Assembly: GCF_021287045.1 (NCBI RefSeq)
Contig: NZ_JAJTBG010000015.1
Location: forward strand, 1-64,000
Source of the DNA: Oryzomicrobium sp.
Lineage (GTDB): Bacteria; Pseudomonadota; Gammaproteobacteria; Burkholderiales; Rhodocyclaceae
Direction: 5' to 3'
Length of the DNA: 64,000 nucleotides
Each line of letters begins with the position of its first letter. Within the stretch, counting starts at the first letter, position 1. The notes beneath the pieces are model-generated. The model made no database searches, was not told the DNA's origin, and saw only the letters and a program-made list of their open reading frames with translations. The translations under genes were made by a program, and so were the position numbers. Shown here one piece after another: positions 1-64,000 of the stretch.

Positions 1-375
1 TTCTTTGGCTACTTTCTGTCGCCGGACAGAAAGTGGCTCGCCGTCCAGGCGAAATACAGCGCTTCCAGTCGCTACAGCACTTGGTGAGAGGGCTGGTTTT
101 GAGTGTCGGTGGTCTCGCCAAACGTCAGTGCTGACGTTGGCGCTGAGTTTCGCCCTGATGGCGAGTGACTTTCTTTTGGGTCGCCAAAAGAAAGTCACCA
201 AAGAAAAGGCGACCCCTGCGCCCCTGCCGCCGGGCCGATGAAGCCGGCCCAGCGGTGCCCTGCGCGGCTCGCCGTCCCGGGGCGGCTGCGGAACTCGGCC
301 TGCGGCCTCAAACAGTCCTCGCCGACACCTCCCCGGGCCGGCTGCGCTGCTCGGCGGGGGTGAAGGGGGGAGGGC
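1..375. repeat. Hairpin-rich intergenic repeat element
   Basis: This stretch is a chain of inverted repeats rather than a gene. ACTTTCTGTC (11-20) pairs with 25-34 around a GCCG loop. AACGTCAG (121-128) pairs with 131-138, with a GCCA/TGGC extension outside it. GTGACTTTCTTTTGG (165-179) pairs perfectly with 184-198 around GTCG. The GC-rich tail (200-375) has the composition I associate with a dispersed intergenic repeat of beta- and gammaproteobacteria, whose spurious translation contains a 'FFWVAKRKSPKK'-like string; that association is from memory. The element may start left of position 1. The rest, 376-476, holds nothing I can name. Confidence 0.6.
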
Positions 376-476
376 GCAGTGCCGCCGATGTGGTGGGAGC
401 GTTTTGCGTTAAGGGCGGTGGAGGGCTGGCGGCTGCCCGAAAGCGGCGCCAGCGGCTCAAAAGGCGTGCTGACGCT

Positions 477-1844
477 TCAGGCCCACACCCCGCTGCGCCG
501 GTCCTCCACACGCTTGGCCTTGTGGGTGGCACGGGGCAAGGTGTCCGGGGGCAGGATGGTGACCGCCGGCAGCACGCCGGTGACCGACTTGAGGTGCTTG
601 GCGAAGCGCTCGGCCAGGTCCGTGTCGCTGCCTTTGTAGCTGGCGGCCCGCTCCACTTCCACGGTCAGGTGGTCCAGGTGGTCGATACGCTCCACCACCA
701 GCTTGTATTCTCCGGTGAGGTCGTGGTCCTTGCGGGCGATGGCTTCCACGTCGCTGGGGAAGAGGTTCACGCCCTTGATGATGAGCATGTCGTCGAGCCG
801 GCCGTGGACGCCGAGCAGGCGCTGGGAGGTGCGGCCGCAGGCGCAGGGTTCGCTGGTGAAGGAGACGATGTCGCCGCTGCGGAAGCGGACCATGGGGCGG
901 GCGCTCTTCTTCAACGTGGTGAGCACCAGCTCGCCCCGTTCACCCTCGGCCACCGGCTCGCCGGTTTCCGGGTCGAGCACTTCGGCCAGGATGTGGTCCT
1001 CGGCCCAGTGCAGGCCGTGCTTCTCTTCGCACATGCCGGCGCAGGAGCCGAAGATGTCCGAGAGGCCGTAGTAGTCGTACACCGAAGCGCCCCACAGTTC
1101 CTCGATGCGGTTGCGGGTTTCGGGGATCGAGCCGCCGGGCTCGCCGGCGACGAAGATGCGTTTGATCGCCAGATCCTGCTTCGGGTCGATGCCTTCCTTC
1201 TTGGCCGTCTCGCCCAGGTACCAGGCGTAGGACGGGGTGGTCCAGATGGCGGTGGCCTGGAACTGGCGGGCGATGGTCAACAACCGCTCGCTCGGCACGG
1301 TGCCGGCGTGGATGGAGAGGGCGCCGAGCTTCTGGGCGCCGAGCACGCAGGGGCCGCCGACGAACAGCGAAAAATTGAGCGAGTGGCAGTAGCGGTCTTC
1401 CGGGCGCAGGCCGGAGGACCAGAACTGGCGCGCCTCGTAGTCCATCCAGTCGTCGAAGTCCCGGGCGGTGAACGGCGAGGCGGTGGGGATGCCGGTGGAA
1501 CCGCTGGAGGCGGAGATGTACACGATGTCGCGCTCGGGCACCGCCACCAGGTCGCCGAAGGGCGGGGCGGCGAGCTGGCGCTCGCGCAGGGTCTGCTTGG
1601 TGATGAAGGGAAAGCGGCGGATGTCGTCCAGGCGTTTCACCTGGTCGGGGTGCACCCCGGCGGCGTTCCAGGCGGCCCGGTAGTAGGGCGAGCCGGCGTA
1701 GGCGTGGCGCAGGTGGCGCTGCAACAGGTCGAGCTTGAGGGCGTCCCAGTCGGCCCGGGGCTGGGTTTCCAGGGCGGCGTCCCAGTAGGGGGCGTCGGAG
1801 GCAGGGACGGACGAGGGGGAAAGATGGCGGTCGGCGTGGCCCAT
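477..1844 (-). CDS. Phenylacetate-CoA ligase family (PaaK-like) AMP-forming enzyme
   Basis: This 455-residue protein belongs to the PaaK branch of adenylate-forming enzymes, which activate an aromatic or other carboxylic acid with ATP and transfer it to CoA in the cytoplasm. The nucleotide-binding loop reads SSGSTGIPT, where PaaK proteins usually have SSGTTGKPT. It is followed by the family segments YDYYGLSDIFG, GERGELVLTTL, a CACGRT cysteine pair and the LDDMLIIKGVNLFPSDVE hinge. Length is normal for the family (about 430-450). The ATG is preceded by AGGAG. No paa genes flank it, so the substrate is unknown; phenylacetate, benzoate-like or indoleacetate-type acids are all possible. Degenerate 8-nt repeats lie just upstream. 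Confidence 0.88.
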   Translation of the reverse strand: MGHADRHLSPSSVPASDAPYWDAALETQPRADWDALKLDLLQRHLRHAYAGSPYYRAAWNAAGVHPDQVKRLDDIRRFPFITKQTLRERQLAAPPFGDLVAVPERDIVYISASSGSTGIPTASPFTARDFDDWMDYEARQFWSSGLRPEDRYCHSLNFSLFVGGPCVLGAQKLGALSIHAGTVPSERLLTIARQFQATAIWTTPSYAWYLGETAKKEGIDPKQDLAIKRIFVAGEPGGSIPETRNRIEELWGASVYDYYGLSDIFGSCAGMCEEKHGLHWAEDHILAEVLDPETGEPVAEGERGELVLTTLKKSARPMVRFRSGDIVSFTSEPCACGRTSQRLLGVHGRLDDMLIIKGVNLFPSDVEAIARKDHDLTGEYKLVVERIDHLDHLTVEVERAASYKGSDTDLAERFAKHLKSVTGVLPAVTILPPDTLPRATHKAKRVEDRRSGVWA

Positions 1845-1857
1845 GGCGGCAAGGCTC

Positions 1858-1889
1858 CTGTGATCCTGTGATTCTGTGGCTCCGTGATT
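1858..1889. repeat. Four degenerate copies of an 8-nt tandem repeat
   Basis: The sequence reads CTGTGATC, CTGTGATT, CTGTGGCT, CCGTGATT in direct succession. It lies immediately upstream of the PaaK-like gene's ribosome binding site, so it would be in that mRNA's leader. The rest of the 416-nt gap (1845-2260) shows no convincing gene. Confidence 0.6.
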
Positions 1890-2260
1890 CCGGGGCCGCG
1901 CCCAGCGTGGCGGGGCGATCCCCCGGCCGGAGCGCCGGCAAGGCCAGGGAGTATGGGGAGCGGGGCCGGGAGGGCCAACGAAGATTTATCTCCTAGCATA
2001 TGAACATCGGGAATAAGGGCCGGCCTACGCTTTGTTACAGCGGGGGCCGGCGCCGTGATTTATTCTTCAGTCGTCATGATCGCCGCGCTGCCCGCGCGCT
2101 CCCGTTTTCGGGAAAGCGGCGGGCAGGCTTGTGCCCGCGCGGTTCTTTCATGGCGGACGGCAGCCGTCGCCAGACCGTCCCCCCGCAGCACCCGCACCGC
2201 CGCCGTACCTGCGTCAGCCGCAGCATCCCCGCCCTTCCCGCTTTTCACACAATTCGAGCG

Positions 2261-3937
2261 ATGCACGACTTTCCGATACTCATCACGCTATCCGGCGGTC
2301 TCGCCCTGGCCCTCGTTTTCGGCTGGATCACCCAGCGCCTGGGGCTTTCCACCCTGGTGGGCTACATGATCGCCGGCATCATCGCCGGTCCTCATACCCC
2401 GGGGTTCGTGGCCGATACCAAGCTGGCTACCGAGATGGCGGAAATCGGCGTGATCTTGCTCATGTTCGGCGTCGGCATGCACTTCCATCCCCAGGAACTG
2501 ATCCGGGTGTGGCGCATCGCCGTGCCCGGGGCGGTGGTGCAGAGCACCGTGGCCACCGTGGCCGGCTGGGGCCTGGCCCGGGCCTTCGGCTGGGAGCACA
2601 GCGCCGGTCTGGTGTTCGGCATGGCCCTGTCGGTGGCCAGCACGGTGGTGCTGATGCGCATGCTGGTGGACCAGAACCGCCTGTCCAGCCACGACGGCCA
2701 CGTGGCCGTGGGCTGGCTGATCGTGGAAGACCTGTTCACCGTGGTGGCCCTGGTGGTGCTGCCGGCCCTGGCGGTGGAGCAGGCCTCGGCCGGCGCCGTG
2801 TTCGCGTCCCTGGGCCTGGCCCTGGGCAAGGCCGCCCTGTTCGCCGCCCTGGTCTGGCTGGTGGGCAACCGCTTCGTCTCGCCGATCATGGAGCGCATCG
2901 CCCGCTCCCGTTCCACCGAGCTGTTCACCCTCAGCGTGTTCGTCATCGCCCTGGGCGTGGCCATGCTGGCCGCCGAGGTGTTCCACGTCTCGGTGGCCCT
3001 GGGCGCCTTCTTCGCCGGCCTGGTGGTGGGGCAGTCCCGCTTCGGCCCCCAGGCCACCGCCGACATGGCGCCGTTCCGCGACGTGTTCTCGGCCCTGTTC
3101 TTCGTCTCCATCGGCATGCTGTTCGACCCCAGAGTGGTGCTGGAGCAGCCGTGGATTCTGCTCGCCTCTTTGGGCATCGTGCTGATCGCCAAGCCCCTGG
3201 CGGCTCTGGCCATCGTCGCCCTGCTGCGCGACACCCGGCGCACGGCCCTGACCGTGGCCGTGGGCCTGTCCCAGATCGGCGAGTTCTCCTTCATCCTCGC
3301 CTCCCTGGGCCGGGCCCTGGGCGTGCTGCCCGACGAGGGGCTGGGCATCCTGGTGGTGGCGGCGATCCTGTCGATCGCCCTCAACCCCTTGCTGTTCCGC
3401 ATGACGCCCTGGATCGAGGCGCGCCTCGACGCCCGCCGCGCCGCCCGGGGTCTTGCTCCGGCGGACGTGGCAGCAGCGATGGTCGCGCCGCCGCCGGTGT
3501 CCACCGAACCCCACGGCGAGGGGCCCATGGTCATCGTCACCGGTTTGGGCAAGGTGGGCGGTCGCTTCGTGCGCCGCTGCGCCGAGGCCGGCCTGTCGTT
3601 GAGCGCCATCGACCAGGCGGTGGAGCGGGTCCAGGAGGTGCGTGAACTGGGCAACCCGGACATCAGCGCCGTCTATGGCGACGCCGGCCGGGAGGATGTG
3701 CTGGCCGCTGCCGGCGTGGCCGAGGCCCGGGTGCTGGTGGTGACCAACACCGCCCTGCCGGACAAGATGCGCATCTGCATGACCGCCCGGGCCATCAACC
3801 CGCGCATCGCCATCGTCGCCACCGCCAACACCCCGGCGGAGCGGGGCTGGCTGCAGGAATTCGGCGCCACCTCGGTGTGCGACCTGTTCGACGAAATGAG
3901 CGAGGCCCTGCTGCGCTCGGTGCGCGGCAGCCTGTAA
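2261..3937 (+). CDS. ybaL: YbaL/KefB-like cation:proton antiporter with TrkA-N (RCK) domain
   Basis: A 558-residue CPA2 antiporter, the same length as E. coli YbaL as I recall it. The N-terminal ~400 residues are hydrophobic Na+/H+ exchanger-type helices containing VGYMIAGIIAGPHTPGFVAD, a YbaL-like stretch. A soluble Rossmann RCK domain starts near residue 423 (GLGKVG at 428-433), followed by the paired acidic segment VYGDAGRED. Members exchange K+ or Na+ for protons across the inner membrane and are gated by nucleotide or thiol ligands. I chose the ATG at 2261 because the family N-terminus (MHDFPILITL) starts there; the open frame extends upstream with no family similarity. No KefF/KefG-type partner is adjacent. 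Confidence 0.9.
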   Translation: MHDFPILITLSGGLALALVFGWITQRLGLSTLVGYMIAGIIAGPHTPGFVADTKLATEMAEIGVILLMFGVGMHFHPQELIRVWRIAVPGAVVQSTVATVAGWGLARAFGWEHSAGLVFGMALSVASTVVLMRMLVDQNRLSSHDGHVAVGWLIVEDLFTVVALVVLPALAVEQASAGAVFASLGLALGKAALFAALVWLVGNRFVSPIMERIARSRSTELFTLSVFVIALGVAMLAAEVFHVSVALGAFFAGLVVGQSRFGPQATADMAPFRDVFSALFFVSIGMLFDPRVVLEQPWILLASLGIVLIAKPLAALAIVALLRDTRRTALTVAVGLSQIGEFSFILASLGRALGVLPDEGLGILVVAAILSIALNPLLFRMTPWIEARLDARRAARGLAPADVAAAMVAPPPVSTEPHGEGPMVIVTGLGKVGGRFVRRCAEAGLSLSAIDQAVERVQEVRELGNPDISAVYGDAGREDVLAAAGVAEARVLVVTNTALPDKMRICMTARAINPRIAIVATANTPAERGWLQEFGATSVCDLFDEMSEALLRSVRGSL

Positions 3938-4320
3938 CCTGCCGGCAACTGGGGGTCGGGCCGCTCCGGTTGCCGAAACCCGGCGCATGACCTGCATCAC
4001 CCGGTGCTGCGGCACGCTGTTCGAGATGGTCTTCTGGCTGACCGACGTCGCAGCCCTGGGCTACAACGTCCCCCCCGCTTCCTATTGCTGATCCGGCCGC
4101 TGCCGGTCCTCACCGTGGCCGTGGGCGTCGTCCTGATCGTCCACAACCCGGTGCCTCCTGCCGCTGGCCGTCCGGCAACCCGGCATGGTCGCCGTGCAGG
4201 TCGAGGATAGGGGGAGCGGGGTGCCGACGGTGCAGCGCCCGCTGTGGCGCGCCAAGGGGAGGGCGGAAAATGGTGGCGGCAACGGTGTGCCGCCTAGGAA
4301 CGGTAAATGGGCGATACGCT
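3938..4320. other. Intergenic region without a supported gene
   Basis: 383 bases between the antiporter stop and the CDGSH-like gene. A 34-codon ATG frame (3987-4091) ends just before a different frame encoding a hydrophobic stretch (about 4070-4150), which could be a decayed membrane protein. No ribosome binding site or family motif supports it. Confidence 0.4.
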
Positions 4321-4521
4321 TCAGGCGGCGTCGGTGCCGCCGGTCCCGCCGGTCCCGTTCGTCAGGCCGCTTTCCTGCGGTTGGGCCAGCCCGGCGGCTG
4401 CCCGCTCCTTGGCCTGGACGGCCTGCCACTGGGCTTCGCTCAGGCCGTGGCTGCCATCGCAATATTCCCGGCGGCCGCAGCCGCAGCGGCCGAAGTCGGT
4501 GGGGTTGGTCTGTACGCGCAT
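4321..4521 (-). CDS. Small CDGSH-like iron-sulfur protein
   Basis: A 66-residue protein with C13-G-C15, then C21-D-G-S-H25, close to the CDGSH (mitoNEET-type) 2Fe-2S motif. The classical motif has about eight residues between the second and third cysteines; here there are only five, so the loop is shortened. The C-terminal half is low-complexity (Gly/Thr-rich end). The ATG is preceded by AGGAAA at good spacing, which supports a real gene despite its size. Likely a cytoplasmic [2Fe-2S] electron-transfer or sensor protein, but cluster binding with the short loop is unproven. It could instead be a zinc-binding variant. Confidence 0.7.
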   Translation of the reverse strand: MRVQTNPTDFGRCGCGRREYCDGSHGLSEAQWQAVQAKERAAAGLAQPQESGLTNGTGGTGGTDAA

Positions 4522-4773
4522 TGCTGTTTTTCCTGAAATCGCTGGGTGAATCCGGCTGAAGAATGGTCCGGCACGGGGCGCATCCTACCCCAGGATGCCC
4601 CGGCGTTTGCCGGGAAGCTTCGGGCAGCGGTGCAGGATTGGCGCCGCTGCCGCCCTCCGGCCATGGAACTGTTCGCATCCCAGGGAGTCCGGAATAATCT
4701 TCGCCATGCCCGTTGTTGGCCACATGCCTGATGTCGCGCCGTCGGCACGGCGCCTCTTACGAGCCTTTCGACC

Positions 4774-5799
4774 ATGACCCACGACGTTCCCGTTTCATCT
4801 CCCCAGCCTCTCAACCTGTCCATCCTCGATCTCGCCCCGGTGGTGGCCGGCAGCACACCGGCCCAGGCGTTGCGCAACACCGGGGATCTGGCCCGGCATG
4901 CCGAGGCGTGGGGCTACCGGCGCTATTGGCTGGCCGAGCACCACAACATGGCGGGCATCGCCAGCGCCGCCACGGCGGTGGCGATCGGCTACGTGGCGGC
5001 GGCCACCACCACCCTGCGGGTGGGGGCCGGCGGCGTCATGCTGCCCAACCACGCCCCCCTGGTCATCGCCGAGCAGTTCGGCACCCTGGAATCCCTCTAC
5101 CCGGGCCGCATCGACCTGGGCCTGGGGCGGGCGCCGGGCACCGACCAGCTCACCGCCCGGGCCCTGCGCCGCAATATGGGCAACAGCGACGACACCTTTC
5201 CCCAGGACGTGGCCGAGTTGCAGGGCTATTTCCGCCCCGCCGCCCCGGACCAGGCGGTGCGCGCCGTGCCCGGGGCCGGGCTGAACGTGCCGATCTGGCT
5301 GCTCGGCTCCAGCCTCTACAGCGCCGGATTGGCGGCGCGGCTGGGCCTGCCCTTCGCCTTCGCCTCCCACTTCGCGCCGCGCTTCTTGCTGCGCGCCATC
5401 GACCTCTACCGGGAACAGTTCCAGCCCTCGGAAGCCCTGGCAAAGCCCTACGTGATGGTGGGGGCCAACGCCATCGCCGCCGACACGGACGAGGAGGCCC
5501 ACTTCCTGTTCAGTTCCCTGCGCACCCGCTTCGCCAACATGGCCCGGGGCGTGCGCGGGCTGCTGGAGCCCCCTGGCGATTTCGACGAATCGCGCTGGAC
5601 CCCGGGGGAACTGGCCTTCGCCACCGAATCCCTGTCCTGCTCGGTGGTGGGTAGCCCGGCCACGGTGCGCGCCGGCCTGGACGACCTGATCGCCCAGACC
5701 GGGGCCGACGAGGTGATGGTCACCGCCCAGATCTACGACCACCAGGCGCGGCTGCGTTCCTTCGAGATCGTCGCCCGGGCCGGGGGCTTGGCGGCATAA
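4774..5799 (+). CDS. LLM-class flavin-dependent oxidoreductase (YhbW/luciferase-like)
   Basis: 341 residues of the bacterial luciferase-like monooxygenase superfamily, MsnO8/YhbW subgroup. The diagnostic strings are LSILDLAPV near the N-terminus, [30 protein letters not shown] and [14 protein letters not shown]. These enzymes use reduced FMN or F420 to oxidise small organic substrates in the cytosol; substrates for the YhbW group are mostly unknown. Length is typical (about 330-350). The ATG at 4774 directly precedes the conserved N-terminus, and the upstream ribosome site is weak. The gene stands alone and converges on tyrB. Confidence 0.9.
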
Positions 5800-5842
5800 C
5801 GGCCGGCGTGGCCCCGCGCCCCCTGCTGGCGCGCCAAAAGCA

Positions 5843-5888
5843 CGGCGGGCGTGGGGAACGGGGATGTCCCCGTCCACCGCGCCCGCCG
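5843..5888. terminator. Long GC-rich hairpin between convergent genes
   Basis: CGGCGGGC (5843-5850) pairs with 5881-5888, and an inner ACGGGG (5858-5863) pairs with CCCCGT (5868-5873), giving a long hairpin with internal loops. It lies between the stops of the flavin oxidoreductase and tyrB. No U-tract follows on either strand, so factor-independent termination is uncertain. Confidence 0.45.
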
Positions 5889-5914
5889 GTGCGTCGTGTT
5901 GGCGAGAAGGCCGG

Positions 5915-7111
5915 TCAGCCGTGCAGCACCGCCGCCATGGCCTCGGCCACGTAGTCCACGTTGCCGCCGTTGAGGCCGGCCACGCACATGCGGCCGGAGG
6001 CGACCAGGTACACCGCGAACTCCTCGCGCAGGCGGTCCACCTGGGCGGGGGAGAGGCCGGTGTAGCTGAACATGCCGCGCTGCTTGATGAAGTAGGAGAA
6101 GTCCTTGCCCGGCACCCGGGCGGTCAGCACTTCATACAACTTCTGGCGCATGGCCTGGATGCGCACCCGCATTTCGCCCACTTCCTTCACCCACTGGGCG
6201 TGCAGGGCGGCGTCGCTCATCACCCGGGTGGTGACCTTCTCGCCGTGGATCGGGGGGCTGGAGTAGTTGCGGCGCACGGTGAACTTCAGCTGGCCCAGGA
6301 TGCGGCCGGCTTCCTCGGCGTCCTTGCACACCACCGAAAGGCCGCCCACCCGCTCGCCGTAGAAGGAGAGGTTCTTGGAGAAGGAGTTGCTGACCAGGAA
6401 GGGGAGCTTGGCCTCGGCCAGGGCGCGGATGGCGTAGGCGTCCTCTTCCAGGCCGTCGCCGAAGCCCTGGTAGGCGATGTCGAGGAAGGGAATCAGGTTG
6501 TGCTCGGCGACGATGGCGATGACCTGCTGCCATTGCTCCCGGGAGAGATCCACGCCCGTCGGGTTGTGGCAGCAGGGGTGCAGCAGGACGATGCTCTGGG
6601 CGGGGAGGCTCTTGAGGGTGGCGACCATGCCGGCGAAGTCCACGCCGCCGGTCTTGGCGTCGTAGTAGGGATAGTCGTGCACCGGGATGCCGGCGCCTTC
6701 GAAGATGGAACGGTGGTTGTCCCAGGTGGGGTTGCTGACCCAGGCTTCGCTCTTGGGGAAGTAGCGCTTGAGCAGGTCGGCGCCCACCTTCAGCGCCCCG
6801 GAGCCACCCAGGGTCTGGATAGTGGCGATGCGGCCGGCCTTCAGGGCTTCGCTGTTTTCGCCGAAGAGCAGCTTCTGCACCACTGCCCGGTAGTCGGCGG
6901 CGCCTTCCATGGGCAGGTAGGAGCGGGGACCGGATTCGGCGGCGATGGCGGCTTCGGCCTGCTGCACGGAGGCCAGCAGCGGGATGCGGCCCTGTTCGTC
7001 GTAATAGAGGCCGATGCCCAGGTTCACTTTTTGCGGGCGGGGGTCCTGGAGGTAGGTTTCGACCAGGGACAGAATGGGGTCGCCGGGGTAGGCGTCGACG
7101 TGTTCGAACAT
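5915..7111 (-). CDS. tyrB: Aromatic amino acid / aspartate aminotransferase
   Basis: A 398-residue class I PLP-dependent aminotransferase of the AspC/TyrB family, which transfers amino groups between aromatic or dicarboxylic amino acids and 2-oxoglutarate. Signatures: [40 protein letters not shown] and the PLP lysine in [16 protein letters not shown] (K246). The ATG at 7111 was chosen because [14 protein letters not shown] is the family start and the length then matches; the 39 upstream in-frame codons are unlike the family. TyrB is preferred over AspC because of overall resemblance to betaproteobacterial aromatic transaminases. Substrate preference cannot be read directly. Confidence 0.92.
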
Positions 7112-7317
7112 GAAGGGGCAAATCCTCGGGGCTGTGGTCGTGGCTTGCGGCGCAGCGCGCCGGCCTGCCGGCGGGCGACTCACGGCCACGCACCCAGGGG
7201 ATGGGCGGGCATGGCGGGCCGGCGGCAAGGGCTAAAGGGTACCACTCCCGCCGCGCTGGCGGCGGCACCGCCAGGAGGTCTGGGCAGCTGGAACGGGCGG
7301 CGGGGCCCGCCCTTGGG

Positions 7318-7419
7318 CTACTTGAGCCGGATGTCGTTCTTCACGTCCTTGACCTTGCGGGCCGCATCCCCTGCCTTGGCGATCTCGGCGGAGGTGTCGG
7401 CCCCACCTTGTTTCACCAT
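7318..7419 (-). pseudogene. Possible truncated C-terminal fragment of a BON-domain protein
   Basis: A 33-codon frame ends ...GADTSAEIAKAGDAARKVKDVKNDIRLK-stop, which has the rhythm of the last helix and strand of a BON (OsmY-like) domain. Upstream codons in the same frame do not continue the domain and there is no ribosome binding site. I read it as a remnant left by deletion; chance similarity is possible. The remainder of 7112-7678 holds only the terminator at 7489-7519 and GC-rich spacer. Confidence 0.35.
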
Positions 7420-7488
7420 AGCCAACCCATAGCCAACCGATGGTGGCGACCAACGTTCCAGGGCCGGTCCGGGGGGCTTTTGAAAACG

Positions 7489-7519
7489 AAAAAAAACCGC
7501 ACGGCGCAGGGCCGTGCGG
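7489..7519 (-). terminator. Rho-independent terminator (minus strand)
   Basis: CCGCACGGC (7497-7505) pairs with GCCGTGCGG (7511-7519) around a 5-nt loop, and eight A's (7489-7496) give an 8-U tract in the minus-strand transcript. It would end transcripts of the hydrolase gene whose stop lies about 160 nt upstream. Confidence 0.8.
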
Positions 7520-7678
7520 CGGGTGGAAGAGGGCGCGGTAGCGCCGTTTCCGTAGGGGCCGACCGGTGAAGGTGCGGCCAAGAGGAAGAGAACAGACGTC
7601 CAACAACGCGACGAACCCGGACCCAAAACCGAAACGGCCGAAATCTGGAATCCGTCCGCGGCCCGGGGGGCTGAGTCC

Positions 7679-8341
7679 CTAGACCGCACCGCCAGGGTAG
7701 GACGGGATGATCCCCCGGGGGAAATCACTATTTTCGATAAGCATAGAGGGGGCGGTGCAGCTCGGCGCCCGGGGGGCGGCGACGGCCCGGGCGGCTTTCT
7801 GCCGGGCCTGGGCGATCCACTCCACGGGCAGCGCCCAGGGGCCGAAGCCGGCGGCCACGTTGATGTGGCCGGCGCCTTCCAGCAGTTGGAAACGGGCGCC
7901 CCAGACCTCGGCCAGCCAGGCGGCGTCGGCACTCTTCATCCATGGGTCGTTGGTGCTGGCGATCAGGTCGTTCTGCTGGCCGTGGCGGGGCAGGGGCCAG
8001 GCCAGGGCCGAACGGGGGATGCCGAAGCGGGCCGGGTTGGCCGGGGCCACGTACAGCCCGGCGGCCACCGGTGCGCCCAGGTGCAGGGCGGCGTAGGCCC
8101 CCGCCAGGCAACCGAAGCTGTGGGCTACCAGCAGCGGGGCAGTACCGTATTCGTCGGCCAGGGCCTGGGCCTGATGGGCGACGCGGCGGGCCCAGGGCAG
8201 CAGTTCCGGGTTGTCCCAGTTGGCCTGCTCCACACGGCGGCAACCGGCGACCTGGGTTTCAAGCCAGCTTTGCCAGTGGGCGGGTTCGCTGCCGCCCTTG
8301 CCGGGCACGATCAGCACCGGCAGTGGGGAAATGTCGCTCAT
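7679..8341 (-). CDS. RBBP9/YdeN-type alpha/beta hydrolase
   Basis: 220 residues. The core (1-187) is a serine hydrolase of the RBBP9/YdeN family, with the opening LPVLIVPGKGGSEPAHWQSW, nucleophile S75 in VAHSFG, an Asp in STNDPWM and His in GAGHIN. Families of this type are about 180-190 residues. Here the frame runs on for some 33 extra codons (ending PRGIIPSYPGGAV), which look like read-through of spacer after loss of an ancestral stop. The start at 8341 fits the family N-terminus; the open frame extends 43 codons further without similarity. Substrate unknown, cytoplasmic. Confidence 0.85.
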   Translation of the reverse strand: MSDISPLPVLIVPGKGGSEPAHWQSWLETQVAGCRRVEQANWDNPELLPWARRVAHQAQALADEYGTAPLLVAHSFGCLAGAYAALHLGAPVAAGLYVAPANPARFGIPRSALAWPLPRHGQQNDLIASTNDPWMKSADAAWLAEVWGARFQLLEGAGHINVAAGFGPWALPVEWIAQARQKAARAVAAPRAPSCTAPSMLIENSDFPRGIIPSYPGGAV

Positions 8342-8409
8342 GGGGAGGCCCTTGTGGGGAAGGTATCGATCCTGGAGCGTAGCAGGCCGGGGCGGCAGGC
8401 CAAATCGTC

Positions 8410-8520
8410 TTTGCGCATAAGCAAATGCCGCCGCGGCAGGCGCGGCGGCCTGGGTTGTGGTTATAAACAAATCGATATTTATTCGTATGCGTTATGAAGG
8501 GGGCTCCTTACAGTCCGGGC
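8410..8520. promoter_or_regulatory. Divergent promoter region upstream of ABC operon
   Basis: Between the hydrolase and the binding-protein gene lie TTTGC-N6-GCAAA (8410-8425), a perfect GC hairpin (8427-8435 with 8441-8449) and an AT-rich block with ATAAACAAATCGATATTTATT (about 8463-8483). AT-rich stretches like this precede CysB-type-regulated sulfonate operons, but I cannot assign a regulator. Confidence 0.4.
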
Positions 8521-8557
8521 CGTGAATTTCCGCTTCCGCGACTCGAAAGGATGCTCC

Positions 8558-9613
8558 ATGACTGTTGCCCGTAACCGCCGCCGGCTCTCCCTGCTCTCCC
8601 GGCTTTCCCTGGCCGCCGCCTTCGGCGCCGCCGCACTGGCGCCCCTGGCCGCCCTGGCCGATACCGCCGTCAAGGTGGGCTACCTGCCGGTGACCGGCCA
8701 CGCCAAGTTCTTCGTCGCCAAGGAACAGGGTTTCTTCAAGAAGGAAGGCCTGGACGTGGACCTGGTGGAATTCCAGAACTCCGCCGACGGCATCAACGCC
8801 GTGGTGGCGGGCAAGCTGGACGTGGGCGCCTTCGGCACCACGGCGCCCCTGGTGTTCTACTCCAAGGGCTCCGACCTGAAGATCATCGGCGGCATCATGG
8901 GCCAGGACGCGGCCCTGGTGGTCAAGCCCGAACTGGCCGGCACCATTCGTAGCATCAACGACCTCAAGGGCAAGAAGGTGGCCACGGTGCGCATGGCCTC
9001 CGGCGATGCGGTGCTGCGCGGCGCCCTCAAGGACGCCAGGATCAACTGGAAGAACGACCTGCACATCTTCGAGCTGAAGAACCCGCCGGCGGTGATCGAA
9101 GCGGTCAAGTCCGGGCAGGTGGACGCCGGCCTGGTGTGGGGCCCCCACGACCTGCGCGCCGAGCAGCAGGGCCTCAAGGTGGTGGTGCGCTCCGGTGAGC
9201 TGTCCCCGGGTCACCCCTGCTGCCGCCTGGTGGTGACCTCGGCCAAGCTCAAGGACGAAGCCGTGGTCCAGGGTTTCCTGCGCGCCATCCTCAAGGCCGA
9301 AAAGTTCGCCGCCGAGAACCGCAAGGAAACCATCGACGCCATCGCCAAGTACATCAAGCTCGACCGCGCCCTGCTGGAAAAGGGCTACTACTCGCCCAAC
9401 CTGGAACAGGGTTCCGACCCCAACGTGAAGGGCGTGCAGAAGTTCTGGCTGACCATGGTCGGGTCCGAGTTCATCGAGGGCAAGCGCGCCCTGGACCCGA
9501 TCTTCGAAGTCGGCCCCTACAAGAAGGCCCTGGACTCCCTGGCCAAGGAAAGCCCCAAGGACCCGTTCTGGCAGGCCCGCCTGAAGGAGTTCAAGGAAAG
9601 GGACGTGTTGTGA
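8558..9613 (+). CDS. ABC transporter substrate-binding protein (SsuA/NMT1 type)
   Basis: 351 residues of the aliphatic sulfonate/nitrate/taurine binding protein family. The N-terminus has an arginine-rich stretch (NRRRLSLLSR) and a hydrophobic segment ending ALADTAVKVGY, a periplasmic export signal. The mature protein begins with KVGYLPVTGHAKFFVAKEQGFFKKEGLDVDLVEF, typical of SsuA-like proteins. ATG 8558 is preceded by AAAGGA; an in-frame start at 8522 would add residues ahead of the signal. First gene of an operon with the ATPase (4-nt GTGA overlap) and permease. The ligand could be sulfonates, nitrate, a pyrimidine precursor or similar. Confidence 0.9.
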   Translation: MTVARNRRRLSLLSRLSLAAAFGAAALAPLAALADTAVKVGYLPVTGHAKFFVAKEQGFFKKEGLDVDLVEFQNSADGINAVVAGKLDVGAFGTTAPLVFYSKGSDLKIIGGIMGQDAALVVKPELAGTIRSINDLKGKKVATVRMASGDAVLRGALKDARINWKNDLHIFELKNPPAVIEAVKSGQVDAGLVWGPHDLRAEQQGLKVVVRSGELSPGHPCCRLVVTSAKLKDEAVVQGFLRAILKAEKFAAENRKETIDAIAKYIKLDRALLEKGYYSPNLEQGSDPNVKGVQKFWLTMVGSEFIEGKRALDPIFEVGPYKKALDSLAKESPKDPFWQARLKEFKERDVL

Positions 9614-10422
9614 ACACGGTGAGCGCTGCGACCGCCGGCCTGTCCATCGCCGACGTCTCGTTCGCCTACGCCGCCGGGGAAACCACCCTGCGGCGGGTGA
9701 GCCTGGAGGTGCCGGAAGGCACCTTCCTCACCCTGCTCGGGCCGAGCGGCTCGGGCAAATCGACCCTGCTGCGCCTGATCGCCGGGCTGGAAGCGCCCAG
9801 CGGTGGGCGCCTGGCCTGGAACGGCGTGACCATCGACGGTCCCGGCATCGACCGGGCCGTGGTCTTCCAGAACTATGCCCTGTTCCCCTGGTTCACCGTG
9901 GTGGACAACGTCGCTCAGGCCGTGGCCAAGGCCCATCCCCAGGCCCGCCGCGCCGAGCGCCGGGAGCGTGCCCGGGAGTACCTGGCCAAGGTCGGCCTGG
10001 GCGACGCCGCCGGCAAGTACCCGTTCCAGTTGTCCGGCGGCATGCAGCAGCGCGCCGCCATTGCCCGGGCCCTGGCCCTGGAAGCGCCGGTGCTGCTCAT
10101 GGACGAGCCCTTCGGCGCCCTGGACCCGATCAACCGGGGCAAGTTGCAGGACCTGCTGCTCGACGTGTGGCAGAGCACCTCCCCGCGCCGCACCATCGTC
10201 TTCGTCACCCACGACGTGGACGAGGCCCTCTACCTGGGCGACCGGGTGGCGGTGCTGGGTGCCTCGCCGGGGCGGTTGCTGGCCCAGGTGGCGGTGCCGT
10301 TCCCCCGGCCGCGCCAGCGCGCCCAGTTGTTCGCCTCCGCCGAATTCCACGCCCGCCGCGAGGAAATCGCCGAACTGCTCGATGCCGACGTGCTCCAGGG
10401 CCTGTCCGGCCAGGCGGCCTGA
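9610..10422 (+). CDS. ABC transporter ATP-binding protein (SsuB/TauB type)
   Basis: 270 residues, the cytoplasmic ATPase of the importer. Walker A GPSGSGKST is at residues 44-52, signature LSGGMQQR at about 141-148, Walker B VLLMDEP at about 163-169, and the H-loop lies in FVTHDVDEALYL. It starts with GTG at 9610, overlapping the binding-protein stop by four bases (GTGA), which suggests translational coupling. Sequence and length match the SsuB/TauB/NrtD group for sulfonates or nitrate. The gene is followed by a 65-nt spacer containing a 9-nt tandem repeat before the permease. Confidence 0.93.
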   Translation: MNTVSAATAGLSIADVSFAYAAGETTLRRVSLEVPEGTFLTLLGPSGSGKSTLLRLIAGLEAPSGGRLAWNGVTIDGPGIDRAVVFQNYALFPWFTVVDNVAQAVAKAHPQARRAERRERAREYLAKVGLGDAAGKYPFQLSGGMQQRAAIARALALEAPVLLMDEPFGALDPINRGKLQDLLLDVWQSTSPRRTIVFVTHDVDEALYLGDRVAVLGASPGRLLAQVAVPFPRPRQRAQLFASAEFHARREEIAELLDADVLQGLSGQAA

Positions 10423-10437
10423 TCCGGTATCGCCGCC

Positions 10438-10473
10438 GCAGTCACCGCAGTCACCGCAGTCACCGCAGTCGCT
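10438..10473. repeat. 9-nt direct tandem repeat in an intercistronic spacer
   Basis: GCAGTCACC is repeated three times exactly, with a fourth diverged copy (GCAGTCGCT), between the ATPase stop and the permease ribosome binding site (AAAGGA). Confidence 0.8.
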
Positions 10474-10487
10474 GTAAAGGAAACGCC

Positions 10488-11354
10488 ATGTCCCAATTCA
10501 TCACCCTGGCGGCGGAAGCGCCCGACGCCGCCGTCGCCGCCGATGTGCATGCGTCGGCCTCCGCCCCGTCTGCCGCGGCCTCCGTCCGCTCCTTCGCCCC
10601 ATCCTTCACCCGCTTCCTGCCGGCCTGGGAATCCCTGCTGCTGTGGGCCGTGCTGATCGCCGCCTGGCAGATTTCCAGCTACTTCATCGACCAGACCACC
10701 AACCCGCTGCTGCCGGCCCCGCGCATCGTTCTCGACGCCCTGTGGGATTCCCTGCCCGAACTGTGGAAGGGCACCGTCTCGTCCTTCTTCATTCTGGTGC
10801 CGGGCTATGCCCTGGCGGTGGCCCTGGGCGTGTTGCTCGGACTCTTGGCCGGGTTGATCCCGGGTCTGGGCCGGGCGGCCTTTCCCTTCGCCAAGGTGGT
10901 GGCGCCGGTGCCGCCCACGGTGTACATCCCCTACGCCATCGCCGTGCTGCCCACCTTTCACCTGTCGGCCACCTTCGTGGTCTTCATCGGCGCCTTCTGG
11001 CCGGTGTTCCAGAACGCCGCCGCCGGCGCCCACGCCGTGGAAAAGCGCTACCGGGACAACGCCCGGGTGCTCGGCTTTTCGCGCCTGGAAACCCTGGTAC
11101 GGGTGGTCTTTCCCGCCAGCCTGCCGCACATCTTCTCCGGCATGGCGGTGGGCTTGGGCTTCTCCTTCATCCTGCTCACCGTGGCCGAGCTGTTCGGTGC
11201 CAACGCCGGCCTGGGACGCTTCGTCCAGTACTACGCCGACTTCGCCGACTATCCGCGCATGGTGGCTGGCATCCTCTACACCGGCTTCATCACCTGGCTG
11301 GCCATGACCGGCCTGGACAAGCTGCGCCACCGGGCGCTCTTCTGGTTGCGCTGA
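10488..11354 (+). CDS. ABC transporter permease (SsuC/TauC type)
   Basis: 288 residues with about six hydrophobic segments starting near residue 45 (ESLLLWAVLIAAWQISSYF). The EAA loop has the character AHAVEKRYRDNARVLGFSRLE, where permeases of this type contact the ATPase. The start at 10488 has AAAGGA nearby; the frame stays open well upstream but overlaps the ATPase gene. The ~40 residues before the first helix are Ala/Ser-rich and longer than usual. It completes a three-component importer in the inner membrane with the two preceding genes and is followed after 7 nt by the thioredoxin-SCO fusion. Confidence 0.92.
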   Translation: MSQFITLAAEAPDAAVAADVHASASAPSAAASVRSFAPSFTRFLPAWESLLLWAVLIAAWQISSYFIDQTTNPLLPAPRIVLDALWDSLPELWKGTVSSFFILVPGYALAVALGVLLGLLAGLIPGLGRAAFPFAKVVAPVPPTVYIPYAIAVLPTFHLSATFVVFIGAFWPVFQNAAAGAHAVEKRYRDNARVLGFSRLETLVRVVFPASLPHIFSGMAVGLGFSFILLTVAELFGANAGLGRFVQYYADFADYPRMVAGILYTGFITWLAMTGLDKLRHRALFWLR

Positions 11355-11361
11355 GGTTGCC

Positions 11362-12720
11362 ATGGCCGGAGCGAGACGCGCCCCGCCACCGGGCAGCATC
11401 GGCGGCTTCGGCCTCTTGCCGCACCCCGCGTCCGGGGCGGCGGGCGAGGCCGAAAATCAAGGCAGTCGGGATGCCGCTGCCCGCCGGCCGCCCGGGCTAT
11501 CCTGGCTGAAGTGGCTGTCCGGCGGTCTGCTTGCCGCCAGCCTGGCCCTGGGCGCCCTGGCTTGGCAGGGGCCGGCCCACGCAGCGCCTGCCCATCAAAA
11601 GGCCGACGCCGGTGCCGTTCCCCCGAGCCTGTTCGTCCTTGAACCCGAGGCCGGCGTTCCCCTGGATCTGGCCCGGGAAGCCGCTACCGCCCGGGCCGAG
11701 GGCAAGCGCCTGGCCCTCTACTTTGAGCTGCCGGACTGCCCCGGCTGTGCCCGCATGAAGCGGGAGACCTTCCCCGATCCCCGGGTGCGGGCCGACTTCG
11801 GCCGGCGCTACCGCACCGTGCGGGTGGCGCTGCCCGGCGAGCCGGGGGCCCCCGGGGCGACCCTGACCGATCCCCAGGGACAGCCTGGGAGCGCCAGCCA
11901 GCTGGCCGACCGCTACCGGGTGCTGGGCACCCCGGCCTTCGTCTTCTTCGATGGAGCGGACTTCCTCTACCGCCACGTGGGGCCTCTGGATGCCACGGAT
12001 TTCCGCGCCCTGGGCCGTTTCGTCGCTGCCGCCGCCTACGAGCGGGAACCCTTCGCCGAGTACCGGGCGAAGCAGCGCCCCCGGCTCCTGGCGGACCTCG
12101 GCAAGGCGAGCCTGCCGCCGCCCACGGCGGTGCTCAACGCCGCCCCGGCGCCCGAGGCGGTCTATGGCTTTGCCCTGCGCGAGGTGGGCATTGCGGGGGC
12201 GCCGCTGCGCCGCCTGGCCGACTACCGGGGCAAGGTGGTGGCTCTGGCGGTGGGCTACACCCAGTGCCCGGACGTGTGCCCCACCACCCTGGCCGAGTTG
12301 AAGGCGGCCCTGGCCGCGTTGCCCGGATTGTCAGGGTTGGGGGCGGCGGCCCAGGACGTTCAGGTGCTGTTCGCCACCCTGGACCCGGAGCGGGATACCC
12401 CGGCCCTGCTCGGCGAGTACGTCCACGCCTTCGACAAGCGTTTTGCCGCCTTGCGCGGCGACGCCCGGCGGACCGCCGCCTTCATCCGCGACTTTGGCCT
12501 GGTGGCCGAGCGCCAGCCGTCCGAGGCCCTGGGCTACACCCTGGACCACACCGCCGGCATCTTCCTCATTGATCGCCAGGGCCGGGTGCGTGGCCTGTCG
12601 CCCTACGGTCAGCCGGTGGAGCTGCTCGCCGCCGACCTGGCGGCTCTGGTCAAGGAGGGGTGGGCGCGGGGCGCCCAGCCCCTGGCCGGCGCGTCCACCC
12701 GGCGTGACGGGGGCGGCTGA
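11362..12720 (+). CDS. Membrane-anchored thioredoxin-like / SCO1-SenC fusion protein
   Basis: 452 residues in three parts. A Pro/Gly-rich N-terminus and one membrane segment (about 47-70) lead to a periplasmic body. Residues ~85-245 form a thioredoxin-like domain with C126-P-G-C129 in LYFELPDCPGCARMKRETF. Residues ~262-435 form a SCO1/SenC domain with C302-P-D-V-C306 and the copper-ligand histidine H396 (TLDHTAGIFLID). SCO proteins deliver Cu to cytochrome oxidase CuA or act as thiol reductases; a CxxC thioredoxin partner usually keeps them reduced. Here both are in one chain, 7 nt after the ABC permease, suggesting co-transcription. Start supported by GAGG. Confidence 0.85.
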   Translation: MAGARRAPPPGSIGGFGLLPHPASGAAGEAENQGSRDAAARRPPGLSWLKWLSGGLLAASLALGALAWQGPAHAAPAHQKADAGAVPPSLFVLEPEAGVPLDLAREAATARAEGKRLALYFELPDCPGCARMKRETFPDPRVRADFGRRYRTVRVALPGEPGAPGATLTDPQGQPGSASQLADRYRVLGTPAFVFFDGADFLYRHVGPLDATDFRALGRFVAAAAYEREPFAEYRAKQRPRLLADLGKASLPPPTAVLNAAPAPEAVYGFALREVGIAGAPLRRLADYRGKVVALAVGYTQCPDVCPTTLAELKAALAALPGLSGLGAAAQDVQVLFATLDPERDTPALLGEYVHAFDKRFAALRGDARRTAAFIRDFGLVAERQPSEALGYTLDHTAGIFLIDRQGRVRGLSPYGQPVELLAADLAALVKEGWARGAQPLAGASTRRDGGG

Positions 12721-12842
12721 TCCGTGGCTGTTCAGAGGCGGTGAATCAGGCGCCGTGTCATGCGGAACCACATGCACCAAGGGGGGCAGGCGAGCCGCCA
12801 CTCGCGGATGAGTGGGCCCCCCGTGTCCGAGGGGAACGGCGA

Positions 12843-13451
12843 TCAGGGCGTGGGAATGGCGGGGTCGATGAGGTACAGGCGCACCCCGTTGCGGTCCCGG
12901 GCGCTGTCCGTGCCGTCCCGGTCGCCTACCATGGTGGCCTCGATGCGGTAGGGGCGGATGCCCTGGGCGATCACCCGGCTGCGCACCACCTGGAGGCTCT
13001 GTTCGGCCATGGCGATTTCCCAGGCGTTGCTGCCCCGGTCGGGGGAATAGGCTTCCAGGCGTACGCGCACCTGGTCGTTGCCCCGGGCACGGGCCAGGAC
13101 GCGGTCGAGGCGGGCGTCCATCTCGGGGGAAAGGGCGGTATCGCCCGGGGCGATGCGGATGGTTTCGTCCGGCGCCCGGACCGGTGCCGCCGGCGCGTTG
13201 CGGGCCGCGCGGGCCTGGCTGCCGGGGCTCCGGGCCTTCGGGTCGGCGGCGCGGGGGGCGTTTGCCCCCGGCTTGGCCGGGGACGCGTCCGCAGCCGGGT
13301 CGGGCAGGGTCTGGCAGCCGGTCAGGACGACCAGCGCGGCCAGCGTGGCTAACGTGGTCACCGCGGCCCGGCGGGGGAAGGGGAAAGGGGAAGGCGGCGA
13401 CAAGAGCGAGCGCGGCGCCGGGCAGCGGGCGCCGGGGGGCAGGGCAGGCAT
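12843..13451 (-). CDS. Putative OmpA-like lipoprotein
   Basis: 202 residues. An arginine pair and a hydrophobic stretch end in LVVLTGC (Cys about residue 46), a plausible lipobox, followed by a Pro/Ala-rich linker. The C-terminal ~95 residues (ALSPEMDARLDRVLARA...IRPYRIEATMVGDRDGT) resemble an OmpA-like peptidoglycan-binding fold, but the canonical Asn/Arg ligands are not clear. I used ATG 13451; the frame also has a TTG 12 nt upstream. The long pre-lipobox segment suggests the true start may be internal. It diverges from the CoA-binding gene. Function in the envelope is inferred only. Confidence 0.6.
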   Translation of the reverse strand: MPALPPGARCPAPRSLLSPPSPFPFPRRAAVTTLATLAALVVLTGCQTLPDPAADASPAKPGANAPRAADPKARSPGSQARAARNAPAAPVRAPDETIRIAPGDTALSPEMDARLDRVLARARGNDQVRVRLEAYSPDRGSNAWEIAMAEQSLQVVRSRVIAQGIRPYRIEATMVGDRDGTDSARDRNGVRLYLIDPAIPTP

Positions 13452-13772
13452 GGCGTGTTTCAAGATCCCGGGAAGCCCATAAACTTAGAACATTGGCGGC
13501 CCCTTGTCACGACCTTGCTCGTCTTTGGATGCCGGCGTAATCGGTGCGGATCGGCTCACGATCGGCGCCAGGTCGCGTCGGCACCGGGCCATGCCGCCGC
13601 GGTAGCGCCGCTTTCCGCCGGCGGCCCGGGGGCCGCCTTCGCCGTGGTTGAGCGGGGCAGGGGGCCTTTGCCGCGTAAAATCGGCCCGCAAGCCGCCGTA
13701 CCGGGCGACCCCGGCGCGGCCTCGTGTTTTTGCTCTCCGGCCTGGGCCGGGGAGCCAGCCAAGGAATCGTGC
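13452..13772. other. Divergent intergenic region
   Basis: About 320 bases separate the lipoprotein and the CoA-binding protein. I see no supported gene. The segment should contain both promoters, but I could not pick out convincing -35/-10 pairs. Confidence 0.4.
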
Positions 13773-14249
13773 ATGAGCGACATCGCCACCCTGCGCCGGG
13801 TGTTGCAGCAGACCCGCAGCATCGCCGTGGTCGGCCTTTCCGCCGACTGGTCGCGCCCCTCCAACTTCGCCGCCAAATACATGCTGGAGCACGGCTACCG
13901 CATCGTTCCGGTCAATCCGCGCTACGACGAAATCCTGGGCCAGAAGTGCTACCCGGACCTGGCCTCGATTCCCGAGCCGGTGGATATGGTGGACGTGTTC
14001 CGCAAGCCTGCCGACTGCGTGCCCATCGCCGAGCAGGCGGTGGCCATCGGCGCCAAGACCCTGTGGCTGCAACTGGGGGTGGTCAACGAGGAAGCGGCGC
14101 GCATCGCCGCCGACGCCGGCCTCACCGTAGTCCAAGACCGCTGCGTCAAGATCGAGTACGCCCGCCTGTTCGGTGGCCTGCACTGGTTCGGCGTGAACAC
14201 CAAGGTGATTTCCGCCCGCCGCCCCACGGGGCTGCCGCATCAGGGCTGA
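13773..14249 (+). CDS. CoA-binding protein (YccU/CoA_binding_2 family)
   Basis: 158 residues, a stand-alone Rossmann-type CoA-binding domain like that of succinyl-CoA synthetase alpha subunits. Family strings: IAVVGLSADWSRPSNFAAKYMLEHGYRIVPVNPRYDEILG and KTLWLQLGVVNEEAARIAADAGLTVVQDRCVKIEY. The ATG was chosen at the family start (MSDIATLRRVL). Cytoplasmic; the physiological role of this family is unclear. It sits 39 nt upstream of metY in the same direction, and the pair may be co-transcribed, hinting at a link with sulfur amino acid or CoA metabolism. Confidence 0.9.
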   Translation: MSDIATLRRVLQQTRSIAVVGLSADWSRPSNFAAKYMLEHGYRIVPVNPRYDEILGQKCYPDLASIPEPVDMVDVFRKPADCVPIAEQAVAIGAKTLWLQLGVVNEEAARIAADAGLTVVQDRCVKIEYARLFGGLHWFGVNTKVISARRPTGLPHQG

Positions 14250-14288
14250 ACCGGCCGCCACCGCCATAACGACATCGAGACAGATTCC

Positions 14289-15581
14289 ATGACCGACCGC
14301 ACCTTCGGCTTCGACACCCTGGCGCTCCACGCCGGCCAGATTCCCGACGCCGAGACCGGCAGCCGCGCCGCGCCGATCTACCAGACCACCTCCTACGTGT
14401 TCGATTCCCCCGAGCACGCCGCCAGCCTGTTCAATCTACAGACCTTCGGCAACGTCTATTCGCGCCTCTCCAACCCCACCGTGGCGGTGTTCGAGGAACG
14501 GGTGGCGGCCCTGGAAGGCGGCCGGGCGGCGGTGGCGGTGGCCTCCGGCATGGCCGCCCAGATGATCGCCATCCTCAACCTGTGCCAGGCCGGCGACCAG
14601 ATCGTGGCGGCCCGCACCCTGTACGGCGGCACCCACACCCAGCTCGACGTGAACTTCCGCAAGCTGGGCATCGACACCGTGTTCGTGGACCCGGACGACC
14701 CGGAAAACTTTGCCCGGGCCATCACCCCCAAGACCAAGCTGCTCTACGCCGAGACCCTGGGCAACCCGTCCCTCAACGTTCTCGACCTGGAAAAGGTCGG
14801 CAGGATCGCCGCCCAGGCCGGCCTGCCGCTCTTCATCGACAACACCTTCGCCAGCCCCTACCTGTGCCGCCCCGGCGAGTGGGGGGCGGAGGTGGTGATG
14901 CACTCCGCCACCAAGTTCTTGGGCGGCCACGGCACCACCATGGGCGGGGTGATCGTCGAATCGGGCAAGTTCGACTGGTCCGTCGGCGATGGCCGCTTCG
15001 CCACTATGACCGAGCCGTCGGACGGCTACCACGGTGTGCGCTTCTTCGAGACCTTCGGCAACTTCGGCTTCACCATGAAGTGCCGCATGGAAGGGCTGCG
15101 CACCTTCGGCCCGGCCCTCTCGCCCTTGTCGGCTTTCTTGCTCCTGCAAGGGGTGGAAACCCTGTCCCTGCGCATGGAGCGCCACTGCGCCAACGCCCTG
15201 GCCGTGGCCCGCCACCTGGAGGCCCACCCCCAGGTGGCATGGGTCAATTACCCGGGTCTGGCCTCCAGCCGCTACCACGACCTGGCGCAAAAGTACCTGC
15301 CCAAGGGCGCCGGGGCTGTGCTTAGCTTCGGTATCAAGGGCGGCGCCGCCGCCGGTGCCCGCTTCATCGACAGCGTCGAATTCCTCTCCCACCTGGCCAA
15401 CATCGGCGATGCCAAGACCCTGGTCATCCACCCAGCCTCCACCACCCACCGCCAGATGAGCGAGGAACAGCAGCGTGCTGCCGGGGTGCCGCCGGACTTG
15501 ATCCGCCTCTCGGTGGGGCTGGAGACCCTGGACGACATTCTGTGGGACATCGATCAGGCGTTGGCCAAAGCCTGCGCCTGA
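14289..15581 (+). CDS. metY: O-acetylhomoserine sulfhydrylase
   Basis: A 430-residue PLP enzyme of the Cys/Met metabolism family, which makes homocysteine from O-acetylhomoserine and sulfide. Motifs: YSRLSNPTVAVFEERVAALEGG, the IDNTFASPYLCRP Asp that holds the pyridine ring, and the PLP lysine K209 in SATKFLGGHG. Length matches O-acetylhomoserine aminocarboxypropyltransferases (425-435) rather than the shorter MetB/MetC (380-400). The C-terminal LVIHPASTTHRQMSEEQ segment is also characteristic. Ends before a strong bidirectional terminator. Confidence 0.94.
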   Translation: MTDRTFGFDTLALHAGQIPDAETGSRAAPIYQTTSYVFDSPEHAASLFNLQTFGNVYSRLSNPTVAVFEERVAALEGGRAAVAVASGMAAQMIAILNLCQAGDQIVAARTLYGGTHTQLDVNFRKLGIDTVFVDPDDPENFARAITPKTKLLYAETLGNPSLNVLDLEKVGRIAAQAGLPLFIDNTFASPYLCRPGEWGAEVVMHSATKFLGGHGTTMGGVIVESGKFDWSVGDGRFATMTEPSDGYHGVRFFETFGNFGFTMKCRMEGLRTFGPALSPLSAFLLLQGVETLSLRMERHCANALAVARHLEAHPQVAWVNYPGLASSRYHDLAQKYLPKGAGAVLSFGIKGGAAAGARFIDSVEFLSHLANIGDAKTLVIHPASTTHRQMSEEQQRAAGVPPDLIRLSVGLETLDDILWDIDQALAKACA

Positions 15582-15652
15582 AATCGGCACCTGAGGCCAG
15601 AGGGGACGCCCGCGCCGGTCTGTCGTTTGCCGCCGGATGGCGCCGCCCCATG

Positions 15653-15694
15653 AAAAACCGCCCCGCCTGGATTTCCGGCGGGGCGGTTTTTTTT
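15653..15694. terminator. Bidirectional rho-independent terminator
   Basis: CCGCCCCGCC (15658-15667) pairs with GGCGGGGCGG (15677-15686). Eight T's (15687-15694) follow on the plus strand and five A's precede, so it can end both metY and the convergent hydrolase transcript. Confidence 0.9.
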
Positions 15695-15699
15695 ACGCT

Positions 15700-16725
15700 T
15701 CAGGCGATTCGCCGGGCCGGATGCGGCACTGGATGGGATGCGCTTCCAGATGCCGCATCGTCCGGCGCCAGGGGCGCCACCGGCGTCCGGTTCAGCCGGC
15801 CCTCCACCAGCCAGGCCAGGGAATCCGGCCACAGGGTGGCGCGGAAACGGTCGTTGAACCAGGCGAAGTGGCCGATCCCCGGCACGCCGACATCGGCCGG
15901 GTTGAGGTGCACATGGTGGCGCTGGCTGTTGCGGTAATAACCGAGCAGGCGCTCGATGGCCGCCGGAGTGCCGAAGGGGTCGTCGCTGAGGCTGACGGCC
16001 AGCAGGTCGCCTTTCATGGCGTCGAAATGGGCCAGGGGATCGTCGTCGTGGCGGCGCAGGCGGCGGTAGGCGGCTTCCAGGGTGGCGGGGCGGAAGGCCC
16101 ATTCGTAGGCGGCGCCGGCCGGCAGGTCTTCGTGCCAGCCCAGCCGGCGGGCGGGGAAGTAGCCGAGCAGGGCGGTGAGCGCCGGCATCAGCAGGTGCCA
16201 GCGCAGCCACATGCGCGCCTTGCCCGGGCCGTAGTCGGGCCAGTAGGCGTATTGGGCGCCGACGGTGAAGGCCCGGGCGACGACGCCGGCGTGGGGCGCC
16301 AGCCCGAGCAGCAGACCGCCGATGCTGTGGCCCACCAGATATACCGGCACGTCCGGATAGGCGGCGCTGGCCCAGGCCAGGGCGGCGTCGCAGTCGAAGC
16401 GGCCCCAGTCGAGCTTGGTGATGTGCCGCCAGCGGCGCAGGCTGCCCTGGCGCGAGGCGCCGATGCCCCGGTAGTCGTAGGTCAGTGCCGCCAGGCCGTG
16501 CTTGGCCAGGTAGCGGGCGTAGCGGTGGTAGTAGTCGGCCTTCACCGCCGTGGCCGGGTTGATCACCACCACGCCCTGGGCCTCACCGTCGGGGCGCCAA
16601 TGATGGGCGGCCAGGGGGTAGCCGTCCCGGGCGGTGAGGGTGAGGGGCTGGGGCGGCATGGCGGGTCCGATGCGGTGGGGATGGACGGAGGATAACGGCG
16701 GCGGGGCGTGCCGGGGGGCGTTCAT
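15700..16725 (-). CDS. Alpha/beta hydrolase
   Basis: 341 residues. The hydrolase fold begins around residue 23, with LTLTARDGYPLAAHHWRP, YDYRGIGASRQGSLRRW, the nucleophile elbow VGHSIGG (Ser about 134), and the likely catalytic His in GIGHFAWFN near the C-terminus. It resembles serine esterases annotated as alpha/beta hydrolase family proteins; substrate unknown, cytoplasmic. The start at 16725 is supported by GGGAGG and by an ATGA overlap with the stop of the upstream DUF2917 gene, indicating translational coupling; a later ATG (16659) has no ribosome site. Confidence 0.85.
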   Translation of the reverse strand: MNAPRHAPPPLSSVHPHRIGPAMPPQPLTLTARDGYPLAAHHWRPDGEAQGVVVINPATAVKADYYHRYARYLAKHGLAALTYDYRGIGASRQGSLRRWRHITKLDWGRFDCDAALAWASAAYPDVPVYLVGHSIGGLLLGLAPHAGVVARAFTVGAQYAYWPDYGPGKARMWLRWHLLMPALTALLGYFPARRLGWHEDLPAGAAYEWAFRPATLEAAYRRLRRHDDDPLAHFDAMKGDLLAVSLSDDPFGTPAAIERLLGYYRNSQRHHVHLNPADVGVPGIGHFAWFNDRFRATLWPDSLAWLVEGRLNRTPVAPLAPDDAASGSASHPVPHPARRIA

Positions 16726-17465
16726 CGGCCGCCTCCCGGGCCGCCGTGGCCCAGGTGCAACCGTTGCCCGAGGGCGGCCAGCCGCATTGTCAGTTGCGCT
16801 GCCAGTTGTGCCGCTCCCCGGGTGCCGCCTTCCATCATGACCCCGACGGTTCGGCCCAGCGTTGCGGTATGGGGGATGGGGTGCAGGCCGCGACCCGGCG
16901 GCGCCAGGACGAACCGGGCGGCGTGGCAGGCGGACACCACCAGGGGGCCGCGCCGGGTCAGGGCGATGGCCTGGCCGGCGGCGAGGATGCGGTCGCGCCG
17001 GTCGCCGTCTTCGGTGATCCACACTTCCCCGGCCTGGCAGGCCAGGATTTGCCCGGGCTGTCCGGCCAGCACCGCCACCTGGCGGCGTTCCAGGCGCAGG
17101 GCGGCGGCGTGGTTGCCGGACAGGATGGCGGGGTGGGGCAAGGGAGCGGCCGAGAGTGCAGGAATCCCCTGGCAGTGCGGTGCATCCACCACGTGCTGAA
17201 CGCCGCCCTGTGCCGGTGCATGGGCCGAGGCCGGCGGCGACGGGGCCGAGTGGGATGCGAGGGGGGTAAGGCCGGCACTTCGCCTATGCCCGCCCACCGG
17301 GGCGGAGATTGGGGATGCGCTGGGCGCCATATCCGCTCCGGTCGTGGCGAGAGGAGTGGCCGGGGGCAACGCACTAGGCGGGGAGGTTGAATCGGTCGAA
17401 GTGGCCGGAGCAGCCACTGGCCGTAAACCGGTGGCGCCGTGGGGCGATTGCGGACGGAACGGCAT
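16722..17465 (-). CDS. DUF2917-domain protein with long Pro/Ala-rich N-terminus
   Basis: 247 residues. The first ~110 are Pro/Ala/Ser-rich and probably disordered. Residues ~115-190 match the small DUF2917 domain (ALRLERRQVAVLAG..., EVWITEDGDRRDRILAAGQAIALTRRGPLVVSA), found mostly in betaproteobacteria and of unknown function. DUF2917 proteins are usually near 100 residues, so the N-terminal extension is unusual. ATG 17465 has AGGA at the right distance; a further ATG lies at 17480. The gene overlaps the following hydrolase by ATGA and is divergent from a LysR regulator that probably controls it. Confidence 0.7.
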   Translation of the reverse strand: MPFRPQSPHGATGLRPVAAPATSTDSTSPPSALPPATPLATTGADMAPSASPISAPVGGHRRSAGLTPLASHSAPSPPASAHAPAQGGVQHVVDAPHCQGIPALSAAPLPHPAILSGNHAAALRLERRQVAVLAGQPGQILACQAGEVWITEDGDRRDRILAAGQAIALTRRGPLVVSACHAARFVLAPPGRGLHPIPHTATLGRTVGVMMEGGTRGAAQLAAQLTMRLAALGQRLHLGHGGPGGGR

Positions 17466-17518
17466 TTTCCTATCCTTCATTCATGCGTTTTTGCCATGGC
17501 TTGCCGGGGGGCATGCCT

Positions 17519-17593
17519 CCATACGCAAAGTATGGAAACGAGCTTGACCGTGGACAAACGGAAAATCCGTATCACATTCATGCGTAAAACGCA
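17519..17593. promoter_or_regulatory. Two LysR-type dyads in divergent promoter
   Basis: CCATAC-GCAAA-GTATGG (17519-17535) is a perfect 6-bp dyad. TGCGT-AAA-ACGCA (17581-17593) is a perfect dyad that also fits the LysR box T-N11-A. Both lie between the DUF2917 gene and the divergent LysR gene, the expected place for an autoregulating LysR protein. Confidence 0.6.
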
Positions 17594-17607
17594 GAAATCA
17601 AGCCGCC

Positions 17608-18549
17608 ATGAGCCTGCCCTATCCGCTGCGCCAACTGCCCTCCCTGGACCCTCTCAAGGGCTTCGTCGCCGCCGCCCGCCATCTGTCCTTCACTCGGGCG
17701 GCGGAGGAGTTGTGCCTGTCCCAGTCGGCGGTGAGCCGCCAGGTGCAGACCCTGGAGGCGCAGTTGGGCGTGGCCCTGTTCCAGCGCAGCACCCGGGCCC
17801 TGCACCTGACGCCGGAAGGGGAGCGCCTGTTCCGCTGCGCCAGCGACGCGCTGGATCGCCTCGGCGCGGCGGTGGCCGACCTGGCCGCCAGCCGGCGCCG
17901 GCCCAAGGTCACCGTGTCCGCCTCCATCGGCGTCGCCGCCCTGTGGCTGGTGCCGCGCCTGTCAGCCTTCCAGGCCCGGTATCCGGAGGTCGGGGTGCGG
18001 GTTTCCGCCGACAACCGCAACGTGGATCTGGAGGCGGAGGATGTGGACGTGGCCCTGCGCTACACCACGCCGGGGGCCGCCCCCGCCGGCAGCCGGCGCC
18101 TGTTCGGCGAGCGGCTGGCGCCGGTGGCCAGCCCGGCCGTGGCCGTCGCCCTGCCGGACGGCCCCCGGCTGTCCGCCGCCAACCTGCCCCACCTCACCCT
18201 GCTCGCCTTCGAGGACGGGCGGGACCATCCCTGGCTGCGCTGGGACGGCTGGCAGGGCGAACTGGGCGGCGCGCCCTCCGCCGCCCGGGGCCTGTTGCAG
18301 TTCAACCACTACGACCAGTGCCTCTACGCCGCCCAGGCCGGCCAGGGTGTGGCCCTGGGCCGCCTGCCCCTGATCGCCGACGCCCTGGCCGACGGCCGCC
18401 TGCAAGCCCTGCTGCCGCCCCGGCCCACCCCGGGGGAGCGGGGCTTCTACCTGCTGCGCGGCCGCCACAGCCAGCGGCCCGAAGTGGACGCCTTCGCCGA
18501 TTGGCTGGTGGGGCAGGGGAGCGGGGCCGAGGCTGGAATGACCGAATGA
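17608..18549 (+). CDS. LysR-family transcriptional regulator (GcvA-like)
   Basis: 313 residues. An N-terminal winged helix-turn-helix (about 10-70: FVAAARHLSFTRAAEELCLSQSAVSRQVQTLEAQLGVALFQRSTRALHLT) precedes a LysR substrate-binding domain containing VDVALRYTTPG, as in GcvA-type regulators. It faces the DUF2917/hydrolase pair across a 142-nt spacer with two dyads, so it likely regulates them and itself. The final codons and stop lie inside an 8-nt tandem repeat (AATGACCG), which changes the last residues to a repetitive tail. Inducer unknown. Confidence 0.9.
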   Translation: MSLPYPLRQLPSLDPLKGFVAAARHLSFTRAAEELCLSQSAVSRQVQTLEAQLGVALFQRSTRALHLTPEGERLFRCASDALDRLGAAVADLAASRRRPKVTVSASIGVAALWLVPRLSAFQARYPEVGVRVSADNRNVDLEAEDVDVALRYTTPGAAPAGSRRLFGERLAPVASPAVAVALPDGPRLSAANLPHLTLLAFEDGRDHPWLRWDGWQGELGGAPSAARGLLQFNHYDQCLYAAQAGQGVALGRLPLIADALADGRLQALLPPRPTPGERGFYLLRGRHSQRPEVDAFADWLVGQGSGAEAGMTE

Positions 18550-18565
18550 CCGAATGACCGAATGA
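18537..18565. repeat. 8-nt tandem repeat spanning the LysR stop codon
   Basis: AATGACCG occurs three times exactly followed by AATGA. The stop TGA (18547-18549) lies inside the second copy. One copy more or less would shift the frame and change the C-terminus. Confidence 0.8.
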
Positions 18566-18567
18566 AA

Positions 18568-18607
18568 ACGGGCCGGCCGGGATGCGCTGCAATCCTGGCC
18601 GGCCCGT
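18568..18607. terminator. Convergent-gene hairpin terminator
   Basis: ACGGGCCGGCC (18568-18578) pairs perfectly with GGCCGGCCCGT (18597-18607), and part of the loop extends the stem with GU pairs. A short U run follows only on the minus strand, suiting the AraC gene. Confidence 0.55.
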
Positions 18608-18759
18608 GCCGGTTTGCTCGATGGGGAAGGGCGCTTGCCGGTAACGTTGGACACCGCCATCCCAACTTGGGGCGGTGCGCCTGGCGCTCGGCAGCCACGT
18701 CCCAGTCCCCGGGCCTGCCTGGGGCTGGTCGAGCGCCGGCCTCCACCGAATTCCCCCGC

Positions 18760-19626
18760 CTACTTCAGCGGCAGATAAATATCCGTCACCAGTTCGTTTT
18801 CCTGCGTTTCCGGCAGCAGGTTGAGGTAGTGGAAGAACAGGGGGAAATCCCGCAGCTCCTCGCCGCTGCCGGGCAGCCAGTTGCGGTAGAGCGGGTAGAT
18901 GCTCTCGCCGATGCGGGTGTGGGAACCCAGGTGGCGCACCCGGGCGCAACGGCCGCCAGGAATGCGCTGAGTCACCACGCCCTGGGGGTTGGGCGGCACG
19001 GCGGCAGCCACTTCGCCGGCGATGCCGAAGCGGAACAGGGCAGGCTCGGTGGTGTCCGGGTTGTCGTAGGCGATGCCGAAGGTGTGGCTGCTCGCCTTGG
19101 GCGACAGCCCGGTCTGCTGGCGCCATTCGATGAAGCGGCCCACCGAGTCGTTCACCGTTTCGGCGGGACCCCGGTGCTCCAGCATGGCGATCTGGGTGGT
19201 GGCAAACGTGACGATTTCGACCTGCACGGCGATATTCCTTTCAGGGAGCCGGAACCGGTAGCGCTCGTGCCAGCTTTCCCAGTCCTGGCGCCGCCGGAAG
19301 GCGGAGGGCGACAGGCCGAAGGTGTGGCGGAAGGCGCGGGAAAAGGATTCCGGGTTTTCAAAGCCGGCCTCCAGGGCGATGTCGATGATCTTGGTCTTGC
19401 GGTCGAAGGCGAGCAGGTACGAGGCGCGCCGCAGCCGCAACAGCAGGATGTACCGCGCCACGCTGGTGCCGAGGTAATCGGCGAATTGCCGATGGAAGTG
19501 GAAGCGGGAAAAGTTCGCCACCCGGCTCAGGCGCTCCACCGGCAACGGCTCCTGGAGGTGGGCCTCGATGTAGGCCAGCACCTTGTCGAAGCGCGCGGCG
19601 TAGGTTCTGAGTCTGGTGTCGTTCAT
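18760..19626 (-). CDS. AraC-family regulator with GyrI-like effector domain
   Basis: 288 residues. The N-terminal ~105 residues carry the two AraC helix-turn-helix motifs (LPVERLSRVANFSRFHFHRQFADYLG and DIALEAGFENPESFSRAFRHTFGLSPSAFRR). The C-terminal ~160 residues are a GyrI/BmrR-like small-molecule binding domain (VEIVTFATTQIAMLEHRGP). This domain order is that of the Rob/SoxS-like multidrug-sensing regulators. ATG 19626 is at the conserved N-terminus; the long upstream open frame runs into the divergent LysR gene. The target is unknown; the divergent LysR gene is a neighbour. Confidence 0.9.
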   Translation of the reverse strand: MNDTRLRTYAARFDKVLAYIEAHLQEPLPVERLSRVANFSRFHFHRQFADYLGTSVARYILLLRLRRASYLLAFDRKTKIIDIALEAGFENPESFSRAFRHTFGLSPSAFRRRQDWESWHERYRFRLPERNIAVQVEIVTFATTQIAMLEHRGPAETVNDSVGRFIEWRQQTGLSPKASSHTFGIAYDNPDTTEPALFRFGIAGEVAAAVPPNPQGVVTQRIPGGRCARVRHLGSHTRIGESIYPLYRNWLPGSGEELRDFPLFFHYLNLLPETQENELVTDIYLPLK

Positions 19627-19779
19627 GGTGTTTCCCGGTTCGCGGCTCGCACTATGGGGGACGCGGCAGCTTAAATCTTGACCGGAATTGCGCAACACAG
19701 CCCTCCTTGCCGCGGCGAGCGCTGGCAACCCGACGGCCCGGCAGGCGACAATGCAGGCTGGATTCCCTTCCCGACCGCC

Positions 19780-20679
19780 ATGCGCGACCTGCCGCCGCTC
19801 CACACCCTGCCGGCCTTCGAGGCCGCCGCCCGCCTGGGCAGCTTCCAGGCCGCGGCCGAGGCCCTGAGCCTGACGCCATCGGCGGTCAGCCACCGCATCC
19901 GCCTGCTCGAAGACCACCTGGGCCAGCCCCTGTTCGAGCGCCGCCACCGCGCCATCGCCCTCACCGCTGCCGGCCAGCGCTACCTGGCGGTGGCCCGGGA
20001 GGCCCTGCTGCGCCTGGACGAAGCCAGCGCCGCCCTGCGCGCCCCGGCCCGCTCCCGGTTGCGCATTTCCGTGGCCCCGGCCCTGGGCAGCAAGTGGCTG
20101 GTGGCCCGGGTGGCCGAGTACCAGGAAACCCACCCGGACACCGAATTCAGCTTGGGCACCGCCACCAGCCTGGCGCCGCTATTGGCCGGCGAGGCCGACC
20201 TGGGGCTGCGCTACGGCGAGGAGGAATGGCCTGGCCTGCTGGCCTGGAAGCTGTTCGAGGAACGGCTCTTCCCCGTGTGCAGCCCGGCCCTGGCGGCGGG
20301 GCTGAAAACCCCGGCGGACCTGGACCGGGCCCGGCTGCTGCGCCACCCGCTGCTTTCCTGGCAGCGCTGGTTCGCCGCCGCCGGAGTGACCCACCCGGAG
20401 CCCGCCGAGGGGCCGCGCTACGAGGACGCCCTGCTCATGCTCGAAGCCGCTGTGGCCGGGCATGGCGTGGCCCTGATGGTGGATACCCTGGCCGCCCCCT
20501 ACCTGGCCGAAGGCCGGCTGGTGCGGCCTTTTCCCCAGGATTGCCCGGACCGCAGCTTCTACGTGGTCGCCCCGCCCAATATCGAGGAACGGCGCGGCGC
20601 CATGGATTTCATCCGCTGGCTGGTGCGCTCGGCGCGGAACGATGGCGCCGGCGCCGGCACCGAAGTTCGGCCGGAATGA
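19780..20679 (+). CDS. LysR-family transcriptional regulator (GcvA-like)
   Basis: 299 residues with a winged helix at 1-65 (PPLHTLPAFEAAARLGSFQAAAEALSLTPSAVSHRIRLLEDHLGQPLFERR) and a LysR effector domain (GEADLGLRYGEEEWPGLL). PLPPLHTLPAFEAAAR-type openings are typical of GcvA-like regulators. The ATG at 19780 was preferred over 19678 because the domain begins there. It diverges from the AraC gene with a ~150-nt gap. No metabolic target is adjacent, so its regulon cannot be inferred. Confidence 0.9.
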   Translation: MRDLPPLHTLPAFEAAARLGSFQAAAEALSLTPSAVSHRIRLLEDHLGQPLFERRHRAIALTAAGQRYLAVAREALLRLDEASAALRAPARSRLRISVAPALGSKWLVARVAEYQETHPDTEFSLGTATSLAPLLAGEADLGLRYGEEEWPGLLAWKLFEERLFPVCSPALAAGLKTPADLDRARLLRHPLLSWQRWFAAAGVTHPEPAEGPRYEDALLMLEAAVAGHGVALMVDTLAAPYLAEGRLVRPFPQDCPDRSFYVVAPPNIEERRGAMDFIRWLVRSARNDGAGAGTEVRPE

Positions 20680-20682
20680 AGA

Positions 20683-20704
20683 AACCCCGCCCGAGGGCGG
20701 GGTT
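20683..20704. terminator. Short perfect hairpin between convergent genes
   Basis: AACCCCGCC (20683-20691) pairs with GGCGGGGTT (20696-20704) around a CGAG loop. On the minus strand it is followed by TTTCTTC, a weak U tract, so it may end the Ser/Gly-rich gene. Confidence 0.55.
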
Positions 20705-20740
20705 GGCGTTGCAACGTTTGTACGCCGGAGCGCTGCCGGA

Positions 20741-21478
20741 TCAGCTGGTGGTGCTGACCAGGCCGCCCACGGCGGCAGCCGCGGAGGAACCGTGGTTTTG
20801 CAGGTTCTGCTGCAAGGCCTGGAGGAAGGATTGCAGGTCCGGCTGGCTGGCGGCCGAAGCGCTGCTCGACGCGCTGCCCGAGGACGATTGCCCCTGGGTG
20901 GCGTTCATCAGGTTCTGGAAGTCGCTTTGCAGGGCGGAAATGGCGCTGTTGCCGGAAGTGCTGCCGCTGCTGCCCAGTTGCGAGATCAGGCTTTGCAGCC
21001 CGCTGGCGAAGTTGGCATAGCCGGAATGCACGCCGGAGGCGGAATTGCTGCCGGAGCTGCCGCCATTGTCGCTGTCGCCGTCGCCGCCGGAAGAGCTGCC
21101 GCTCCCCTGGGACTGGTGCAGGGCGGTGAACAGGTCGTGCATCAGCTTGTGCATGTCCTGGCCCACGGACTGGTTGCCGGATGCGGCGCTGGCGGAATTG
21201 GCGCCGTCGTCCCCATCGCCGTCGCCGCCTTGGCCGCCCTGGGACCCGGGGGCCCCTTGCCCAGCGCCGCCCGGACCGCCGGGCAGGGAAATGCCCAGCT
21301 GGCTGAAGGCCTGCTGCACCGCGTTCATGAACTCGCCGCCGCCACCGCCGCGGTGATGGTGATGCCCTTCCGTTTCCTGGGTGGACGAGGCGGGGCTGGA
21401 GCCGGCAGCGCTGACGCTGCTGGTCGAGGCCACTTGGCTGGTGTAAAGCGAGCTGGTATCGACGCCGGAAATGCTCAT
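20741..21478 (-). CDS. Low-complexity Ser/Gly-rich protein of unknown function
   Basis: 245 residues, starting MSISGVDTSSLYTSQVAS after a strong AAGGAG site. Short amphipathic segments (FMNAVQQAFSQLGI, MHKLMHDLFTALHQ, FASGLQSLISQLG, ALQSDFQNLMNA, DLQSFLQALQQNLQN) are separated by Gly/Ser/Asp-rich linkers, with an HHHH cluster near residue 40. There is no signal peptide and no membrane segment. The pattern of repeated F-x2/3-L helices in flexible linkers recalls secreted or surface-associated proteins of proteobacteria, but I do not recognise a family. It ends at the convergent hairpin and is preceded by an AT-rich region. Confidence 0.75.
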   Translation of the reverse strand: MSISGVDTSSLYTSQVASTSSVSAAGSSPASSTQETEGHHHHRGGGGGEFMNAVQQAFSQLGISLPGGPGGAGQGAPGSQGGQGGDGDGDDGANSASAASGNQSVGQDMHKLMHDLFTALHQSQGSGSSSGGDGDSDNGGSSGSNSASGVHSGYANFASGLQSLISQLGSSGSTSGNSAISALQSDFQNLMNATQGQSSSGSASSSASAASQPDLQSFLQALQQNLQNHGSSAAAAVGGLVSTTS

Positions 21479-22024
21479 TTTGGTACTCCTTCTTTTGTCA
21501 TGGGACTGACTTGGGTGATAAATCCTCCCCCGTTTCCGGGGCGGCAATTCGAGACGGAGCGAGACAGAAAAAACCTTGGCGGCTCTGCGTCAGGATTCCC
21601 CTGCCTCCAGGGGATTGCCTAGGCAATATTTCGGCCTGAAAGAAAATAACTGGAGTTACCGTTTTGCAAATGGCTGTAATCAAATGTTAAGGAAATCGGG
21701 TGGAGTCGTCCCTGTTTGTAGATCGTTGTTTTTCCATTGATTATATTGGCATTTTGTATCAATTTTGATACCGTTTCGGCGCTTCTGCGTGGCAATATTT
21801 TCCTTGTTTTGTTTTTGTGTAGATCGCTGTTTATTTTTGATTTTTACAAATACAAAAGGATATTGCCGCAGGTGGCGGCAATATCTGCCGCGCTGTTTTT
21901 ACGCTGTAAAAATAAATGCACCAATACGGTGCGAATTCATTTACCGGCGGGTCGGTTTTTTTGTATCATCGCCGGGTTTTTCAATTTTGACTTTAATCTG
22001 ACTTCTATTTGATTGCATCCGATC
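21479..22024. other. AT-rich, hairpin-rich intergenic island
   Basis: This ~540-base gap is strikingly AT-rich from about 21640 on. It contains a perfect palindrome GTATCAA-TT-TTGATAC (21756-21771) and an 11-bp hairpin GATATTGCCGC/GCGGCAATATC (21859-21869 with 21875-21885). TTTTTAC/GTAAAAA (21896-21912) and GCACC/GGTGC (21918-21932) follow. There is also a 14-nt direct repeat GTAGATCG(T/C)TGTTT at 21718 and 21819, and a T7 run at 21955-21961. It could hold a small RNA or the thioesterase leader. No protein gene is convincing. Confidence 0.55.
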
Positions 22025-22453
22025 ATGGCGCGCATCGAAATCACCCTTCCCGAGCACTACCTCTTTTCCACCGAGCTGCCCCTCTACATCGGCCACATCA
22101 ACTACGGCGGCCACCTGGACAACGGCCTGCTGCTCACCCTGGTGTCCGAGGCCCGGGTGCGCTTCTACAAGCACCTGGGCTATTCCGAGCTGGACGTGGA
22201 AGGCGTGGGCACCGTGGTGGCCGACGCGGCGGTGCAGTACAAGTCCGAGGCGTTCCATGGCGAGACCATGGTGGTGGAGATGGGCGCCACCGATGCGCAC
22301 AAGTACGGCTTCGACTTGGTGTGGCGCATGAGCGACCGGGCCAGCGGCCGGGAAGTGGCCCGGGGCAAGACCGGGGTGATCTTCTTCGATTACGGCCCGC
22401 GCAAGATCGCGCACATGCCGGAGGCGTTCCGCGCCAGGCTGGGGCTGGCGTAA
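22025..22453 (+). CDS. Thioesterase family protein (4HBT/hotdog fold)
   Basis: 142 residues. The segment LYIGHINYGGHLDNGLLLTLVSEARVRFYKHLGY has the 4-hydroxybenzoyl-CoA thioesterase-like layout, although the position of the usual catalytic Asp (normally in a D-x-x-G-H-V context) reads YIGHINYGGH, so catalysis may differ. A hydrolase for acyl-CoA or aryl-CoA thioesters is the likely role. I chose the ATG at 22025; a TTG at 22013 is also in frame, and neither has a clear ribosome site. Preceded by the AT-rich island, convergent with the cytochrome pair. Confidence 0.8.
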   Translation: MARIEITLPEHYLFSTELPLYIGHINYGGHLDNGLLLTLVSEARVRFYKHLGYSELDVEGVGTVVADAAVQYKSEAFHGETMVVEMGATDAHKYGFDLVWRMSDRASGREVARGKTGVIFFDYGPRKIAHMPEAFRARLGLA

Positions 22454-22542
22454 GCCGCCCCATGGCCAGGGCGGCCGGGGCGGTTTGAGGCCTGGGCGGC
22501 CTGGGCGGCCGCCGGCAGAACGGGGCTTGCGCCCCGGCGCGG

Positions 22543-23181
22543 CTAGTCGGGGAAGGCTTGCAGGTAGGCGGCCACCGCCCGCATGTCGGCGCCGCTCAGG
22601 CCGTGGGCGATGGTCTTCATGACGCTGCCCTCGGGGCGCTCGTCGGTGCGTTGGAACACCACCAGTTGCTTGTAGAGGTAGTCGGCGTGCTGGTAGGCCA
22701 GGCGCGGGAAGGTGGCGTTGCCTTCGCCGTGCTCGCCGTGGCAGGTGGCGCAGGCCGGGATGTTGCCGTCCGGCAGGCCGTCCTTGAAGATGCGCCGGCC
22801 CGCCTCGGCCAGGGCCGGGGCCGCCGGACCGGGCGAGCGGGGGCGCTGGGCGGCGAAATAGTCGGCCAGCCCGGCGATCTGGGCGTCGGTGAGCTTGCGG
22901 CTCAGGCCCCACATGTATTCGAAACCGGCCGGATCGAGGCGATTGTGGCCGCGGAACTGGCGCAACTGGGCTTCCAGGTAATCCTTTTGCTGGCCGGCCA
23001 GGCTGGGGAAGTTGGGCGAGGGGGCGTTGCCGTCCAGCCCGTGGCAGTTGGAGCAGACCTGGGCCGCCAGGGTGGCGGCCGGGACGTCCGGATTCCCCAG
23101 ATCGCGGGAGCGTTCGAGATTGACGCAGCCCCCCGCAGCCAGCAGGAGGGCGGCGGTGGCGAGGGCGGGACGGGCGTTCAT
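22543..23181 (-). CDS. Diheme c-type cytochrome (c4-like), probable lipoprotein
   Basis: 212 residues. The N-terminus MNARPALATAALLLAAGGC fits a lipoprotein signal (Cys about 19). Two heme-binding motifs follow, CSNCH (43-47) and CATCH (144-148), each in a class I cytochrome c domain with nearby Met residues that could be axial ligands. Two-domain diheme cytochromes of this type carry electrons in the periplasm between donors and terminal oxidases or reductases. The gene lies 89 nt downstream of the Cyc2-like porin-cytochrome on the same strand, so the pair is probably co-transcribed and could be successive carriers in one electron path. Confidence 0.9.
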   Translation of the reverse strand: MNARPALATAALLLAAGGCVNLERSRDLGNPDVPAATLAAQVCSNCHGLDGNAPSPNFPSLAGQQKDYLEAQLRQFRGHNRLDPAGFEYMWGLSRKLTDAQIAGLADYFAAQRPRSPGPAAPALAEAGRRIFKDGLPDGNIPACATCHGEHGEGNATFPRLAYQHADYLYKQLVVFQRTDERPEGSVMKTIAHGLSGADMRAVAAYLQAFPD

Positions 23182-23270
23182 GGCGGGGCTCCTGGCGTCT
23201 GGGGGTTTTATCCGGCGTGGGGGCCGGCGGGTAATGAGGCTGGAGGCTGCGTGTCTGCGGGTCGGTGCGC

Positions 23271-24740
23271 TCAGTAGGCCGCCCAGAGGTAGAGGAAGGT
23301 CAGGTCGTTGTCCTTGGCGCTGCGGCTGGAAACGCCGTCGTAGGCGGTGCTGCCGCCCATGAACTGGGTGTACTTGTAGTACTGGAAGCCGATGCGCACG
23401 TACTGGATGGGGGTCCAGAAGACCTCGGGAATCCACACCCGGGTGCCGGGCCGGTTGTTGGCCGAGCCGGTGATCGGGTTGGCGGCGTAAAGGATGGCGT
23501 CCTTCGACCCCTGGGAGCTCACGTAGGACAGGCTGGCGCCGTACTTGGCCAGGTAGATGTAGGTGGCGTTGAGCTTGAGCAGGTCGATGGTGTTCGACGA
23601 GTTGGCGTAGCTCCCGGTGTAGGCCGGGTTGTTGGGGTTCCACAGGGCGTCGTCGTAGCGCTGCCGCTCCCGGGTGTAGGAGAACTGGGCCGAAAAGGTG
23701 TGGGGGTCCAGGATGTGCTGGAACTGGCCGTCGATGCCCACGTCGTCGTTGCGGATCAGGGGCGAGCTGGCGTTGGTCGGGTCGGAATAGACCCGGGCGT
23801 TCAGGCCGTGCAGCCCGATCATGGCGCTATTGGCGCCCCAGTCGTGGTTCAGGGCCAGCCGCCAGTAGGGGTTGTAACCCTTGAGGGTGGTGGTGTTGTC
23901 GCTGCTCACCCCCTGGCTCATGATCGAGTAGATGCCGTTGGCGTTGCGGTAGAGGCCCACCTCGGCGTACACCGTGTTGTTCCAGAAGGCATAGGCGTTG
24001 AGGCCGGCGTTCAGGTTGCCCTGGGTCAGCATCGGCGAGTACTGGGGGCCGGTGAACACGTTGGCCTGCAAGGAGGCGGGGCCGATGGGGGAGGGCACCA
24101 TCTGGAACGGGTTGTTGAAGGTGTTCCACACGTCGGTGGTGCCGATGTTGTTGTTCAGGCTGACGCCGACGATCAGGTCGCGCCCCGGGTTGATGAGGCG
24201 GTCGGCGTAGCGCAGGTCGAACTGGTCGGAGGCGGTGTGGCTGACCCATTTGCCCTGGCCGTTCTGCTGGGAATAGGGGTCGAGGGTCCACTGGGCGAAC
24301 AGGCCCAGGTTGTCGGTGATCTTGCCGCCGGCGAAGAGGCTGGCCTGGGAAACCGTGAACAGGCCGTCCCGGGGGTAGTTGTCGTTCGGCATGGCGCCGT
24401 TGCCGCCGCTGCCGTTGGGGTCGACCAGGGAGCCGTTGGTCTTGTTGGCCACCTTGGTCATGCCCGCCTGGATCATCACCGACAACGGGATCGGATTGCG
24501 CACCCCGATGGTGTAGCCGGTGAGCTTGAAGATGCGGCCATAGGGGGTGAGGGCGGGAAACTGGCCGCCGGCATGGCAGGCCACGCAGTTCTGCCCGGTC
24601 TGGCGGGCGAACAGGGGAAGCGCCTGGGCTTCGCCGGAAAAAAGGCTGGCCGCGGCGATGAGCCAGGCGGCGAGATGGAAGAAAAACCGGGGCGTGCCCG
24701 GACGTACCCATGAATATGCCGATGCCGTGCCGCGTTCCAT
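23271..24740 (-). CDS. Cyc2-like outer-membrane monoheme cytochrome-porin fusion
   Basis: 489 residues. A signal peptide ends ...SGEAQA (about residue 40). The mature N-terminus is LPLFARQTGQNCVACHAGGQFPALTPYGRIFKLTGYT-like, with one heme motif C52-V-A-C-H56. The remaining ~420 residues alternate polar and aromatic residues, typical of a beta-barrel, and end with an aromatic (WAAY). The PxFARQTGxxCxxCH...FPxLTxxGRxFKLxGY pattern and single-heme-plus-porin architecture are those of Cyc2, the outer-membrane Fe(II) oxidase of iron-oxidising bacteria. Whether this copy oxidises iron is inference; Cyc2-like proteins also occur in bacteria not known to do so. ATG 24740 has GGGAGA upstream. Confidence 0.8.
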   Translation of the reverse strand: MERGTASAYSWVRPGTPRFFFHLAAWLIAAASLFSGEAQALPLFARQTGQNCVACHAGGQFPALTPYGRIFKLTGYTIGVRNPIPLSVMIQAGMTKVANKTNGSLVDPNGSGGNGAMPNDNYPRDGLFTVSQASLFAGGKITDNLGLFAQWTLDPYSQQNGQGKWVSHTASDQFDLRYADRLINPGRDLIVGVSLNNNIGTTDVWNTFNNPFQMVPSPIGPASLQANVFTGPQYSPMLTQGNLNAGLNAYAFWNNTVYAEVGLYRNANGIYSIMSQGVSSDNTTTLKGYNPYWRLALNHDWGANSAMIGLHGLNARVYSDPTNASSPLIRNDDVGIDGQFQHILDPHTFSAQFSYTRERQRYDDALWNPNNPAYTGSYANSSNTIDLLKLNATYIYLAKYGASLSYVSSQGSKDAILYAANPITGSANNRPGTRVWIPEVFWTPIQYVRIGFQYYKYTQFMGGSTAYDGVSSRSAKDNDLTFLYLWAAY

Positions 24741-25515
24741 GACCGCTCTCCCCGGTTGGGACTGCCGAATCGCCAGATTCCACCTTAGGTCATGGCGTTC
24801 GATTATTCAAAAATGACGAAAAAACAGTATTGGGAACGATTTCGACTCATATTTAGATTTTTTGTCTTTGCAATGTATTGTTTTATATGAATTATTTGTT
24901 TTTATTGACGCCAAGCTGACGAAATTGACACTGCCTTGGGGCAAAGAGTGAGGAATAGGCACCCGCTCAAGGCGATGCGACATCGTCCGTCATGATCGAG
25001 GCCGTGTCGTTTTTCATGTTTTTTACCCTGTTGAGGATCGGGCGGCGGAACTGGCGCCATGGCCGATGTTCACGACGGTTTTTGTGCCAGCTGGATTGGG
25101 GGGCGAAGCGGTGAGTCGATGGCGCTTACCGAGGGGAGGGGGAATATCGTGCGCATGCTTGCCCCTCGGCGACGCCTGCGCTGTTGGCCGGCTACCCTGG
25201 TCCGGTTCATCCGATCGGTTCGGATGAATTATTTTCACCTCACCCTCTGCGGATTCGTTTGAGCGCCGGCCCCGGCGCTTCCATGCTGTGTGCACCGCCT
25301 CCTGCGGCTTGCCACCTGGCCCCACCGGGCCTCTCGGGTGCGCGCCGCCCCCGCCCGTTCCACCCACGCTCGGATGCGTGCGCCCGCCGCCACCTCTGGC
25401 GGGCCTCCGCCCCCTTTTGTCTGCCGGGGCCGGTCCGCGTGGCGCCTGTGCCTTGCGGCCCCTCCGGCGCTTTCGACATTGCGACATTGCGAACGCTGCG
25501 ATTGAGGAGGACATC
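24741..25515. other. Divergent intergenic region with AT-rich promoter of the cytochrome genes
   Basis: 775 bases. About 24785-24920 is very AT-rich and probably carries the promoter of the Cyc2-like gene, but I cannot fix -10/-35 boxes. ATCCGA-TCGGT-TCGGAT (about 25209-25225) is a small dyad. From 25262 to 25500 the region is GC- and Pro-codon-rich leader before ilvE. A 67-codon frame at 25059-25262 has no ribosome site or similarity and is not called. Confidence 0.45.
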
Positions 25516-26442
25516 ATGTCCATGGAAAACCGCGACGGCCTGATCTGGTTCGACGGCCAATGGCTGCCTTGGCGCGACGCCAAGGTGCACGTGCTCACCC
25601 ACACTCTGCATTACGGCTACGGCTGCTTCGAAGGCATCCGCGCCTACGCCACCCCCAAGGGCCCGGCCCTGTTCCGCCTGCCCGAACACCTGCGCCGGCT
25701 CAAGGATTCGGCCCACATCCTGGCCCTGGACCTGCCCTGGGACAGCGAGGCCCTGGCCGATATCTGCTGCCAGGCGGTGGCGCGCAACAACCTGGAATCG
25801 GCCTACATCCGCCCCCTGGTGTTTCTCGGCGCCGAAAAGGCCGGGGTGGACCCGGCCGGCGCCTCCACCCACGTCATGGTGGCCGCCTGGCCCTGGGGCG
25901 CCTACCTGGGCGAGGGCGCCCTGGAGCGGGGCATCAAGGTGCGCGTCTCCAGCTACGCCCGCCACCACCCCAACGTGCAGATGTGCCGGGCCAAGGCCAT
26001 CTCCACCTACAGCAACTCCATCCTGGCGGTACGCGAGGCGCGCCGCGACGGCTACGACGAAGCCTTGCTGCTCGACACCGACGGCTTCATCGCCGAAGGG
26101 TCGGGGGAGAACGTCTTCATGGTGCGCGACGGCCAGCTCTACGAGCCGGAAACCACCGCCGCCCTGGACGGAGTGACCCGTCGCACGGTGCACGTGCTGG
26201 CCCGGGAAATGGGCCTGACCGTGACCCCCAAGCGCATCACCCGGGACGAGCTGTACTGCGCCGACGAGGTGTTTCTCACCGGTACCGCCGCCGAGATCAC
26301 CCCGGTGGTGGAAGTGGACGCCCGGCGCATCGGCGCCGGCACGCCGGGGCCGGTGGCCCGGGAGCTACAACGGCGCTACTTCGCCTGCGTGCGCGGCGAG
26401 GATGCCAACCACGCCGACTGGTTGCGCCTGGCCCGGGGCTGA
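25516..26442 (+). CDS. ilvE: Branched-chain amino acid aminotransferase
   Basis: A 308-residue fold-type IV PLP enzyme that interconverts Leu/Ile/Val and their 2-oxo acids. Family strings: LTHTLHYGYGCFEGIRAYATPKGPALFRL, the PLP lysine K160 in MCRAKAISTYSNSILAV, DGFIAEGSGENVFMVRDGQLY and EVFLTGTAAEITPV. Length matches IlvE (about 305-310). The ATG follows GAGGAGG, a near-perfect ribosome site. A strong rho-independent terminator follows at 26475-26515, so this is probably a monocistronic unit. Confidence 0.95.
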   Translation: MSMENRDGLIWFDGQWLPWRDAKVHVLTHTLHYGYGCFEGIRAYATPKGPALFRLPEHLRRLKDSAHILALDLPWDSEALADICCQAVARNNLESAYIRPLVFLGAEKAGVDPAGASTHVMVAAWPWGAYLGEGALERGIKVRVSSYARHHPNVQMCRAKAISTYSNSILAVREARRDGYDEALLLDTDGFIAEGSGENVFMVRDGQLYEPETTAALDGVTRRTVHVLAREMGLTVTPKRITRDELYCADEVFLTGTAAEITPVVEVDARRIGAGTPGPVARELQRRYFACVRGEDANHADWLRLARG

Positions 26443-26474
26443 TCCGCCCAGCCATGCTGTCGCCGCTGGCCATG

Positions 26475-26515
26475 CCGCGCCGGAGCGCCTTGCCGCACTC
26501 CGGCGCGGTTTTTTT
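26475..26515 (+). terminator. Rho-independent terminator of ilvE
   Basis: CCGCGCCGGAG (26475-26485) pairs with CTCCGGCGCGG (26498-26508), followed by seven T's. Confidence 0.9.
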
Positions 26516-26563
26516 GTCTATGCCTATGGGCCAGCGTGGCCCGGACAGGAAAGGATGTTCATC

Positions 26564-26980
26564 ATGAATGCGTGTTGCTGCCGTGGGTTGCCCGTGGTGG
26601 GGCGGATACTGCTGGCCCTGATCTTCGTCTGGTCCGGCTACGGCAAGATCGCCGGGTTCGCGGGCACGGTGGGTTACATCGCCAGCAAGGGCCTGCCCCT
26701 GCCCGAGGTGGCCACCGCCCTGGCGGCGGCGGTGGAACTGGGGGGCGGGGTACTGTTGATCATCGGCTGGAAGACCCGCTGGGCCGCGGCAGCCATCGCC
26801 CTGTTTTCCCTGGCGGCGGCGTTCTTCTTCCATAACTTCTGGGCGGTGCCTGCCGACATAGCCCAGAACCAGATGATCCACTTCATGAAGAACATCGCCA
26901 TGGTCGGCGGCCTGCTCTACGTGGTGGCCTACGGCCCCGGACCGTGGAGCGTCGATGGGGAAGGGCAGGGCCGGTGCTGA
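26564..26980 (+). CDS. DoxX family inner-membrane protein
   Basis: 138 residues with four hydrophobic helices (GRILLALIFVWSGYGKIAGF; VATALAAAVELGGGVLLIIG; AAAIALFSLAAAFFF; NIAMVGGLLYVVAYGPG). The FVWSGYGKIAG and HFMKNIAMVGGLL strings are typical of DoxX/YphA proteins, membrane proteins linked to redox or sulfur metabolism in some cases. I chose ATG 26564 because AGGAAAGG is nine bases upstream; an ATG at 26555 lies directly on that site. The N-terminal CCC cluster is unusual. Monocistronic between two hairpins. Confidence 0.88.
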   Translation: MNACCCRGLPVVGRILLALIFVWSGYGKIAGFAGTVGYIASKGLPLPEVATALAAAVELGGGVLLIIGWKTRWAAAAIALFSLAAAFFFHNFWAVPADIAQNQMIHFMKNIAMVGGLLYVVAYGPGPWSVDGEGQGRC

Positions 26981-27054
26981 AGGGGCAGCCTCCGGCGAGC
27001 GACGGGCGCGGCCGTGCAAGCGCGCTTCACCGCGCCATTTAATCCCTTAACCGT

Positions 27055-27090
27055 AACGACAACGGCCTCCCGAGGGAGGCCGTTGTCGTT
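27055..27090. terminator. 16-bp perfect hairpin between convergent genes
   Basis: AACGACAACGGCCTCC (27055-27070) pairs exactly with 27075-27090 around CGAG. No long U tract follows. It sits between the DoxX and pcaD stops and probably works in both directions. Confidence 0.7.
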
Positions 27091-27110
27091 GCCGGGGGAA
27101 CCTTAGAGGC

Positions 27111-27890
27111 TCAGGCGGCGAGGAAATCCACCAGGGCTTGGGTGAAGGCCTCGGCCTGCTCCCAGTTGGAGATGTGGGACGCGTCCAGTTCCACATAGCG
27201 GGCGCCGGAGATGGAGGCTGCCAGTTCCTGGCCTTGCTGCGGCGTGGCCGCCAGGTCGTGGGTGCCGGCGATGACCAGGGTGGGGGCGGCGATGCGGCCC
27301 ACCTGGTCGCGCAGGTCGGCGTCGCGCAGGGCGGCGCAGTTGCCGTTGTAGCCGGCTTCCGGGGTACGGCGCAGCATGTCCACCAGCTGGCGGGTCTGCA
27401 CTGGCGCCCGGGCGCGGAAATCGGCGGTGAGCCAGCGTTCCACCAGGGCCGGGGCCATGGCGTCCAGGCCGTTTTCGCCCACGGCGGCGATGCGGGTCGC
27501 CCAGCCGTCGGCGGAGCCGATGCGGGCGGCGGTGTTGCACAGCACCAGCTTGTTCACCCGCTGCGGGTGGGCCAGGGCCAGTTGCATGCCGGTGGGGCCG
27601 CCCATGGACAGGCCGCAGAAGTGGGCCCGTTCGATCTTCAGGTGGTCGAGCAGGCCGGCCACGTCGTCGGCCAACTGGGCGAAGCTGTACTCGCCGGCGG
27701 GGATCGACGACTTGCCGTGGCCCCGGGTGTCGTAGCGCACCACCCGGAAGCGTTCGGCCAGGGCCGGCAGCTGGGGCGCCCACATGTCGGCGTTGGTGCC
27801 CAGGGAATTGGACAGGACGAGGGCGGGGGCGTCGGCCGGGCCGTCCTCCACGTAGTAGAGGCGCGTTGCGCCGAGGTCTGCGTAGGGCAT
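27111..27890 (-). CDS. pcaD: 3-oxoadipate enol-lactonase
   Basis: A 259-residue alpha/beta hydrolase that opens 3-oxoadipate enol-lactone to 3-oxoadipate, a shared step of catechol and protocatechuate breakdown. Typical strings: LVLSNSLGTNADMWAPQLPAL, YDTRGHGKSS, nucleophile S95 in CGLSMGG, and the catalytic His near LDASHISNWEQ. Length is normal (about 260). It is the last gene of the minus-strand run pcaI-pcaJ-pcaF-atoE-catC-yciI-like-pcaD, with a 16-nt gap to the preceding gene. Confidence 0.93.
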   Translation of the reverse strand: MPYADLGATRLYYVEDGPADAPALVLSNSLGTNADMWAPQLPALAERFRVVRYDTRGHGKSSIPAGEYSFAQLADDVAGLLDHLKIERAHFCGLSMGGPTGMQLALAHPQRVNKLVLCNTAARIGSADGWATRIAAVGENGLDAMAPALVERWLTADFRARAPVQTRQLVDMLRRTPEAGYNGNCAALRDADLRDQVGRIAAPTLVIAGTHDLAATPQQGQELAASISGARYVELDASHISNWEQAEAFTQALVDFLAA

Positions 27891-27906
27891 GGAATTCCTT
27901 GGCGGG

Positions 27907-28203
27907 TCAGAGGTAGCAACGGCCGTCGACGTAGGCCTTGCGCCAGCGGGTGATGGTCACCCGGGCGAACAGGTCCGCCGCCGAGAAGGGGTCGGCGGCA
28001 ATCAGCCGTTCCGCCGCTTCCCGGCTGTCCACATCGACCACGTACAGGCCGCCGCCGGCATCGCTGCCGTCGTCGTTGAGCTTGGCACCACAGGACAGCA
28101 GCAGGTGCTTGTGGCGGTCGAGGAACTCCAGGTGGGCCGGGCGGTGCTGCTGGCGCACCTGGGCGTGGCCCGGCTTGTCCCAGGTTTCGATGATGTAGGG
28201 CAT
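27907..28203 (-). CDS. YciI-like protein
   Basis: 98 residues of the YciI family (ferredoxin-like alpha+beta fold): MPYIIETWDKPGHAQVRQQHRPAHLEFLDRHK, the conserved His/Asp pocket region, and GGLYVVDVDSREAAERLIAADPFSAADLF. YciI-like proteins include 5-chloromuconolactone dehalogenase/isomerase (ClcF-like) enzymes, so a role in muconolactone or enol-lactone chemistry is plausible given its place between catC and pcaD. Enzymatic activity is an inference; many YciI proteins have no known role. Confidence 0.85.
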   Translation of the reverse strand: MPYIIETWDKPGHAQVRQQHRPAHLEFLDRHKHLLLSCGAKLNDDGSDAGGGLYVVDVDSREAAERLIAADPFSAADLFARVTITRWRKAYVDGRCYL

Positions 28204-28225
28204 GGCGGACGTCTCCGGCAGCAGG

Positions 28226-28501
28226 TCAGATGGCCGAGGGGTGGCGGGCCAGGGGGGTGACCTTGATCTCCATGTAGGGGAACAGGGGCAGGGCTGAGAG
28301 CAGGTCGTGCAGCTCGTCGTTGCTGGCCACGTCGAAGATGCTGACGTTGGCGTATTCGCCGACCACGCGCCAGATGTGGGCCCAGCGGCCGTCGCGTTGC
28401 AGGGACTGGGAGTAGGCCTTTTCCTCGGCCTTGATCCGGGCGGCTTCGGCTGGGTCCATGTCGGTCGGCAGATTCACTTGCATGTGCACCATGTACAGCA
28501 T
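28226..28501 (-). CDS. catC: Muconolactone delta-isomerase
   Basis: 91 residues, close to the usual ~96. MLYMVHMQVNLPTDMDPAEAARIKAEEKAYSQSLQRDGRWAHIWRVVGEYANVSIFDVASNDELHDLLSALPLFPYM carries the CatC family pattern (RIKA.EK.....LQ..G.W.H.WR..G.Y.N.SIFD...). CatC isomerises muconolactone to 3-oxoadipate enol-lactone in the catechol branch. The start at 28501 has AAAGGA upstream. Neither catB (muconate cycloisomerase) nor catA is within the window, so the upper catechol steps must be encoded elsewhere. Confidence 0.93.
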   Translation of the reverse strand: MLYMVHMQVNLPTDMDPAEAARIKAEEKAYSQSLQRDGRWAHIWRVVGEYANVSIFDVASNDELHDLLSALPLFPYMEIKVTPLARHPSAI

Positions 28502-28595
28502 GGGAGGTCCTTTCGGGGAGGGAAGGGCGCCGGGGCCCGGGCCGGGGACTTTACACCCCGGCGGGGGCGGCGGCAGACAGGAAATCGGGGAAGGG

Positions 28596-28626
28596 AAAAA
28601 CACGGGCGCCGGCCGTAGCCGGCGCC
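28596..28626 (-). terminator. Hairpin with U tract inside the pca operon, after atoE
   Basis: GGCGCCGGC (28605-28613) pairs with GCCGGCGCC (28618-28626) around CGTA; A's at 28596-28600 give a U5 run on the minus strand. It lies between atoE and catC and may attenuate expression of the distal genes. Confidence 0.6.
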
Positions 28627-28636
28627 GGGTAGCGCA

Positions 28637-29980
28637 TCAGTGGCCGAGGAAACCCCAGGCGAGCACGGCGACGATGTAGATGGCGCCCACCCACAGCATC
28701 ATGATCACGGTGTAACCCATGATGTCGCGCAGCTTGAGCTTGGACAGGGCCAGGGCCGGCAGAATCCAGAAGGGCTGCACCAGGTCGTTCCAGGCGTTGC
28801 CCAGCATCACCGACATGGCGGTCTGGTTGAGGGAACTGCCGATCTCCTTGGCGGCGTCGATCATGAACGGGCCCTGAAGCATCCAGTGGCCGCCGCCGGA
28901 GGGGGCGAAGAAGTTGATCAGGAACGAGCTGATCAGGCCCCAGAAGGGCAGGCTCTGGGGGGTGGAGATGTCCACGAACACCTGGGAGATGGTGGTGACC
29001 AGCCCGGAGCCGGCCATGATTGCCATGATGCCGGCGTAGAAGGGGAATTGCAGGATGATGCCGGAGATGGTCTTGACCCCCTCGTTGAGGCGCGCCATGT
29101 AGGCGGCGGGGGTGCCCAGCAGCAGGATGCCGACGAACAGGATCGTGAAGTTGATCATGTTCAGGTCCAGGTTGCCGCCCTTGCTGAAGTGCAGGCCGAT
29201 GTAGCCCAGGCCGAACAGGCCGATCAAGAGGCTGAGCAGGCGGCTGTTGTTGAGCTTGCTCGCCAGGGTGTTCTCGGCCAGCAGGCCGTCGCCGCTGCCC
29301 TCATGGCTTTCCTGGGCCTTGTCGATGTCCGGATTGACCTCCACCACGGCGTCGCCGGCCTTGGGGTGCAGCCAGGCGTTGAGCAGGGGCAGGGTGACGA
29401 TCACGGCCAGGCTGGTGAGCAGCATGGGCAGGGTGAAGATGGTCTGGCTGAGGGGGATCAGGCCCATCTGCTTTTCCATCGGGTGGCCGGCGGTGGAGAT
29501 CAGCACCGGGATGCTGGCGGACAGGCCCAGGCCGTACAGGGTGAAGCCGCTGTAGGCCGAGGCGATGATCAGGGGGTAATGCACGCCCTTGACCTTGAGG
29601 GCCAGCTTCTTGGCGACGATGCCGCCGATGACCAGGCCGAAGCCCCAGTTCAGGTAGCTGCCGATGCCCCCCACCAGGGTGGCGACGATGATGGCGGTGC
29701 GCGGGTTGTGCACCTTGCCGACGATGCGGTTGAGCAGGCGGTCGGTGAGCGGAGCGGTGGCCAGCACATAGCCCATGGCCAGGATCACCGCCATCTGGGT
29801 GGTGAAGGCGAGCAGGCTCCAGAAGCCCTTGCCCCAGGCGACGGTGAGGGCTTCCAGGCCCTGGCCCTCGATGGTCATGGCCATCACCGCGGTGAGCAGG
29901 GTGAGGCCGATGGCGAAGACGAAGGGGTCGGGCAGGTACTTGCGCATCAGCTCGGTGAAAAACGAGGCCAGCTTGTTCAT
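28637..29980 (-). CDS. atoE: Short-chain fatty acid transporter (AtoE family)
   Basis: 447 residues with many hydrophobic helices. MNKLASFFTELMRKYLPDPFVFAIGLTLLTAVMAM, SYLNWGFGLVIGGIVAKKLA, APSGGGHWMLQGPFM and LGNAWNDLVQPFWILPALA are family signatures of AtoE, an inner-membrane carrier for short-chain fatty acids or similar carboxylates. In E. coli it belongs to the acetoacetate (ato) operon with CoA-transferase and thiolase genes. Here it follows pcaF in an otherwise beta-ketoadipate operon. It may import 3-oxoadipate-like or other short-chain acids. Ends at an intra-operon hairpin. Confidence 0.92.
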   Translation of the reverse strand: MNKLASFFTELMRKYLPDPFVFAIGLTLLTAVMAMTIEGQGLEALTVAWGKGFWSLLAFTTQMAVILAMGYVLATAPLTDRLLNRIVGKVHNPRTAIIVATLVGGIGSYLNWGFGLVIGGIVAKKLALKVKGVHYPLIIASAYSGFTLYGLGLSASIPVLISTAGHPMEKQMGLIPLSQTIFTLPMLLTSLAVIVTLPLLNAWLHPKAGDAVVEVNPDIDKAQESHEGSGDGLLAENTLASKLNNSRLLSLLIGLFGLGYIGLHFSKGGNLDLNMINFTILFVGILLLGTPAAYMARLNEGVKTISGIILQFPFYAGIMAIMAGSGLVTTISQVFVDISTPQSLPFWGLISSFLINFFAPSGGGHWMLQGPFMIDAAKEIGSSLNQTAMSVMLGNAWNDLVQPFWILPALALSKLKLRDIMGYTVIMMLWVGAIYIVAVLAWGFLGH

Positions 29981-30119
29981 ACAGTCTCCAATTTACTTTT
30001 AACTATCCAACCCTAGGGGTGTGATTCCACGGCCGGGAATTGGCTCCCGGCGCCGGGAAATGCGTCACCTCTGATGGGTGCTTGGCTGAAAAAAACGGTG
30101 CGTGTTCGATCGCTGGCGG

Positions 30120-31325
<1,206 letters not shown>

Positions 31326-31368
31326 AGGTCTCCTTGTCGTTGTTCTCTGGGGGCGGGGTGGGGAAGGG

Positions 31369-32013
31369 TCAGGCGCCGGCATCCACCAGGGGCACGGGCA
31401 CCAGGGCCTGCAGGTCGGCGAAGCTCAGGCCGTCCACCCGCTCGCGCACCAGCAGCCCGTCGCGGGTGATGTCGATCACCGCCACGTCGGTGTACAGGCG
31501 GTTGACGCAGCCGATGCCGGTGAGGGGGTAGGTGCAGTGCTCGACCAGCTTGCTCTGCCCGGTCTTGGTCAGCAGTTCCATCATCACGAACACCTGCTTG
31601 GCGCCGATGGCCAGGTCCATGGCTCCGCCCACGGCGGGGATGGCGTCCGGAGCGCCGGTGTGCCAGTTGGCCAGGTCGCCCATGGCCGAGACCTGGAAGG
31701 CGCCGAGGACGCAGATGTCCAGGTGGCCGCCGCGCATCATGGCGAAGGAGTCGCCGTGGTGGAAAAAGCAGCCGCCCCGAAGCAGGGTCACCGGCTCCTT
31801 GCCGGCGTTGATCAGCTCCGGGTCTTCCTGGCCGGGGGCCGGGGCCGGCCCCATGCCGAGCAGGCCGTTCTCGCTGTGCAGGAAGATGTCCCGGTCGGCG
31901 GGCAGGTAGTTGGCCACCTTGGTGGGCAGGCCGATGCCCAGGTTGACGTAGGCCCCTTCGGGAATGTCGCGGGCCACCCGGGCGGCCATTTCGTTGCGGT
32001 TGAGTCGATTCAT
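31369..32013 (-). CDS. pcaJ: 3-oxoadipate CoA-transferase subunit B
   Basis: 214 residues, the beta subunit of a family I CoA-transferase. The catalytic glutamate is E48 in HSENGLLGMGPAP. MAARVARDIPEGAYVNLGIGLPTKVANYLP and RGGHLDICVLGAFQVSAMGDLANW are family signatures. With PcaI it moves CoA from succinyl-CoA to 3-oxoadipate. The pair also resembles succinyl-CoA:acetoacetate transferases (ScoAB), but the neighbouring pcaF, pcaD and pcaR favour the 3-oxoadipate role. Fourteen bases separate it from pcaI. Confidence 0.92.
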   Translation of the reverse strand: MNRLNRNEMAARVARDIPEGAYVNLGIGLPTKVANYLPADRDIFLHSENGLLGMGPAPAPGQEDPELINAGKEPVTLLRGGCFFHHGDSFAMMRGGHLDICVLGAFQVSAMGDLANWHTGAPDAIPAVGGAMDLAIGAKQVFVMMELLTKTGQSKLVEHCTYPLTGIGCVNRLYTDVAVIDITRDGLLVRERVDGLSFADLQALVPVPLVDAGA

Positions 32014-32027
32014 GGCGTGGCTCCGGG

Positions 32028-32702
32028 TCAGCAGGCGGCGGTGGCGGTGGCCACTACGCGCTGGACGAAGATGCCCGGGGTGATCACGCCTTCCGGGTCC
32101 AGGTCGCCCAGCTCGGCCAGTTCGTCGACCTGGGCGATGGTGCAGGCCGCCGCGGTGGCCATGATCGGGCCGAAGTTGCGGGCCGCCTTGCGGTACACCA
32201 GGTTGCCCCAGCGGTCGCCGCGGTGGGCCTTGATCAGGGCGAAGTCGGCGCGGATCGGGTACTCCAGCACGTAGTTGCGCTCGCCGATGCGGCGGGTTTC
32301 CTTGCCCTCGGCGAGCAGGGTGCCGTAGCCGGTGGGGGTGAAGATGGCGCCCAGGCCGGCGCCGGCGGCCTGGATGCGGGCCGCCAGGTTGCCCTGGGGC
32401 ACCAGTTCCAGCTCGATCTCGCCGGCTTGGTAGAGGGCGTCGAACACCTGGGAATCGGCCTGGCGGGGGAAGGAGCAGATGATCTTTTTCACCCGCTTGG
32501 CCTTGAGCAGGGCGGCCAGGCCGGTTTCGCCGTTGCCGGCGTTGTTGTTGACGATGGTCAGGTCGCGGGCGCCCTGGGCGATCAGGGCGTCGATCAGGTG
32601 GTTCGGCATCCCGGCCGTACCGAAGCCGCCGATCATGACGGTGGCGCCGTCATGGATGCCGGCCACGGCCGCATCCAGGGATGAAACGATCTTGTCGATC
32701 AT
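32028..32702 (-). CDS. pcaI: 3-oxoadipate CoA-transferase subunit A
   Basis: 224 residues, alpha subunit of the family I CoA-transferase. MIGGFGTAGMPNHLIDALIAQGARDLTIVNNNAGNGETGLAALL holds the glycine-rich CoA-binding region, and GTLLAEGKETRRIGERNYVLEYPIRADFALIKAHRGDRWGNLVYRKAARNF is typical of the subunit. First gene of the operon. The start at 32702 is at the family N-terminus; an upstream frame to 32810 lies within the promoter region. It faces pcaR across a spacer with several PcaR-box-like sequences. Confidence 0.92.
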   Translation of the reverse strand: MIDKIVSSLDAAVAGIHDGATVMIGGFGTAGMPNHLIDALIAQGARDLTIVNNNAGNGETGLAALLKAKRVKKIICSFPRQADSQVFDALYQAGEIELELVPQGNLAARIQAAGAGLGAIFTPTGYGTLLAEGKETRRIGERNYVLEYPIRADFALIKAHRGDRWGNLVYRKAARNFGPIMATAAACTIAQVDELAELGDLDPEGVITPGIFVQRVVATATAAC

Positions 32703-32776
32703 GGTCTCGCTTGCTGGTTCTCCCCTGCGGGGAGACCTCCTATGGGTGATGAAGGACGAACGTGCGACGATCTTTT

Positions 32777-32997
32777 GTGCGATAACCGCACGTAGATTCG
32801 TATTTCGCACAAAGTCTAGGAGGGCGAATGCGGCAGCGTCAACGGCGATAATCGAAATATTGTTCGATTATCGAACTAACGAAATCGATGCACTGCACCA
32901 TGGGCCATGGGCTTTGGAGCCTGGAATCAGGGGGAAGGGAGGTGCACGGCACTGCGCGGGCGTGCGCGATAATCGTTGGCTTGTGCGATATTCGGAT
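32777..32997. promoter_or_regulatory. Cluster of PcaR-box-like operators in the pcaI/pcaR spacer
   Basis: The published Pseudomonas putida PcaR site, as I recall it, is GTTCGATAATCGCAC. Close matches here are GTGCGATAACCGCAC (32777-32791), TTCGTATTTCGCAC (about 32797-32810), CGGCGATAATCGAAA (32843-32857), GTTCGATTATCGAAC (32862-32876, a perfect dyad around one base) and GTGCGATATTCGGAT (32983-32997), with a partial site GCGCGATAATCG at about 32965. The two strongest are 32777 and 32862. The spacing suggests separate control of pcaI and of pcaR itself. Confidence 0.8.
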
Positions 32998-33094
32998 AGT
33001 TGGTTATGCTGATCGCTTGATGGCTGCTCCGGGCGCCCGCCGGCTTCCGGCGCCGAAACCCGGGCGGCCGCGCGAGCTACTGGAACCGAGCCCC

Positions 33095-33943
33095 ATGCAC
33101 AACACTCCCCCCGCCTCCGACGACCTGCCCGACGCCGCCGGCGACGAGGCTGCCGCCACGCCGGCCGACGACATCTCGGCCCAGGCCGGCGATCCCAACT
33201 TCATGGCGTCCCTGGCCCGGGGGCTGGCAGTGATCGAGGCCTTCTCGCCGCAGCGGCGGCAGATGTCGATCTCCCAGATCAGCCAGAAGACCGGCATTCC
33301 TCGGGCTGCCGTGCGCCGCTGCCTGTACACCCTGGCCAAGCTCGGCTTCGTCAGCGCCGAGGACGGGCGCAACTTCGCCCTGCGCCCGCGCATCCTGTCC
33401 CTGGGCCATGCCTACTTGGCCTCTACCCCCCTGGCCAAGGCGGCCCAGCCGGTGCTGCGCGACGTCAGCAACCGGCTGCATGAGTCCAGCTCCATCGCCA
33501 TCCTGGACGGGGACGAGATCCTCTACATCGCCCGGGCGTCCACCTCCCGGATCATGACCATCGACCTGGACATCGGCAGCCGCCTGCCGGCGGTCTATAC
33601 CTCCATGGGCCGGGTACTGCTCGCCCACCTGCCCGAGGACGAGCGCGAAGCCTGCCTGGGCCGGGCCAAGCTGATCCAGTACACCGCCCACACCCTGATG
33701 ACCGTGGAGGCCCTGCGTGCCGAGCTGGCTCGGGTGCGGGCCCAGGGCTACGCCGTCATCGACCAGGAACTGGAACTCGGCCTGCGCTCCATCGCCGTGC
33801 CGATCGCCGCGCCGGACGGCAAGGTGGTGGCGGCCATCAACGTGGGCCTCCAGGCGGCCCGGGTGTCGGTGGCGGAAATGGAGGCGCACATCCTGCCGGT
33901 GCTGCGCGATGCGGCCGCCGAGTTGGCCCTCTTGCTGGCCTGA
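33095..33943 (+). CDS. pcaR: IclR-family activator of beta-ketoadipate genes
   Basis: 282 residues. A ~30-residue acidic N-terminus is followed by an IclR winged helix (FMASLARGLAVIEAFSPQRRQMSISQISQKTGIPRAAVRRCLYTLAKLGFV, about 37-88) and the IclR effector domain (HESSSIAILDGDEILYIARASTSRIMTIDLDIGSRLPAVYTSMGRVLLA). These strings match the PcaR/PcaU/PobR subgroup, in which 3-oxoadipate is the usual inducer of PcaR. Start chosen at 33095, where the family begins; an upstream open frame to 32888 lies in the operator region. Divergent from pcaI. Confidence 0.93.
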   Translation: MHNTPPASDDLPDAAGDEAAATPADDISAQAGDPNFMASLARGLAVIEAFSPQRRQMSISQISQKTGIPRAAVRRCLYTLAKLGFVSAEDGRNFALRPRILSLGHAYLASTPLAKAAQPVLRDVSNRLHESSSIAILDGDEILYIARASTSRIMTIDLDIGSRLPAVYTSMGRVLLAHLPEDEREACLGRAKLIQYTAHTLMTVEALRAELARVRAQGYAVIDQELELGLRSIAVPIAAPDGKVVAAINVGLQAARVSVAEMEAHILPVLRDAAAELALLLA

Positions 33944-33973
33944 CAAGCACCCCGGCCTGGCGGCACGCACCAA

Positions 33974-34007
33974 GCAAAAGCGCCGGGGATTTCCCCGGCG
34001 CTTTTGC
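33974..34007. terminator. 16-bp perfect bidirectional terminator hairpin
   Basis: GCAAAAGCGCCGGGGA (33974-33989) pairs exactly with 33992-34007; the stem carries CAAAAG/CTTTTG ends, so a short U run occurs in both directions. It separates pcaR from the convergent monooxygenase gene. Confidence 0.85.
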
Positions 34008-34040
34008 GTTGTGGCGGCGCCGACAGCGCGCACGGGCGGA

Positions 34041-34343
34041 TCAGTCGGCCAGCCCGGCGGCGGCCAGCAGGTCGCCCTGGACGAGCCGGGGCGGAACGGC
34101 GAGCAGGGTCTCGAAGCGGGCCAGGGCCGCCTGGAGCGGCGGCGAGGCCAGGTGGGCGGAACAGGCCGCGTCGTCCCGGTACAGCTCGTAGACGATGAAG
34201 CCGTGGGGCACGTCGCGGCGGCGGTGCACCGCGTAGGTCCGGTTGCCCGGCTCCTGGGCGGTGCTGCGCACCAGGTCGCGCAGGATGGCTTCGACGGCGG
34301 CATCGCTGTCGGGGCGGGCGGTCAGTTCGGCGAGCAGCAACAT
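34041..34343 (-). CDS. Antibiotic biosynthesis monooxygenase-like (ABM) protein
   Basis: 100 residues of the ABM/YgiN ferredoxin-like fold: MLLLAELTARPDSDAAVEAILRDLVRSTAQEPGNRTYAVHRRRDVPHGFIVYELYRDDAACSAHLASPPLQ. Members include quinol monooxygenases and heme-degrading IsdG-like enzymes; many are of unknown substrate. The HxxS/ P-L-Q-type segment in the second half is normal for the group. It follows the AraC gene on the same strand with only 9 nt between, so it is probably co-transcribed and controlled by that regulator. Confidence 0.88.
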   Translation of the reverse strand: MLLLAELTARPDSDAAVEAILRDLVRSTAQEPGNRTYAVHRRRDVPHGFIVYELYRDDAACSAHLASPPLQAALARFETLLAVPPRLVQGDLLAAAGLAD

Positions 34344-34352
34344 GGGGGCTCC

Positions 34353-35357
34353 TTAGCGTGAGGTGGGGGAAGGAGTTGTCAGGATGCCCGCCGACGAGCC
34401 GGGCGGATTGTAGAAATGCGTCCTCCCGGCCAGCAGCGCCCGGTACTGGCCCGGCGTCAGGCGGGCCAGGGCGCGGAAGTCGCGGATGCAGTGGGCCTGG
34501 TCGTAGTAGCCCAGGGCCAGGGCCGTATCGGTGAGGGAGGCGTCGGGTGCCAGGGCCAAGCGGCGGGCGGTCTTTTGCAGCCGCACCAGACGCTTCCAGG
34601 CCACCGGGGCGAGGCCGGTTAGGGCGCCGACGCGCCGCTCCAGCTGGCGCCGCCCCAGGCCCAGGCTAGCGGCCAGGCGGTCGATGCCGGCGTCGGCCAT
34701 GTCTCCATCCGGGGTCACGTCTATCGCGGACTTCCCGTTTCTTCCAGCCGCATCGCCAGCCCATGGCGCCCCGGCCGGAGACTGGCGGTAGAGCCGGTCC
34801 ACGGCGGCTTCGGCCAGGGCGTCGGGGGCCTCGGGGCGCAGCCGGGCGCCCAGGAAGGCGTGCAGCAGGGCGGCCCGGGCGGGCAGGGAAGGGGTCTCGG
34901 CGAGCCGCGCCGCCAGCACCGCGCCGGCCGGCCCCCAGAGGTCCCGGGGCGTCAGCGGCGCATCGGCCAGTTCGGCGCCGGGGATGGGGGTGAAGCGGTG
35001 GATCATGCCGGCGCGAAAGCGCACGGCGATGAAATCGACCCGGGGCGCCGGCAGCAGGTGCAGGACGCGGCGGCGCAGGGCCAGCAGGTGGGCGTCGGGC
35101 AAGGCCTGAGCCGGGGGCGGGATTTCCTCCCGGGCATTGCGGGCCTCCCCATTTGCCGCTGCGGAGGCCAGGGCTTGGAAGGGGGCTTCCCGGTGGAAAT
35201 AAATCTCGGCACCGGTGCCCGGTAGCAGCAGGGGCAGGGGAATGGACGCCTGGCCCGGATTCCGTGCCGACGCAGGAAACTCCGGCGATTGCCAACCCCA
35301 GAAGCGGTCGATGAAGGGCCGCAATTGCAAGGCGGGGCGTAGGTGGAAGATGCGCAT
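34353..35357 (-). CDS. AraC-family transcriptional regulator
   Basis: 334 residues. The C-terminal ~100 residues carry the AraC DNA-binding domain (IDRLAASLGLGRRQLERRVGALTGLAPVAWKRLVRLQKTARRLA...TDTALALGYYDQAHCIRDFRALARLTPGQYRALLAG). The N-terminal sensor region (LRPFIDRFWGWQ..., IYFHREAPF) resembles AraC proteins with a DUF6597-type domain. It is followed by the ABM protein gene after 9 nt, which may be its target. The inducer cannot be told from sequence. Confidence 0.88.
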   Translation of the reverse strand: MRIFHLRPALQLRPFIDRFWGWQSPEFPASARNPGQASIPLPLLLPGTGAEIYFHREAPFQALASAAANGEARNAREEIPPPAQALPDAHLLALRRRVLHLLPAPRVDFIAVRFRAGMIHRFTPIPGAELADAPLTPRDLWGPAGAVLAARLAETPSLPARAALLHAFLGARLRPEAPDALAEAAVDRLYRQSPAGAPWAGDAAGRNGKSAIDVTPDGDMADAGIDRLAASLGLGRRQLERRVGALTGLAPVAWKRLVRLQKTARRLALAPDASLTDTALALGYYDQAHCIRDFRALARLTPGQYRALLAGRTHFYNPPGSSAGILTTPSPTSR

Positions 35358-35564
35358 CGGACGTTGCGAGTCAGGGGGCGGCAGACACTGGCGAGGTCAC
35401 AGTCCCCACAGGATGAGAGTGCCGGTACCGGTCAAGCCAGAAGAGCAGGGGAGTCCATGTTGTTTTTTCATCATGGATGAAGACCAGGGGGGAGCAACGG
35501 CTCGGGCGGCTGACTCGCGCTGGGCATGGCCGATCCTATGAATGATGGCCGTTGCTGCTGGCGT

Positions 35565-37085
35565 TTAGAGGCCAAAATCCGGCAAGTCCGTTTCGGTGGG
35601 GATTTTGACGAGGCATTTCGTCTTGTCCTGGTCGGGATAGCGTTTGATTATCTTGGTGACTATCCCCGTCTTGCCATCACCGAGTTTGACTTTGGCGCCT
35701 GGAATCGGAGATCCCTTCACCGTCATTTCCGTGTCCTCGACGTCGGAGAGAAATGGTGTCGGCGGCGGGCTCATGTAGCCCGGGTAGTCATGCCGCTTGG
35801 CATCGGTGAAGTCCTTGCCTGGCTTGTGGATGCTGGGTGTGGGATAGGGGTTGTACCTTGCAGCCGTTCTGCCCATGGTGCTCTGGTAGGCCTGTTGTCC
35901 GACATTCTTGGGACGCACCTTGTTGGTGTCGCGGTAGTTGGTGGTGCCAGTGTTGTCTGTGCTCAGGTCGTCATAGCCCGTGGGGGTCGATCTACGGTAA
36001 AAGATGGTGCTGGGGTAAGCGATTCCCATGGCGCCAACGCTGATGTCATGGTTGATCTGAGTGAATGGAAGATCGGATTTGATCGCAGCGTTCTCGATCT
36101 GGTTATATCTCCAACTCGATGTTCCGCCGTTACTCTGGGTGGAGTCGCTTTCGGCCGTGTATGTCCGAGGGTCGGTATCCATCGTGGATTCGTCATCGTC
36201 GGTACTTATCTGGTTTTGTGCCAGTGCGAATGCATGGCCCCTGACTTGGCCTGGGACCGTTGGCAGGCCTCCATAGGTCGCTTCCGATCGTTTGATCGGT
36301 TTCTTATATTTCTTCTTTTTCGTGGGCTGGATGTGCATGCCGAGATTCAGCCCGCCCTGGTTCATGATCAATGACGGCGCGTCGGGATTGCCGAAGGTCA
36401 GCGGGATCGTGTCTGTCGTCGGCGGATTGAACTGATGTTGATAGAGAAAATAGGAATTCCCCGAGCCTACAGGCATCTTTGCCCAATAGTGGTCCTTTCC
36501 GGAAGGCGGCATCATCTTTTCGTCGATGTTGTGAGCGCCCGGCGCCGTTTCTGAAATCTGCTGACTGCTTGGTTGGTAGAGCGTGGCGAAGCGGACGTCC
36601 TGGGCAAACTCATGCCCCTGTTTGAGTTTGGCGGAGGATATTTTTTTCTCGGTCGGCGCTTGAATTCCGCTGGATGACTGTTGCCCGGTGGCAGCCTTGA
36701 GGTATTGGAGCAGGTGGTTGTCGTCGTTGAAGGAATAGATCGTACTGCGGTCGTCGTTGAGTCTTTTGAATTCGGCTTCCAGCCCTTCTTTCTGCAGATA
36801 TTCCGTGATTTCCTTCGTCATGTTGACGGTACGTGGAATGGGCCTATCGCCGACCTTGATCGCACGCTGAACCACGGAGTGGGCCCCTCCGCCAGTATTT
36901 CCGGGCGCATTTTCATGGCTGTCCGCGAGGGCCTGCAACTGGGTGAGCGCCGAAACGATCCGACTCTTATCCGCGGCGCGCTGATAAACCCCCTGGGCTG
37001 GTGCGTCGCTACTCGTGCCGAGACGGCTGGCTGGCGGTTGTTGATCCGTGAATGAGGGTCTTTTTGCCAGGCGTGCCGTTGTCAT
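35565..37085 (-). CDS. Orphan low-GC protein with effector/DUF4157-like N-terminal motifs
   Basis: 506 residues in a gene visibly poorer in G+C than its neighbours, suggesting recent transfer. The N-terminus carries YQRAADKS (34-41), QLQALAD (49-55) and VVQRAIKVGD (71-80), motifs I associate with the leader of extracellular contractile injection system effectors and DUF4157-linked proteins. The central ~300 residues are polar, with KKKKYKKPIKR at about 260 and Pro-rich segments; I recognise no enzymatic motif. The C-terminal ~50 residues (GAKVKLGDGKTGIVTKIIKRY) look like a small SH3/KOW-like barrel. ATG 37085 follows GAGGAG. No obvious immunity gene lies next to it. Confidence 0.65.
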   Translation of the reverse strand: MTTARLAKRPSFTDQQPPASRLGTSSDAPAQGVYQRAADKSRIVSALTQLQALADSHENAPGNTGGGAHSVVQRAIKVGDRPIPRTVNMTKEITEYLQKEGLEAEFKRLNDDRSTIYSFNDDNHLLQYLKAATGQQSSSGIQAPTEKKISSAKLKQGHEFAQDVRFATLYQPSSQQISETAPGAHNIDEKMMPPSGKDHYWAKMPVGSGNSYFLYQHQFNPPTTDTIPLTFGNPDAPSLIMNQGGLNLGMHIQPTKKKKYKKPIKRSEATYGGLPTVPGQVRGHAFALAQNQISTDDDESTMDTDPRTYTAESDSTQSNGGTSSWRYNQIENAAIKSDLPFTQINHDISVGAMGIAYPSTIFYRRSTPTGYDDLSTDNTGTTNYRDTNKVRPKNVGQQAYQSTMGRTAARYNPYPTPSIHKPGKDFTDAKRHDYPGYMSPPPTPFLSDVEDTEMTVKGSPIPGAKVKLGDGKTGIVTKIIKRYPDQDKTKCLVKIPTETDLPDFGL

Positions 37086-37512
37086 CGGGAGGCTCCTCGA
37101 TTCGGCGTCGGAACACGCCAGGTCAGGGGAGACCAAACGTCCATGCTTTTTTCGCCTTGCGGGTGTTGAATCGCCTGGAGCCGCCGGTGTGGCTGGGGCA
37201 TAGCCAATTCGTAAGGTAGGTATTTCATTGTGTATATGCGGTACTGGATAAGAACCATTCTCGATGACAACAAGATTATCCCGACCATGGGAACGCAGCA
37301 AGAAAGGGTAACTTCAAGCCTCGCGCCAATCCCGCCGGATCGTTGTCCGTGCCTTCTGGATATGAATGGGGAATCAACCGCGCCAGCCTTATGTGACAGT
37401 ACTTATGTGACGGTACTGAATTGGTGCTTCGGCGCCGTGCGGTGGCAACAAAAATCCCGCCGAAGCGGGATTGGGGGGATTGGGGGCAAAAGAGCCAGGA
37501 GGCTCGCTTCGG
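37086..37512. other. Intergenic region with direct repeat and terminator
   Basis: 427 bases of mixed composition. It contains an adjacent 14-nt direct repeat TTATGTGACAGTAC / TTATGTGACGGTAC (37389-37416) and a terminator at 37453-37472. The promoter for the low-GC orphan gene must lie here. No supported gene. Confidence 0.5.
37453..37472 (-). terminator. Rho-independent terminator (minus strand)
   Basis: AATCCCGC (37453-37460) pairs with GCGGGATT (37465-37472) around CGAA; a run of A's to the left gives a U5 tract on the minus strand, ending the membrane-protein gene to its right. Confidence 0.8.
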
Positions 37513-38190
37513 TCAGGGATGGTAGTTCGTACCGTAGGGGTTGCCGCCCACATCCACGCCGCCGGCCATGGGCAGGCCCGAGGCCGGGTTGATGCCGGGG
37601 GCTCCGTAGGGATTGCCCCTGGCGTCGACGCCTCCCGGGTCGCCGGTCATCGGCAGGCCGGTGGTGGGATTGATGGCGGGCGCATCGAGATAGACCGGGT
37701 TGTTGCCGCTGGCGATGACCAGGGTGCGCCGGGTCCGGGACCGGATCAGGTCGACGAAATACCAGACGAGGCCGATGGCGAAGCCGGCGATGGCGCCCAG
37801 AAGGCCCCAGGCGGCGAACGCGTTGTCGAACACGTAGCCGGCGATGCCGGCGGCCAGGCCCAGGGCGATGCTGAGGCCCAGGGTGTATTGCAGGGAGGTG
37901 AAGAACAGGATCACTCCGGCGATGCCGGCGACCCACAGGCCGACCTTTTTGGCGCGGCTCCAGGCGTCGTTCGATTCCGCCCCGGCGGCCTTGGCGCTGT
38001 TCTGGACCGCGTTCTTCCGGTCGCCCTGGGCGGTGGCGGCGTTCTTTTTCGCGGCTTCCTTCGGCTTGGCCGTTTTCCGGGTTTCCGACGCAGCGGGGCG
38101 TCCGGACGAGTCGTCGTCGGCGGCAACGACGCCGCTGCACGAGAACAAGGCGATGAACAGGAGGCCGATGATCTTTTGACAGAGCGTCAT
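37513..38190 (-). CDS. Membrane protein of unknown function with C-terminal Gly-Asn-Pro repeats
   Basis: 225 residues. A signal peptide (MTLCQKIIGLLFIALFSCSGVVA) is followed by a Lys/Ala-rich soluble stretch, three hydrophobic segments (VGLWVAGIAGVILFFTSLQY, LGLSIALGLAAGIAGYVFD, WGLLGAIAGFAIGLVWYFVDL) and a C-terminal tail with two copies of INP(T/A)(T/S)GLPM...G(V)D..GNPYG. Not recognised as a known family. The repeated tail may be a binding or assembly motif. It is flanked by a terminator and looks monocistronic. Confidence 0.75.
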   Translation of the reverse strand: MTLCQKIIGLLFIALFSCSGVVAADDDSSGRPAASETRKTAKPKEAAKKNAATAQGDRKNAVQNSAKAAGAESNDAWSRAKKVGLWVAGIAGVILFFTSLQYTLGLSIALGLAAGIAGYVFDNAFAAWGLLGAIAGFAIGLVWYFVDLIRSRTRRTLVIASGNNPVYLDAPAINPTTGLPMTGDPGGVDARGNPYGAPGINPASGLPMAGGVDVGGNPYGTNYHP

Positions 38191-38432
38191 GGGGCGCAGT
38201 CCGGAAGGTCTGGTGAAAGCGGGCCGGAATTGTAACGCAGCGCCCCGGGGCGCTGCCCGGTTGTCCCGCGACCGGGAACGGCTTGTCGACTGAGGACAGT
38301 GGCGTGGCGCGCGTGGTTCCCCATGCGGGCCGGAAGGGGCTGGAAGGGGGGCGAGGAGGGCGGTGCGGGTGGCGACCGCATCGCCCGGGCGGCCCCTCGC
38401 CGGAGAACCGGGCGAAGGGCACCGCCGCGGGG

Positions 38433-39638
38433 TTACATGAAGTTACGGGTGTGCAGGGAGGCCAGCCGCCGGGCCGATTCTCCCTGAAAGCCGAGCTTGG
38501 CTAGCCGCGCTTCCCGGCCCCGGGCCATGTCCTGCAACAGCTCTTGGACCCGGGCGTAGCCGGCGGCGATGGCCGCCGGCTCGCTGCTGCCGGCCGCCAG
38601 CAGGATCAGGGCGTCGAACACTTCCTCGTTCAGGCCGGAGGTGCCGGCCAGGTGCTCGTAGCGGGCTTCCACGGCGTTGCCCAGGCGGGCCAGCAGGGCT
38701 GGTTCCAGGGCGATGTGCTGGCCCAGATGGGCCATGCCGAAGGCCACGTGGCGCGCTTCGTCCCGGGCGGCCAGGCGGGCGATCTGCCGGGTTACCGGGT
38801 CCGGGGCGTGGTGGTGCAGAAAATTGAGCAGGCTGACGAAAGTGCCTTCGCCGAGCACCGCCAGCAGGAACTGGGCGGTGGAAAAGTCAGGCTCGTCCAC
38901 CAGGGTCTTCAGCGACGCCTGCCCGCCGGCGGTGGACAGCCCGGGCTGACGGCCTTTGAGGGCGATGCGGCGGGTGAACACGTCGATGTGCCGGGCCTCG
39001 TCCGCCACCTGGATGGCCAGCAGCGCCTGCACTTCGCGGAAGTGAGGGTGGAGCTGGCCGAGAAAGCGGGCCGGCACCACCAGGGCGGCGTTTTCGTTTT
39101 CCACCATGTAGGTCATCACCTGGACCACCGCGTCCTCCACCTCGTCGGGCAGATCGCAAGGGGCCTGCCAGTCGATGGCGGTGTCGGCGTTCCACTGGGC
39201 GGCCACGGCCTCGGCGTAGAGGGTGGCGGCGCTGTCGGCCCAGACGTCCTCGCGCCGGGTGAGGCGGAAAGCGAAGGCGGGGCTGCCCGCCTCCACGGTG
39301 GCGCCCCGGGCGGCCAGGCCCCAGCGGGCATCGGCCTCCGCCCGCACGGCGCCGTCCGCGCCGGGGTCGATCGCCCCGGTGGCCGCCGCGCCGCGCCAGC
39401 GGCCGGCCTGGACCGCGCCCCGGGTGATGCGGGCGCAGGGGCGGCCGTCGCCGCCATCCTCGAAGGCCACGGGATGCCCCTGGCTGCGGCACCAGGCGGC
39501 CAGGGGGCCTTGCCAGCCCTCGCCCTGGCCGCGCACCTCCAGCACCTCGCCGACGGCTACCCGGCCCAGGGCCAGCTTGACCACCAGGTGGGCGCCGGCG
39601 TCGAAGCCGAGGGAATCAATATCGATAGTCGGCGGCAA
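38433..39638 (-). CDS. TusA-like / ferritin-like diiron fusion protein
   Basis: About 401 residues from the proposed TTG start at 39638 (416 from an ATG at 39683, which overlaps the upstream gene by 68 nt). Residues ~1-55 resemble a TusA/SirA-like domain (TIDIDSLGFDAGAHLVVKLALGRVAVGEVLEV), but the sulfur-carrying Cys-Pro motif is replaced by FDAG. A ferritin-like helical domain follows, with two E-x-x-H iron-site motifs in DEARHIDVF and DEARHVAFG, as in diiron oxidoreductases. Its gene overlaps the PhnD-like gene, suggesting coupling. An iron-dependent oxidase role is inferred; the true start is uncertain. Confidence 0.75.
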   Translation of the reverse strand: MPPTIDIDSLGFDAGAHLVVKLALGRVAVGEVLEVRGQGEGWQGPLAAWCRSQGHPVAFEDGGDGRPCARITRGAVQAGRWRGAAATGAIDPGADGAVRAEADARWGLAARGATVEAGSPAFAFRLTRREDVWADSAATLYAEAVAAQWNADTAIDWQAPCDLPDEVEDAVVQVMTYMVENENAALVVPARFLGQLHPHFREVQALLAIQVADEARHIDVFTRRIALKGRQPGLSTAGGQASLKTLVDEPDFSTAQFLLAVLGEGTFVSLLNFLHHHAPDPVTRQIARLAARDEARHVAFGMAHLGQHIALEPALLARLGNAVEARYEHLAGTSGLNEEVFDALILLAAGSSEPAAIAAGYARVQELLQDMARGREARLAKLGFQGESARRLASLHTRNFM

Positions 39639-40470
39639 GGATCTTCCCTTCGGCGTCGTAAAAGGCTTCGTCGTCCACCGCACGGTCCAGGGCCGCGTAG
39701 CCGCTGGTGCGGCCGGGGCGCCAGGCGCGCAGGCCTTCCAGTTCGAGCAGGGGGCGCACCGCCGGATCGTCCCAGGACATGCCCAGCAGCAGCTCGATGA
39801 AGCGTCCGATCAATTCACTGGGGGCGCCGGGGCTGACGGTGAAGTTGCAGTGGTCGTAGAGGCCGGTGCGGGCCAGGATGCGGGTCGCGCCGCTGGGCAG
39901 CACGCCCTCGTTGGCGAAGGCCAGGTAGTTGCCGTCGATCATCCAGGCCGCGTCGATCTCGCCGGCCATCAGGGCCTGGGCGGCATCGCGCTCGCCGCCG
40001 ATGTGGTCGCCGTGCTTGCCGCCGAGCACGTCGAAGCGGCGGGCGGTGTAGTCGCGGCCGGCGACCAGGCCGGCCTGGCGCAGGTGGTCGAGGGGGATGA
40101 GGGTGGCCTGGGGCGAGTCGATGGCGCCGAAGCCCACCCGCTTGCCGACCAGGGCGGTGCGGTCGGCGGGGCCGTCCTGGCGCACCACCAGCACCGAGGA
40201 CAGGTCCTGGTCCGTGTCGCGCATGGCCACGGCGGCGACCTCCAGCCCCCGGGCCCGGGCCATGCGCTCGGCGCGCACCCAGGCCAGGGGCGAGTTCCAG
40301 GCGAGGTGGAGGGTGCCGTCGAACTGGGCTTCCACCTGGCGTTCGTAGTTGGAATAGAGGACGAAATCGAACTCCAGGCCCTGGTCCCGAAACCAGGCCT
40401 TGAAGCCTTCCCAGATGGTGACGACCTTGGGGGCGTAGGCGACGGCGCCCATCACGAGGGGTTGGGTCAT
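39616..40470 (-). CDS. PhnD-like phosphate/phosphonate-type binding protein without signal peptide
   Basis: 284 residues resembling the periplasmic binding proteins of the PhnD family (VLYSNYERQVEAQFDGTLHLAWNSPLAWVRAERMA; IDSPQATLIPLDHLRQAGL; MAGEIDAAWMIDGNYLAFANEG). The N-terminus (MTQPLVMGAVAYAPKVVTIWEG) has no export signal, so it is probably cytoplasmic and not an importer subunit. No ABC permease or ATPase is nearby. It lies 9 nt after the acyl-CoA dehydrogenase gene and overlaps the next gene. Such signal-less homologues may bind a metabolite or act as enzymes. Confidence 0.82.
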   Translation of the reverse strand: MTQPLVMGAVAYAPKVVTIWEGFKAWFRDQGLEFDFVLYSNYERQVEAQFDGTLHLAWNSPLAWVRAERMARARGLEVAAVAMRDTDQDLSSVLVVRQDGPADRTALVGKRVGFGAIDSPQATLIPLDHLRQAGLVAGRDYTARRFDVLGGKHGDHIGGERDAAQALMAGEIDAAWMIDGNYLAFANEGVLPSGATRILARTGLYDHCNFTVSPGAPSELIGRFIELLLGMSWDDPAVRPLLELEGLRAWRPGRTSGYAALDRAVDDEAFYDAEGKILAADYRY

Positions 40471-40479
40471 GGCGCCTCC

Positions 40480-41634
40480 TCAGCCGAACACCGGCATGCT
40501 GCAGACGGCCTTGCCGATGAAGTCGTAGAGCACGTCTGCCGTGGGCGCCATGACGGTGGCGGCCCGGGCGTCGCGGAAGTGGCGTTCGACGCCGTGGTCC
40601 TTGCGGAAGGCGGCGCCGCCGCACACGCGCATGGCCAGGTCGGTGACCTCGGTGCCGGTCTCGGCAGCGGCGGCCTTCACTTCGAGCAGGCGAAGCATGG
40701 TGTCGGGGCGGCCTTGCTCGACGGCGTCCAGGGTGTCGAGGAGCAGGGTGCGCACCAGATCCACCTTGATGCGGGCGCGGCCCAGGTAGGCGCGCACCGT
40801 GGGCAGGTCGGCGATGGATTGGCCCAGGTGCTCGAAGCGGGTGGCGCTGACGTGGGCGATGGCCTTGGTCAGGGCCGCCTCCATGTTGCCCAGGGAGACG
40901 GCGGCGGTCATCAGGTTGAAGTAGGGGACCACGGTGCCCATCATGATGTCGAAGCCGCCACCGTCGGCGCCCAGGCGGGCATCGGCGCCGAGCCGCACAT
41001 TTTCGGCGGTGATCGGGGATGAGGCGTTGCCGCGCAGGCCCAGCCCTTCGAACTTGCCGACCACGGTCAGGCCCGGGGCATCGCCCGGCACCAGCCACAG
41101 GGTGCTGGCGCCTTCGGCCGCCACGGGGCGGCTCGACCAGACGTAGGAATCGGCCTCGCCGGCGGAAGTGATCATGCTCTTCTTGCCATCCAGGCGGATC
41201 GCGCCATCGGCGGCCGCGGCCGTGCCGACGGGGGCCCAGAAATGGCTGCGGGAGCCGGTTTCGGAGAAGGCCAGGGTGGAAACGTGGCGGCCGGCGGCGA
41301 CGGCGCGGCGCACCTCCAGGCTGCCGTGGGCCTCGATCACCGCCGTGGCGCAGTAGTGCATGCATAGCACCATGGCGGTGGAGGTACAGCTTTGGGCCAC
41401 CTTTTCCACCGCCAGGGCGGCGGCGCGGTGGCCCTGGCCCAGGCCGCCTACCTCGGGGCTGCTGATCAGTCCGAGCAGGCCGGCCTGGCCCAGGGCGTCG
41501 AGGGCGGCGCGGGGATAGGTGCCATTGGCGTCGACGTCGGCGGCGGCGGGGGCGACGACGCGGGCCACCACGTCGTCGATCTTGGTCAGGTTGGCGGCGA
41601 GCGCATCCGCCACGGGACGGTTGTCGTGGGTCAT
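40480..41634 (-). CDS. Acyl-CoA dehydrogenase family flavoprotein
   Basis: 384 residues with the acyl-CoA dehydrogenase layout: helical N-terminal domain, FSETGSRSHFW-type FAD segment, the beta domain (DGKKSMITSAGEADSYVWSSRP) and a helical C-terminal domain (RVCGGAAFRKDHGVERHFRDARAATVMAPTADVL). The R-D-A-R-x-x-x-x-M-x-P-x-x-D string near the C-terminus is typical of the acyl-CoA dehydrogenase superfamily. First gene of a three-gene operon. ATG 41634 has GGAGA upstream; a GTG at 41649 is also in frame. Substrate unknown; the PhnD-like and ferritin-like neighbours suggest this is not ordinary beta-oxidation. Confidence 0.88.
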   Translation of the reverse strand: MTHDNRPVADALAANLTKIDDVVARVVAPAAADVDANGTYPRAALDALGQAGLLGLISSPEVGGLGQGHRAAALAVEKVAQSCTSTAMVLCMHYCATAVIEAHGSLEVRRAVAAGRHVSTLAFSETGSRSHFWAPVGTAAAADGAIRLDGKKSMITSAGEADSYVWSSRPVAAEGASTLWLVPGDAPGLTVVGKFEGLGLRGNASSPITAENVRLGADARLGADGGGFDIMMGTVVPYFNLMTAAVSLGNMEAALTKAIAHVSATRFEHLGQSIADLPTVRAYLGRARIKVDLVRTLLLDTLDAVEQGRPDTMLRLLEVKAAAAETGTEVTDLAMRVCGGAAFRKDHGVERHFRDARAATVMAPTADVLYDFIGKAVCSMPVFG

Positions 41635-41919
41635 GGGGTCTCCATTCACATAGCCGCCCGGGCACGGAGTTGCCCGGGCTTAATCGCGGCCTGGGGCCAC
41701 GGCAAAATCGGCAGGCGGTACGCAGACCGCCGTTGCTGAACGGGATTCAAGGATTCAGGCCAGGGGGGATTTTGCCGCAACGGGCGCTATCCCGAGCGGG
41801 TTTCGTGCGTCCGCGCCGCGGGATGCAGCCCCTGCATCGAGCGCGGCCGGGGCGCGAAAACGGACACGCCCCGCACAGGGCGGGGCGTGTCGAAGCGGAG
41901 AGGGGACCGGGACTGGAAG
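41635..41919. other. Intergenic spacer with two hairpins
   Basis: GCCCGGGCA (41656-41664) pairs with TGCCCGGGC (41671-41679) in the acyl-CoA dehydrogenase leader. GACACGCCCCGC (41863-41874) pairs with GCGGGGCGTGTC (41880-41891), followed on the minus strand by a short U run, ending the MBL gene. No gene seen. Confidence 0.55.
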
Positions 41920-42927
41920 TCAGCGCAGCGGGCCGAATTCCACCGCCACCCAGCTGTAGCGCTTGCCGTCCTGGCGGACGTGGCCGATGCCGGGGAAGGG
42001 CAGGTGCATGCCGGCCACCAGCAGCTTTTCCTTGGCGGCGTAGGCGAAGATCTTCTGCCGGGTGCGCACCGCCTGGGTCTTGTCGGTATCGAACTCGATG
42101 GCCACCGTCGGGCGGGCGAACTGCACCGCGGCGTTGTGCACCAAATCGCCCCAGATCAGCAGCTTTTCACCGTTGGAGGTGAACAGGTAGCCGCCGTGGC
42201 CCGGGGTGTGGCCCCGGGCGGCCACGGCACGCACGCCGGGCAGCAGCTCGGTTTCGCCGGCGAAGGGCTTCCACTTGCCGGCGGCCTGGTAGGGGGCGGC
42301 GGCATCCCGGGCCATCTTGAAGAAGGGCTTGAAGTCCTCCGGCGCCTTGTCGGCGTTGGCCTGGCTCAGCCAGAAGTCGCTTTCCTCCTGGGCCAGGCGC
42401 ACCTCGGCGTTGGGGAACACAGCCTTGCCGTCGGGGCCGACCAGGCCGTTGGCGTGGTCGCCGTGCAGGTGGGTGAGCAGCACCACGTCCACCTGGGCCG
42501 GGGTGTAACCGGCGGCCCGCAGGTTGTCCACGATGAAGCCCAGGGTCGGGCCGAACAGTTTGGCGGCGCCGGCATCCACCAGCACCAGCTTGCTGCCGGT
42601 GTTGACCAGGTAGGCGTTCACCGCGGTCTGCATCTTCGGCGCGGCGAGGAATTCCCGGGCCAGCAGGCGCTGGATCTCGGCCTGGCTGGTGTTCTTGAGC
42701 AGGGTCGGGTCCAGGTCGATGAAGCCGTCGTAGAGGGCGGTGACTTCGAAGGCGCCGTGCTGGTAGCGGTAGAAACCGGGGACCTGGGTCTTCACCTGGG
42801 GCGCCTCGGCATGGGCAGGAACGGCCAGGGGAGCGGCGATGGCGGCGGCCAGGCACAGGGCGGCGCCGCGCAGCAGGCGCCGGGTGCGGGCGAGACGGGG
42901 GAGGAGAGCGGAGTGGCGTGGGGTCAT
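41920..42927 (-). CDS. Secreted MBL-fold metallo-hydrolase
   Basis: 335 residues. The N-terminus carries TRRLLRG and a hydrophobic stretch ending AVPAHAEAPQV, an export signal with some twin-arginine character. The metallo-beta-lactamase fold shows the metal ligands in LLTHLHGDHANGL (HxHxDH), plus His in ARGHTPGHGGY and Asp in LIWGDLVH. MBL proteins of this type include lactonases and other hydrolases. Start chosen at 42927 for the signal peptide; the frame remains open to 43107. Monocistronic, ended by the hairpin at 41863-41891. Substrate unknown. Confidence 0.88.
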   Translation of the reverse strand: MTPRHSALLPRLARTRRLLRGAALCLAAAIAAPLAVPAHAEAPQVKTQVPGFYRYQHGAFEVTALYDGFIDLDPTLLKNTSQAEIQRLLAREFLAAPKMQTAVNAYLVNTGSKLVLVDAGAAKLFGPTLGFIVDNLRAAGYTPAQVDVVLLTHLHGDHANGLVGPDGKAVFPNAEVRLAQEESDFWLSQANADKAPEDFKPFFKMARDAAAPYQAAGKWKPFAGETELLPGVRAVAARGHTPGHGGYLFTSNGEKLLIWGDLVHNAAVQFARPTVAIEFDTDKTQAVRTRQKIFAYAAKEKLLVAGMHLPFPGIGHVRQDGKRYSWVAVEFGPLR

Positions 42928-43103
42928 GGACTGGCCTCGCGTTGGATCGTTGCACGGGGAGGGCCGCGCCGGGCGCGGCGTGGGGCCATAGTGTGGCACA
43001 TTCCGGTGGGATTTCGGACCGGAGGCTGACGTAAAACCGGCGGCAGAGCCGGACCGGGCTGAAACCGGCGGGCCCTGCCTGAGTCGGCCTTGATCAGTCC
43101 GGA

Positions 43104-44501
43104 TCAAGCCGCCGCAGCGGCTGCAACGGCAGCGGCGGCGCGGAAGCGCAGGGCGATGCGGGTGCCCTGGCCCTTGCTGCCGGCCTCGACGTGCACCGTG
43201 GCGTTATGCAGGCGGGCGATCTCGGCGACGATGGCCAGGCCCAGGCCGCAGCCGCCGCTGGGGCTGCCGGCCAGCCGGTAGAAGCGTTGCAGCACCTTGT
43301 CGCGCTCCTCGGGGGGAATGCCCGGGCCGTTGTCCTCCACTTCGAGGAAGGGGGCGCCCCGGTACAGGCCGCAGCGCACCGTGACCCACCCGCCGGGTTC
43401 GGCGTAGGCGATGGCGTTGTCCACCAGATTGGCCAGGGCCTCGTGCAGCAGCCAGGAAACGCCGTCCACCTGGACCGGCTTCAGCTCGAAGCCCAGGTCG
43501 ATGTTGCGGGTGATGGCCCGGTCCAGGTGGGACGAGGCGATCTGCTCGGCGATCTGGGACAGGTCCACCCGTTGCAGGGACACGGCGCCGGCGGCGGCGG
43601 GCTCGGAGCGGGCCAGGGCGAGGAGCTGGTGGACCAGGTGGGTGACGCGGCGGGTGGCTTCCTCGATCTGTTGCAGGCGGGCGCGGCGCTGGGCGTCGTC
43701 CTGGTCCAGGATGGCCAGTTCGAGTTGGGTTTGCAGGGCGGACAGGGGGGTGCGCAACTGGTGGGCGGCATCGGCGAGAAAACGCTGCTGGGCCGCCGAG
43801 GATTCGCTCAACACCGAGAACAGCCGGTTCAGGGCTTCCACCAGGGGGCGCACTTCGCCGGGCACGTTGGCCAGGTCGATGGGCCGCAGGTCCTGGGGGC
43901 TGCGCTGTTCCACCTCCTCGCGCAGGCGGGTGAGGGGGCCCAGGCCGGCCCGCACCGCCAGCAGCACCAGGGTGACGATGGCCAGGCTGAGCAGCACCGC
44001 CGGTCCGATCAGGGCGGTGAGCACCCGGCGGCGCAGCCGTTCCCGCTTCTTGGTGGTCTCGGCCACCTGCACGGTGACGTCGCCGGCGGCGGAAGGGGCC
44101 ACGTACACCACCCCCCGGATCGGCTCGCCGTGCACCACGCCGTCGTAGAAGAGGGGGCCCTGGTGGTCCGGCTCTACCGGCTCCAGGTTGGGGTCGCCGG
44201 CGATCAGCCCGCCGTCCTTGGTGTGGACGGCGTAATAGATCTGGTCGAAGCCGTCGGTGCGGATGATCGAGTCGGCCTGGGGCGAAAGTTGCAGGCTGAA
44301 GCGCCCTTCCTCCAGGCGCAGGTGGCCGGACACCGCCAGGGCCGCGTCGAGCAGGGCCTGGTCGTAGGCGTCGGTGGCGGGGGAGAGGATGAAGCGGTAG
44401 TCGCTGGCGACGCTGACCAGGAAGATGGCGGTGAGGGGCGGCATCAGCCACAGCAGCAGGCGTTGCCGGATGCCGTGGGAGGGATCGAAAAAGAGCTTCA
44501 T
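43104..44501 (-). CDS. Two-component sensor histidine kinase (TctE/QseC-like)
   Basis: 465 residues. Two membrane segments (about 14-34 and 162-184) flank a ~125-residue periplasmic sensor of the 2CSK_N type. HAMP follows, then the phospho-acceptor H247 in FLADAAHQLRTPLSALQTQ, and an ATPase domain with N-box LANLVDNAIAYAEPGG and DNGPGIPPEERDKVLQRFYR. The last residues are an Ala-rich run. The gene starts 4 nt after the response regulator and shares its operon. Divergent from the CzcC/CzcB/CzcA-type pump genes, so metal ions or envelope stress are candidate signals. Confidence 0.92.
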   Translation of the reverse strand: MKLFFDPSHGIRQRLLLWLMPPLTAIFLVSVASDYRFILSPATDAYDQALLDAALAVSGHLRLEEGRFSLQLSPQADSIIRTDGFDQIYYAVHTKDGGLIAGDPNLEPVEPDHQGPLFYDGVVHGEPIRGVVYVAPSAAGDVTVQVAETTKKRERLRRRVLTALIGPAVLLSLAIVTLVLLAVRAGLGPLTRLREEVEQRSPQDLRPIDLANVPGEVRPLVEALNRLFSVLSESSAAQQRFLADAAHQLRTPLSALQTQLELAILDQDDAQRRARLQQIEEATRRVTHLVHQLLALARSEPAAAGAVSLQRVDLSQIAEQIASSHLDRAITRNIDLGFELKPVQVDGVSWLLHEALANLVDNAIAYAEPGGWVTVRCGLYRGAPFLEVEDNGPGIPPEERDKVLQRFYRLAGSPSGGCGLGLAIVAEIARLHNATVHVEAGSKGQGTRIALRFRAAAAVAAAAAA

Positions 44502-44505
44502 CCGG

Positions 44506-45180
44506 TCAGCCGAGGGCGGGTTCGTCGAGGCGGTAGCCGATGCCGCGCACGGTGCGGATCTGGAGGTTGCCCGGGGCGAGCTTGGTGCGCAGCCGAGAGA
44601 TGTAGACCTCGATGGCGTTGGGCGTCAGGTCCCCCTCCCAGCCACCGATGGACTGGATCAGCCGGTCCTTGCTGACCACGTTGGGGGCTTGCAGCAGCAA
44701 GGCTTCGAGGATCGACCATTCGCGCCCGGGCAGGTCCAGGGGGGCACCCAGGAGCAGGGCGGTGTGCCGCGCCGTGTCGAGCTGGAGCCCGCCCCAGGCG
44801 AGCACGGCGCTGGACAGGGAATGGCTGCGCCGCACCAGGGCGCGCACCCGGGCGATCAGCTCGGGCAGGCGGAAGGGCTTGGTCATGTAGTCGTCGGCGC
44901 CCACGTCCAGGCCGTCCACGCAGTCGGTCAGGGTATCCCGGGCGGTGAGGATCAGCAGGGGCAGGCCGAGGCCGCGCTGGCGCAGGCGGCGGATCAGGGT
45001 CAGGCCATCCATGCGCGGCAGGCCCAGGTCCACGATGGCCAGGTCGAAGGCTTCCTCGGCCAGGGACAGCTCGGCCTGTTCGCCCGTCGTCACGTGATCC
45101 ACCGTCATGTTGATGTGGGACAGGCCCTGCCGGATGCCCTCGGCCACCAGGGGGTCGTCTTCCACCACCAGAACGCGCAT
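44506..45180 (-). CDS. OmpR-family response regulator
   Basis: 224 residues. The receiver domain has acidic residues E7/D8/D9, phospho-acceptor D51 (AIVDLGLPRMDG) and the conserved Lys in DDYMTKPF. The C-terminal winged helix ends with NAIEVYISRLRTKLAPGNLQIRTVRGIGYRLDE. ATG 45180 is preceded by AAGGAA, and the family N-terminus MRVLVVEDDPLVAEGI begins there. Pairs with the sensor kinase 4 nt downstream. Three 11-nt direct repeats in the divergent spacer are likely its DNA sites. Confidence 0.94.
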   Translation of the reverse strand: MRVLVVEDDPLVAEGIRQGLSHINMTVDHVTTGEQAELSLAEEAFDLAIVDLGLPRMDGLTLIRRLRQRGLGLPLLILTARDTLTDCVDGLDVGADDYMTKPFRLPELIARVRALVRRSHSLSSAVLAWGGLQLDTARHTALLLGAPLDLPGREWSILEALLLQAPNVVSKDRLIQSIGGWEGDLTPNAIEVYISRLRTKLAPGNLQIRTVRGIGYRLDEPALG

Positions 45181-45239
45181 CGCTCGATTTCCTTCTTGTT
45201 GGCGGGGGGACATTAGACCACGCCATTTTCCATTAACCT

Positions 45240-45272
45240 GACGATTGACTGACGTTTCGCCGACGTTTGCCG
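45240..45272. promoter_or_regulatory. Three 11-nt direct repeats: probable OmpR-type regulator site
   Basis: GACGATTGACT (45240), GACGTTTCGCC (45251) and GACGTTTGCCG (45262) share a GACGnTT core repeated at exactly 11-nt spacing. OmpR-family regulators bind direct repeats with 10-11 nt spacing. They lie between the divergent regulator and RND genes. Confidence 0.6.
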
Positions 45273-45379
45273 CGCAATTATGGAAAAACAGCACCATCGT
45301 GGTGCGTTTTTGGCCAGGCGACAGGTTTCCGCAAGGTTCCCCTACCTAGAATGCAGGTCGTTTCCGTTTCGAGGTCGCC

Positions 45380-46702
45380 ATGCCCTCCCTCGCATCCCTG
45401 TTCGCTTCTCCCGCCCTGGCTGCGGCGGGGCGCTTCTCGCGGCGCTTCGCCCTGCTTGCCCTGGCGGCGGGCCCGGCCCTGGCGGCCGCCCCCGCCCCGG
45501 TCACCCTGGACGACCTGATCGACGTCCTGCGCCAGCAGAACCCCCAGATCGAGCAACTGCGCCAGCTCCAAGTGGCCGCCCAGGCCGCCGTGCCCCAGGC
45601 CCTGGCCAGCGCCAACCCGCAGGTCGGCTTCATCCAGAACCCCATTCCCTCCAGCCCGTTCCGCTTCGGTGCCTCGGAAGGCTTCAGCTACACCCTGACC
45701 CAGCCCTTCCAGTTTCCGGGCAAGAAGCGTCTGGCCGCCGACATCGCCCAGGACCAGGCGGACATCGCCGGCACCCAGGTGGATGCCCTGCGCGTCCAGC
45801 TGATCGGCCAGCTGCGCGCCACCTTCTATCAATTGCTCGCCCTGCGCCACCAGGAACGCATCAACGCCGAGAACATCCAGCGCCTGGAGCAGATCAAGAA
45901 GATCAGCAAGATCCGCTACGCCAACAACGCGGCAGCCTACGTCGATTATTTGAACGCCCAGGTGGCCCAGAGCAGCGCCGAGAACGACCTGTTCGCCCTG
46001 CGCCGCCAGATCGAGACCACCCGCCAGACCCTCAACGCCCTGGTGGGCCGCGACCCGGCCACGCCCCTGGAAGTGCGCGGCGAGATTCCCGCCCTGGCTT
46101 CCAGCATCCGGACCCTGGGTGAGTTCAACGACCTGGCCTTGCGCCTCAATCCCCAATTGCGCGGTTCCGAACTACAGATCAAGGCGGCGGAGAAGGGCGT
46201 GGAATACGCCAAGAAGGCCTACCTGCCCGACTTCCAGATCATTGCCACGGCGATCAGCAACAAGCCGCCCTGGGGGGCTTCCACCGATACCTACGGCATG
46301 GAATTCGACGTGATCCTGCCCACCTGGTTCTTCCAGAAGGAAAAGGCCGGGGTGGACCAGGCCCGGGCCAACCTGATCGCCTCCCGCGCCAACGACACCG
46401 CCAACCGCCAGCAGATCCTGCTCGGCGTGGCTTCGGCCTACAACACCCTGGAGCAGGCGCGCCAGCAGGTGGCGTTCCTGCGCGACCGCCAACTACCCCA
46501 GGCTCAGGCGGCCTGGCGCCTGGCCATCCAGAACTACGCCAACAACGGCCAGGCCTTTTCCGACCTGCTGCTCGCCCAGGTGAACCTGCGCAGCGCCGAA
46601 CTCGGCCTGCTCCAGGCCGAGAGCGCCGCCGTGCAATCCTGGGCCAGCCTGGTGGCGGCCGTGGGCGCCGAAGCCGACAGTTTCGAGCTTGTCTCGCACT
46701 AA
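45380..46702 (+). CDS. Outer-membrane efflux protein (CzcC/CusC-like TolC family)
   Basis: 440 residues. A signal peptide (RRFALLALAAGPALAAAP) is followed by the helical barrel typical of TolC proteins (TLDDLIDVLRQQNPQIEQLRQLQVAAQAAVPQALASANPQVGF; FSYTLTQPFQFPGKKRLAADIAQ). Two repeats of coiled-coil helices follow. It forms the outer-membrane duct of the RND pump encoded just downstream (CzcB-like, then CzcA-like), all in the same direction with short gaps. Likely controlled by the adjacent two-component system. Confidence 0.92.
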   Translation: MPSLASLFASPALAAAGRFSRRFALLALAAGPALAAAPAPVTLDDLIDVLRQQNPQIEQLRQLQVAAQAAVPQALASANPQVGFIQNPIPSSPFRFGASEGFSYTLTQPFQFPGKKRLAADIAQDQADIAGTQVDALRVQLIGQLRATFYQLLALRHQERINAENIQRLEQIKKISKIRYANNAAAYVDYLNAQVAQSSAENDLFALRRQIETTRQTLNALVGRDPATPLEVRGEIPALASSIRTLGEFNDLALRLNPQLRGSELQIKAAEKGVEYAKKAYLPDFQIIATAISNKPPWGASTDTYGMEFDVILPTWFFQKEKAGVDQARANLIASRANDTANRQQILLGVASAYNTLEQARQQVAFLRDRQLPQAQAAWRLAIQNYANNGQAFSDLLLAQVNLRSAELGLLQAESAAVQSWASLVAAVGAEADSFELVSH

Positions 46703-46725
46703 AAAACCTGATTAGGACGAATCCC

Positions 46726-47880
46726 GTGAAACCCGCTCAGATCCTGGTTCCCCTCGTATTCCTCGGCGTCGGCTCCGCCGCCGGCTGGATGCTGGCCCAG
46801 CGCGACGAGGCCCCCGCCGCTCCTGCCGCCGGCGCCCCGGCTGCCGCCGCCAACACCGCGAAGGCCGCCAATCCGGCCGGCGCCCGCCCCGCTGCATCCC
46901 GCGACATCGTCGAAGCGCCCAAGGGCGGCTTCGACCCGGCTTTCGTCAAGGTGGCCGCCGCGACGAAGGCCCGGGTGCCGGACGGCACCCCCATCTCCGG
47001 CAAGCTGGCCTTCGACGCCGAGCACCTGCACCTGGTGTCGTCCCGCGTGGCGGGCCGGCTCGATCGCATCCTGGTGTTCGAAGGCGCCAAGGTGGGGGCC
47101 GGCCAGCCCTTGGCCGAGCTGTACAGCCCGGACTGGATTTCGGCCCAGAACGAGTTGCTGCTCGCCCGCAACACCCTGCGCACCCTGGCCTCCGCCGGCC
47201 AGCCCGACCTGCTGGAAGACGCCAAGGCCACCGAGCAGTCGGCGCGCAACCGCATGAAGGTGCTGGGGGCTTCCGACGGCGACATCGCCCAGGTGGCCAA
47301 GACCGGGGTGGTGAGCAACTACCTGACCCTGCGGGCGCCGATCGCCGGCACCGTGACCAAGCGCAACATGGACCCGGGCGCCTTCCTCAACGTGGGCGAC
47401 AACTTCATGACCGTTTCCGACACCAGCCACGTCTGGTTCGTCGGCAACATCTACGAGCAGGACTACGCCCGCATCAAGATCGGCCAGACCCTGGAATTGC
47501 AGGCGCCGGCGCTGCCGGGCCGCACCTTCCGCGGCACGGTCAACTTCATCGGCACCAACCTGGACCCGGTGACCCACACCTTGCCGATCCGCTGCACCGT
47601 GCCCAACGGGGACGGCACCCTGCGGCCCGAGCTGTTCGTCTCGGCCACCCTGGTGACCGGCGAGAAGGACGTGGTGGTGGTGCCCAAGGCGGCGGTGGTG
47701 ACCGCCCGCCAGGCGTCCTACGTGTTCGTCGAGGAAACCCAGGGGCGCTTCCGCCGCGTGGCGGTGACCGCCTCGCCCTTGCCGGACGGCCGCATGGCCG
47801 TCGCCAGCGGCCTCAAGGGCGACGAGCAGGTGGTGGTGGAAGGGGCGACCCTGATCAACGAAATCATGGCGCGCCAGTGA
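46726..47880 (+). CDS. RND efflux periplasmic adaptor (CzcB/CusB-like)
   Basis: 384 residues. One N-terminal membrane anchor (ILVPLVFLGVGSAAGWMLAQ), an Ala/Pro-rich linker, then an adaptor fold: ISGKLAFDAEHLHLVSSRVAGRLDRILVFEGAKVGAGQPLAELYSPD, hairpin helices, a beta-barrel domain (DTSHVWFVGNIYEQDYARIKIGQTLELQA) and the C-terminal domain (VVVVPKAAVVTARQASYVFVEE). It bridges the RND pump and TolC-like duct. No heavy-metal-binding N-terminal domain is obvious. Follows the CzcC-like gene by 23 nt and precedes the CzcA-like gene by 22 nt. Confidence 0.92.
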   Translation: MKPAQILVPLVFLGVGSAAGWMLAQRDEAPAAPAAGAPAAAANTAKAANPAGARPAASRDIVEAPKGGFDPAFVKVAAATKARVPDGTPISGKLAFDAEHLHLVSSRVAGRLDRILVFEGAKVGAGQPLAELYSPDWISAQNELLLARNTLRTLASAGQPDLLEDAKATEQSARNRMKVLGASDGDIAQVAKTGVVSNYLTLRAPIAGTVTKRNMDPGAFLNVGDNFMTVSDTSHVWFVGNIYEQDYARIKIGQTLELQAPALPGRTFRGTVNFIGTNLDPVTHTLPIRCTVPNGDGTLRPELFVSATLVTGEKDVVVVPKAAVVTARQASYVFVEETQGRFRRVAVTASPLPDGRMAVASGLKGDEQVVVEGATLINEIMARQ

Positions 47881-47902
47881 GCGCCGCAACGGAACCCGTC
47901 CG

Positions 47903-50900
47903 ATGAGTTCTGCCAGCTCCTTCATCCACGGCGTCCTCAAGCGCCGTGCGATCATCCTCGCCCTTTCCCTGGGCCTATTGCTGCTGGGCGCCTTCTCGTT
48001 CAAGCAGCTGCCGATCGAACCCTACCCGAACATCTCGCCCCTCAACGTCCAGATCATTTCCCAGTGGGCCGGGCGCAGCACCCTGGAGGTGGAGCGCCAG
48101 CTGACCATCCCCATCGAAACGGCCCTGGCCGGGGTGCCGGAGGTCAAGTCGTTCCGCTCCGTATCCCTGTTCGGCCTGTCGGTGGTGACCTTGCAGTTCC
48201 GCGAGGGGGCCGACGCCTTCAAGGCGCGCCACGACGTCCAGCTCTACCTGACCAACGCCAACCTGCCGCAGAACGTGCAGCCGTCCCTGAGCCCGGACGC
48301 CGACGCCCTGGGCGAGGTGATGCGCTACCGGGTGGAGAGCGACCGGCACGACCTGATCACCATCAAGGCCTACCAGGACTGGGAAATCTACAAGCTGCTC
48401 AAGACCGTGCCCGGCGTGGCCGACATCACCGGCTTCGGCGGCATGGTCAAGCAGTACCAGGTCCAGCCGATTCCGGCCAAGCTGCTGGCCTACGATGTGT
48501 CCCTGCCCCAGCTGGTGACCGCCCTGACCAACGCCAACGCCAACGTGGGCGGCGACACCCTGGCCGCCGGCGAGCAGCGCTACGTGGTGCGCGGCGTCGG
48601 CCTGATCCGCTCCCTGGAGGACATCCGCAACATCGTGGTGGCGGTGAACCAGGGGGTGCCGGTGCGGGTCGGCGATGTGTCCAACGTCACCCTGGGCTAC
48701 GCCCCCCGCCTCGGCCAGGTGCAGTACAACGACCGGGACGAGACGGTGGAAGGCATCGTCCTGATGCGCCGCGGCGGCAACGCCACCGAGATGCTCGACA
48801 AGGTGCGCACCCGCATCAGCGAGATCAACCAGAGCGGCCAGTTGCCCGAAGGCATGAAGATGGTGCCGTTCTACGACCGGCAGAACCTGCTCGACCTGAC
48901 CACCCACACGGTCAAGCACGCCCTGTTCTTCGGCATCACCCTGGTGCTGGTGGTGCTGTACACCTTCCTCGGCAACTTCCGCGCGGCGATCCTGGTGGCG
49001 GCGGTGATTCCCCTGGCCCTGTGCGTGTCCTTCGTCGGCATGCACCTGTTCAAGGTACCGGCCAACCTGATCTCCCTGGGAGCCATCGACTTCGGCCTGA
49101 TCGTGGATGCGGCGGTGATCGTCATCGAGAACATCATGCGCAAGCTGGAGGAGGGCGAGACCCACCTGTGGCCGGCGATCATCACCGCCACCGCCGAAGT
49201 GCAGCGGGCCATGATCTTCTCCACCGGCATCATCATCACCGCCTACTCGCCCCTGTTCATCATGGGGGGGGTGGAAGGCAAGATCTTCCATCCCATGGCC
49301 ATGACCATGGGCCTGGCGCTGATGGCCTCCATCGTGCTGTCCCTGACCTTCATTCCGGCGGCCGGCTCGTTCATGTTCAAGGGCGGGGTCAAGCCCCATG
49401 CCCCCCGCTTCGTCGGCTGGATTCTCAAGGTCTACGAACCGCTCCTGGTGAAGCTGCTCGACCGGCCCAAGACCGTCCTGTCGGTGGCCCTGGTGGCCTT
49501 CGCCCTGGCGGTGCTGAGCGCCATCAAGCTGGGTACCAGCTTCCTGCCGACCCTGGAAGAGAACAACCTGTGGATCCGGGTGACCCTGCCCAACACGGTG
49601 GACCTGAGCTACTCGTCCCAGGTGGCCAAGAACATCCGTTCGTTCATCTACCAGCAGCCCGAGGTGCAGAACGTCACCGTGCAGATCGGCCGGCCCGACG
49701 ACGGCACCGATTCCACCGGCGTGTTCAACCTGGAGTTCGCCACCTTCTTCAAGCATCCGGACACCTGGCCCGCCGGCGAAACCCGGGAGGACATCATCAA
49801 GCGCCTGGAAAGCGAGTTGAAGCGCATCCCGGGCATCGAATACAACTTCTCCCAGTACATCCAGGACAACGTGGCCGAGGCCATTTCCGGGGTGAAGGGC
49901 GAGAACTCGGTGAAGATCTTCGGCGACGACCTGGTGCAACTGGAGCAGAAGGCCATCCAGGTCCAGGGCATCCTGCGCAGCATCCAGGGCGTGGCCGACG
50001 TGGGCATCTTCCGCGAGCTGGGCCAGCCCACCCTGAACGTGGCGGTGGACCGGGCGGCGGCAGCCCGCTTCGGCCTCAACGTGGCCGACATCGAGTCCCT
50101 GGTGACCAACGCCATCGGCGGGGCGCCCGCCACCTCCATCCTGGAAGGTGAGCGCAGCTTCGACCTGGCGGTGCGCTTCCCCGAAGTGAACCGGAACACG
50201 GTGGACAAGATCGGCAACATGCTGGTGGATACCCCGGACAGCCAGCGCATTCCCCTGTCCATGGTGGCCAAGGTGGAGATCGCCGACGGCCCCTTCTTCA
50301 TCTACCGTGAAGGCGCCCTACGCTACATCGCCATCAAGTTCGGCGTGCGCGAGCGCGACCTGGGCTCGGCGGTGGCGGAGGCCCAGCAGCGGGTGAACGC
50401 CGAGGTCGAGCTGCCCCGAGGCTACCGGGTCAAATGGGACGGCCAGTTCAACCAGATGAAGGAAGCCCAGCAGAAGCTGGCGGTGATCATCCCGCTCACC
50501 CTGCTGACCATCTTCCTGCTGCTCTACACCACCTTCGGCAATGCCCGGGACGCCGGCCTGGTGCTGCTCAACGTGCCGTTCGCGGCCATCGGCGGCATCG
50601 CCGCCCTGCATCTGGCCGGGGAGGACCTGTCGATCTCGGCCGGCATCGGCTTCCTGTCCCTGTTCGGTATCGCTATCCAGGACGGGGTGATCCTCATCTC
50701 CTACGTCAAGAAGCTCTACGACGAGAAGGCCGGCACCTTGCGCGACGCGGTGATCCAGGGCGCCTCCCTGCGGCTGCGGCCGGTGCTGATGACGGCGCTG
50801 CTGGCGGGCCTGGGCCTGCTGCCGGCGGCCCTGTCCCACGCCATCGGCTCCCAGGCCCAGCGGCCCCTGGCCCTGGTCATCGTCGGCGGCATGATCACCA

Positions 50901-50977
50901 CCACCCTGCTTACCCTGCTGGTGCTGCCGGTGGTGTTCTACCGCACCCACGAACGGCGCGCCAAACCCCGGGATTGA
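47903..50977 (+). CDS. HME-family RND efflux permease (CzcA/CusA-like)
   Basis: 1024 residues, two homologous halves each with six helices and a large periplasmic domain. The TM4 proton-relay region is D396-F-G-L-I-V-D402-A-A-V-I-V-I-E409, with the D-x5-D-x6-E spacing of heavy-metal RND pumps, which in CzcA carries D402/D408/E415. Other signatures: IEPYPNISPLNVQIISQWAGRSTLEVERQLT and MAMTMGLALMASIVLSLTFIPAA. It probably exports divalent cations (Zn, Co, Cd, Ni) or Cu/Ag; the metal cannot be fixed from sequence. Ends at a rho-independent terminator. Confidence 0.93.
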   Translation: MSSASSFIHGVLKRRAIILALSLGLLLLGAFSFKQLPIEPYPNISPLNVQIISQWAGRSTLEVERQLTIPIETALAGVPEVKSFRSVSLFGLSVVTLQFREGADAFKARHDVQLYLTNANLPQNVQPSLSPDADALGEVMRYRVESDRHDLITIKAYQDWEIYKLLKTVPGVADITGFGGMVKQYQVQPIPAKLLAYDVSLPQLVTALTNANANVGGDTLAAGEQRYVVRGVGLIRSLEDIRNIVVAVNQGVPVRVGDVSNVTLGYAPRLGQVQYNDRDETVEGIVLMRRGGNATEMLDKVRTRISEINQSGQLPEGMKMVPFYDRQNLLDLTTHTVKHALFFGITLVLVVLYTFLGNFRAAILVAAVIPLALCVSFVGMHLFKVPANLISLGAIDFGLIVDAAVIVIENIMRKLEEGETHLWPAIITATAEVQRAMIFSTGIIITAYSPLFIMGGVEGKIFHPMAMTMGLALMASIVLSLTFIPAAGSFMFKGGVKPHAPRFVGWILKVYEPLLVKLLDRPKTVLSVALVAFALAVLSAIKLGTSFLPTLEENNLWIRVTLPNTVDLSYSSQVAKNIRSFIYQQPEVQNVTVQIGRPDDGTDSTGVFNLEFATFFKHPDTWPAGETREDIIKRLESELKRIPGIEYNFSQYIQDNVAEAISGVKGENSVKIFGDDLVQLEQKAIQVQGILRSIQGVADVGIFRELGQPTLNVAVDRAAAARFGLNVADIESLVTNAIGGAPATSILEGERSFDLAVRFPEVNRNTVDKIGNMLVDTPDSQRIPLSMVAKVEIADGPFFIYREGALRYIAIKFGVRERDLGSAVAEAQQRVNAEVELPRGYRVKWDGQFNQMKEAQQKLAVIIPLTLLTIFLLLYTTFGNARDAGLVLLNVPFAAIGGIAALHLAGEDLSISAGIGFLSLFGIAIQDGVILISYVKKLYDEKAGTLRDAVIQGASLRLRPVLMTALLAGLGLLPAALSHAIGSQAQRPLALVIVGGMITTTLLTLLVLPVVFYRTHERRAKPRD

Positions 50978-51016
50978 TCCCGGCGGGCTGCGGCCCGGAC
51001 TCTGCCCGAGCAGACG

Positions 51017-51040
51017 AAACGCCCTCTTCGGAGGGCGTTT
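51017..51040 (+). terminator. Rho-independent terminator of the plus-strand RND operon
   Basis: AAACGCCCTC (51017-51026) pairs with GAGGGCGTTT (51031-51040) around TTCG; the flanks (CGAAA, TTTTCG) extend the stem and give a short T tract. Confidence 0.85.
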
Positions 51041-51193
51041 TCGTTTGCTGCTTTCGTTTCGTCGTGGCCGGGAGACTGGAAGGTTGGGGCGGGAGCGTTG
51101 CGGGGCTCTGCAAAGGCCGACGCCCTCCGGCAGGGGAGGGCGTCGGGGGTGGGGCGGTGGAGGCGGCGGGCCGCCGTGGGATCGCCTACCAGG

Positions 51194-53959
51194 TCACTGC
51201 CAGCCGTAGCGGCGGGTGTAGAAGCCCTTCATGGCCTGGGTCAGCACCATGTAGCCGAGCAGGATCGCCAGCAGGAAGGGGAAGTAGCCGGCGGGCAGGG
51301 GCTGGAACTTGAAGTAGTCGGCCAGGGGCCCCATCGGAATGAACAGGCCGACGGCCATGATGAGGATCGTGGCGCTCATCAGGGGCCAGGAGGCGCGGCT
51401 TTGCAGGAAGGGGATGCGCGGGGTGCGGATCATGTGCACGATCAGGGTCTGGGTGAGCAGGCCGACTACGAACCAGCCGGACTGGAACAGGCTCTGGGCG
51501 GCCACCGTGTCGGCCTTGAAGACGTACCACATGACGGCGAAGGTGGTGATGTCGAAGATCGAGCTGATCGGGCCGAAGAACAGCATGAAGCGGCCCAGTT
51601 CCCCAGCCTGCCAGCGCTGGGGCGAGCGCAGCATGTCGTCGTCCACGTTGTCGAAGGGGATGGCGATCTGGGAGATGTCGTAGAGCAGGTTCTGCACCAG
51701 CAGCTGCATCGGCAGCATGGGCAAAAAGGGCAGGAAAGCGCTCGCCACCAGCACCGAGAAGACGTTGCCGAAGTTGGAGCTGGCGGTCATCTTGATGTAC
51801 TTGAGCATGTTGGCGAAGGTGCGCCGCCCTTCCTGCACTCCCTCTTCAAGCACCATCAGGCTCTTTTCCAGCAGGATGATGTCGGCGGCTTCCTTGGCGA
51901 TGTCCACCGCCGTGTCCACCGAGATGCCGATGTCGGCGGAGCGCAGCGCCGCCGCGTCGTTGATGCCGTCGCCCATGAAGCCCACCACGTGGCCGTTGGC
52001 CTTGAGCTGACGGACGATGCGGTCCTTGTGGGCCGGGGTCAGCTTGGCGAAGACATTGTTGCGCTCCACCGTCTCGGCCAGGGTAGCGTCGCTCATGGTC
52101 TCGATCTGGGTGCCCAGCACCACGCCGCTCATGTCCAGGCCCACCTCGCGGCAGATCTTGGTGGTGACCAGCTCGTTGTCGCCGGTGAGGATCTTCACCG
52201 CCACGCCGTGGTCGTTGAGGGCCTGGATGGCCGGGGCCGAGGTTTCCTTGGGGGGGTCCAGGAAGGCCACGTAGCCCACCAGGGTCAGTTCCTTCTCGTC
52301 GGCCACGCCGTAGGTGTCCTGGGTCGGCGGCAGCTCGCGGCAGGCCACCGCCACCACGCGCAGGCCTTCCCGGTTGAGGGCTGCGGTCACGTCGCGGATT
52401 TCGGCCAGCAGGGCGTCCCCCAAGGGCGCCTCGGTCTCGCCCTGGCGCACGTGGCTGCACACCGAAAGGATTTCCTCCACGGCACCCTTGCAGATCAGCA
52501 GGTGGTGCTGCTCCTGTTCGGCCACCACCACCGACATGCGCCGCCGGGTGAAATCGAAGGGAATCTCGTCCACCTTGCGGAAGGCGGTGGCCACCTGCAG
52601 GTTCCGGTGCACCTCGGCGTGCTCCAGTACCGCCACGTCGAGCAGGTTCTTCAGGCCGGTCTGGTAGTAGCTGTTCAGGTAGGCCAGCTCCAGCACGTCG
52701 TCGGAGGGCTCGCCGAAGACGTCGGTGTGGCGTTCGAGGAAGATCTTGTCCTGGGTCAGGGTGCCCGTCTTGTCGGTGCACAGCACGTCCATGGCGCCGA
52801 AGTTCTGGATGGCGTCGAGGCGCTTGACGATCACCTTCTTGCGCGACAGCACCACCGCCCCCTTGGCCAGGGTCGAGGTGACGATCATCGGCAGCATTTC
52901 CGGGGTCAGCCCCACGGCGATGGACAGGGCGAAGAGGAAGGCTTCCAGCCAGTCGCCCTTGGTCAGGCCGTTGATGAACAGCACCAGGGGCGCCATCACG
53001 AACATGAAGCGGATCAGCAGCCAGCTCACCTTGTTGACCCCGGCCTGGAAGGCGGTGGTCACCCGGTCGCCGCCGGTGACCCGCTGGGCCAGGGCGCCGA
53101 AATAGGTCTTGCCGCCGGTGGACACCACCACGGCGGTGGCCACCCCGCTCACCACGTTGGTGCCCATGAACAGGATGTTGTCCAGCTCCAGGGGGTTGGC
53201 CTGGCTTTCATCGCGCAGCTGAGCGAACTTTTCCACCGGCAGGGATTCGCCGGTCATGGCCGACTGGCTGACGAACAGGTCCTTGGCGGTGAGAATGCGC
53301 AGGTCGGCGGGGATCATGTCGCCGGCCGAGAGCAGCACCAGGTCGCCGGGCACCAGCTCGCTCAGGGGAATCTCCCGGCGCCAGGCCGGGCGGGTGTGGA
53401 TTTCCACCCCGTAGTAGCGGCGGAAGAGGGGAGCGGCCTCCTCGCTGATGTCGCGGCGAATCACCGTGGCCGTGTTGCTCACCATCTCCTTGAGCTTGTC
53501 GGCGGCCCGGTTGGACTTGCCTTCCTGCCAGAAGCGGATGAGGGTGGAGAGGGCCACCATGGCGGCGATCACCACCGCCGCCTTCATGTCCTCGGTGACG
53601 TAGGAAATGCCGGCCAGCAGGGTGAGCAGCAGGTTGAAGGGGTTCTTGTAGCAGTGCCACAGGTGGTGCCACCAGGGCAGGGGCTTTTCGTGCTCGACCT
53701 CGTTGGGGCCGACCCGCTCGCGGATCGCTTCGGCCTGGCTCTCGGTCAGGCCGTCGGTGTGGGAATCGAGCTGGGCCAGCAACTCGGGCACCGCCTTGCG
53801 GGCGGCGGCCACCAGGTCCTGGGCCAGGGACGGGGGCATTTCCCGGCTGATGCCGGTGCCGGTGAGCCCCTCCAGCAGCGCCTGGCGGCGGAAGTGGCGG
53901 GTGATGGCGCGGGTGCGCACGAAGCCGGCGAAGAATTCTTTGACGATGGAGAGATTCAT
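51194..53959 (-). CDS. mgtA: Magnesium-translocating P-type ATPase
   Basis: 921 residues, P3B-type. The phosphorylation motif is D396-K-T-G-T-L-T. Other signatures are SAMTGESLPVEKF, GLTPEMLPMIV (the MgtA TM4 pocket), GDGINDAAAL and TVIRR-type N-terminal sequences. MgtA imports Mg2+ into the cytoplasm using ATP. The AGGAG upstream of ATG 53959 supports the start. It is the last gene of the minus-strand Mg/RND island, after a 164-nt gap from the CzcC-like gene; whether it shares their transcript is unknown. I saw no obvious Mg riboswitch in the ~160-nt leader. Confidence 0.95.
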   Translation of the reverse strand: MNLSIVKEFFAGFVRTRAITRHFRRQALLEGLTGTGISREMPPSLAQDLVAAARKAVPELLAQLDSHTDGLTESQAEAIRERVGPNEVEHEKPLPWWHHLWHCYKNPFNLLLTLLAGISYVTEDMKAAVVIAAMVALSTLIRFWQEGKSNRAADKLKEMVSNTATVIRRDISEEAAPLFRRYYGVEIHTRPAWRREIPLSELVPGDLVLLSAGDMIPADLRILTAKDLFVSQSAMTGESLPVEKFAQLRDESQANPLELDNILFMGTNVVSGVATAVVVSTGGKTYFGALAQRVTGGDRVTTAFQAGVNKVSWLLIRFMFVMAPLVLFINGLTKGDWLEAFLFALSIAVGLTPEMLPMIVTSTLAKGAVVLSRKKVIVKRLDAIQNFGAMDVLCTDKTGTLTQDKIFLERHTDVFGEPSDDVLELAYLNSYYQTGLKNLLDVAVLEHAEVHRNLQVATAFRKVDEIPFDFTRRRMSVVVAEQEQHHLLICKGAVEEILSVCSHVRQGETEAPLGDALLAEIRDVTAALNREGLRVVAVACRELPPTQDTYGVADEKELTLVGYVAFLDPPKETSAPAIQALNDHGVAVKILTGDNELVTTKICREVGLDMSGVVLGTQIETMSDATLAETVERNNVFAKLTPAHKDRIVRQLKANGHVVGFMGDGINDAAALRSADIGISVDTAVDIAKEAADIILLEKSLMVLEEGVQEGRRTFANMLKYIKMTASSNFGNVFSVLVASAFLPFLPMLPMQLLVQNLLYDISQIAIPFDNVDDDMLRSPQRWQAGELGRFMLFFGPISSIFDITTFAVMWYVFKADTVAAQSLFQSGWFVVGLLTQTLIVHMIRTPRIPFLQSRASWPLMSATILIMAVGLFIPMGPLADYFKFQPLPAGYFPFLLAILLGYMVLTQAMKGFYTRRYGWQ

Positions 53960-54123
53960 CGGGGGATCTCCTGGGCCAGCCCCCGGCGCCGGCGGGATGT
54001 GCTACGCCGGGGGCATGGATAGCGATGGATTGTCGGGCATAAAGCGGAAACGGGTGAATCCGGTGCGGATGGAGCGAACGGTTGGCCGGGGACGGGACCG
54101 GTGGGCCCTGCCCCCGGCGGGGC

Positions 54124-55470
54124 TTACAGCGTCGGGCGCAGGCCCAGGCTAAGTTGCAGTTGCACCGTGGCGGTGGCCAGGTCGGCGTTGGCTTGCAGGT
54201 AGGCCAGGTAGGTGTCGTCGGCGTCGCGCTGGGCGTTCAGCAGTTCGAGCAGGGAGGCGGCACCGCGCCGGTAGGCCTGGCGCATGCCGTCCAGCACCCG
54301 GTCCGCGTCCAGCAGCACCGATTCCCGGTAGCGGCGCACGTTTTCCCGGGCAGCGACGAACTGGCCGTAGGTGGCACGCACGTCGCTCTCGGCCTTGAGT
54401 TCCACCGAGCGCAAGGTGAGCATGGCCTGGGTCACCGCCGATTCGGCCTGGATCAGCTCGCCCTTTTGCAGACGCGACACCGGGATGGGCAGCGTGACGG
54501 TCAGGGACAGGGTCTTGGACTTTTCCGCCGGCGAGTTGATCACGTCGCCCTCGGGACCGTAGATGGGATTGACCCGGGGCGTCTGCGAAATGCCGACGTT
54601 GAAGGTCGGGTCCACCCAGCGGTTGGCGTGGGCCAGCTGGGCCTGGTCCCGGGCGTTCTCCAGGGCGGCCTGGGCCACCAGCACGTCGTCGCGCTGCTTG
54701 AGGGCCTGGGCCACCAGGGCTTCCGGGTCGCCGGCAGGCGTGTAGGCCTTGAATTCGCAGTCCAGGGACGCCTCGGGGAAGAGATCGGAGTAGCGCCGGC
54801 CCAGGGGTACCGACAGGTTGATCAGGGCCGTCTGGGCGGCAGCCCGGGCCGAGGTCACGTCGGCGGTGAAGCGGTCCCGTTCGACCCGGGACTGGGCCAG
54901 TTCCAGCCCGCCGATGTCGCCGGCCTTCTTGCGCCGCTCGTTCATGCGCACCACGTCGGACAGGGCCTGAAGCGAATCCTCCTGCCGGACCAGGGCCTGG
55001 TTGGCACGGCAGGCCTCGGCGAAGGATGAGGCGGCGTCGTTGAACAGCTGGCGGCGGAAGCTTTCCACCGTGGCCTCGGTGAGCCGCACGTTGCTCTGGG
55101 CGGCGCGGATGCGCCGGTCGCGCTTGCCGCCGGTCTCGATGGTCAGGGCCAGGCCCGCGGTCATGGAGTTGGCGGCGTTGGGCTTGTTTGGGGTGTACAG
55201 CTCCTTGGAGGCCAGGCCGTAGGTGAGCTGGGGGTCCGGACGCACGCCGGCGATGGATACGCCGGCCTGGGCGCTGGTGATGGTTTCGCGCTGGGCCGCC
55301 AGGTCCAGGCTATGGTTTTCCACCGCTTCCAGATAGCGGGCGAAGGGGGTGCGGGCAGCGGCGGTGGCGGTCTGGGCGCCGGCCGTCCCCGGCCCGAAGG
55401 CCAGGGGGAGCAGCAGCGCCAGGGCGGTCAGGCGGGGGGCGGCGCCCGCGATGTCGTACAGCATCTTCAT
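54124..55470 (-). CDS. Outer-membrane efflux protein (CzcC-like TolC family)
   Basis: 448 residues. A signal peptide (LTALALLLPLAFGPGTAGA) is followed by TolC-type repeats (RTPFARYLEAVENHSLDLAAQRETITSAQAGVSIAGVRPDPQLTYGLASKE; YRRGAASLLELLNAQRDADDTYLAYLQANADLATATVQLQLSLGL). It is the duct for the CzcA-like pump encoded immediately upstream on the same strand (gap 12 nt). The C-terminal Leu-Leu-Glu-Leu-Leu-Asn-Ala segment is typical of the second TolC repeat. Not closely similar to the CzcC-like protein at 45380. Confidence 0.92.
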   Translation of the reverse strand: MKMLYDIAGAAPRLTALALLLPLAFGPGTAGAQTATAAARTPFARYLEAVENHSLDLAAQRETITSAQAGVSIAGVRPDPQLTYGLASKELYTPNKPNAANSMTAGLALTIETGGKRDRRIRAAQSNVRLTEATVESFRRQLFNDAASSFAEACRANQALVRQEDSLQALSDVVRMNERRKKAGDIGGLELAQSRVERDRFTADVTSARAAAQTALINLSVPLGRRYSDLFPEASLDCEFKAYTPAGDPEALVAQALKQRDDVLVAQAALENARDQAQLAHANRWVDPTFNVGISQTPRVNPIYGPEGDVINSPAEKSKTLSLTVTLPIPVSRLQKGELIQAESAVTQAMLTLRSVELKAESDVRATYGQFVAARENVRRYRESVLLDADRVLDGMRQAYRRGAASLLELLNAQRDADDTYLAYLQANADLATATVQLQLSLGLRPTL

Positions 55471-55482
55471 GTTGTTGTTCTC

Positions 55483-58400
55483 CTATAGCGCCATGTCCGG
55501 GGCGGCCTGCTTGGCGGCAAGGCGCTGGGCGCGGCGTTCGGCGAATTCTTCGATGACCCGGTAGAGGGCGGGTAGCAGCAGCAGGGTCAGGGCGGTGGCG
55601 GTGACCAGGCCGCCCACCACCACGGTGGCCAGGGGGCGCTGCACGTCGCTGCCCAGGCCGGTGGCGAGCATGGCCGGGGTGAGGCCCAGGGCGGCCACGG
55701 TGGCGGTCATCAGCACCGGCCGCATCCGGCTGCGGGCGCCTTCGAGCACGGCTTCACGCAGGGGCTTGCCTTCTTCCGAGCGCAGCCGGTTGATCTGGGC
55801 CAGCATCAGCACGCCGTTGAGCACCGCCACGCCGAACAGGGCGATGAAGCCCACGGCGCTGGACACCGACAGGGTCATGCCGCGCAGGTGCAGGGCGGCC
55901 AGGCCCCCCAGGGTGGCCAGGGGCACTACCAGCAGCACCAGGGCGGGCTGGCGCATGTTGCGGAACTCGGCGAAGAGCAGCACGAACATGATGGCCAGGG
56001 TCATGGGCAGGATCACCGCCAGGCGCGCCTCGGCCCGTTCCAGGTTCTCGAACTGGCCGCCCCAGCTGATCTGGTAGCGCAGGTGGTCGTACTTCACGTC
56101 CCGTTCGATGGCCTTCTGGGCGTCCGCCAGGAAGGAGGCCAGGTCCCGGCCCCGGGTGTTGAGCTTGACCGTCAGGTGGCGCCGGGCGCTTTCCCGGGTG
56201 ATGGTGCTCTCGCCGCTGCTGGTCTGGACCCGGGCCACCTCGGAGAGGGGGATCTTGGCGCCGGTGGGGCTGGTGAGCATCAATCCGGCCACCGCTTCCG
56301 GGCTGTTGCGTACGGATTCGGGGAAGCGGATGGCGAGGTCGTAGCTCTTCTCGCCGACGAACACCTGGCCGATGGGGGTGCCGCCAATGCCGGTGGAGAT
56401 CAGGTCGGCCACGTCGCCGGCGTTGAGGCCGTAGCGGGCGGCGGCGGCCCGGTCCAGGTCCACGCGCAGGTTGGGCAGGGGCGGTTCCTGGTCGATGGCC
56501 ACGTCGGCGGAACCCGGGACCTTGCCCAGGGTGGCCACCACGTCGCCGGCGATGCGCCGCATTTCGTTGAAGTCGTCGCCGAAGATCTTCACCACCAGGT
56601 CGCTGTGGGCCCCCGAGAGCTTGTCCTGCACCCCGTCGATCATGGGCTGCATGAAGCCCACCATGAAGCCGGGCAACTGGCGGTAGCGGGCGTCGAGCTT
56701 GGCGATCAGCTCCTGCTTGGTCATGCCCGATTTCCAGGTGCGGTAGGGGTGGAGCCCGACGCTGACCTCGATGTGGGAAGGCGTCCACGGGTCGGTGCCG
56801 TCGTCGTTGCGGCCGAGCTGGGTGACGATGTAGGCGACCTCGGGGAACTCCCGGGTGGCGGCGCGCAGCTCGCTGGCCATTTCGCTGGCCTTGTTCAGGG
56901 TGATGCCCGGGGGCAGGGTCACCTGGAGCCAGATCGAGCCTTCATCCAGATAGGGCAGGAAGTCGCGGCCGATGGTCGCCCCCAGTCCCACCACCCCCGC
57001 CAGGGCCACCAGGGCCACGGCGATGGCCAGCCGGGCGTGGGTGACCATGTGGTTGAGCCAGTGGCTGTAGCGGACGGCCAGCCATTCCAGGGCCTTGTTA
57101 TGGAAGATGCGCCGGGGCTTGCGGAAGGCCAGGTAGGCCAGGCCCGGGATCAGGGTCAGGGCGGTGATCAGGGCGCCGATCAGGGCCGCGCCGACGGCGT
57201 AAGCCATGGGCGAGAACAGCTTGTACTCGATGCGCTGGAAGGCGAACAGGGGCAGGTAGGCGGCGATGATCACCAGCATGCCGAAGAAGATCGGCCGGGC
57301 TACCTGGAGGGTGGCGTCGATGGCGTCCCGGGGCGTTAGCGCCCGGTTTTCCTCCTCCTCGCGCCGGCGCAGGATGTTTTCCACCAGCACCACGGCCCCG
57401 TCCACCAGGATGCCGAAGTCGATGGCCCCCAGGGACAGCAGGTTCGCCGGAATCTTGAAATGGTGCATGAAGATGAAGGCGATCAGCAGCGACAGGGGGA
57501 TGGTCAGCGCCACGATCAGGGCCGCCCGGGGGCTGCCGAGGAACAGCAGCAGCACCACGGTCACCAGGATCATGCCCTCGGTGAGGGTCATGCTCACGGT
57601 GTGCATGGTGGCGTCGATCAGAGTGGTGCGGTCCAGGTAGGGGACCAGCTTCACGTCCTTGGGCAGCAGGTTGTCGTTGAGGTCGCGCACCGCCTCGTGG
57701 ATGCCGTCCAGGGCCATGGAGGCGTTGGTGTCCTTGAGCAGCAGGACGATGCCAGAGAGGGTGTCGGGCACATCGTCCTTGCCCAGGATGCCGCGCCGCT
57801 CCACGTTGCCGTAGCGCACCGTGCCCAGGTCCTTGACCAGCACCGGGGTGCCGTTCTTGGCGGTGACCACCACGTTGCCCATGTCGTCCAGGGAGCGGAT
57901 CAGGCCCACGCCACGGATCACGTAGCCCTGTTCGCCCCGGTTCATCAGGCTGCCGCCGGCGTTGGCGTTGTTGGCGTTGATGGCGTCCTTCACCTGGCCC
58001 AGGGTCAGGTTGTACTGCACCAGGCGGGCCGGGTTGAGTTCGAGCATGAACTGGGTGGTGAGACCGCCGAAGTTGGTGACGTCGACAATGCCGTTCACCT
58101 TCTTGAGCCGCGGGATCACGGTCCAGAATTGAAGCTCGGACAGCTCGCGCAGATCGCGGGTGGGGGATTCCAGGGTGTAGCGGAAAATCTCGCCGATGGG
58201 CGAGGTGTAGGGGTCCAGGCCGGGCTGGGCGCCGTAGGGCAGGGCCACCTCCTGCATGCGTTCCTGAAGGCGCTGGCGGGACCAGTAGCCTTCGACGCCG
58301 TCCTGGAACACCACGGTGATGATCGACAGGCCGAAGGTGCTGCGGGAGCGCAGCACGTGCATCCCGGGAGTGCCGAGCAGGGCGCGCTCCAGGGGGATGG

Positions 58401-58596
58401 TGATCTGCTGCTCCACCTCTTCGGCGGCCAGGCCGGGCACCTGGGTGATGATCTGGGAGGTGACGTCGGCGATGTCCGGATAGGCTTCCACCGGCAGGCT
58501 CTTCCAGCTGTGCCAGCCGTACAGGGCCACCAGCACGAACACCAGCCAGAGGATGCCGCGGCGCTGGAAGCAGAGGGAAACGAGGCGCTCAATCAT
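55483..58596 (-). CDS. HME-family RND efflux permease (CzcA-like)
   Basis: 1037 residues with the RND two-fold plan. TM4 reads D393-F-G-I-L-V-D399-G-A-V-V-L-V-E406, the exact DFGxxVDGAVVxxEN type of CzcA/CnrA pumps. VEAYPDIADVTSQIITQVPGLAAEEVEQQITIPLERALLGTPG is a further CzcA-like segment. Likely substrates are divalent cations. It follows the adaptor gene with an 8-nt overlap and precedes the CzcC-like gene. It lies next to mgtC and mgtA, hinting that the pump may belong to a Mg-related or broad cation-homeostasis programme. Confidence 0.93.
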   Translation of the reverse strand: MIERLVSLCFQRRGILWLVFVLVALYGWHSWKSLPVEAYPDIADVTSQIITQVPGLAAEEVEQQITIPLERALLGTPGMHVLRSRSTFGLSIITVVFQDGVEGYWSRQRLQERMQEVALPYGAQPGLDPYTSPIGEIFRYTLESPTRDLRELSELQFWTVIPRLKKVNGIVDVTNFGGLTTQFMLELNPARLVQYNLTLGQVKDAINANNANAGGSLMNRGEQGYVIRGVGLIRSLDDMGNVVVTAKNGTPVLVKDLGTVRYGNVERRGILGKDDVPDTLSGIVLLLKDTNASMALDGIHEAVRDLNDNLLPKDVKLVPYLDRTTLIDATMHTVSMTLTEGMILVTVVLLLFLGSPRAALIVALTIPLSLLIAFIFMHHFKIPANLLSLGAIDFGILVDGAVVLVENILRRREEEENRALTPRDAIDATLQVARPIFFGMLVIIAAYLPLFAFQRIEYKLFSPMAYAVGAALIGALITALTLIPGLAYLAFRKPRRIFHNKALEWLAVRYSHWLNHMVTHARLAIAVALVALAGVVGLGATIGRDFLPYLDEGSIWLQVTLPPGITLNKASEMASELRAATREFPEVAYIVTQLGRNDDGTDPWTPSHIEVSVGLHPYRTWKSGMTKQELIAKLDARYRQLPGFMVGFMQPMIDGVQDKLSGAHSDLVVKIFGDDFNEMRRIAGDVVATLGKVPGSADVAIDQEPPLPNLRVDLDRAAAARYGLNAGDVADLISTGIGGTPIGQVFVGEKSYDLAIRFPESVRNSPEAVAGLMLTSPTGAKIPLSEVARVQTSSGESTITRESARRHLTVKLNTRGRDLASFLADAQKAIERDVKYDHLRYQISWGGQFENLERAEARLAVILPMTLAIMFVLLFAEFRNMRQPALVLLVVPLATLGGLAALHLRGMTLSVSSAVGFIALFGVAVLNGVLMLAQINRLRSEEGKPLREAVLEGARSRMRPVLMTATVAALGLTPAMLATGLGSDVQRPLATVVVGGLVTATALTLLLLPALYRVIEEFAERRAQRLAAKQAAPDMAL

Positions 58597-59707
58597 TGAG
58601 AAGCACTCCTTCCTTCACGACGATGCGCTCGCCGGCCTTGAGGCCGCCGGTCACTTCCACCTGGTCGCCCAGGGTGGCGCCCACGGTGACGTTGCGGGCC
58701 CGGTAGACGAAGGGGGCGGTTTCCACGAACACCCGGGTGTACAGGCCGCTCTGCACCAGGGCGGTGGCTGGAATGACGGTGGCGCGGCGCTTCTCGCCGG
58801 ACAGGGTGACCTTGGCGAACATGCCCGGACGCAGTCGGCCGTCCTGGTTGTCGATGGCGACGCGGACCTTCACGGTGCGGGTGTCCGGGTCGAGCAGCTC
58901 GCCCACGTAACGCACCCGGCCGCGCAGGGTCAGCTCGTCGAAGGCGTTGAGGCGGATCTCCACCGGCTGGCCGACGAACACGCCGCCCAGGTCGCGCTCG
59001 GAGACGTTGGCCACCAGCCACACCGTGGACAGGTCGGCCACGGTCATGATCGAGGCGTTGGTGTCGTTCCAGTAACCGCCCTGGGCGCCGTTCAGTTCCA
59101 CCACCCGACCGGCGATGGGCGAGCGCATGGCGTATTCGCGGCCGGCGGGGGAGGAGGCCACGGCCCCCAGCTGGGTCAGGCGGGCGTGGGTGGCCTGGGC
59201 GTCGCTCTCGGCCTGGCGCAGGCCGGTTTCGGCCGTCTCGTAGTCCTTGCGCGAGATGATGTCGGCGTCGAACAGTTCCTTCTGGCGCTCAAAGTCGCGG
59301 CGGGCCTGGATCAAGGCCAGCTGGGCCTTGCTGGCGTCGTTGCGGGCCGAGCTGAGGTCGGACGAATCCAGGGTGAACAGCACGTCGCCCACCTTGACGC
59401 CGTCGCCCAGCACCTTGTTCAGGCGGGTGATGCGGCCGGCCAGGGGCGGCACGACCTTGATGAACTTGGCCGGATCGGCCTCGATGGTGCCGGGGGCAGC
59501 GATGGGACGTTCCACGTCCCGGTCTTCCACGGCGGCCACCTTGATGGTGGTGCGCAGGGGGGAGCTTTCGGGGACCTTCACCTGGGGGCCGTCATGCTGG
59601 ACGGCGGCGGGGGGCTGGGCGGGGGCATCGGCCTTGCCGCAGCCGCTCAGGGCGACACAACTGGAGGCGGCCAGGGCCAGGGCCAGGGGAAGAGTGGCGG
59701 TACGCAA
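58589..59707 (-). CDS. RND efflux adaptor lipoprotein (CzcB-like), TTG start
   Basis: 372 residues from a proposed TTG at 59707, preceded by AGGAG seven bases upstream. That start gives LRTATLPLALALAASSCVALSGC, a clean lipoprotein signal with the lipid Cys at about 23. The frame remains open to an ATG at 59803, but the extra 32 residues would precede the signal. The adaptor fold is complete: FIKVVPPLAGRITRLNKVLGDGVKVGDVLFTLDSSDL, helical hairpin, YRARNVTVGATLGDQVEVTGGLKAGERIVVKEG. Overlaps the pump gene start by 8 nt. First gene of the pump operon unless read from mgtC. Confidence 0.88.
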   Translation of the reverse strand: MRTATLPLALALAASSCVALSGCGKADAPAQPPAAVQHDGPQVKVPESSPLRTTIKVAAVEDRDVERPIAAPGTIEADPAKFIKVVPPLAGRITRLNKVLGDGVKVGDVLFTLDSSDLSSARNDASKAQLALIQARRDFERQKELFDADIISRKDYETAETGLRQAESDAQATHARLTQLGAVASSPAGREYAMRSPIAGRVVELNGAQGGYWNDTNASIMTVADLSTVWLVANVSERDLGGVFVGQPVEIRLNAFDELTLRGRVRYVGELLDPDTRTVKVRVAIDNQDGRLRPGMFAKVTLSGEKRRATVIPATALVQSGLYTRVFVETAPFVYRARNVTVGATLGDQVEVTGGLKAGERIVVKEGVLLND

Positions 59708-59912
59708 TGTTTTCTCCTGAGTTCTTATCGGTGTTGCCGGTCGTGGATCGTTTATGACGCGATTGTTGCAGCTGTACGTTACGAACGCTCGACGACCTGC
59801 CAAGCGGGAAAAAAGGTGCGCCGGTCCGACATCGGTCGGGCGGCGGTCCGACGCACCCGTCGAGGGCTAGGGTCGGGGTCCATGGCGGGTCCTTTGTCGT
59901 GACGCCGGCCGG

Positions 59913-60272
59913 TCAGTGGCAGCGGCAGGCGAAAGTGGCGGAAGGCACGGTTTCCCAACGCACCGAGCGCACCGGGGGAATCAGGCCGATTTCCTGCACC
60001 AGGCGCACCAGGATGCCGCGGCGCTCCACGGGACAGGACACCAGCACGCGCATCAGGCGGGCGTCCATGCCGGCGTTGGCGTTGTGGGTGGCGATCTCGG
60101 CCGGGGGCAGCCCGGTGTCGTCCAGGGTCAGGCGCACCAGCTGTTCCACCCGATCCTGGACGGATTCGGGGCAGAGCACGGTGATCACGTAGGGCCGGGC
60201 GGGAGGCACGGCGGGCAGGGTGCGGGCGGCGGCGCGGCCGCCGGCGAAGGGGATCCAGGAAGCGAAAGCCAT
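59913..60272 (-). CDS. Small protein resembling the MgtC C-terminal (ACT-like) domain
   Basis: 119 residues. PARPYVITVLCPESVQDRVEQLVRLTLDDTGLPPAEIATHNANAGMDARLMRVLVSCPVERRGILVRLVQEIGLIPPVRSVRWETV has the alpha/beta pattern and phrasing of the cytoplasmic tail of MgtC/SapB proteins. It begins with a short Ala/Arg-rich N-terminus and no clear membrane anchor. Its gene follows mgtC by 12 nt on the same strand. It could regulate MgtC as a separate subunit; this is inferred from position and resemblance only. Confidence 0.65.
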   Translation of the reverse strand: MAFASWIPFAGGRAAARTLPAVPPARPYVITVLCPESVQDRVEQLVRLTLDDTGLPPAEIATHNANAGMDARLMRVLVSCPVERRGILVRLVQEIGLIPPVRSVRWETVPSATFACRCH

Positions 60273-60284
60273 GGCGTGTCCTCC

Positions 60285-60992
60285 TTATTCCGGAGTGCCG
60301 TTGAGGGTGGCCCAGCGGATGGCCGAGACGCTCTTTTCCAGGCTGACCCGGCTGACGATCTGCTCCAGCAGGCCGTGGTTGCCCGAGGTGGCGAGCAGGT
60401 CCGCCTGGACGTCGATCTTGCCGATGCGGCTGGAATCCTCGCTGTGCAGCGACTGGAGCACCAGAGCGGGCATGGCCCCGAGCATGTGCAGCATCAGGCT
60501 GCGCACATGCACTTCCTCGGTGGCGTCGCAGGTGGCGACGATGCGATAGGGCTGTTCGACCTCGATGCCGGCGGCGGCCGCCTGGCGGTTGAGGCGCTGG
60601 CCCATGCCGCGCAGCAGGTAGTTGGCACCGATGATGAAGGCGGTGCCGATGGCCGCCTCCAGGGCATGGCCGATGCCCGCCAGCAGGCCCACGGCGGCTG
60701 AGCACCACAGGGTCGCGGCGGTGTTGAGGCCGCGCACGTTCATGCCTTCGCGCATGATCACCCCGGCGCCGAGGAAGCCGATGCCGGACACCACCTGGGC
60801 GGCGATGCGCTCTTTGTCCTGAGCTTCGGGGGAAAGGATGGACACCGCCACGAACAGGGCGGAACCGGCGGAAACCAGGGCATTCGTGCGCAGTCCCGCC
60901 ATGCGTTGGCGCAGCTGCCGCTCGGTGCCGATGAGGGCGCCCAGGGCCAGCGCGACCAGCACGCGCATTGCAAAATCAAACCAGATCATCAC
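60285..60992 (-). CDS. mgtC: MgtC/SapB family membrane protein
   Basis: 235 residues. Four N-terminal helices (MMIWFDFAMRVLVALALGALIGTERQLRQRMAGLRTNALVSAGSALFVAVSI...) carry the family strings ALIGTERQ, RTNALVSAGSALF and GIGFLGAGVIMREGMNVRGLNTAATLWCSAAVGLLAG. The C-terminal ~90 residues are the cytoplasmic MgtC tail, here complete. MgtC is an inner-membrane protein linked to Mg2+ starvation and ATP-synthase control in Salmonella. First gene of a minus-strand run leading to the tail-like protein and the RND pump genes. A 600-nt spacer precedes it. Confidence 0.92.
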   Translation of the reverse strand: MMIWFDFAMRVLVALALGALIGTERQLRQRMAGLRTNALVSAGSALFVAVSILSPEAQDKERIAAQVVSGIGFLGAGVIMREGMNVRGLNTAATLWCSAAVGLLAGIGHALEAAIGTAFIIGANYLLRGMGQRLNRQAAAAGIEVEQPYRIVATCDATEEVHVRSLMLHMLGAMPALVLQSLHSEDSSRIGKIDVQADLLATSGNHGLLEQIVSRVSLEKSVSAIRWATLNGTPE

Positions 60993-61593
60993 CGTCTCCC
61001 GTGGGTACGAGGAACAACGGTGAGCCTTGAACGAAGCCGTGAACGGGCGCGCCGCGCCAATTCAAGCGGATTCAGGACTGCAGAAGGATCGGGGTGGCGG
61101 AGGGGAACTGCATTTCCGCCCAATGACGCCGCGTCGGGAGACGCGACAAGGGAATGGAATTCGCGCGTCTCTTAGCGGTGGTCGTCGTTGCACGATCGAC
61201 TACTGTCACTAGAACAAGAGCCCACGTCGAAACTCCATGAAGTTGAAAACGGCGCGATTTTCGGCGTCGCTTCAGGCCTTGTCAAGACGGAAAGTATTAA
61301 ACAAATGTGACATTTTGATGATGTCGGTTTGTGCGCTGCCGCAAGACCCCGGGGGGCCTGGGAAAATTCCCGAAAGTGGCTTGAAAAGCCAGGGTTTTAT
61401 TGTTTTTCAGGCTTGCGGAAGAAGTCTGACGCGAGACTGATTGTGCGGTGCGGTGCGGTGCGGTGCGGTGCGGTGCGGTGCGGTGCGGTGCGGTGCGGCG
61501 TCGCGAGCGGCACCGACAAGGCGCGCTTTCCCGAGCGCGGGGGCGCCACCCGGCCAAGGCCGGCGGTTGGCCGGGGCGAACGATCGTGCGGCG
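60993..61593. other. Intergenic region upstream of mgtC, with tandem repeat
   Basis: 600 bases between mgtC and the pilin gene. Contents: a small GCGTC-GGGA-GACGC hairpin about 61128-61141, an AT-richer block near 61280-61320, and the GTGCG repeat at 61443-61497. I looked for a Mg or Mn riboswitch on the minus strand and found no convincing pattern. A promoter for mgtC must be here, but I cannot place it. Confidence 0.45.
61443..61497. repeat. Eleven perfect copies of the pentanucleotide GTGCG
   Basis: Eleven exact GTGCG units run uninterrupted from 61443 to 61497, in the spacer between mgtC and the pilin-like gene, 97 nt beyond the pilin stop codon. Perfect pentanucleotide arrays are prone to copy-number slippage. 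It lies outside any supported reading frame. Confidence 0.95.
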
Positions 61594-62115
61594 CTAGCAG
61601 CCGCTGGTGTTGACCGTCACCACCGGCGTGCCCGATCCGTTATATGTGTATTGGACGGAGCACTGGGCGGGATCGGGAGCGCTTTCGATCCGCCAGCCGG
61701 CATCGCCGCCGGGAATTTGGCCGTTTCCGTAGCCATAGAAAGTGAAGTTCCCGTAGGGCACTGCCGCCGCCGAGAGGTAGCAGCCGCCTCCTGGCGCCGT
61801 GAACCCCTGCTGGCTGACGCCGATGCCATCGCACCATCGGTCCGGATAACCGTTCCAGATGCGCATTGGCGTTCCGCCGATGGTGATCCAGGTGATATCA
61901 ATTTGTTCGCCCGGCGTGCCGGTACCGCTGACGCCGGTCATGGCGGCGACCAGGTTCAAGGCGCTGCTCACCGAGCCCCCCAGGCCCTGGATCGCCGCCG
62001 TCCGCGCCGATGAGCCGAGGTTGATGAAGCGGGGAAGGGCGGTGGCCGCCAGGATTCCGAGGATGACCACGACGACGATAAGCTCAACCAGTGTGAATCC
62101 GCGGTTTCTGCGCAT
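61594..62115 (-). CDS. Type IV pilin-like (MSHA-type) prepilin
   Basis: 173 residues. A short leader RRNRG precedes F-T-L-V-E-L-I-V-V-V-V-I-L-G-I-L, the class IV prepilin cleavage site with Glu at mature position 5. The hydrophobic helix is followed by a globular domain with several Cys (CDGIG, GGGCYLS, QCSVQ, SGC). The SSALNLVAAMTG segment resembles MSHA-type pilins. No pilus assembly genes are present here, so it is an orphan that must use machinery encoded elsewhere. It would be processed by a prepilin peptidase and assembled into a pilus or pseudopilus. Confidence 0.85.
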   Translation of the reverse strand: MRRNRGFTLVELIVVVVILGILAATALPRFINLGSSARTAAIQGLGGSVSSALNLVAAMTGVSGTGTPGEQIDITWITIGGTPMRIWNGYPDRWCDGIGVSQQGFTAPGGGCYLSAAAVPYGNFTFYGYGNGQIPGGDAGWRIESAPDPAQCSVQYTYNGSGTPVVTVNTSGC

Positions 62116-62254
62116 GGGGGACCTTCAGGGGCGACGCGGGAGATCTCGATGACGGGTGGCAATTTTAACTGCAATGCCCCACGGAAACTTCATGTTGAAT
62201 TTTCATGTCATGAAAACGTGCCCTTCCTGTACCGGGCGAAACCCTTGGCGGGCC

Positions 62255-62297
62255 CGAAAACGCAACAGCCGCGGAAGTTTCCTTCTGCGGCTGTTGC
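62255..62297 (-). terminator. Terminator hairpin after nrdJ
   Basis: GCAACAGCCGC (62262-62272) pairs with GCGGCTGTTGC (62287-62297); on the minus strand it is followed by CGTTTTC, a short U run. It lies downstream of the nrdJ stop, on the minus strand. Confidence 0.75.
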
Positions 62298-62343
62298 GCC
62301 GTCGGCCCCGAGGGGCCGACCGGGATGGTCGGGGGCTGGGCGT

Positions 62344-64000
62344 TTAGCCGCAGGAACCCACGGCGCCGCAGGCGGTGCAGAAGTCGCAGCCGTCCTTGCG
62401 GATCACGGTGTAGTTGCCGCAGTCGCCGCACAGCTTGCCCTGCATGGTCCGGGGCGAGGTGCCGTCCTCGGCGCTTTCCAGGATGCCCATCTGCTGCAGC
62501 GGCAGACCGTTCTCGTCCAGGATGCCGAGCATGGCGTAGCGGTGGATCACCAGCTGGGCCAGGTAGGCGACGGTGGAAGGGTAGGTCTGTTGCTTGCGTG
62601 AGCCGGGCACGAAGGCCATGAAGTCGCCCAGGGGCTCCGGGTAGTCGAGCAGCTTGCGCAGCTTCATGCCGATCCAGGCCGGGTCGAGGACGCGCATATC
62701 CAGGGACAGCATCTTGCACAGGCCGTCCAGGGAGCGCGGGTAGTTGCCCGACAGCCACATGGAGTAGGGGCGGGTGACGCCGTCGGGCAGGGTGATTTCC
62801 TTCAGACCCAGGACGAAGTCCTCGCCGGTGGCCGGGTTGAACACGTCCACGGTCCAGGACAGGGTGCCGTCGGTGCCGGTCTTGGGCTCCTTCAGGCTGA
62901 ACATGGCGTCCAGCACCGGGGACGGGCCGTCCTGGCCGAGCCAGCCGAGTTGCTCGATGCGGTAGCGCATCAGCTGGGCCATAGCGGACACCACCGAGGG
63001 CATGCGCTTCTGTTCGCCGTGGGGCGGGAAGGGCATGTCGAAGGATTCGCCGGAGGGCGTCTTGGCCAGGGTGTCGAGCTTGAGTTGCAGCCAGGCCCGG
63101 TCGTTGGCGCGCATGTCCATCGACAAGGTCTTGGCCACGGCGCCCAGACCGCGGGGCTGGGCCGGACCGTTGACCCACACCTCGAAGGGCCAGGCCTTGC
63201 CTTCCTGCTCGACGTGGCCGATGAACAGGGCGAACTTGCCCAGGGGCGATTCGAGCATGTAGGTCCAGGCCAGGTTACCTTCCGGAATGCTCGGACGGCT
63301 CGGCCATTGCAGGCTGGACAGCACCGGGGCGGGCAGGGACTTGATCGAGAGGCGGCGGTTGGCGTCGGAGACGAAGTCCTGGGGATTGGCCTTGTCGTCG
63401 CCGGGCTGGGCTGTGGGGGTGGAGGGCTCCACCGACAGCACCGAGCCGAGCACGCTGTTCGGGCGGTAGGTGGCCAGACCCTTCAGGCCGGACTTCCAGG
63501 CATCCATGTAGAGGTTCTGGAATTCGGCGTAGGGGTAGTCGGCCGGCACGTTCACCGTCTTGGAGATGGCGGTGTCGATGTAGGGGGCGACGGCGGCGAC
63601 CATGTCCTTGTGCGCCTGGGCGGACAGTTCCAGGGCGGTGACGAAGTACTCGGGCAGCTTCTCCACGTTGCCGCCCAGGTGCTTGTACAGGCGCCAGGCG
63701 TAGTCCTCGACCGCGTACTCCTTGAGGGTGCCGTCGGGCATGCGCTTCTTGCGGTTGTAGGTCCAGGAGAAGGGCGGCTCGATGCCGTTCGAGGCGTTGT
63801 CGGCGAAGGCCAGGGAGATGGTGCCGGTGGGGGCGATCGACAGCAGGTGCGAATTACGCAGGCCGTGCTTGCGGATGGCCGCCTTGATGTCGTTGGGCAG
63901 GCGCGAGGCGAAGTTGCCGCCGGACAGGTATAGCTCGGCGTTGAACAGGGGGAAGGCGCCCCGTTCCTGGGCCATGTCCACCGAGGTCAGGTAGGCGGTG
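62344..64000 (-). CDS. nrdJ: Adenosylcobalamin-dependent (class II) ribonucleotide reductase, partial
   Basis: The C-terminal part of the gene; its 5' end is beyond position 64000. The visible ~550 residues include HLLSIAPTGTISLAFADNASNGIEPPFSWTYNRKKR, a large-subunit signature, and LATYRPNSVLGSVL. A cysteine-rich C-terminal tail (CGDCGNYTVIRKDGCDFCTACGAVGSCG) follows, probably metal-binding or the redox Cys pair that reduces the active site. Class II enzymes reduce ribonucleotides to deoxyribonucleotides with B12 and work with or without oxygen. No NrdB/NrdD partner is seen. Ends at a terminator hairpin. Confidence 0.93.
   Translation of the reverse strand, partial: TAYLTSVDMAQERGAFPLFNAELYLSGGNFASRLPNDIKAAIRKHGLRNSHLLSIAPTGTISLAFADNASNGIEPPFSWTYNRKKRMPDGTLKEYAVEDYAWRLYKHLGGNVEKLPEYFVTALELSAQAHKDMVAAVAPYIDTAISKTVNVPADYPYAEFQNLYMDAWKSGLKGLATYRPNSVLGSVLSVEPSTPTAQPGDDKANPQDFVSDANRRLSIKSLPAPVLSSLQWPSRPSIPEGNLAWTYMLESPLGKFALFIGHVEQEGKAWPFEVWVNGPAQPRGLGAVAKTLSMDMRANDRAWLQLKLDTLAKTPSGESFDMPFPPHGEQKRMPSVVSAMAQLMRYRIEQLGWLGQDGPSPVLDAMFSLKEPKTGTDGTLSWTVDVFNPATGEDFVLGLKEITLPDGVTRPYSMWLSGNYPRSLDGLCKMLSLDMRVLDPAWIGMKLRKLLDYPEPLGDFMAFVPGSRKQQTYPSTVAYLAQLVIHRYAMLGILDENGLPLQQMGILESAEDGTSPRTMQGKLCGDCGNYTVIRKDGCDFCTACGAVGSCG

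What the first reader, a model, noticed from the sequence alone, without database searches (positions are those of the whole stretch)
22543..24740. Cyc2-like cytochrome-porin fusion with an adjacent diheme cytochrome
The 489-residue protein has a signal peptide, one CxxCH at 52-56 inside the Cyc2-type string FARQTG..C..CH...FP.LTP.GR.FKL.GY, and a beta-barrel-like remainder. A diheme c cytochrome gene lies 89 nt downstream on the same strand. Cyc2 is the outer-membrane Fe(II) oxidase of iron oxidisers. Together they form a candidate two-step path from the cell surface into the periplasm. This would suit a Rhodocyclaceae member with anaerobic Fe(II) oxidation, but iron oxidation here is inference.
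Basis: partly seen in the sequence, partly recalled or inferred. Interest (0 to 1): 0.8.

Follow-up and report, generated by a model that had tools for sequence, protein, structure and literature searches.

The report
Iron-oxidase-type surface cytochrome with tethered partner
A bacterium of the Rhodocyclaceae group carries a two-gene electron inlet of the kind that acid-mine iron bacteria use to take electrons from dissolved iron, and its second protein appears to be fixed to a membrane by a lipid anchor, a detail I did not find described.

Summary
The 489-aa protein (23271-24740, -) is a Cyc2-type cytochrome-porin: it has the published Cyc2 signature and groups, in a maximum-likelihood tree, with rus-operon ('Cluster 2') Cyc2, apart from sequences that I infer to be Clusters 1 and 3. 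The dihaem partner (22543-23181, -) is a cytochrome c4.

The pair is widely conserved in Betaproteobacteria: 76 of the 80 closest named relatives have a haem gene just downstream. Among 199 family genomes this c4 type was found in 15, each time beside the porin. The same pair stands in the iron oxidisers Ferrovum JA12, P3G and PN-J185.

New to me: the partner looks like a lipoprotein (lipobox-type Cys plus SR linker in 71 of 76 named partners), unlike Acidiferrobacter-type Cyc1. Two Ferrovum papers speak of soluble acceptors.

Iron oxidation here stays inference. Many hosts are heterotrophs, the genome shows no RuBisCO and no rusticyanin, and 'anaerobic' was not tested. Best reading: an auxiliary Fe(II) inlet, Fe(II) -> porin haem -> tethered c4 -> respiratory chain.

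The parts
23271..24740 (-). Cyc2-type monohaem cytochrome-porin gene, 489 aa
24624..24740 (-). signal peptide (residues 1-39, ends EAQ)
   Evidence: read from the sequence and alignment A1; no predictor run
24510..24623 (-). N-terminal haem domain, residues 40-77 (ALPLFARQTGQNCVACHAGGQFPALTPYGRIFKLTGYT), Cyc2 signature
24573..24587 (-). haem-binding CVACH, residues 52-56
23274..23309 (-). last strand, NDLTFLYLWAAY, with the C-terminal aromatic residue typical of outer-membrane barrels
23182..23270 (-). 89-nt gap between the two genes
22543..23181 (-). dihaem cytochrome c4, predicted lipoprotein, 212 aa
23098..23127 (-). predicted lipid-anchor Cys19 and conserved linker (CVNLERSRDL, residues 19-28)
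23041..23055 (-). c4 haem 1, CSNCH residues 43-47
22738..22752 (-). c4 haem 2, CATCH residues 144-148

Best explanation
The two genes encode a Cluster-2-type Cyc2 electron inlet. The first protein is an outer-membrane barrel whose N-terminal single-haem domain accepts electrons from a dissolved reductant, most likely Fe(II). The second is a dihaem cytochrome c4 tethered by a lipid to a membrane (by the +2 rule of E. coli, recalled, the inner face of the outer membrane). It takes the electrons as first periplasmic acceptor and hands them on to the respiratory chain, most simply to the cbb3 oxidase that this genome encodes. In an organism without RuBisCO it would be an auxiliary or mixotrophic route. 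Shown here: family membership, gene pairing, co-occurrence, conserved lipobox-type Cys, the pair in Ferrovum, genes for a cbb3 oxidase. Inferred: barrel fold, Fe(II) as donor, direction of flow, lipidation itself, outer rather than inner membrane, delivery to cbb3.
For: Match to AXPXFAR[Q/K][T/Y] plus CXXCH (definition from passages of PMC8406198; match). Tree of 65 rows (thinned from 96): window inside a 52-row group with rus-operon Cyc2, separated 99/99 from the sequences inferred as Clusters 1 and 3, and inside a 22-row clade (98/84), 21 of whose 22 loci have the haem gene downstream (96-row quick tree). Partner's best PDB match is 1h1o, E 6e-38, which names as Cyc41 of A. ferrooxidans, encoded directly after cyc2. 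Haem gene within 700 nt downstream in 76 of 80 named loci. In 199 family genomes a c4 of 327 bits or more was found in 15, each on the same contig beside the window-type porin; the next c4 scores 220 (11 of the 15 were in the profile, 4 were not; at most 15 candidates a genome were scored). Same pair in Ferrovum JA12 (contig 962,267 bp here, 962,266 published), P3G and PN-J185. Sulfuriferula isolates that grow on Fe(II) have cyc1 and Cluster 2 cyc2. CcoO and CcoP in the genome.
Against: Only 29% identity to the rus-operon Cyc2 and 36-38% to Ferrovum's. Named hosts of close relatives include Burkholderia, Paraburkholderia, Collimonas, Undibacterium, Duganella and Polaromonas, to my knowledge not iron oxidisers. 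No RuBisCO and no rusticyanin match in this genome, and no oxidase among the neighbours scanned. Authors decline to call a distant Cluster 2 Cyc2 an iron oxidase without context. Thiobacillus denitrificans, which oxidises Fe(II), is reported to lack Cyc2, and a 2,909,809-bp genome that I take from memory to be its type strain lacks this porin, so the pair is not needed for Fe(II) oxidation there.
Confidence: 0.58

Rival explanations
1. Same inlet, different main donor: in these Betaproteobacteria the pair takes electrons from something other than bulk Fe(II), such as complexed Fe(II), reduced humics, other metals or a cathode, as a side source of electrons or as detoxification.
For: Broad spread in heterotrophs; cyc2 of 'Ca. 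Tenderia electrophaga' is more expressed at the higher electrode potential; long branches to rus-operon Cyc2.
Against: Ferrovum, described as an Fe(II) oxidiser, carries the same pair with a lipobox-type Cys.
Confidence: 0.25
2. The pair runs outward: quinol-derived electrons pass via c4 and the porin haem to an external acceptor.
For: The c4 also matches PdsA, a periplasmic dihaem shuttle, weakly (E 9e-12, 45 bits against a cut-off of 330); a sister porin clade has a monohaem cytochrome and, in some loci, a NapC-type tetrahaem gene instead.
Against: Neighbours of the window pair that were scanned hold no quinol-linked cytochrome; neighbours in the rest of the clade were not all named, so this was not excluded there. 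The partner resembles high-potential c4 of Fe(II) oxidisers.
Confidence: 0.1
3. An ordinary porin family with an incidental CxxCH and an unrelated c4 neighbour.
For: No Pfam, NCBIfam, PHROGs or PDB profile match names the porin (the weak DddQ matches lie outside the haem domain and look like chance).
Against: Invariant haem domain in 27 aligned members, published Cyc2 signature, strict pairing.
Confidence: 0.02

Closest known systems
Ferrovum Cyc2-like protein with downstream c4 (CytC-18 in strain PN-J47-F6)
   Same: Same gene order; porin 36-38% identical to the window in three strains, c4 41-47% in two; c4 with a lipobox-type Cys and an SR-containing linker in JA12, P3G and PN-J185. CytC-18 potentials +276 and +416 mV are published.
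   Different: Acidophilic autotrophs; Ferrovum porins lie outside the window's 22-row clade; two papers write of soluble acceptors. The sequence of CytC-18 itself was not seen here.
Acidithiobacillus/Acidiferrobacter Cyc2-Cyc1 (rus operon)
   Same: Cyc2 followed by c4; window porin aligns over its length with the Acidiferrobacter-type Cyc2, 29% identity.
   Different: There cox and rus genes stand with the pair. Acidiferrobacter-type Cyc1 has an ordinary signal, no lipobox. A. ferrooxidans Cyc1 is reported as predicted to have a transmembrane helix, another way of tethering. In the window no such genes stand beside the pair.
Sulfuriferula cyc1 + Cluster 2 cyc2 (PMC12285272)
   Same: Betaproteobacteria (recalled as near Sulfuricella), growth on Fe(II) reported, both genes present (passages).
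Cluster 1 Cyc2 (Mariprofundus PV-1, Gallionellaceae)
   Same: Same haem-domain signature.
   Different: The window protein aligns with two inferred members over only 40 and 121 residues and lies across a 99/99 branch; 1 of 31 inferred rows (L192; some loci counted twice, one with 77 nt of flank) has a haem gene within 700 nt downstream.

Membership tests
Cyc2 cytochrome-porin | AXPXFAR[Q/K][T/Y] upstream of CXXCH | tested here: met
   ALPLFARQT at 40-48, CVACH at 52-56, five residues between FAR and the first Cys; definition from passages of PMC8406198
Cyc2 cytochrome-porin | single haem motif, PXL a few residues on, length at least 365 aa | tested here: met
   one CxxCH, PAL five residues after it (published: four), 489 aa
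Cyc2 cytochrome-porin | placement in a Cyc2 tree | tested here: met
   groups with rus-operon Cyc2, 99/99 from the other two groups.
Cyc2 cytochrome-porin | curated FeGenie Cyc2 HMM score | not testable with these tools
   HMMs not held
Cyc2 cytochrome-porin | outer-membrane beta-barrel | tested here: inconclusive
   C-terminal aromatic in 180 of 210 family rows; amphipathicity z only 1.16; structure prediction switched off
Cyc2 cytochrome-porin | Fe(II) oxidation | not testable with these tools
   needs biochemistry
cytochrome c4 | two cytochrome c domains, c4 family | tested here: met
   PF00034 in two stretches; 1h1o E 6e-38, 1etp E 4e-33
Cyc1 of the rus operon | same branch as 1h1o | tested here: not met
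   1h1o joins Acidiferrobacter-type Cyc1 (100/100); the window c4 is in a separate 18-row partner clade with modest support 90/90
lipoprotein | conserved lipobox ending in Cys | tested here: met
   recalled PS51257-like pattern met in 70 of 76 named partners, Cys plus SR linker in 71 of 76; Cys invariant in 22 of 22 partners that I chose for alignment A3. No predictor run; lipidation itself not shown
MtoAB/PioAB/MtrAB conduit | MtrB/PioB-type barrel in the genome | tested here: inconclusive
   no match in own genome, but no control genome rang either

The most novel reading that the evidence does not exclude
A distinct class of Cyc2 system, spread through heterotrophic and lithotrophic Betaproteobacteria and including Ferrovum, in which the first electron acceptor is not a soluble shuttle but a lipid-tethered c4 held under the barrel by a linker of about 24 residues with a conserved SR. 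It would make a fixed two-protein outer-membrane wire, and would mean that supplementary Fe(II) oxidation is far commoner in ordinary soil and freshwater Burkholderiales than thought.
Probability: 0.33. Interest if true: 0.63.

Novelty: new variant of a known kind. Interest (0 to 1): 0.48.

Why it matters
How electrons leave Cyc2 and cross the periplasm is, as far as I know, unsettled outside Acidithiobacillus. A lipid-tethered c4 that was found only beside this porin gives a concrete, cheap test: which membrane holds it, and does it become reduced with Fe(II) and the porin. The same module in Ferrovum and in a host without RuBisCO would separate Fe(II) oxidation from autotrophy, and porin plus lipo-c4 would be a more specific marker than a Cluster 2 Cyc2 hit alone.

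Tried and rejected
Family libraries and a PDB profile search give no name to the porin; weak DddQ matches (E 0.006) were set aside as chance. Cluster 1 membership was considered and rejected by the tree. A rus-type operon in the window was looked for and not found. A multihaem conduit was looked for without a working control. I hoped Thiobacillus would link the pair to genetics of Fe(II) or U(IV) oxidation; the orthology of the cytochromes mutated was not tested, and the genome taken as the type strain lacks the porin. Amphipathicity as proof of a barrel: weak (a first script timed out). Azospira as host was a guess from memory: one literature search did not settle it and the genus holds only two species here, so I leave the genus unnamed. 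A third gene, YceI, was found in 21 of 121 stretches searched, some of them one locus fetched twice, and not in the window.

Rows dropped before counts. The careful tree used 65 of 96 rows; 31 were dropped for time, gaps or long branches. The haem pattern left out L120, L124, L127, L220 and L231, Cyc2-like porins with a variant signature (FAMQT, FAVQT, FAAQT, FAEQT, RPQT), a frame of under 300 aa (L203) and fragments (L160, L163-L165, L169); none was in the tree. L231 is followed by a dihaem gene whose start shows no lipobox. In one search, 4 of 80 named loci had no downstream haem gene: L064 has only 102 nt of flank; L032, L067 and L084 have ample flank and are real misses. Of the 76 partners 72 are dihaem in one frame; L031, L040 and L083 are split or cut, and L089 was read in a wrong frame. 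Searches scored at most 4 candidates a genome, so their tallies are lower bounds.

On checking I added the reported transmembrane prediction for A. ferrooxidans Cyc1, which makes a membrane-held acceptor less unprecedented; for that I lowered the interest of the novel case from 0.66 to 0.63.

Full report
What is there. The window holds two genes on the minus strand: a 489-aa protein at 23271-24740 and, 89 nt further on, a 212-aa dihaem protein at 22543-23181. The larger protein has a signal-peptide-like start, ALPLFARQT at residues 40-48, one CVACH at 52-56, no other cysteine, and an aromatic C-terminus, FLYLWAAY. The genome (3.9 Mb, 26 contigs, 98.66% complete) has one copy of this porin. The only other species held of its genus has it too, 86% identical (2 of 2 with the window's genome), among the same genes, though a thioesterase gene that lies on the c4 side of the pair in the window lies on the porin side there. 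Ten neighbouring ORFs and the thioesterase were scanned with Pfam: regulators, hydrolases, an aminotransferase, DoxX, a muconolactone isomerase, a fatty-acid transporter and one ORF without a match; no oxidase, cupredoxin or other cytochrome.

Family. No Pfam, NCBIfam or PHROGs family claims the porin, nor does a profile search of the PDB. Passages of PMC8406198 give the Cyc2 signature AXPXFAR[Q/K][T/Y] upstream of CXXCH, with PXL after it, and a length of at least 365 aa; the window protein meets these, with PAL one residue later than published. In an alignment of 27 relatives A40, P42, R46, Q47, T48, G49, C52, C55 and H56 are invariant.

Placement. Relatives came from the family (37 of 199 genomes match), phylum (64 of 397), order (96 of 399), a rusticyanin-bearing family f245 (15 of 18) and 80 named loci. 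Family f245 was identified by its operon: cup-coxB-coxA-ctaB-rus-ctaG in G783 (by eye from the ORFs; COX1, UbiA and CtaG confirmed by Pfam in a relative), the order that passages of PMC10654088 give for Acidiferrobacter. Its Cyc1 groups with the A. ferrooxidans c4 of PDB 1h1o (69% identity, 100/100). G783 itself shows no porin match; most of its relatives do. Families f11, f274 and f47 carry the short-range matches expected of Gallionellaceae and Zetaproteobacteria; three f47 genomes were seen to carry also a second, FARKYG-type copy. This fits the published Clusters 1 and 3 (passages of PMC7029218), but these names are my inference. In the careful tree of 65 rows the window lies with the rus-operon Cyc2 in a 52-row group, cut off at 99/99 from the other two; within it, in a 22-row betaproteobacterial clade (98/84) and a 7-row subclade (100/100) with Sulfuricella (L033), two copies from an Oxalobacteraceae MAG, a Rhodocyclaceae MAG and L044. 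L044's contig accession begins CAIVHB01, the GTDB placeholder for which PMC13390463 proposes 'Ca. Solisferrum', a Ferrovaceae genus with cyc2 and photosynthesis genes (passages).

The partner. The dihaem protein is a cytochrome c4: PF00034 in two stretches, best PDB match 1h1o, E 6e-38, ahead of 1etp, E 4e-33. Passages of PMC10879576 state that Cyc41 (1h1o) is encoded directly downstream of cyc2 in A. [quoted passage not shown] Among the 80 closest named loci, 76 have a haem gene within 700 nt downstream, 72 of them dihaem in one frame. A profile of 22 partner c4s run over the same 199 family genomes gives a clean gap: 15 genomes at 327-354 bits, then 220 (G002, whose adjacent c4 lacks the lipobox), then at most 197. 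All 15 have this c4 beside a window-type porin on the same contig (in G006 the porin is cut by contig ends). Eleven of the 15 were in the profile, four were not; the informative part is that in none of the other 184 was such a c4 found without the porin, with at most 15 candidates scored in each.

A lipid anchor. Of 76 named partners, 70 meet a lipobox pattern that I recalled (PS51257-like) and 71 have Cys plus the SR linker. Of the five without, L050, L051 and L083 show Cys and RSR that my pattern was too strict for, L090 has the Cys without RSR, and L089 was read in a wrong frame. In 22 partners chosen for alignment the Cys (19 in the window), S25 and R26 are invariant, mostly as ERSR. The residue after the Cys is never Asp in the 71, which by a recalled rule for E. 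coli points to the outer membrane. Acidiferrobacter-type Cyc1, the dihaem partners of some deeper branches (L010, L018, L115, L126, L221, L229) and three c4-like paralogues of this genome lack the lipobox and the linker. Ferrovum JA12 (contig 962,267 bp here, 962,266 published), P3G (2.7 Mb, about 650 contigs; published 2,702,191 bp, 647) and PN-J185 (1.9 Mb, 6 contigs; published 1,889,241 bp, 6) show the same pair with a lipobox-type Cys (JA12: ASCSDLGSNPMHSAERSR; P3G: GACSTGITKSR). Passages of PMC4725956 and PMC4886054 speak of soluble c-type cytochromes as acceptors; PMC4725956 also reports a predicted transmembrane helix in A. ferrooxidans Cyc1, so a membrane-held acceptor as such has a precedent. 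I found no paper on a lipid-anchored partner of Cyc2 in searches of an open-licence library (listings, with passages read); subscription papers were not searched.

How it most likely works. Fe(II), or another dissolved reductant, gives an electron to the haem at the barrel; the c4 on its tether (24 residues from lipid Cys to first haem Cys) takes it and passes it on. The genome encodes a cbb3 oxidase (CcoO 309 bits and CcoP 327 bits, both over cut-off), so oxygen is a possible end point. A tether of this length held in the outer membrane is unlikely to span the periplasm, so a further carrier would be needed; if instead the c4 sits in the inner membrane, the porin needs one. Which holds is open and testable.

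Limits. No RuBisCO was found (5 of 14 control genomes rang), no rusticyanin match in this genome, no oxidase beside the pair. PMC10734462 declines to call a distant Cluster 2 Cyc2 an iron oxidase without context (passage). Against that, Sulfuriferula isolates with cyc1 and Cluster 2 cyc2 grow on Fe(II) (passages of PMC12285272). Two papers state that T. denitrificans lacks Cyc2 (passages); a closed genome of 2,909,809 bp in that genus, which I take from memory to be its type strain, lacks the porin, while 15 of 56 genomes of the genus match and 8 have a close full-length copy, at 347 bits or more. Anaerobic use was not tested.

Verdict. The finding is real, and the Cyc2 reading is right at family level. 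It is a new member of a known pairing (Cyc2 plus c4); what lifts it to a variant is the conserved, apparently lipid-anchored c4, found only beside this porin in the genomes searched. Function in iron oxidation is likely but unproven.

Noticed in passing
L020-L027, L029, L114, L116, L234, L235: A related clade of Cyc2-type porins (CAACHVGAYGPQLTPYG) has, in 12 of these 13 loci, a monohaem cytochrome downstream and no c4 (L022 shows no haem gene); a four-haem or cut multihaem gene lies nearby in L020, L025 and L029, of which L025 and L029 match NapC/NirT below the cut-off. Perhaps a quinol-linked version of Cyc2.
   Followed up: partly
L033:8121-8696, L057:5335-5919, L035:8036-8686 and others: A YceI-family protein gene (PF04264 for L033) was found in 21 of 121 stretches searched, after the c4 in those looked at; absent from the window.
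   Followed up: partly
L014:1057-2256: A Rhodocyclaceae genome (G031) keeps a shortened porin with its middle part missing or altered and no haem gene downstream: probably a decaying copy.
   Followed up: no
L044 (contig CAIVHB010000026.1): A Ferrovaceae MAG of the genus proposed as 'Ca. Solisferrum' (putative phototroph, PMC13390463) carries a window-type pair; whether it also has a Ferrovum-type copy was not checked.
   Followed up: partly
G203, G219, G333 (f47): Genomes that look like Zetaproteobacteria carry both a FARQTG-type and a FARKYG-type porin, matching the published two-cluster pattern.
   Followed up: no
L120, L124, L127, L220, L231: Cyc2-like porins in which the Arg of FARQT is replaced or the signature is altered (FAMQT, FAVQT, FAAQT, FAEQT, RPQT) while CxxCH stays; they would escape the published motif.
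   Followed up: no
window 22013-22453; L243:9033-9611: A thioesterase gene flanks the pair on opposite sides in the two species of the genus, so the pair or the thioesterase has moved locally.
   Followed up: no
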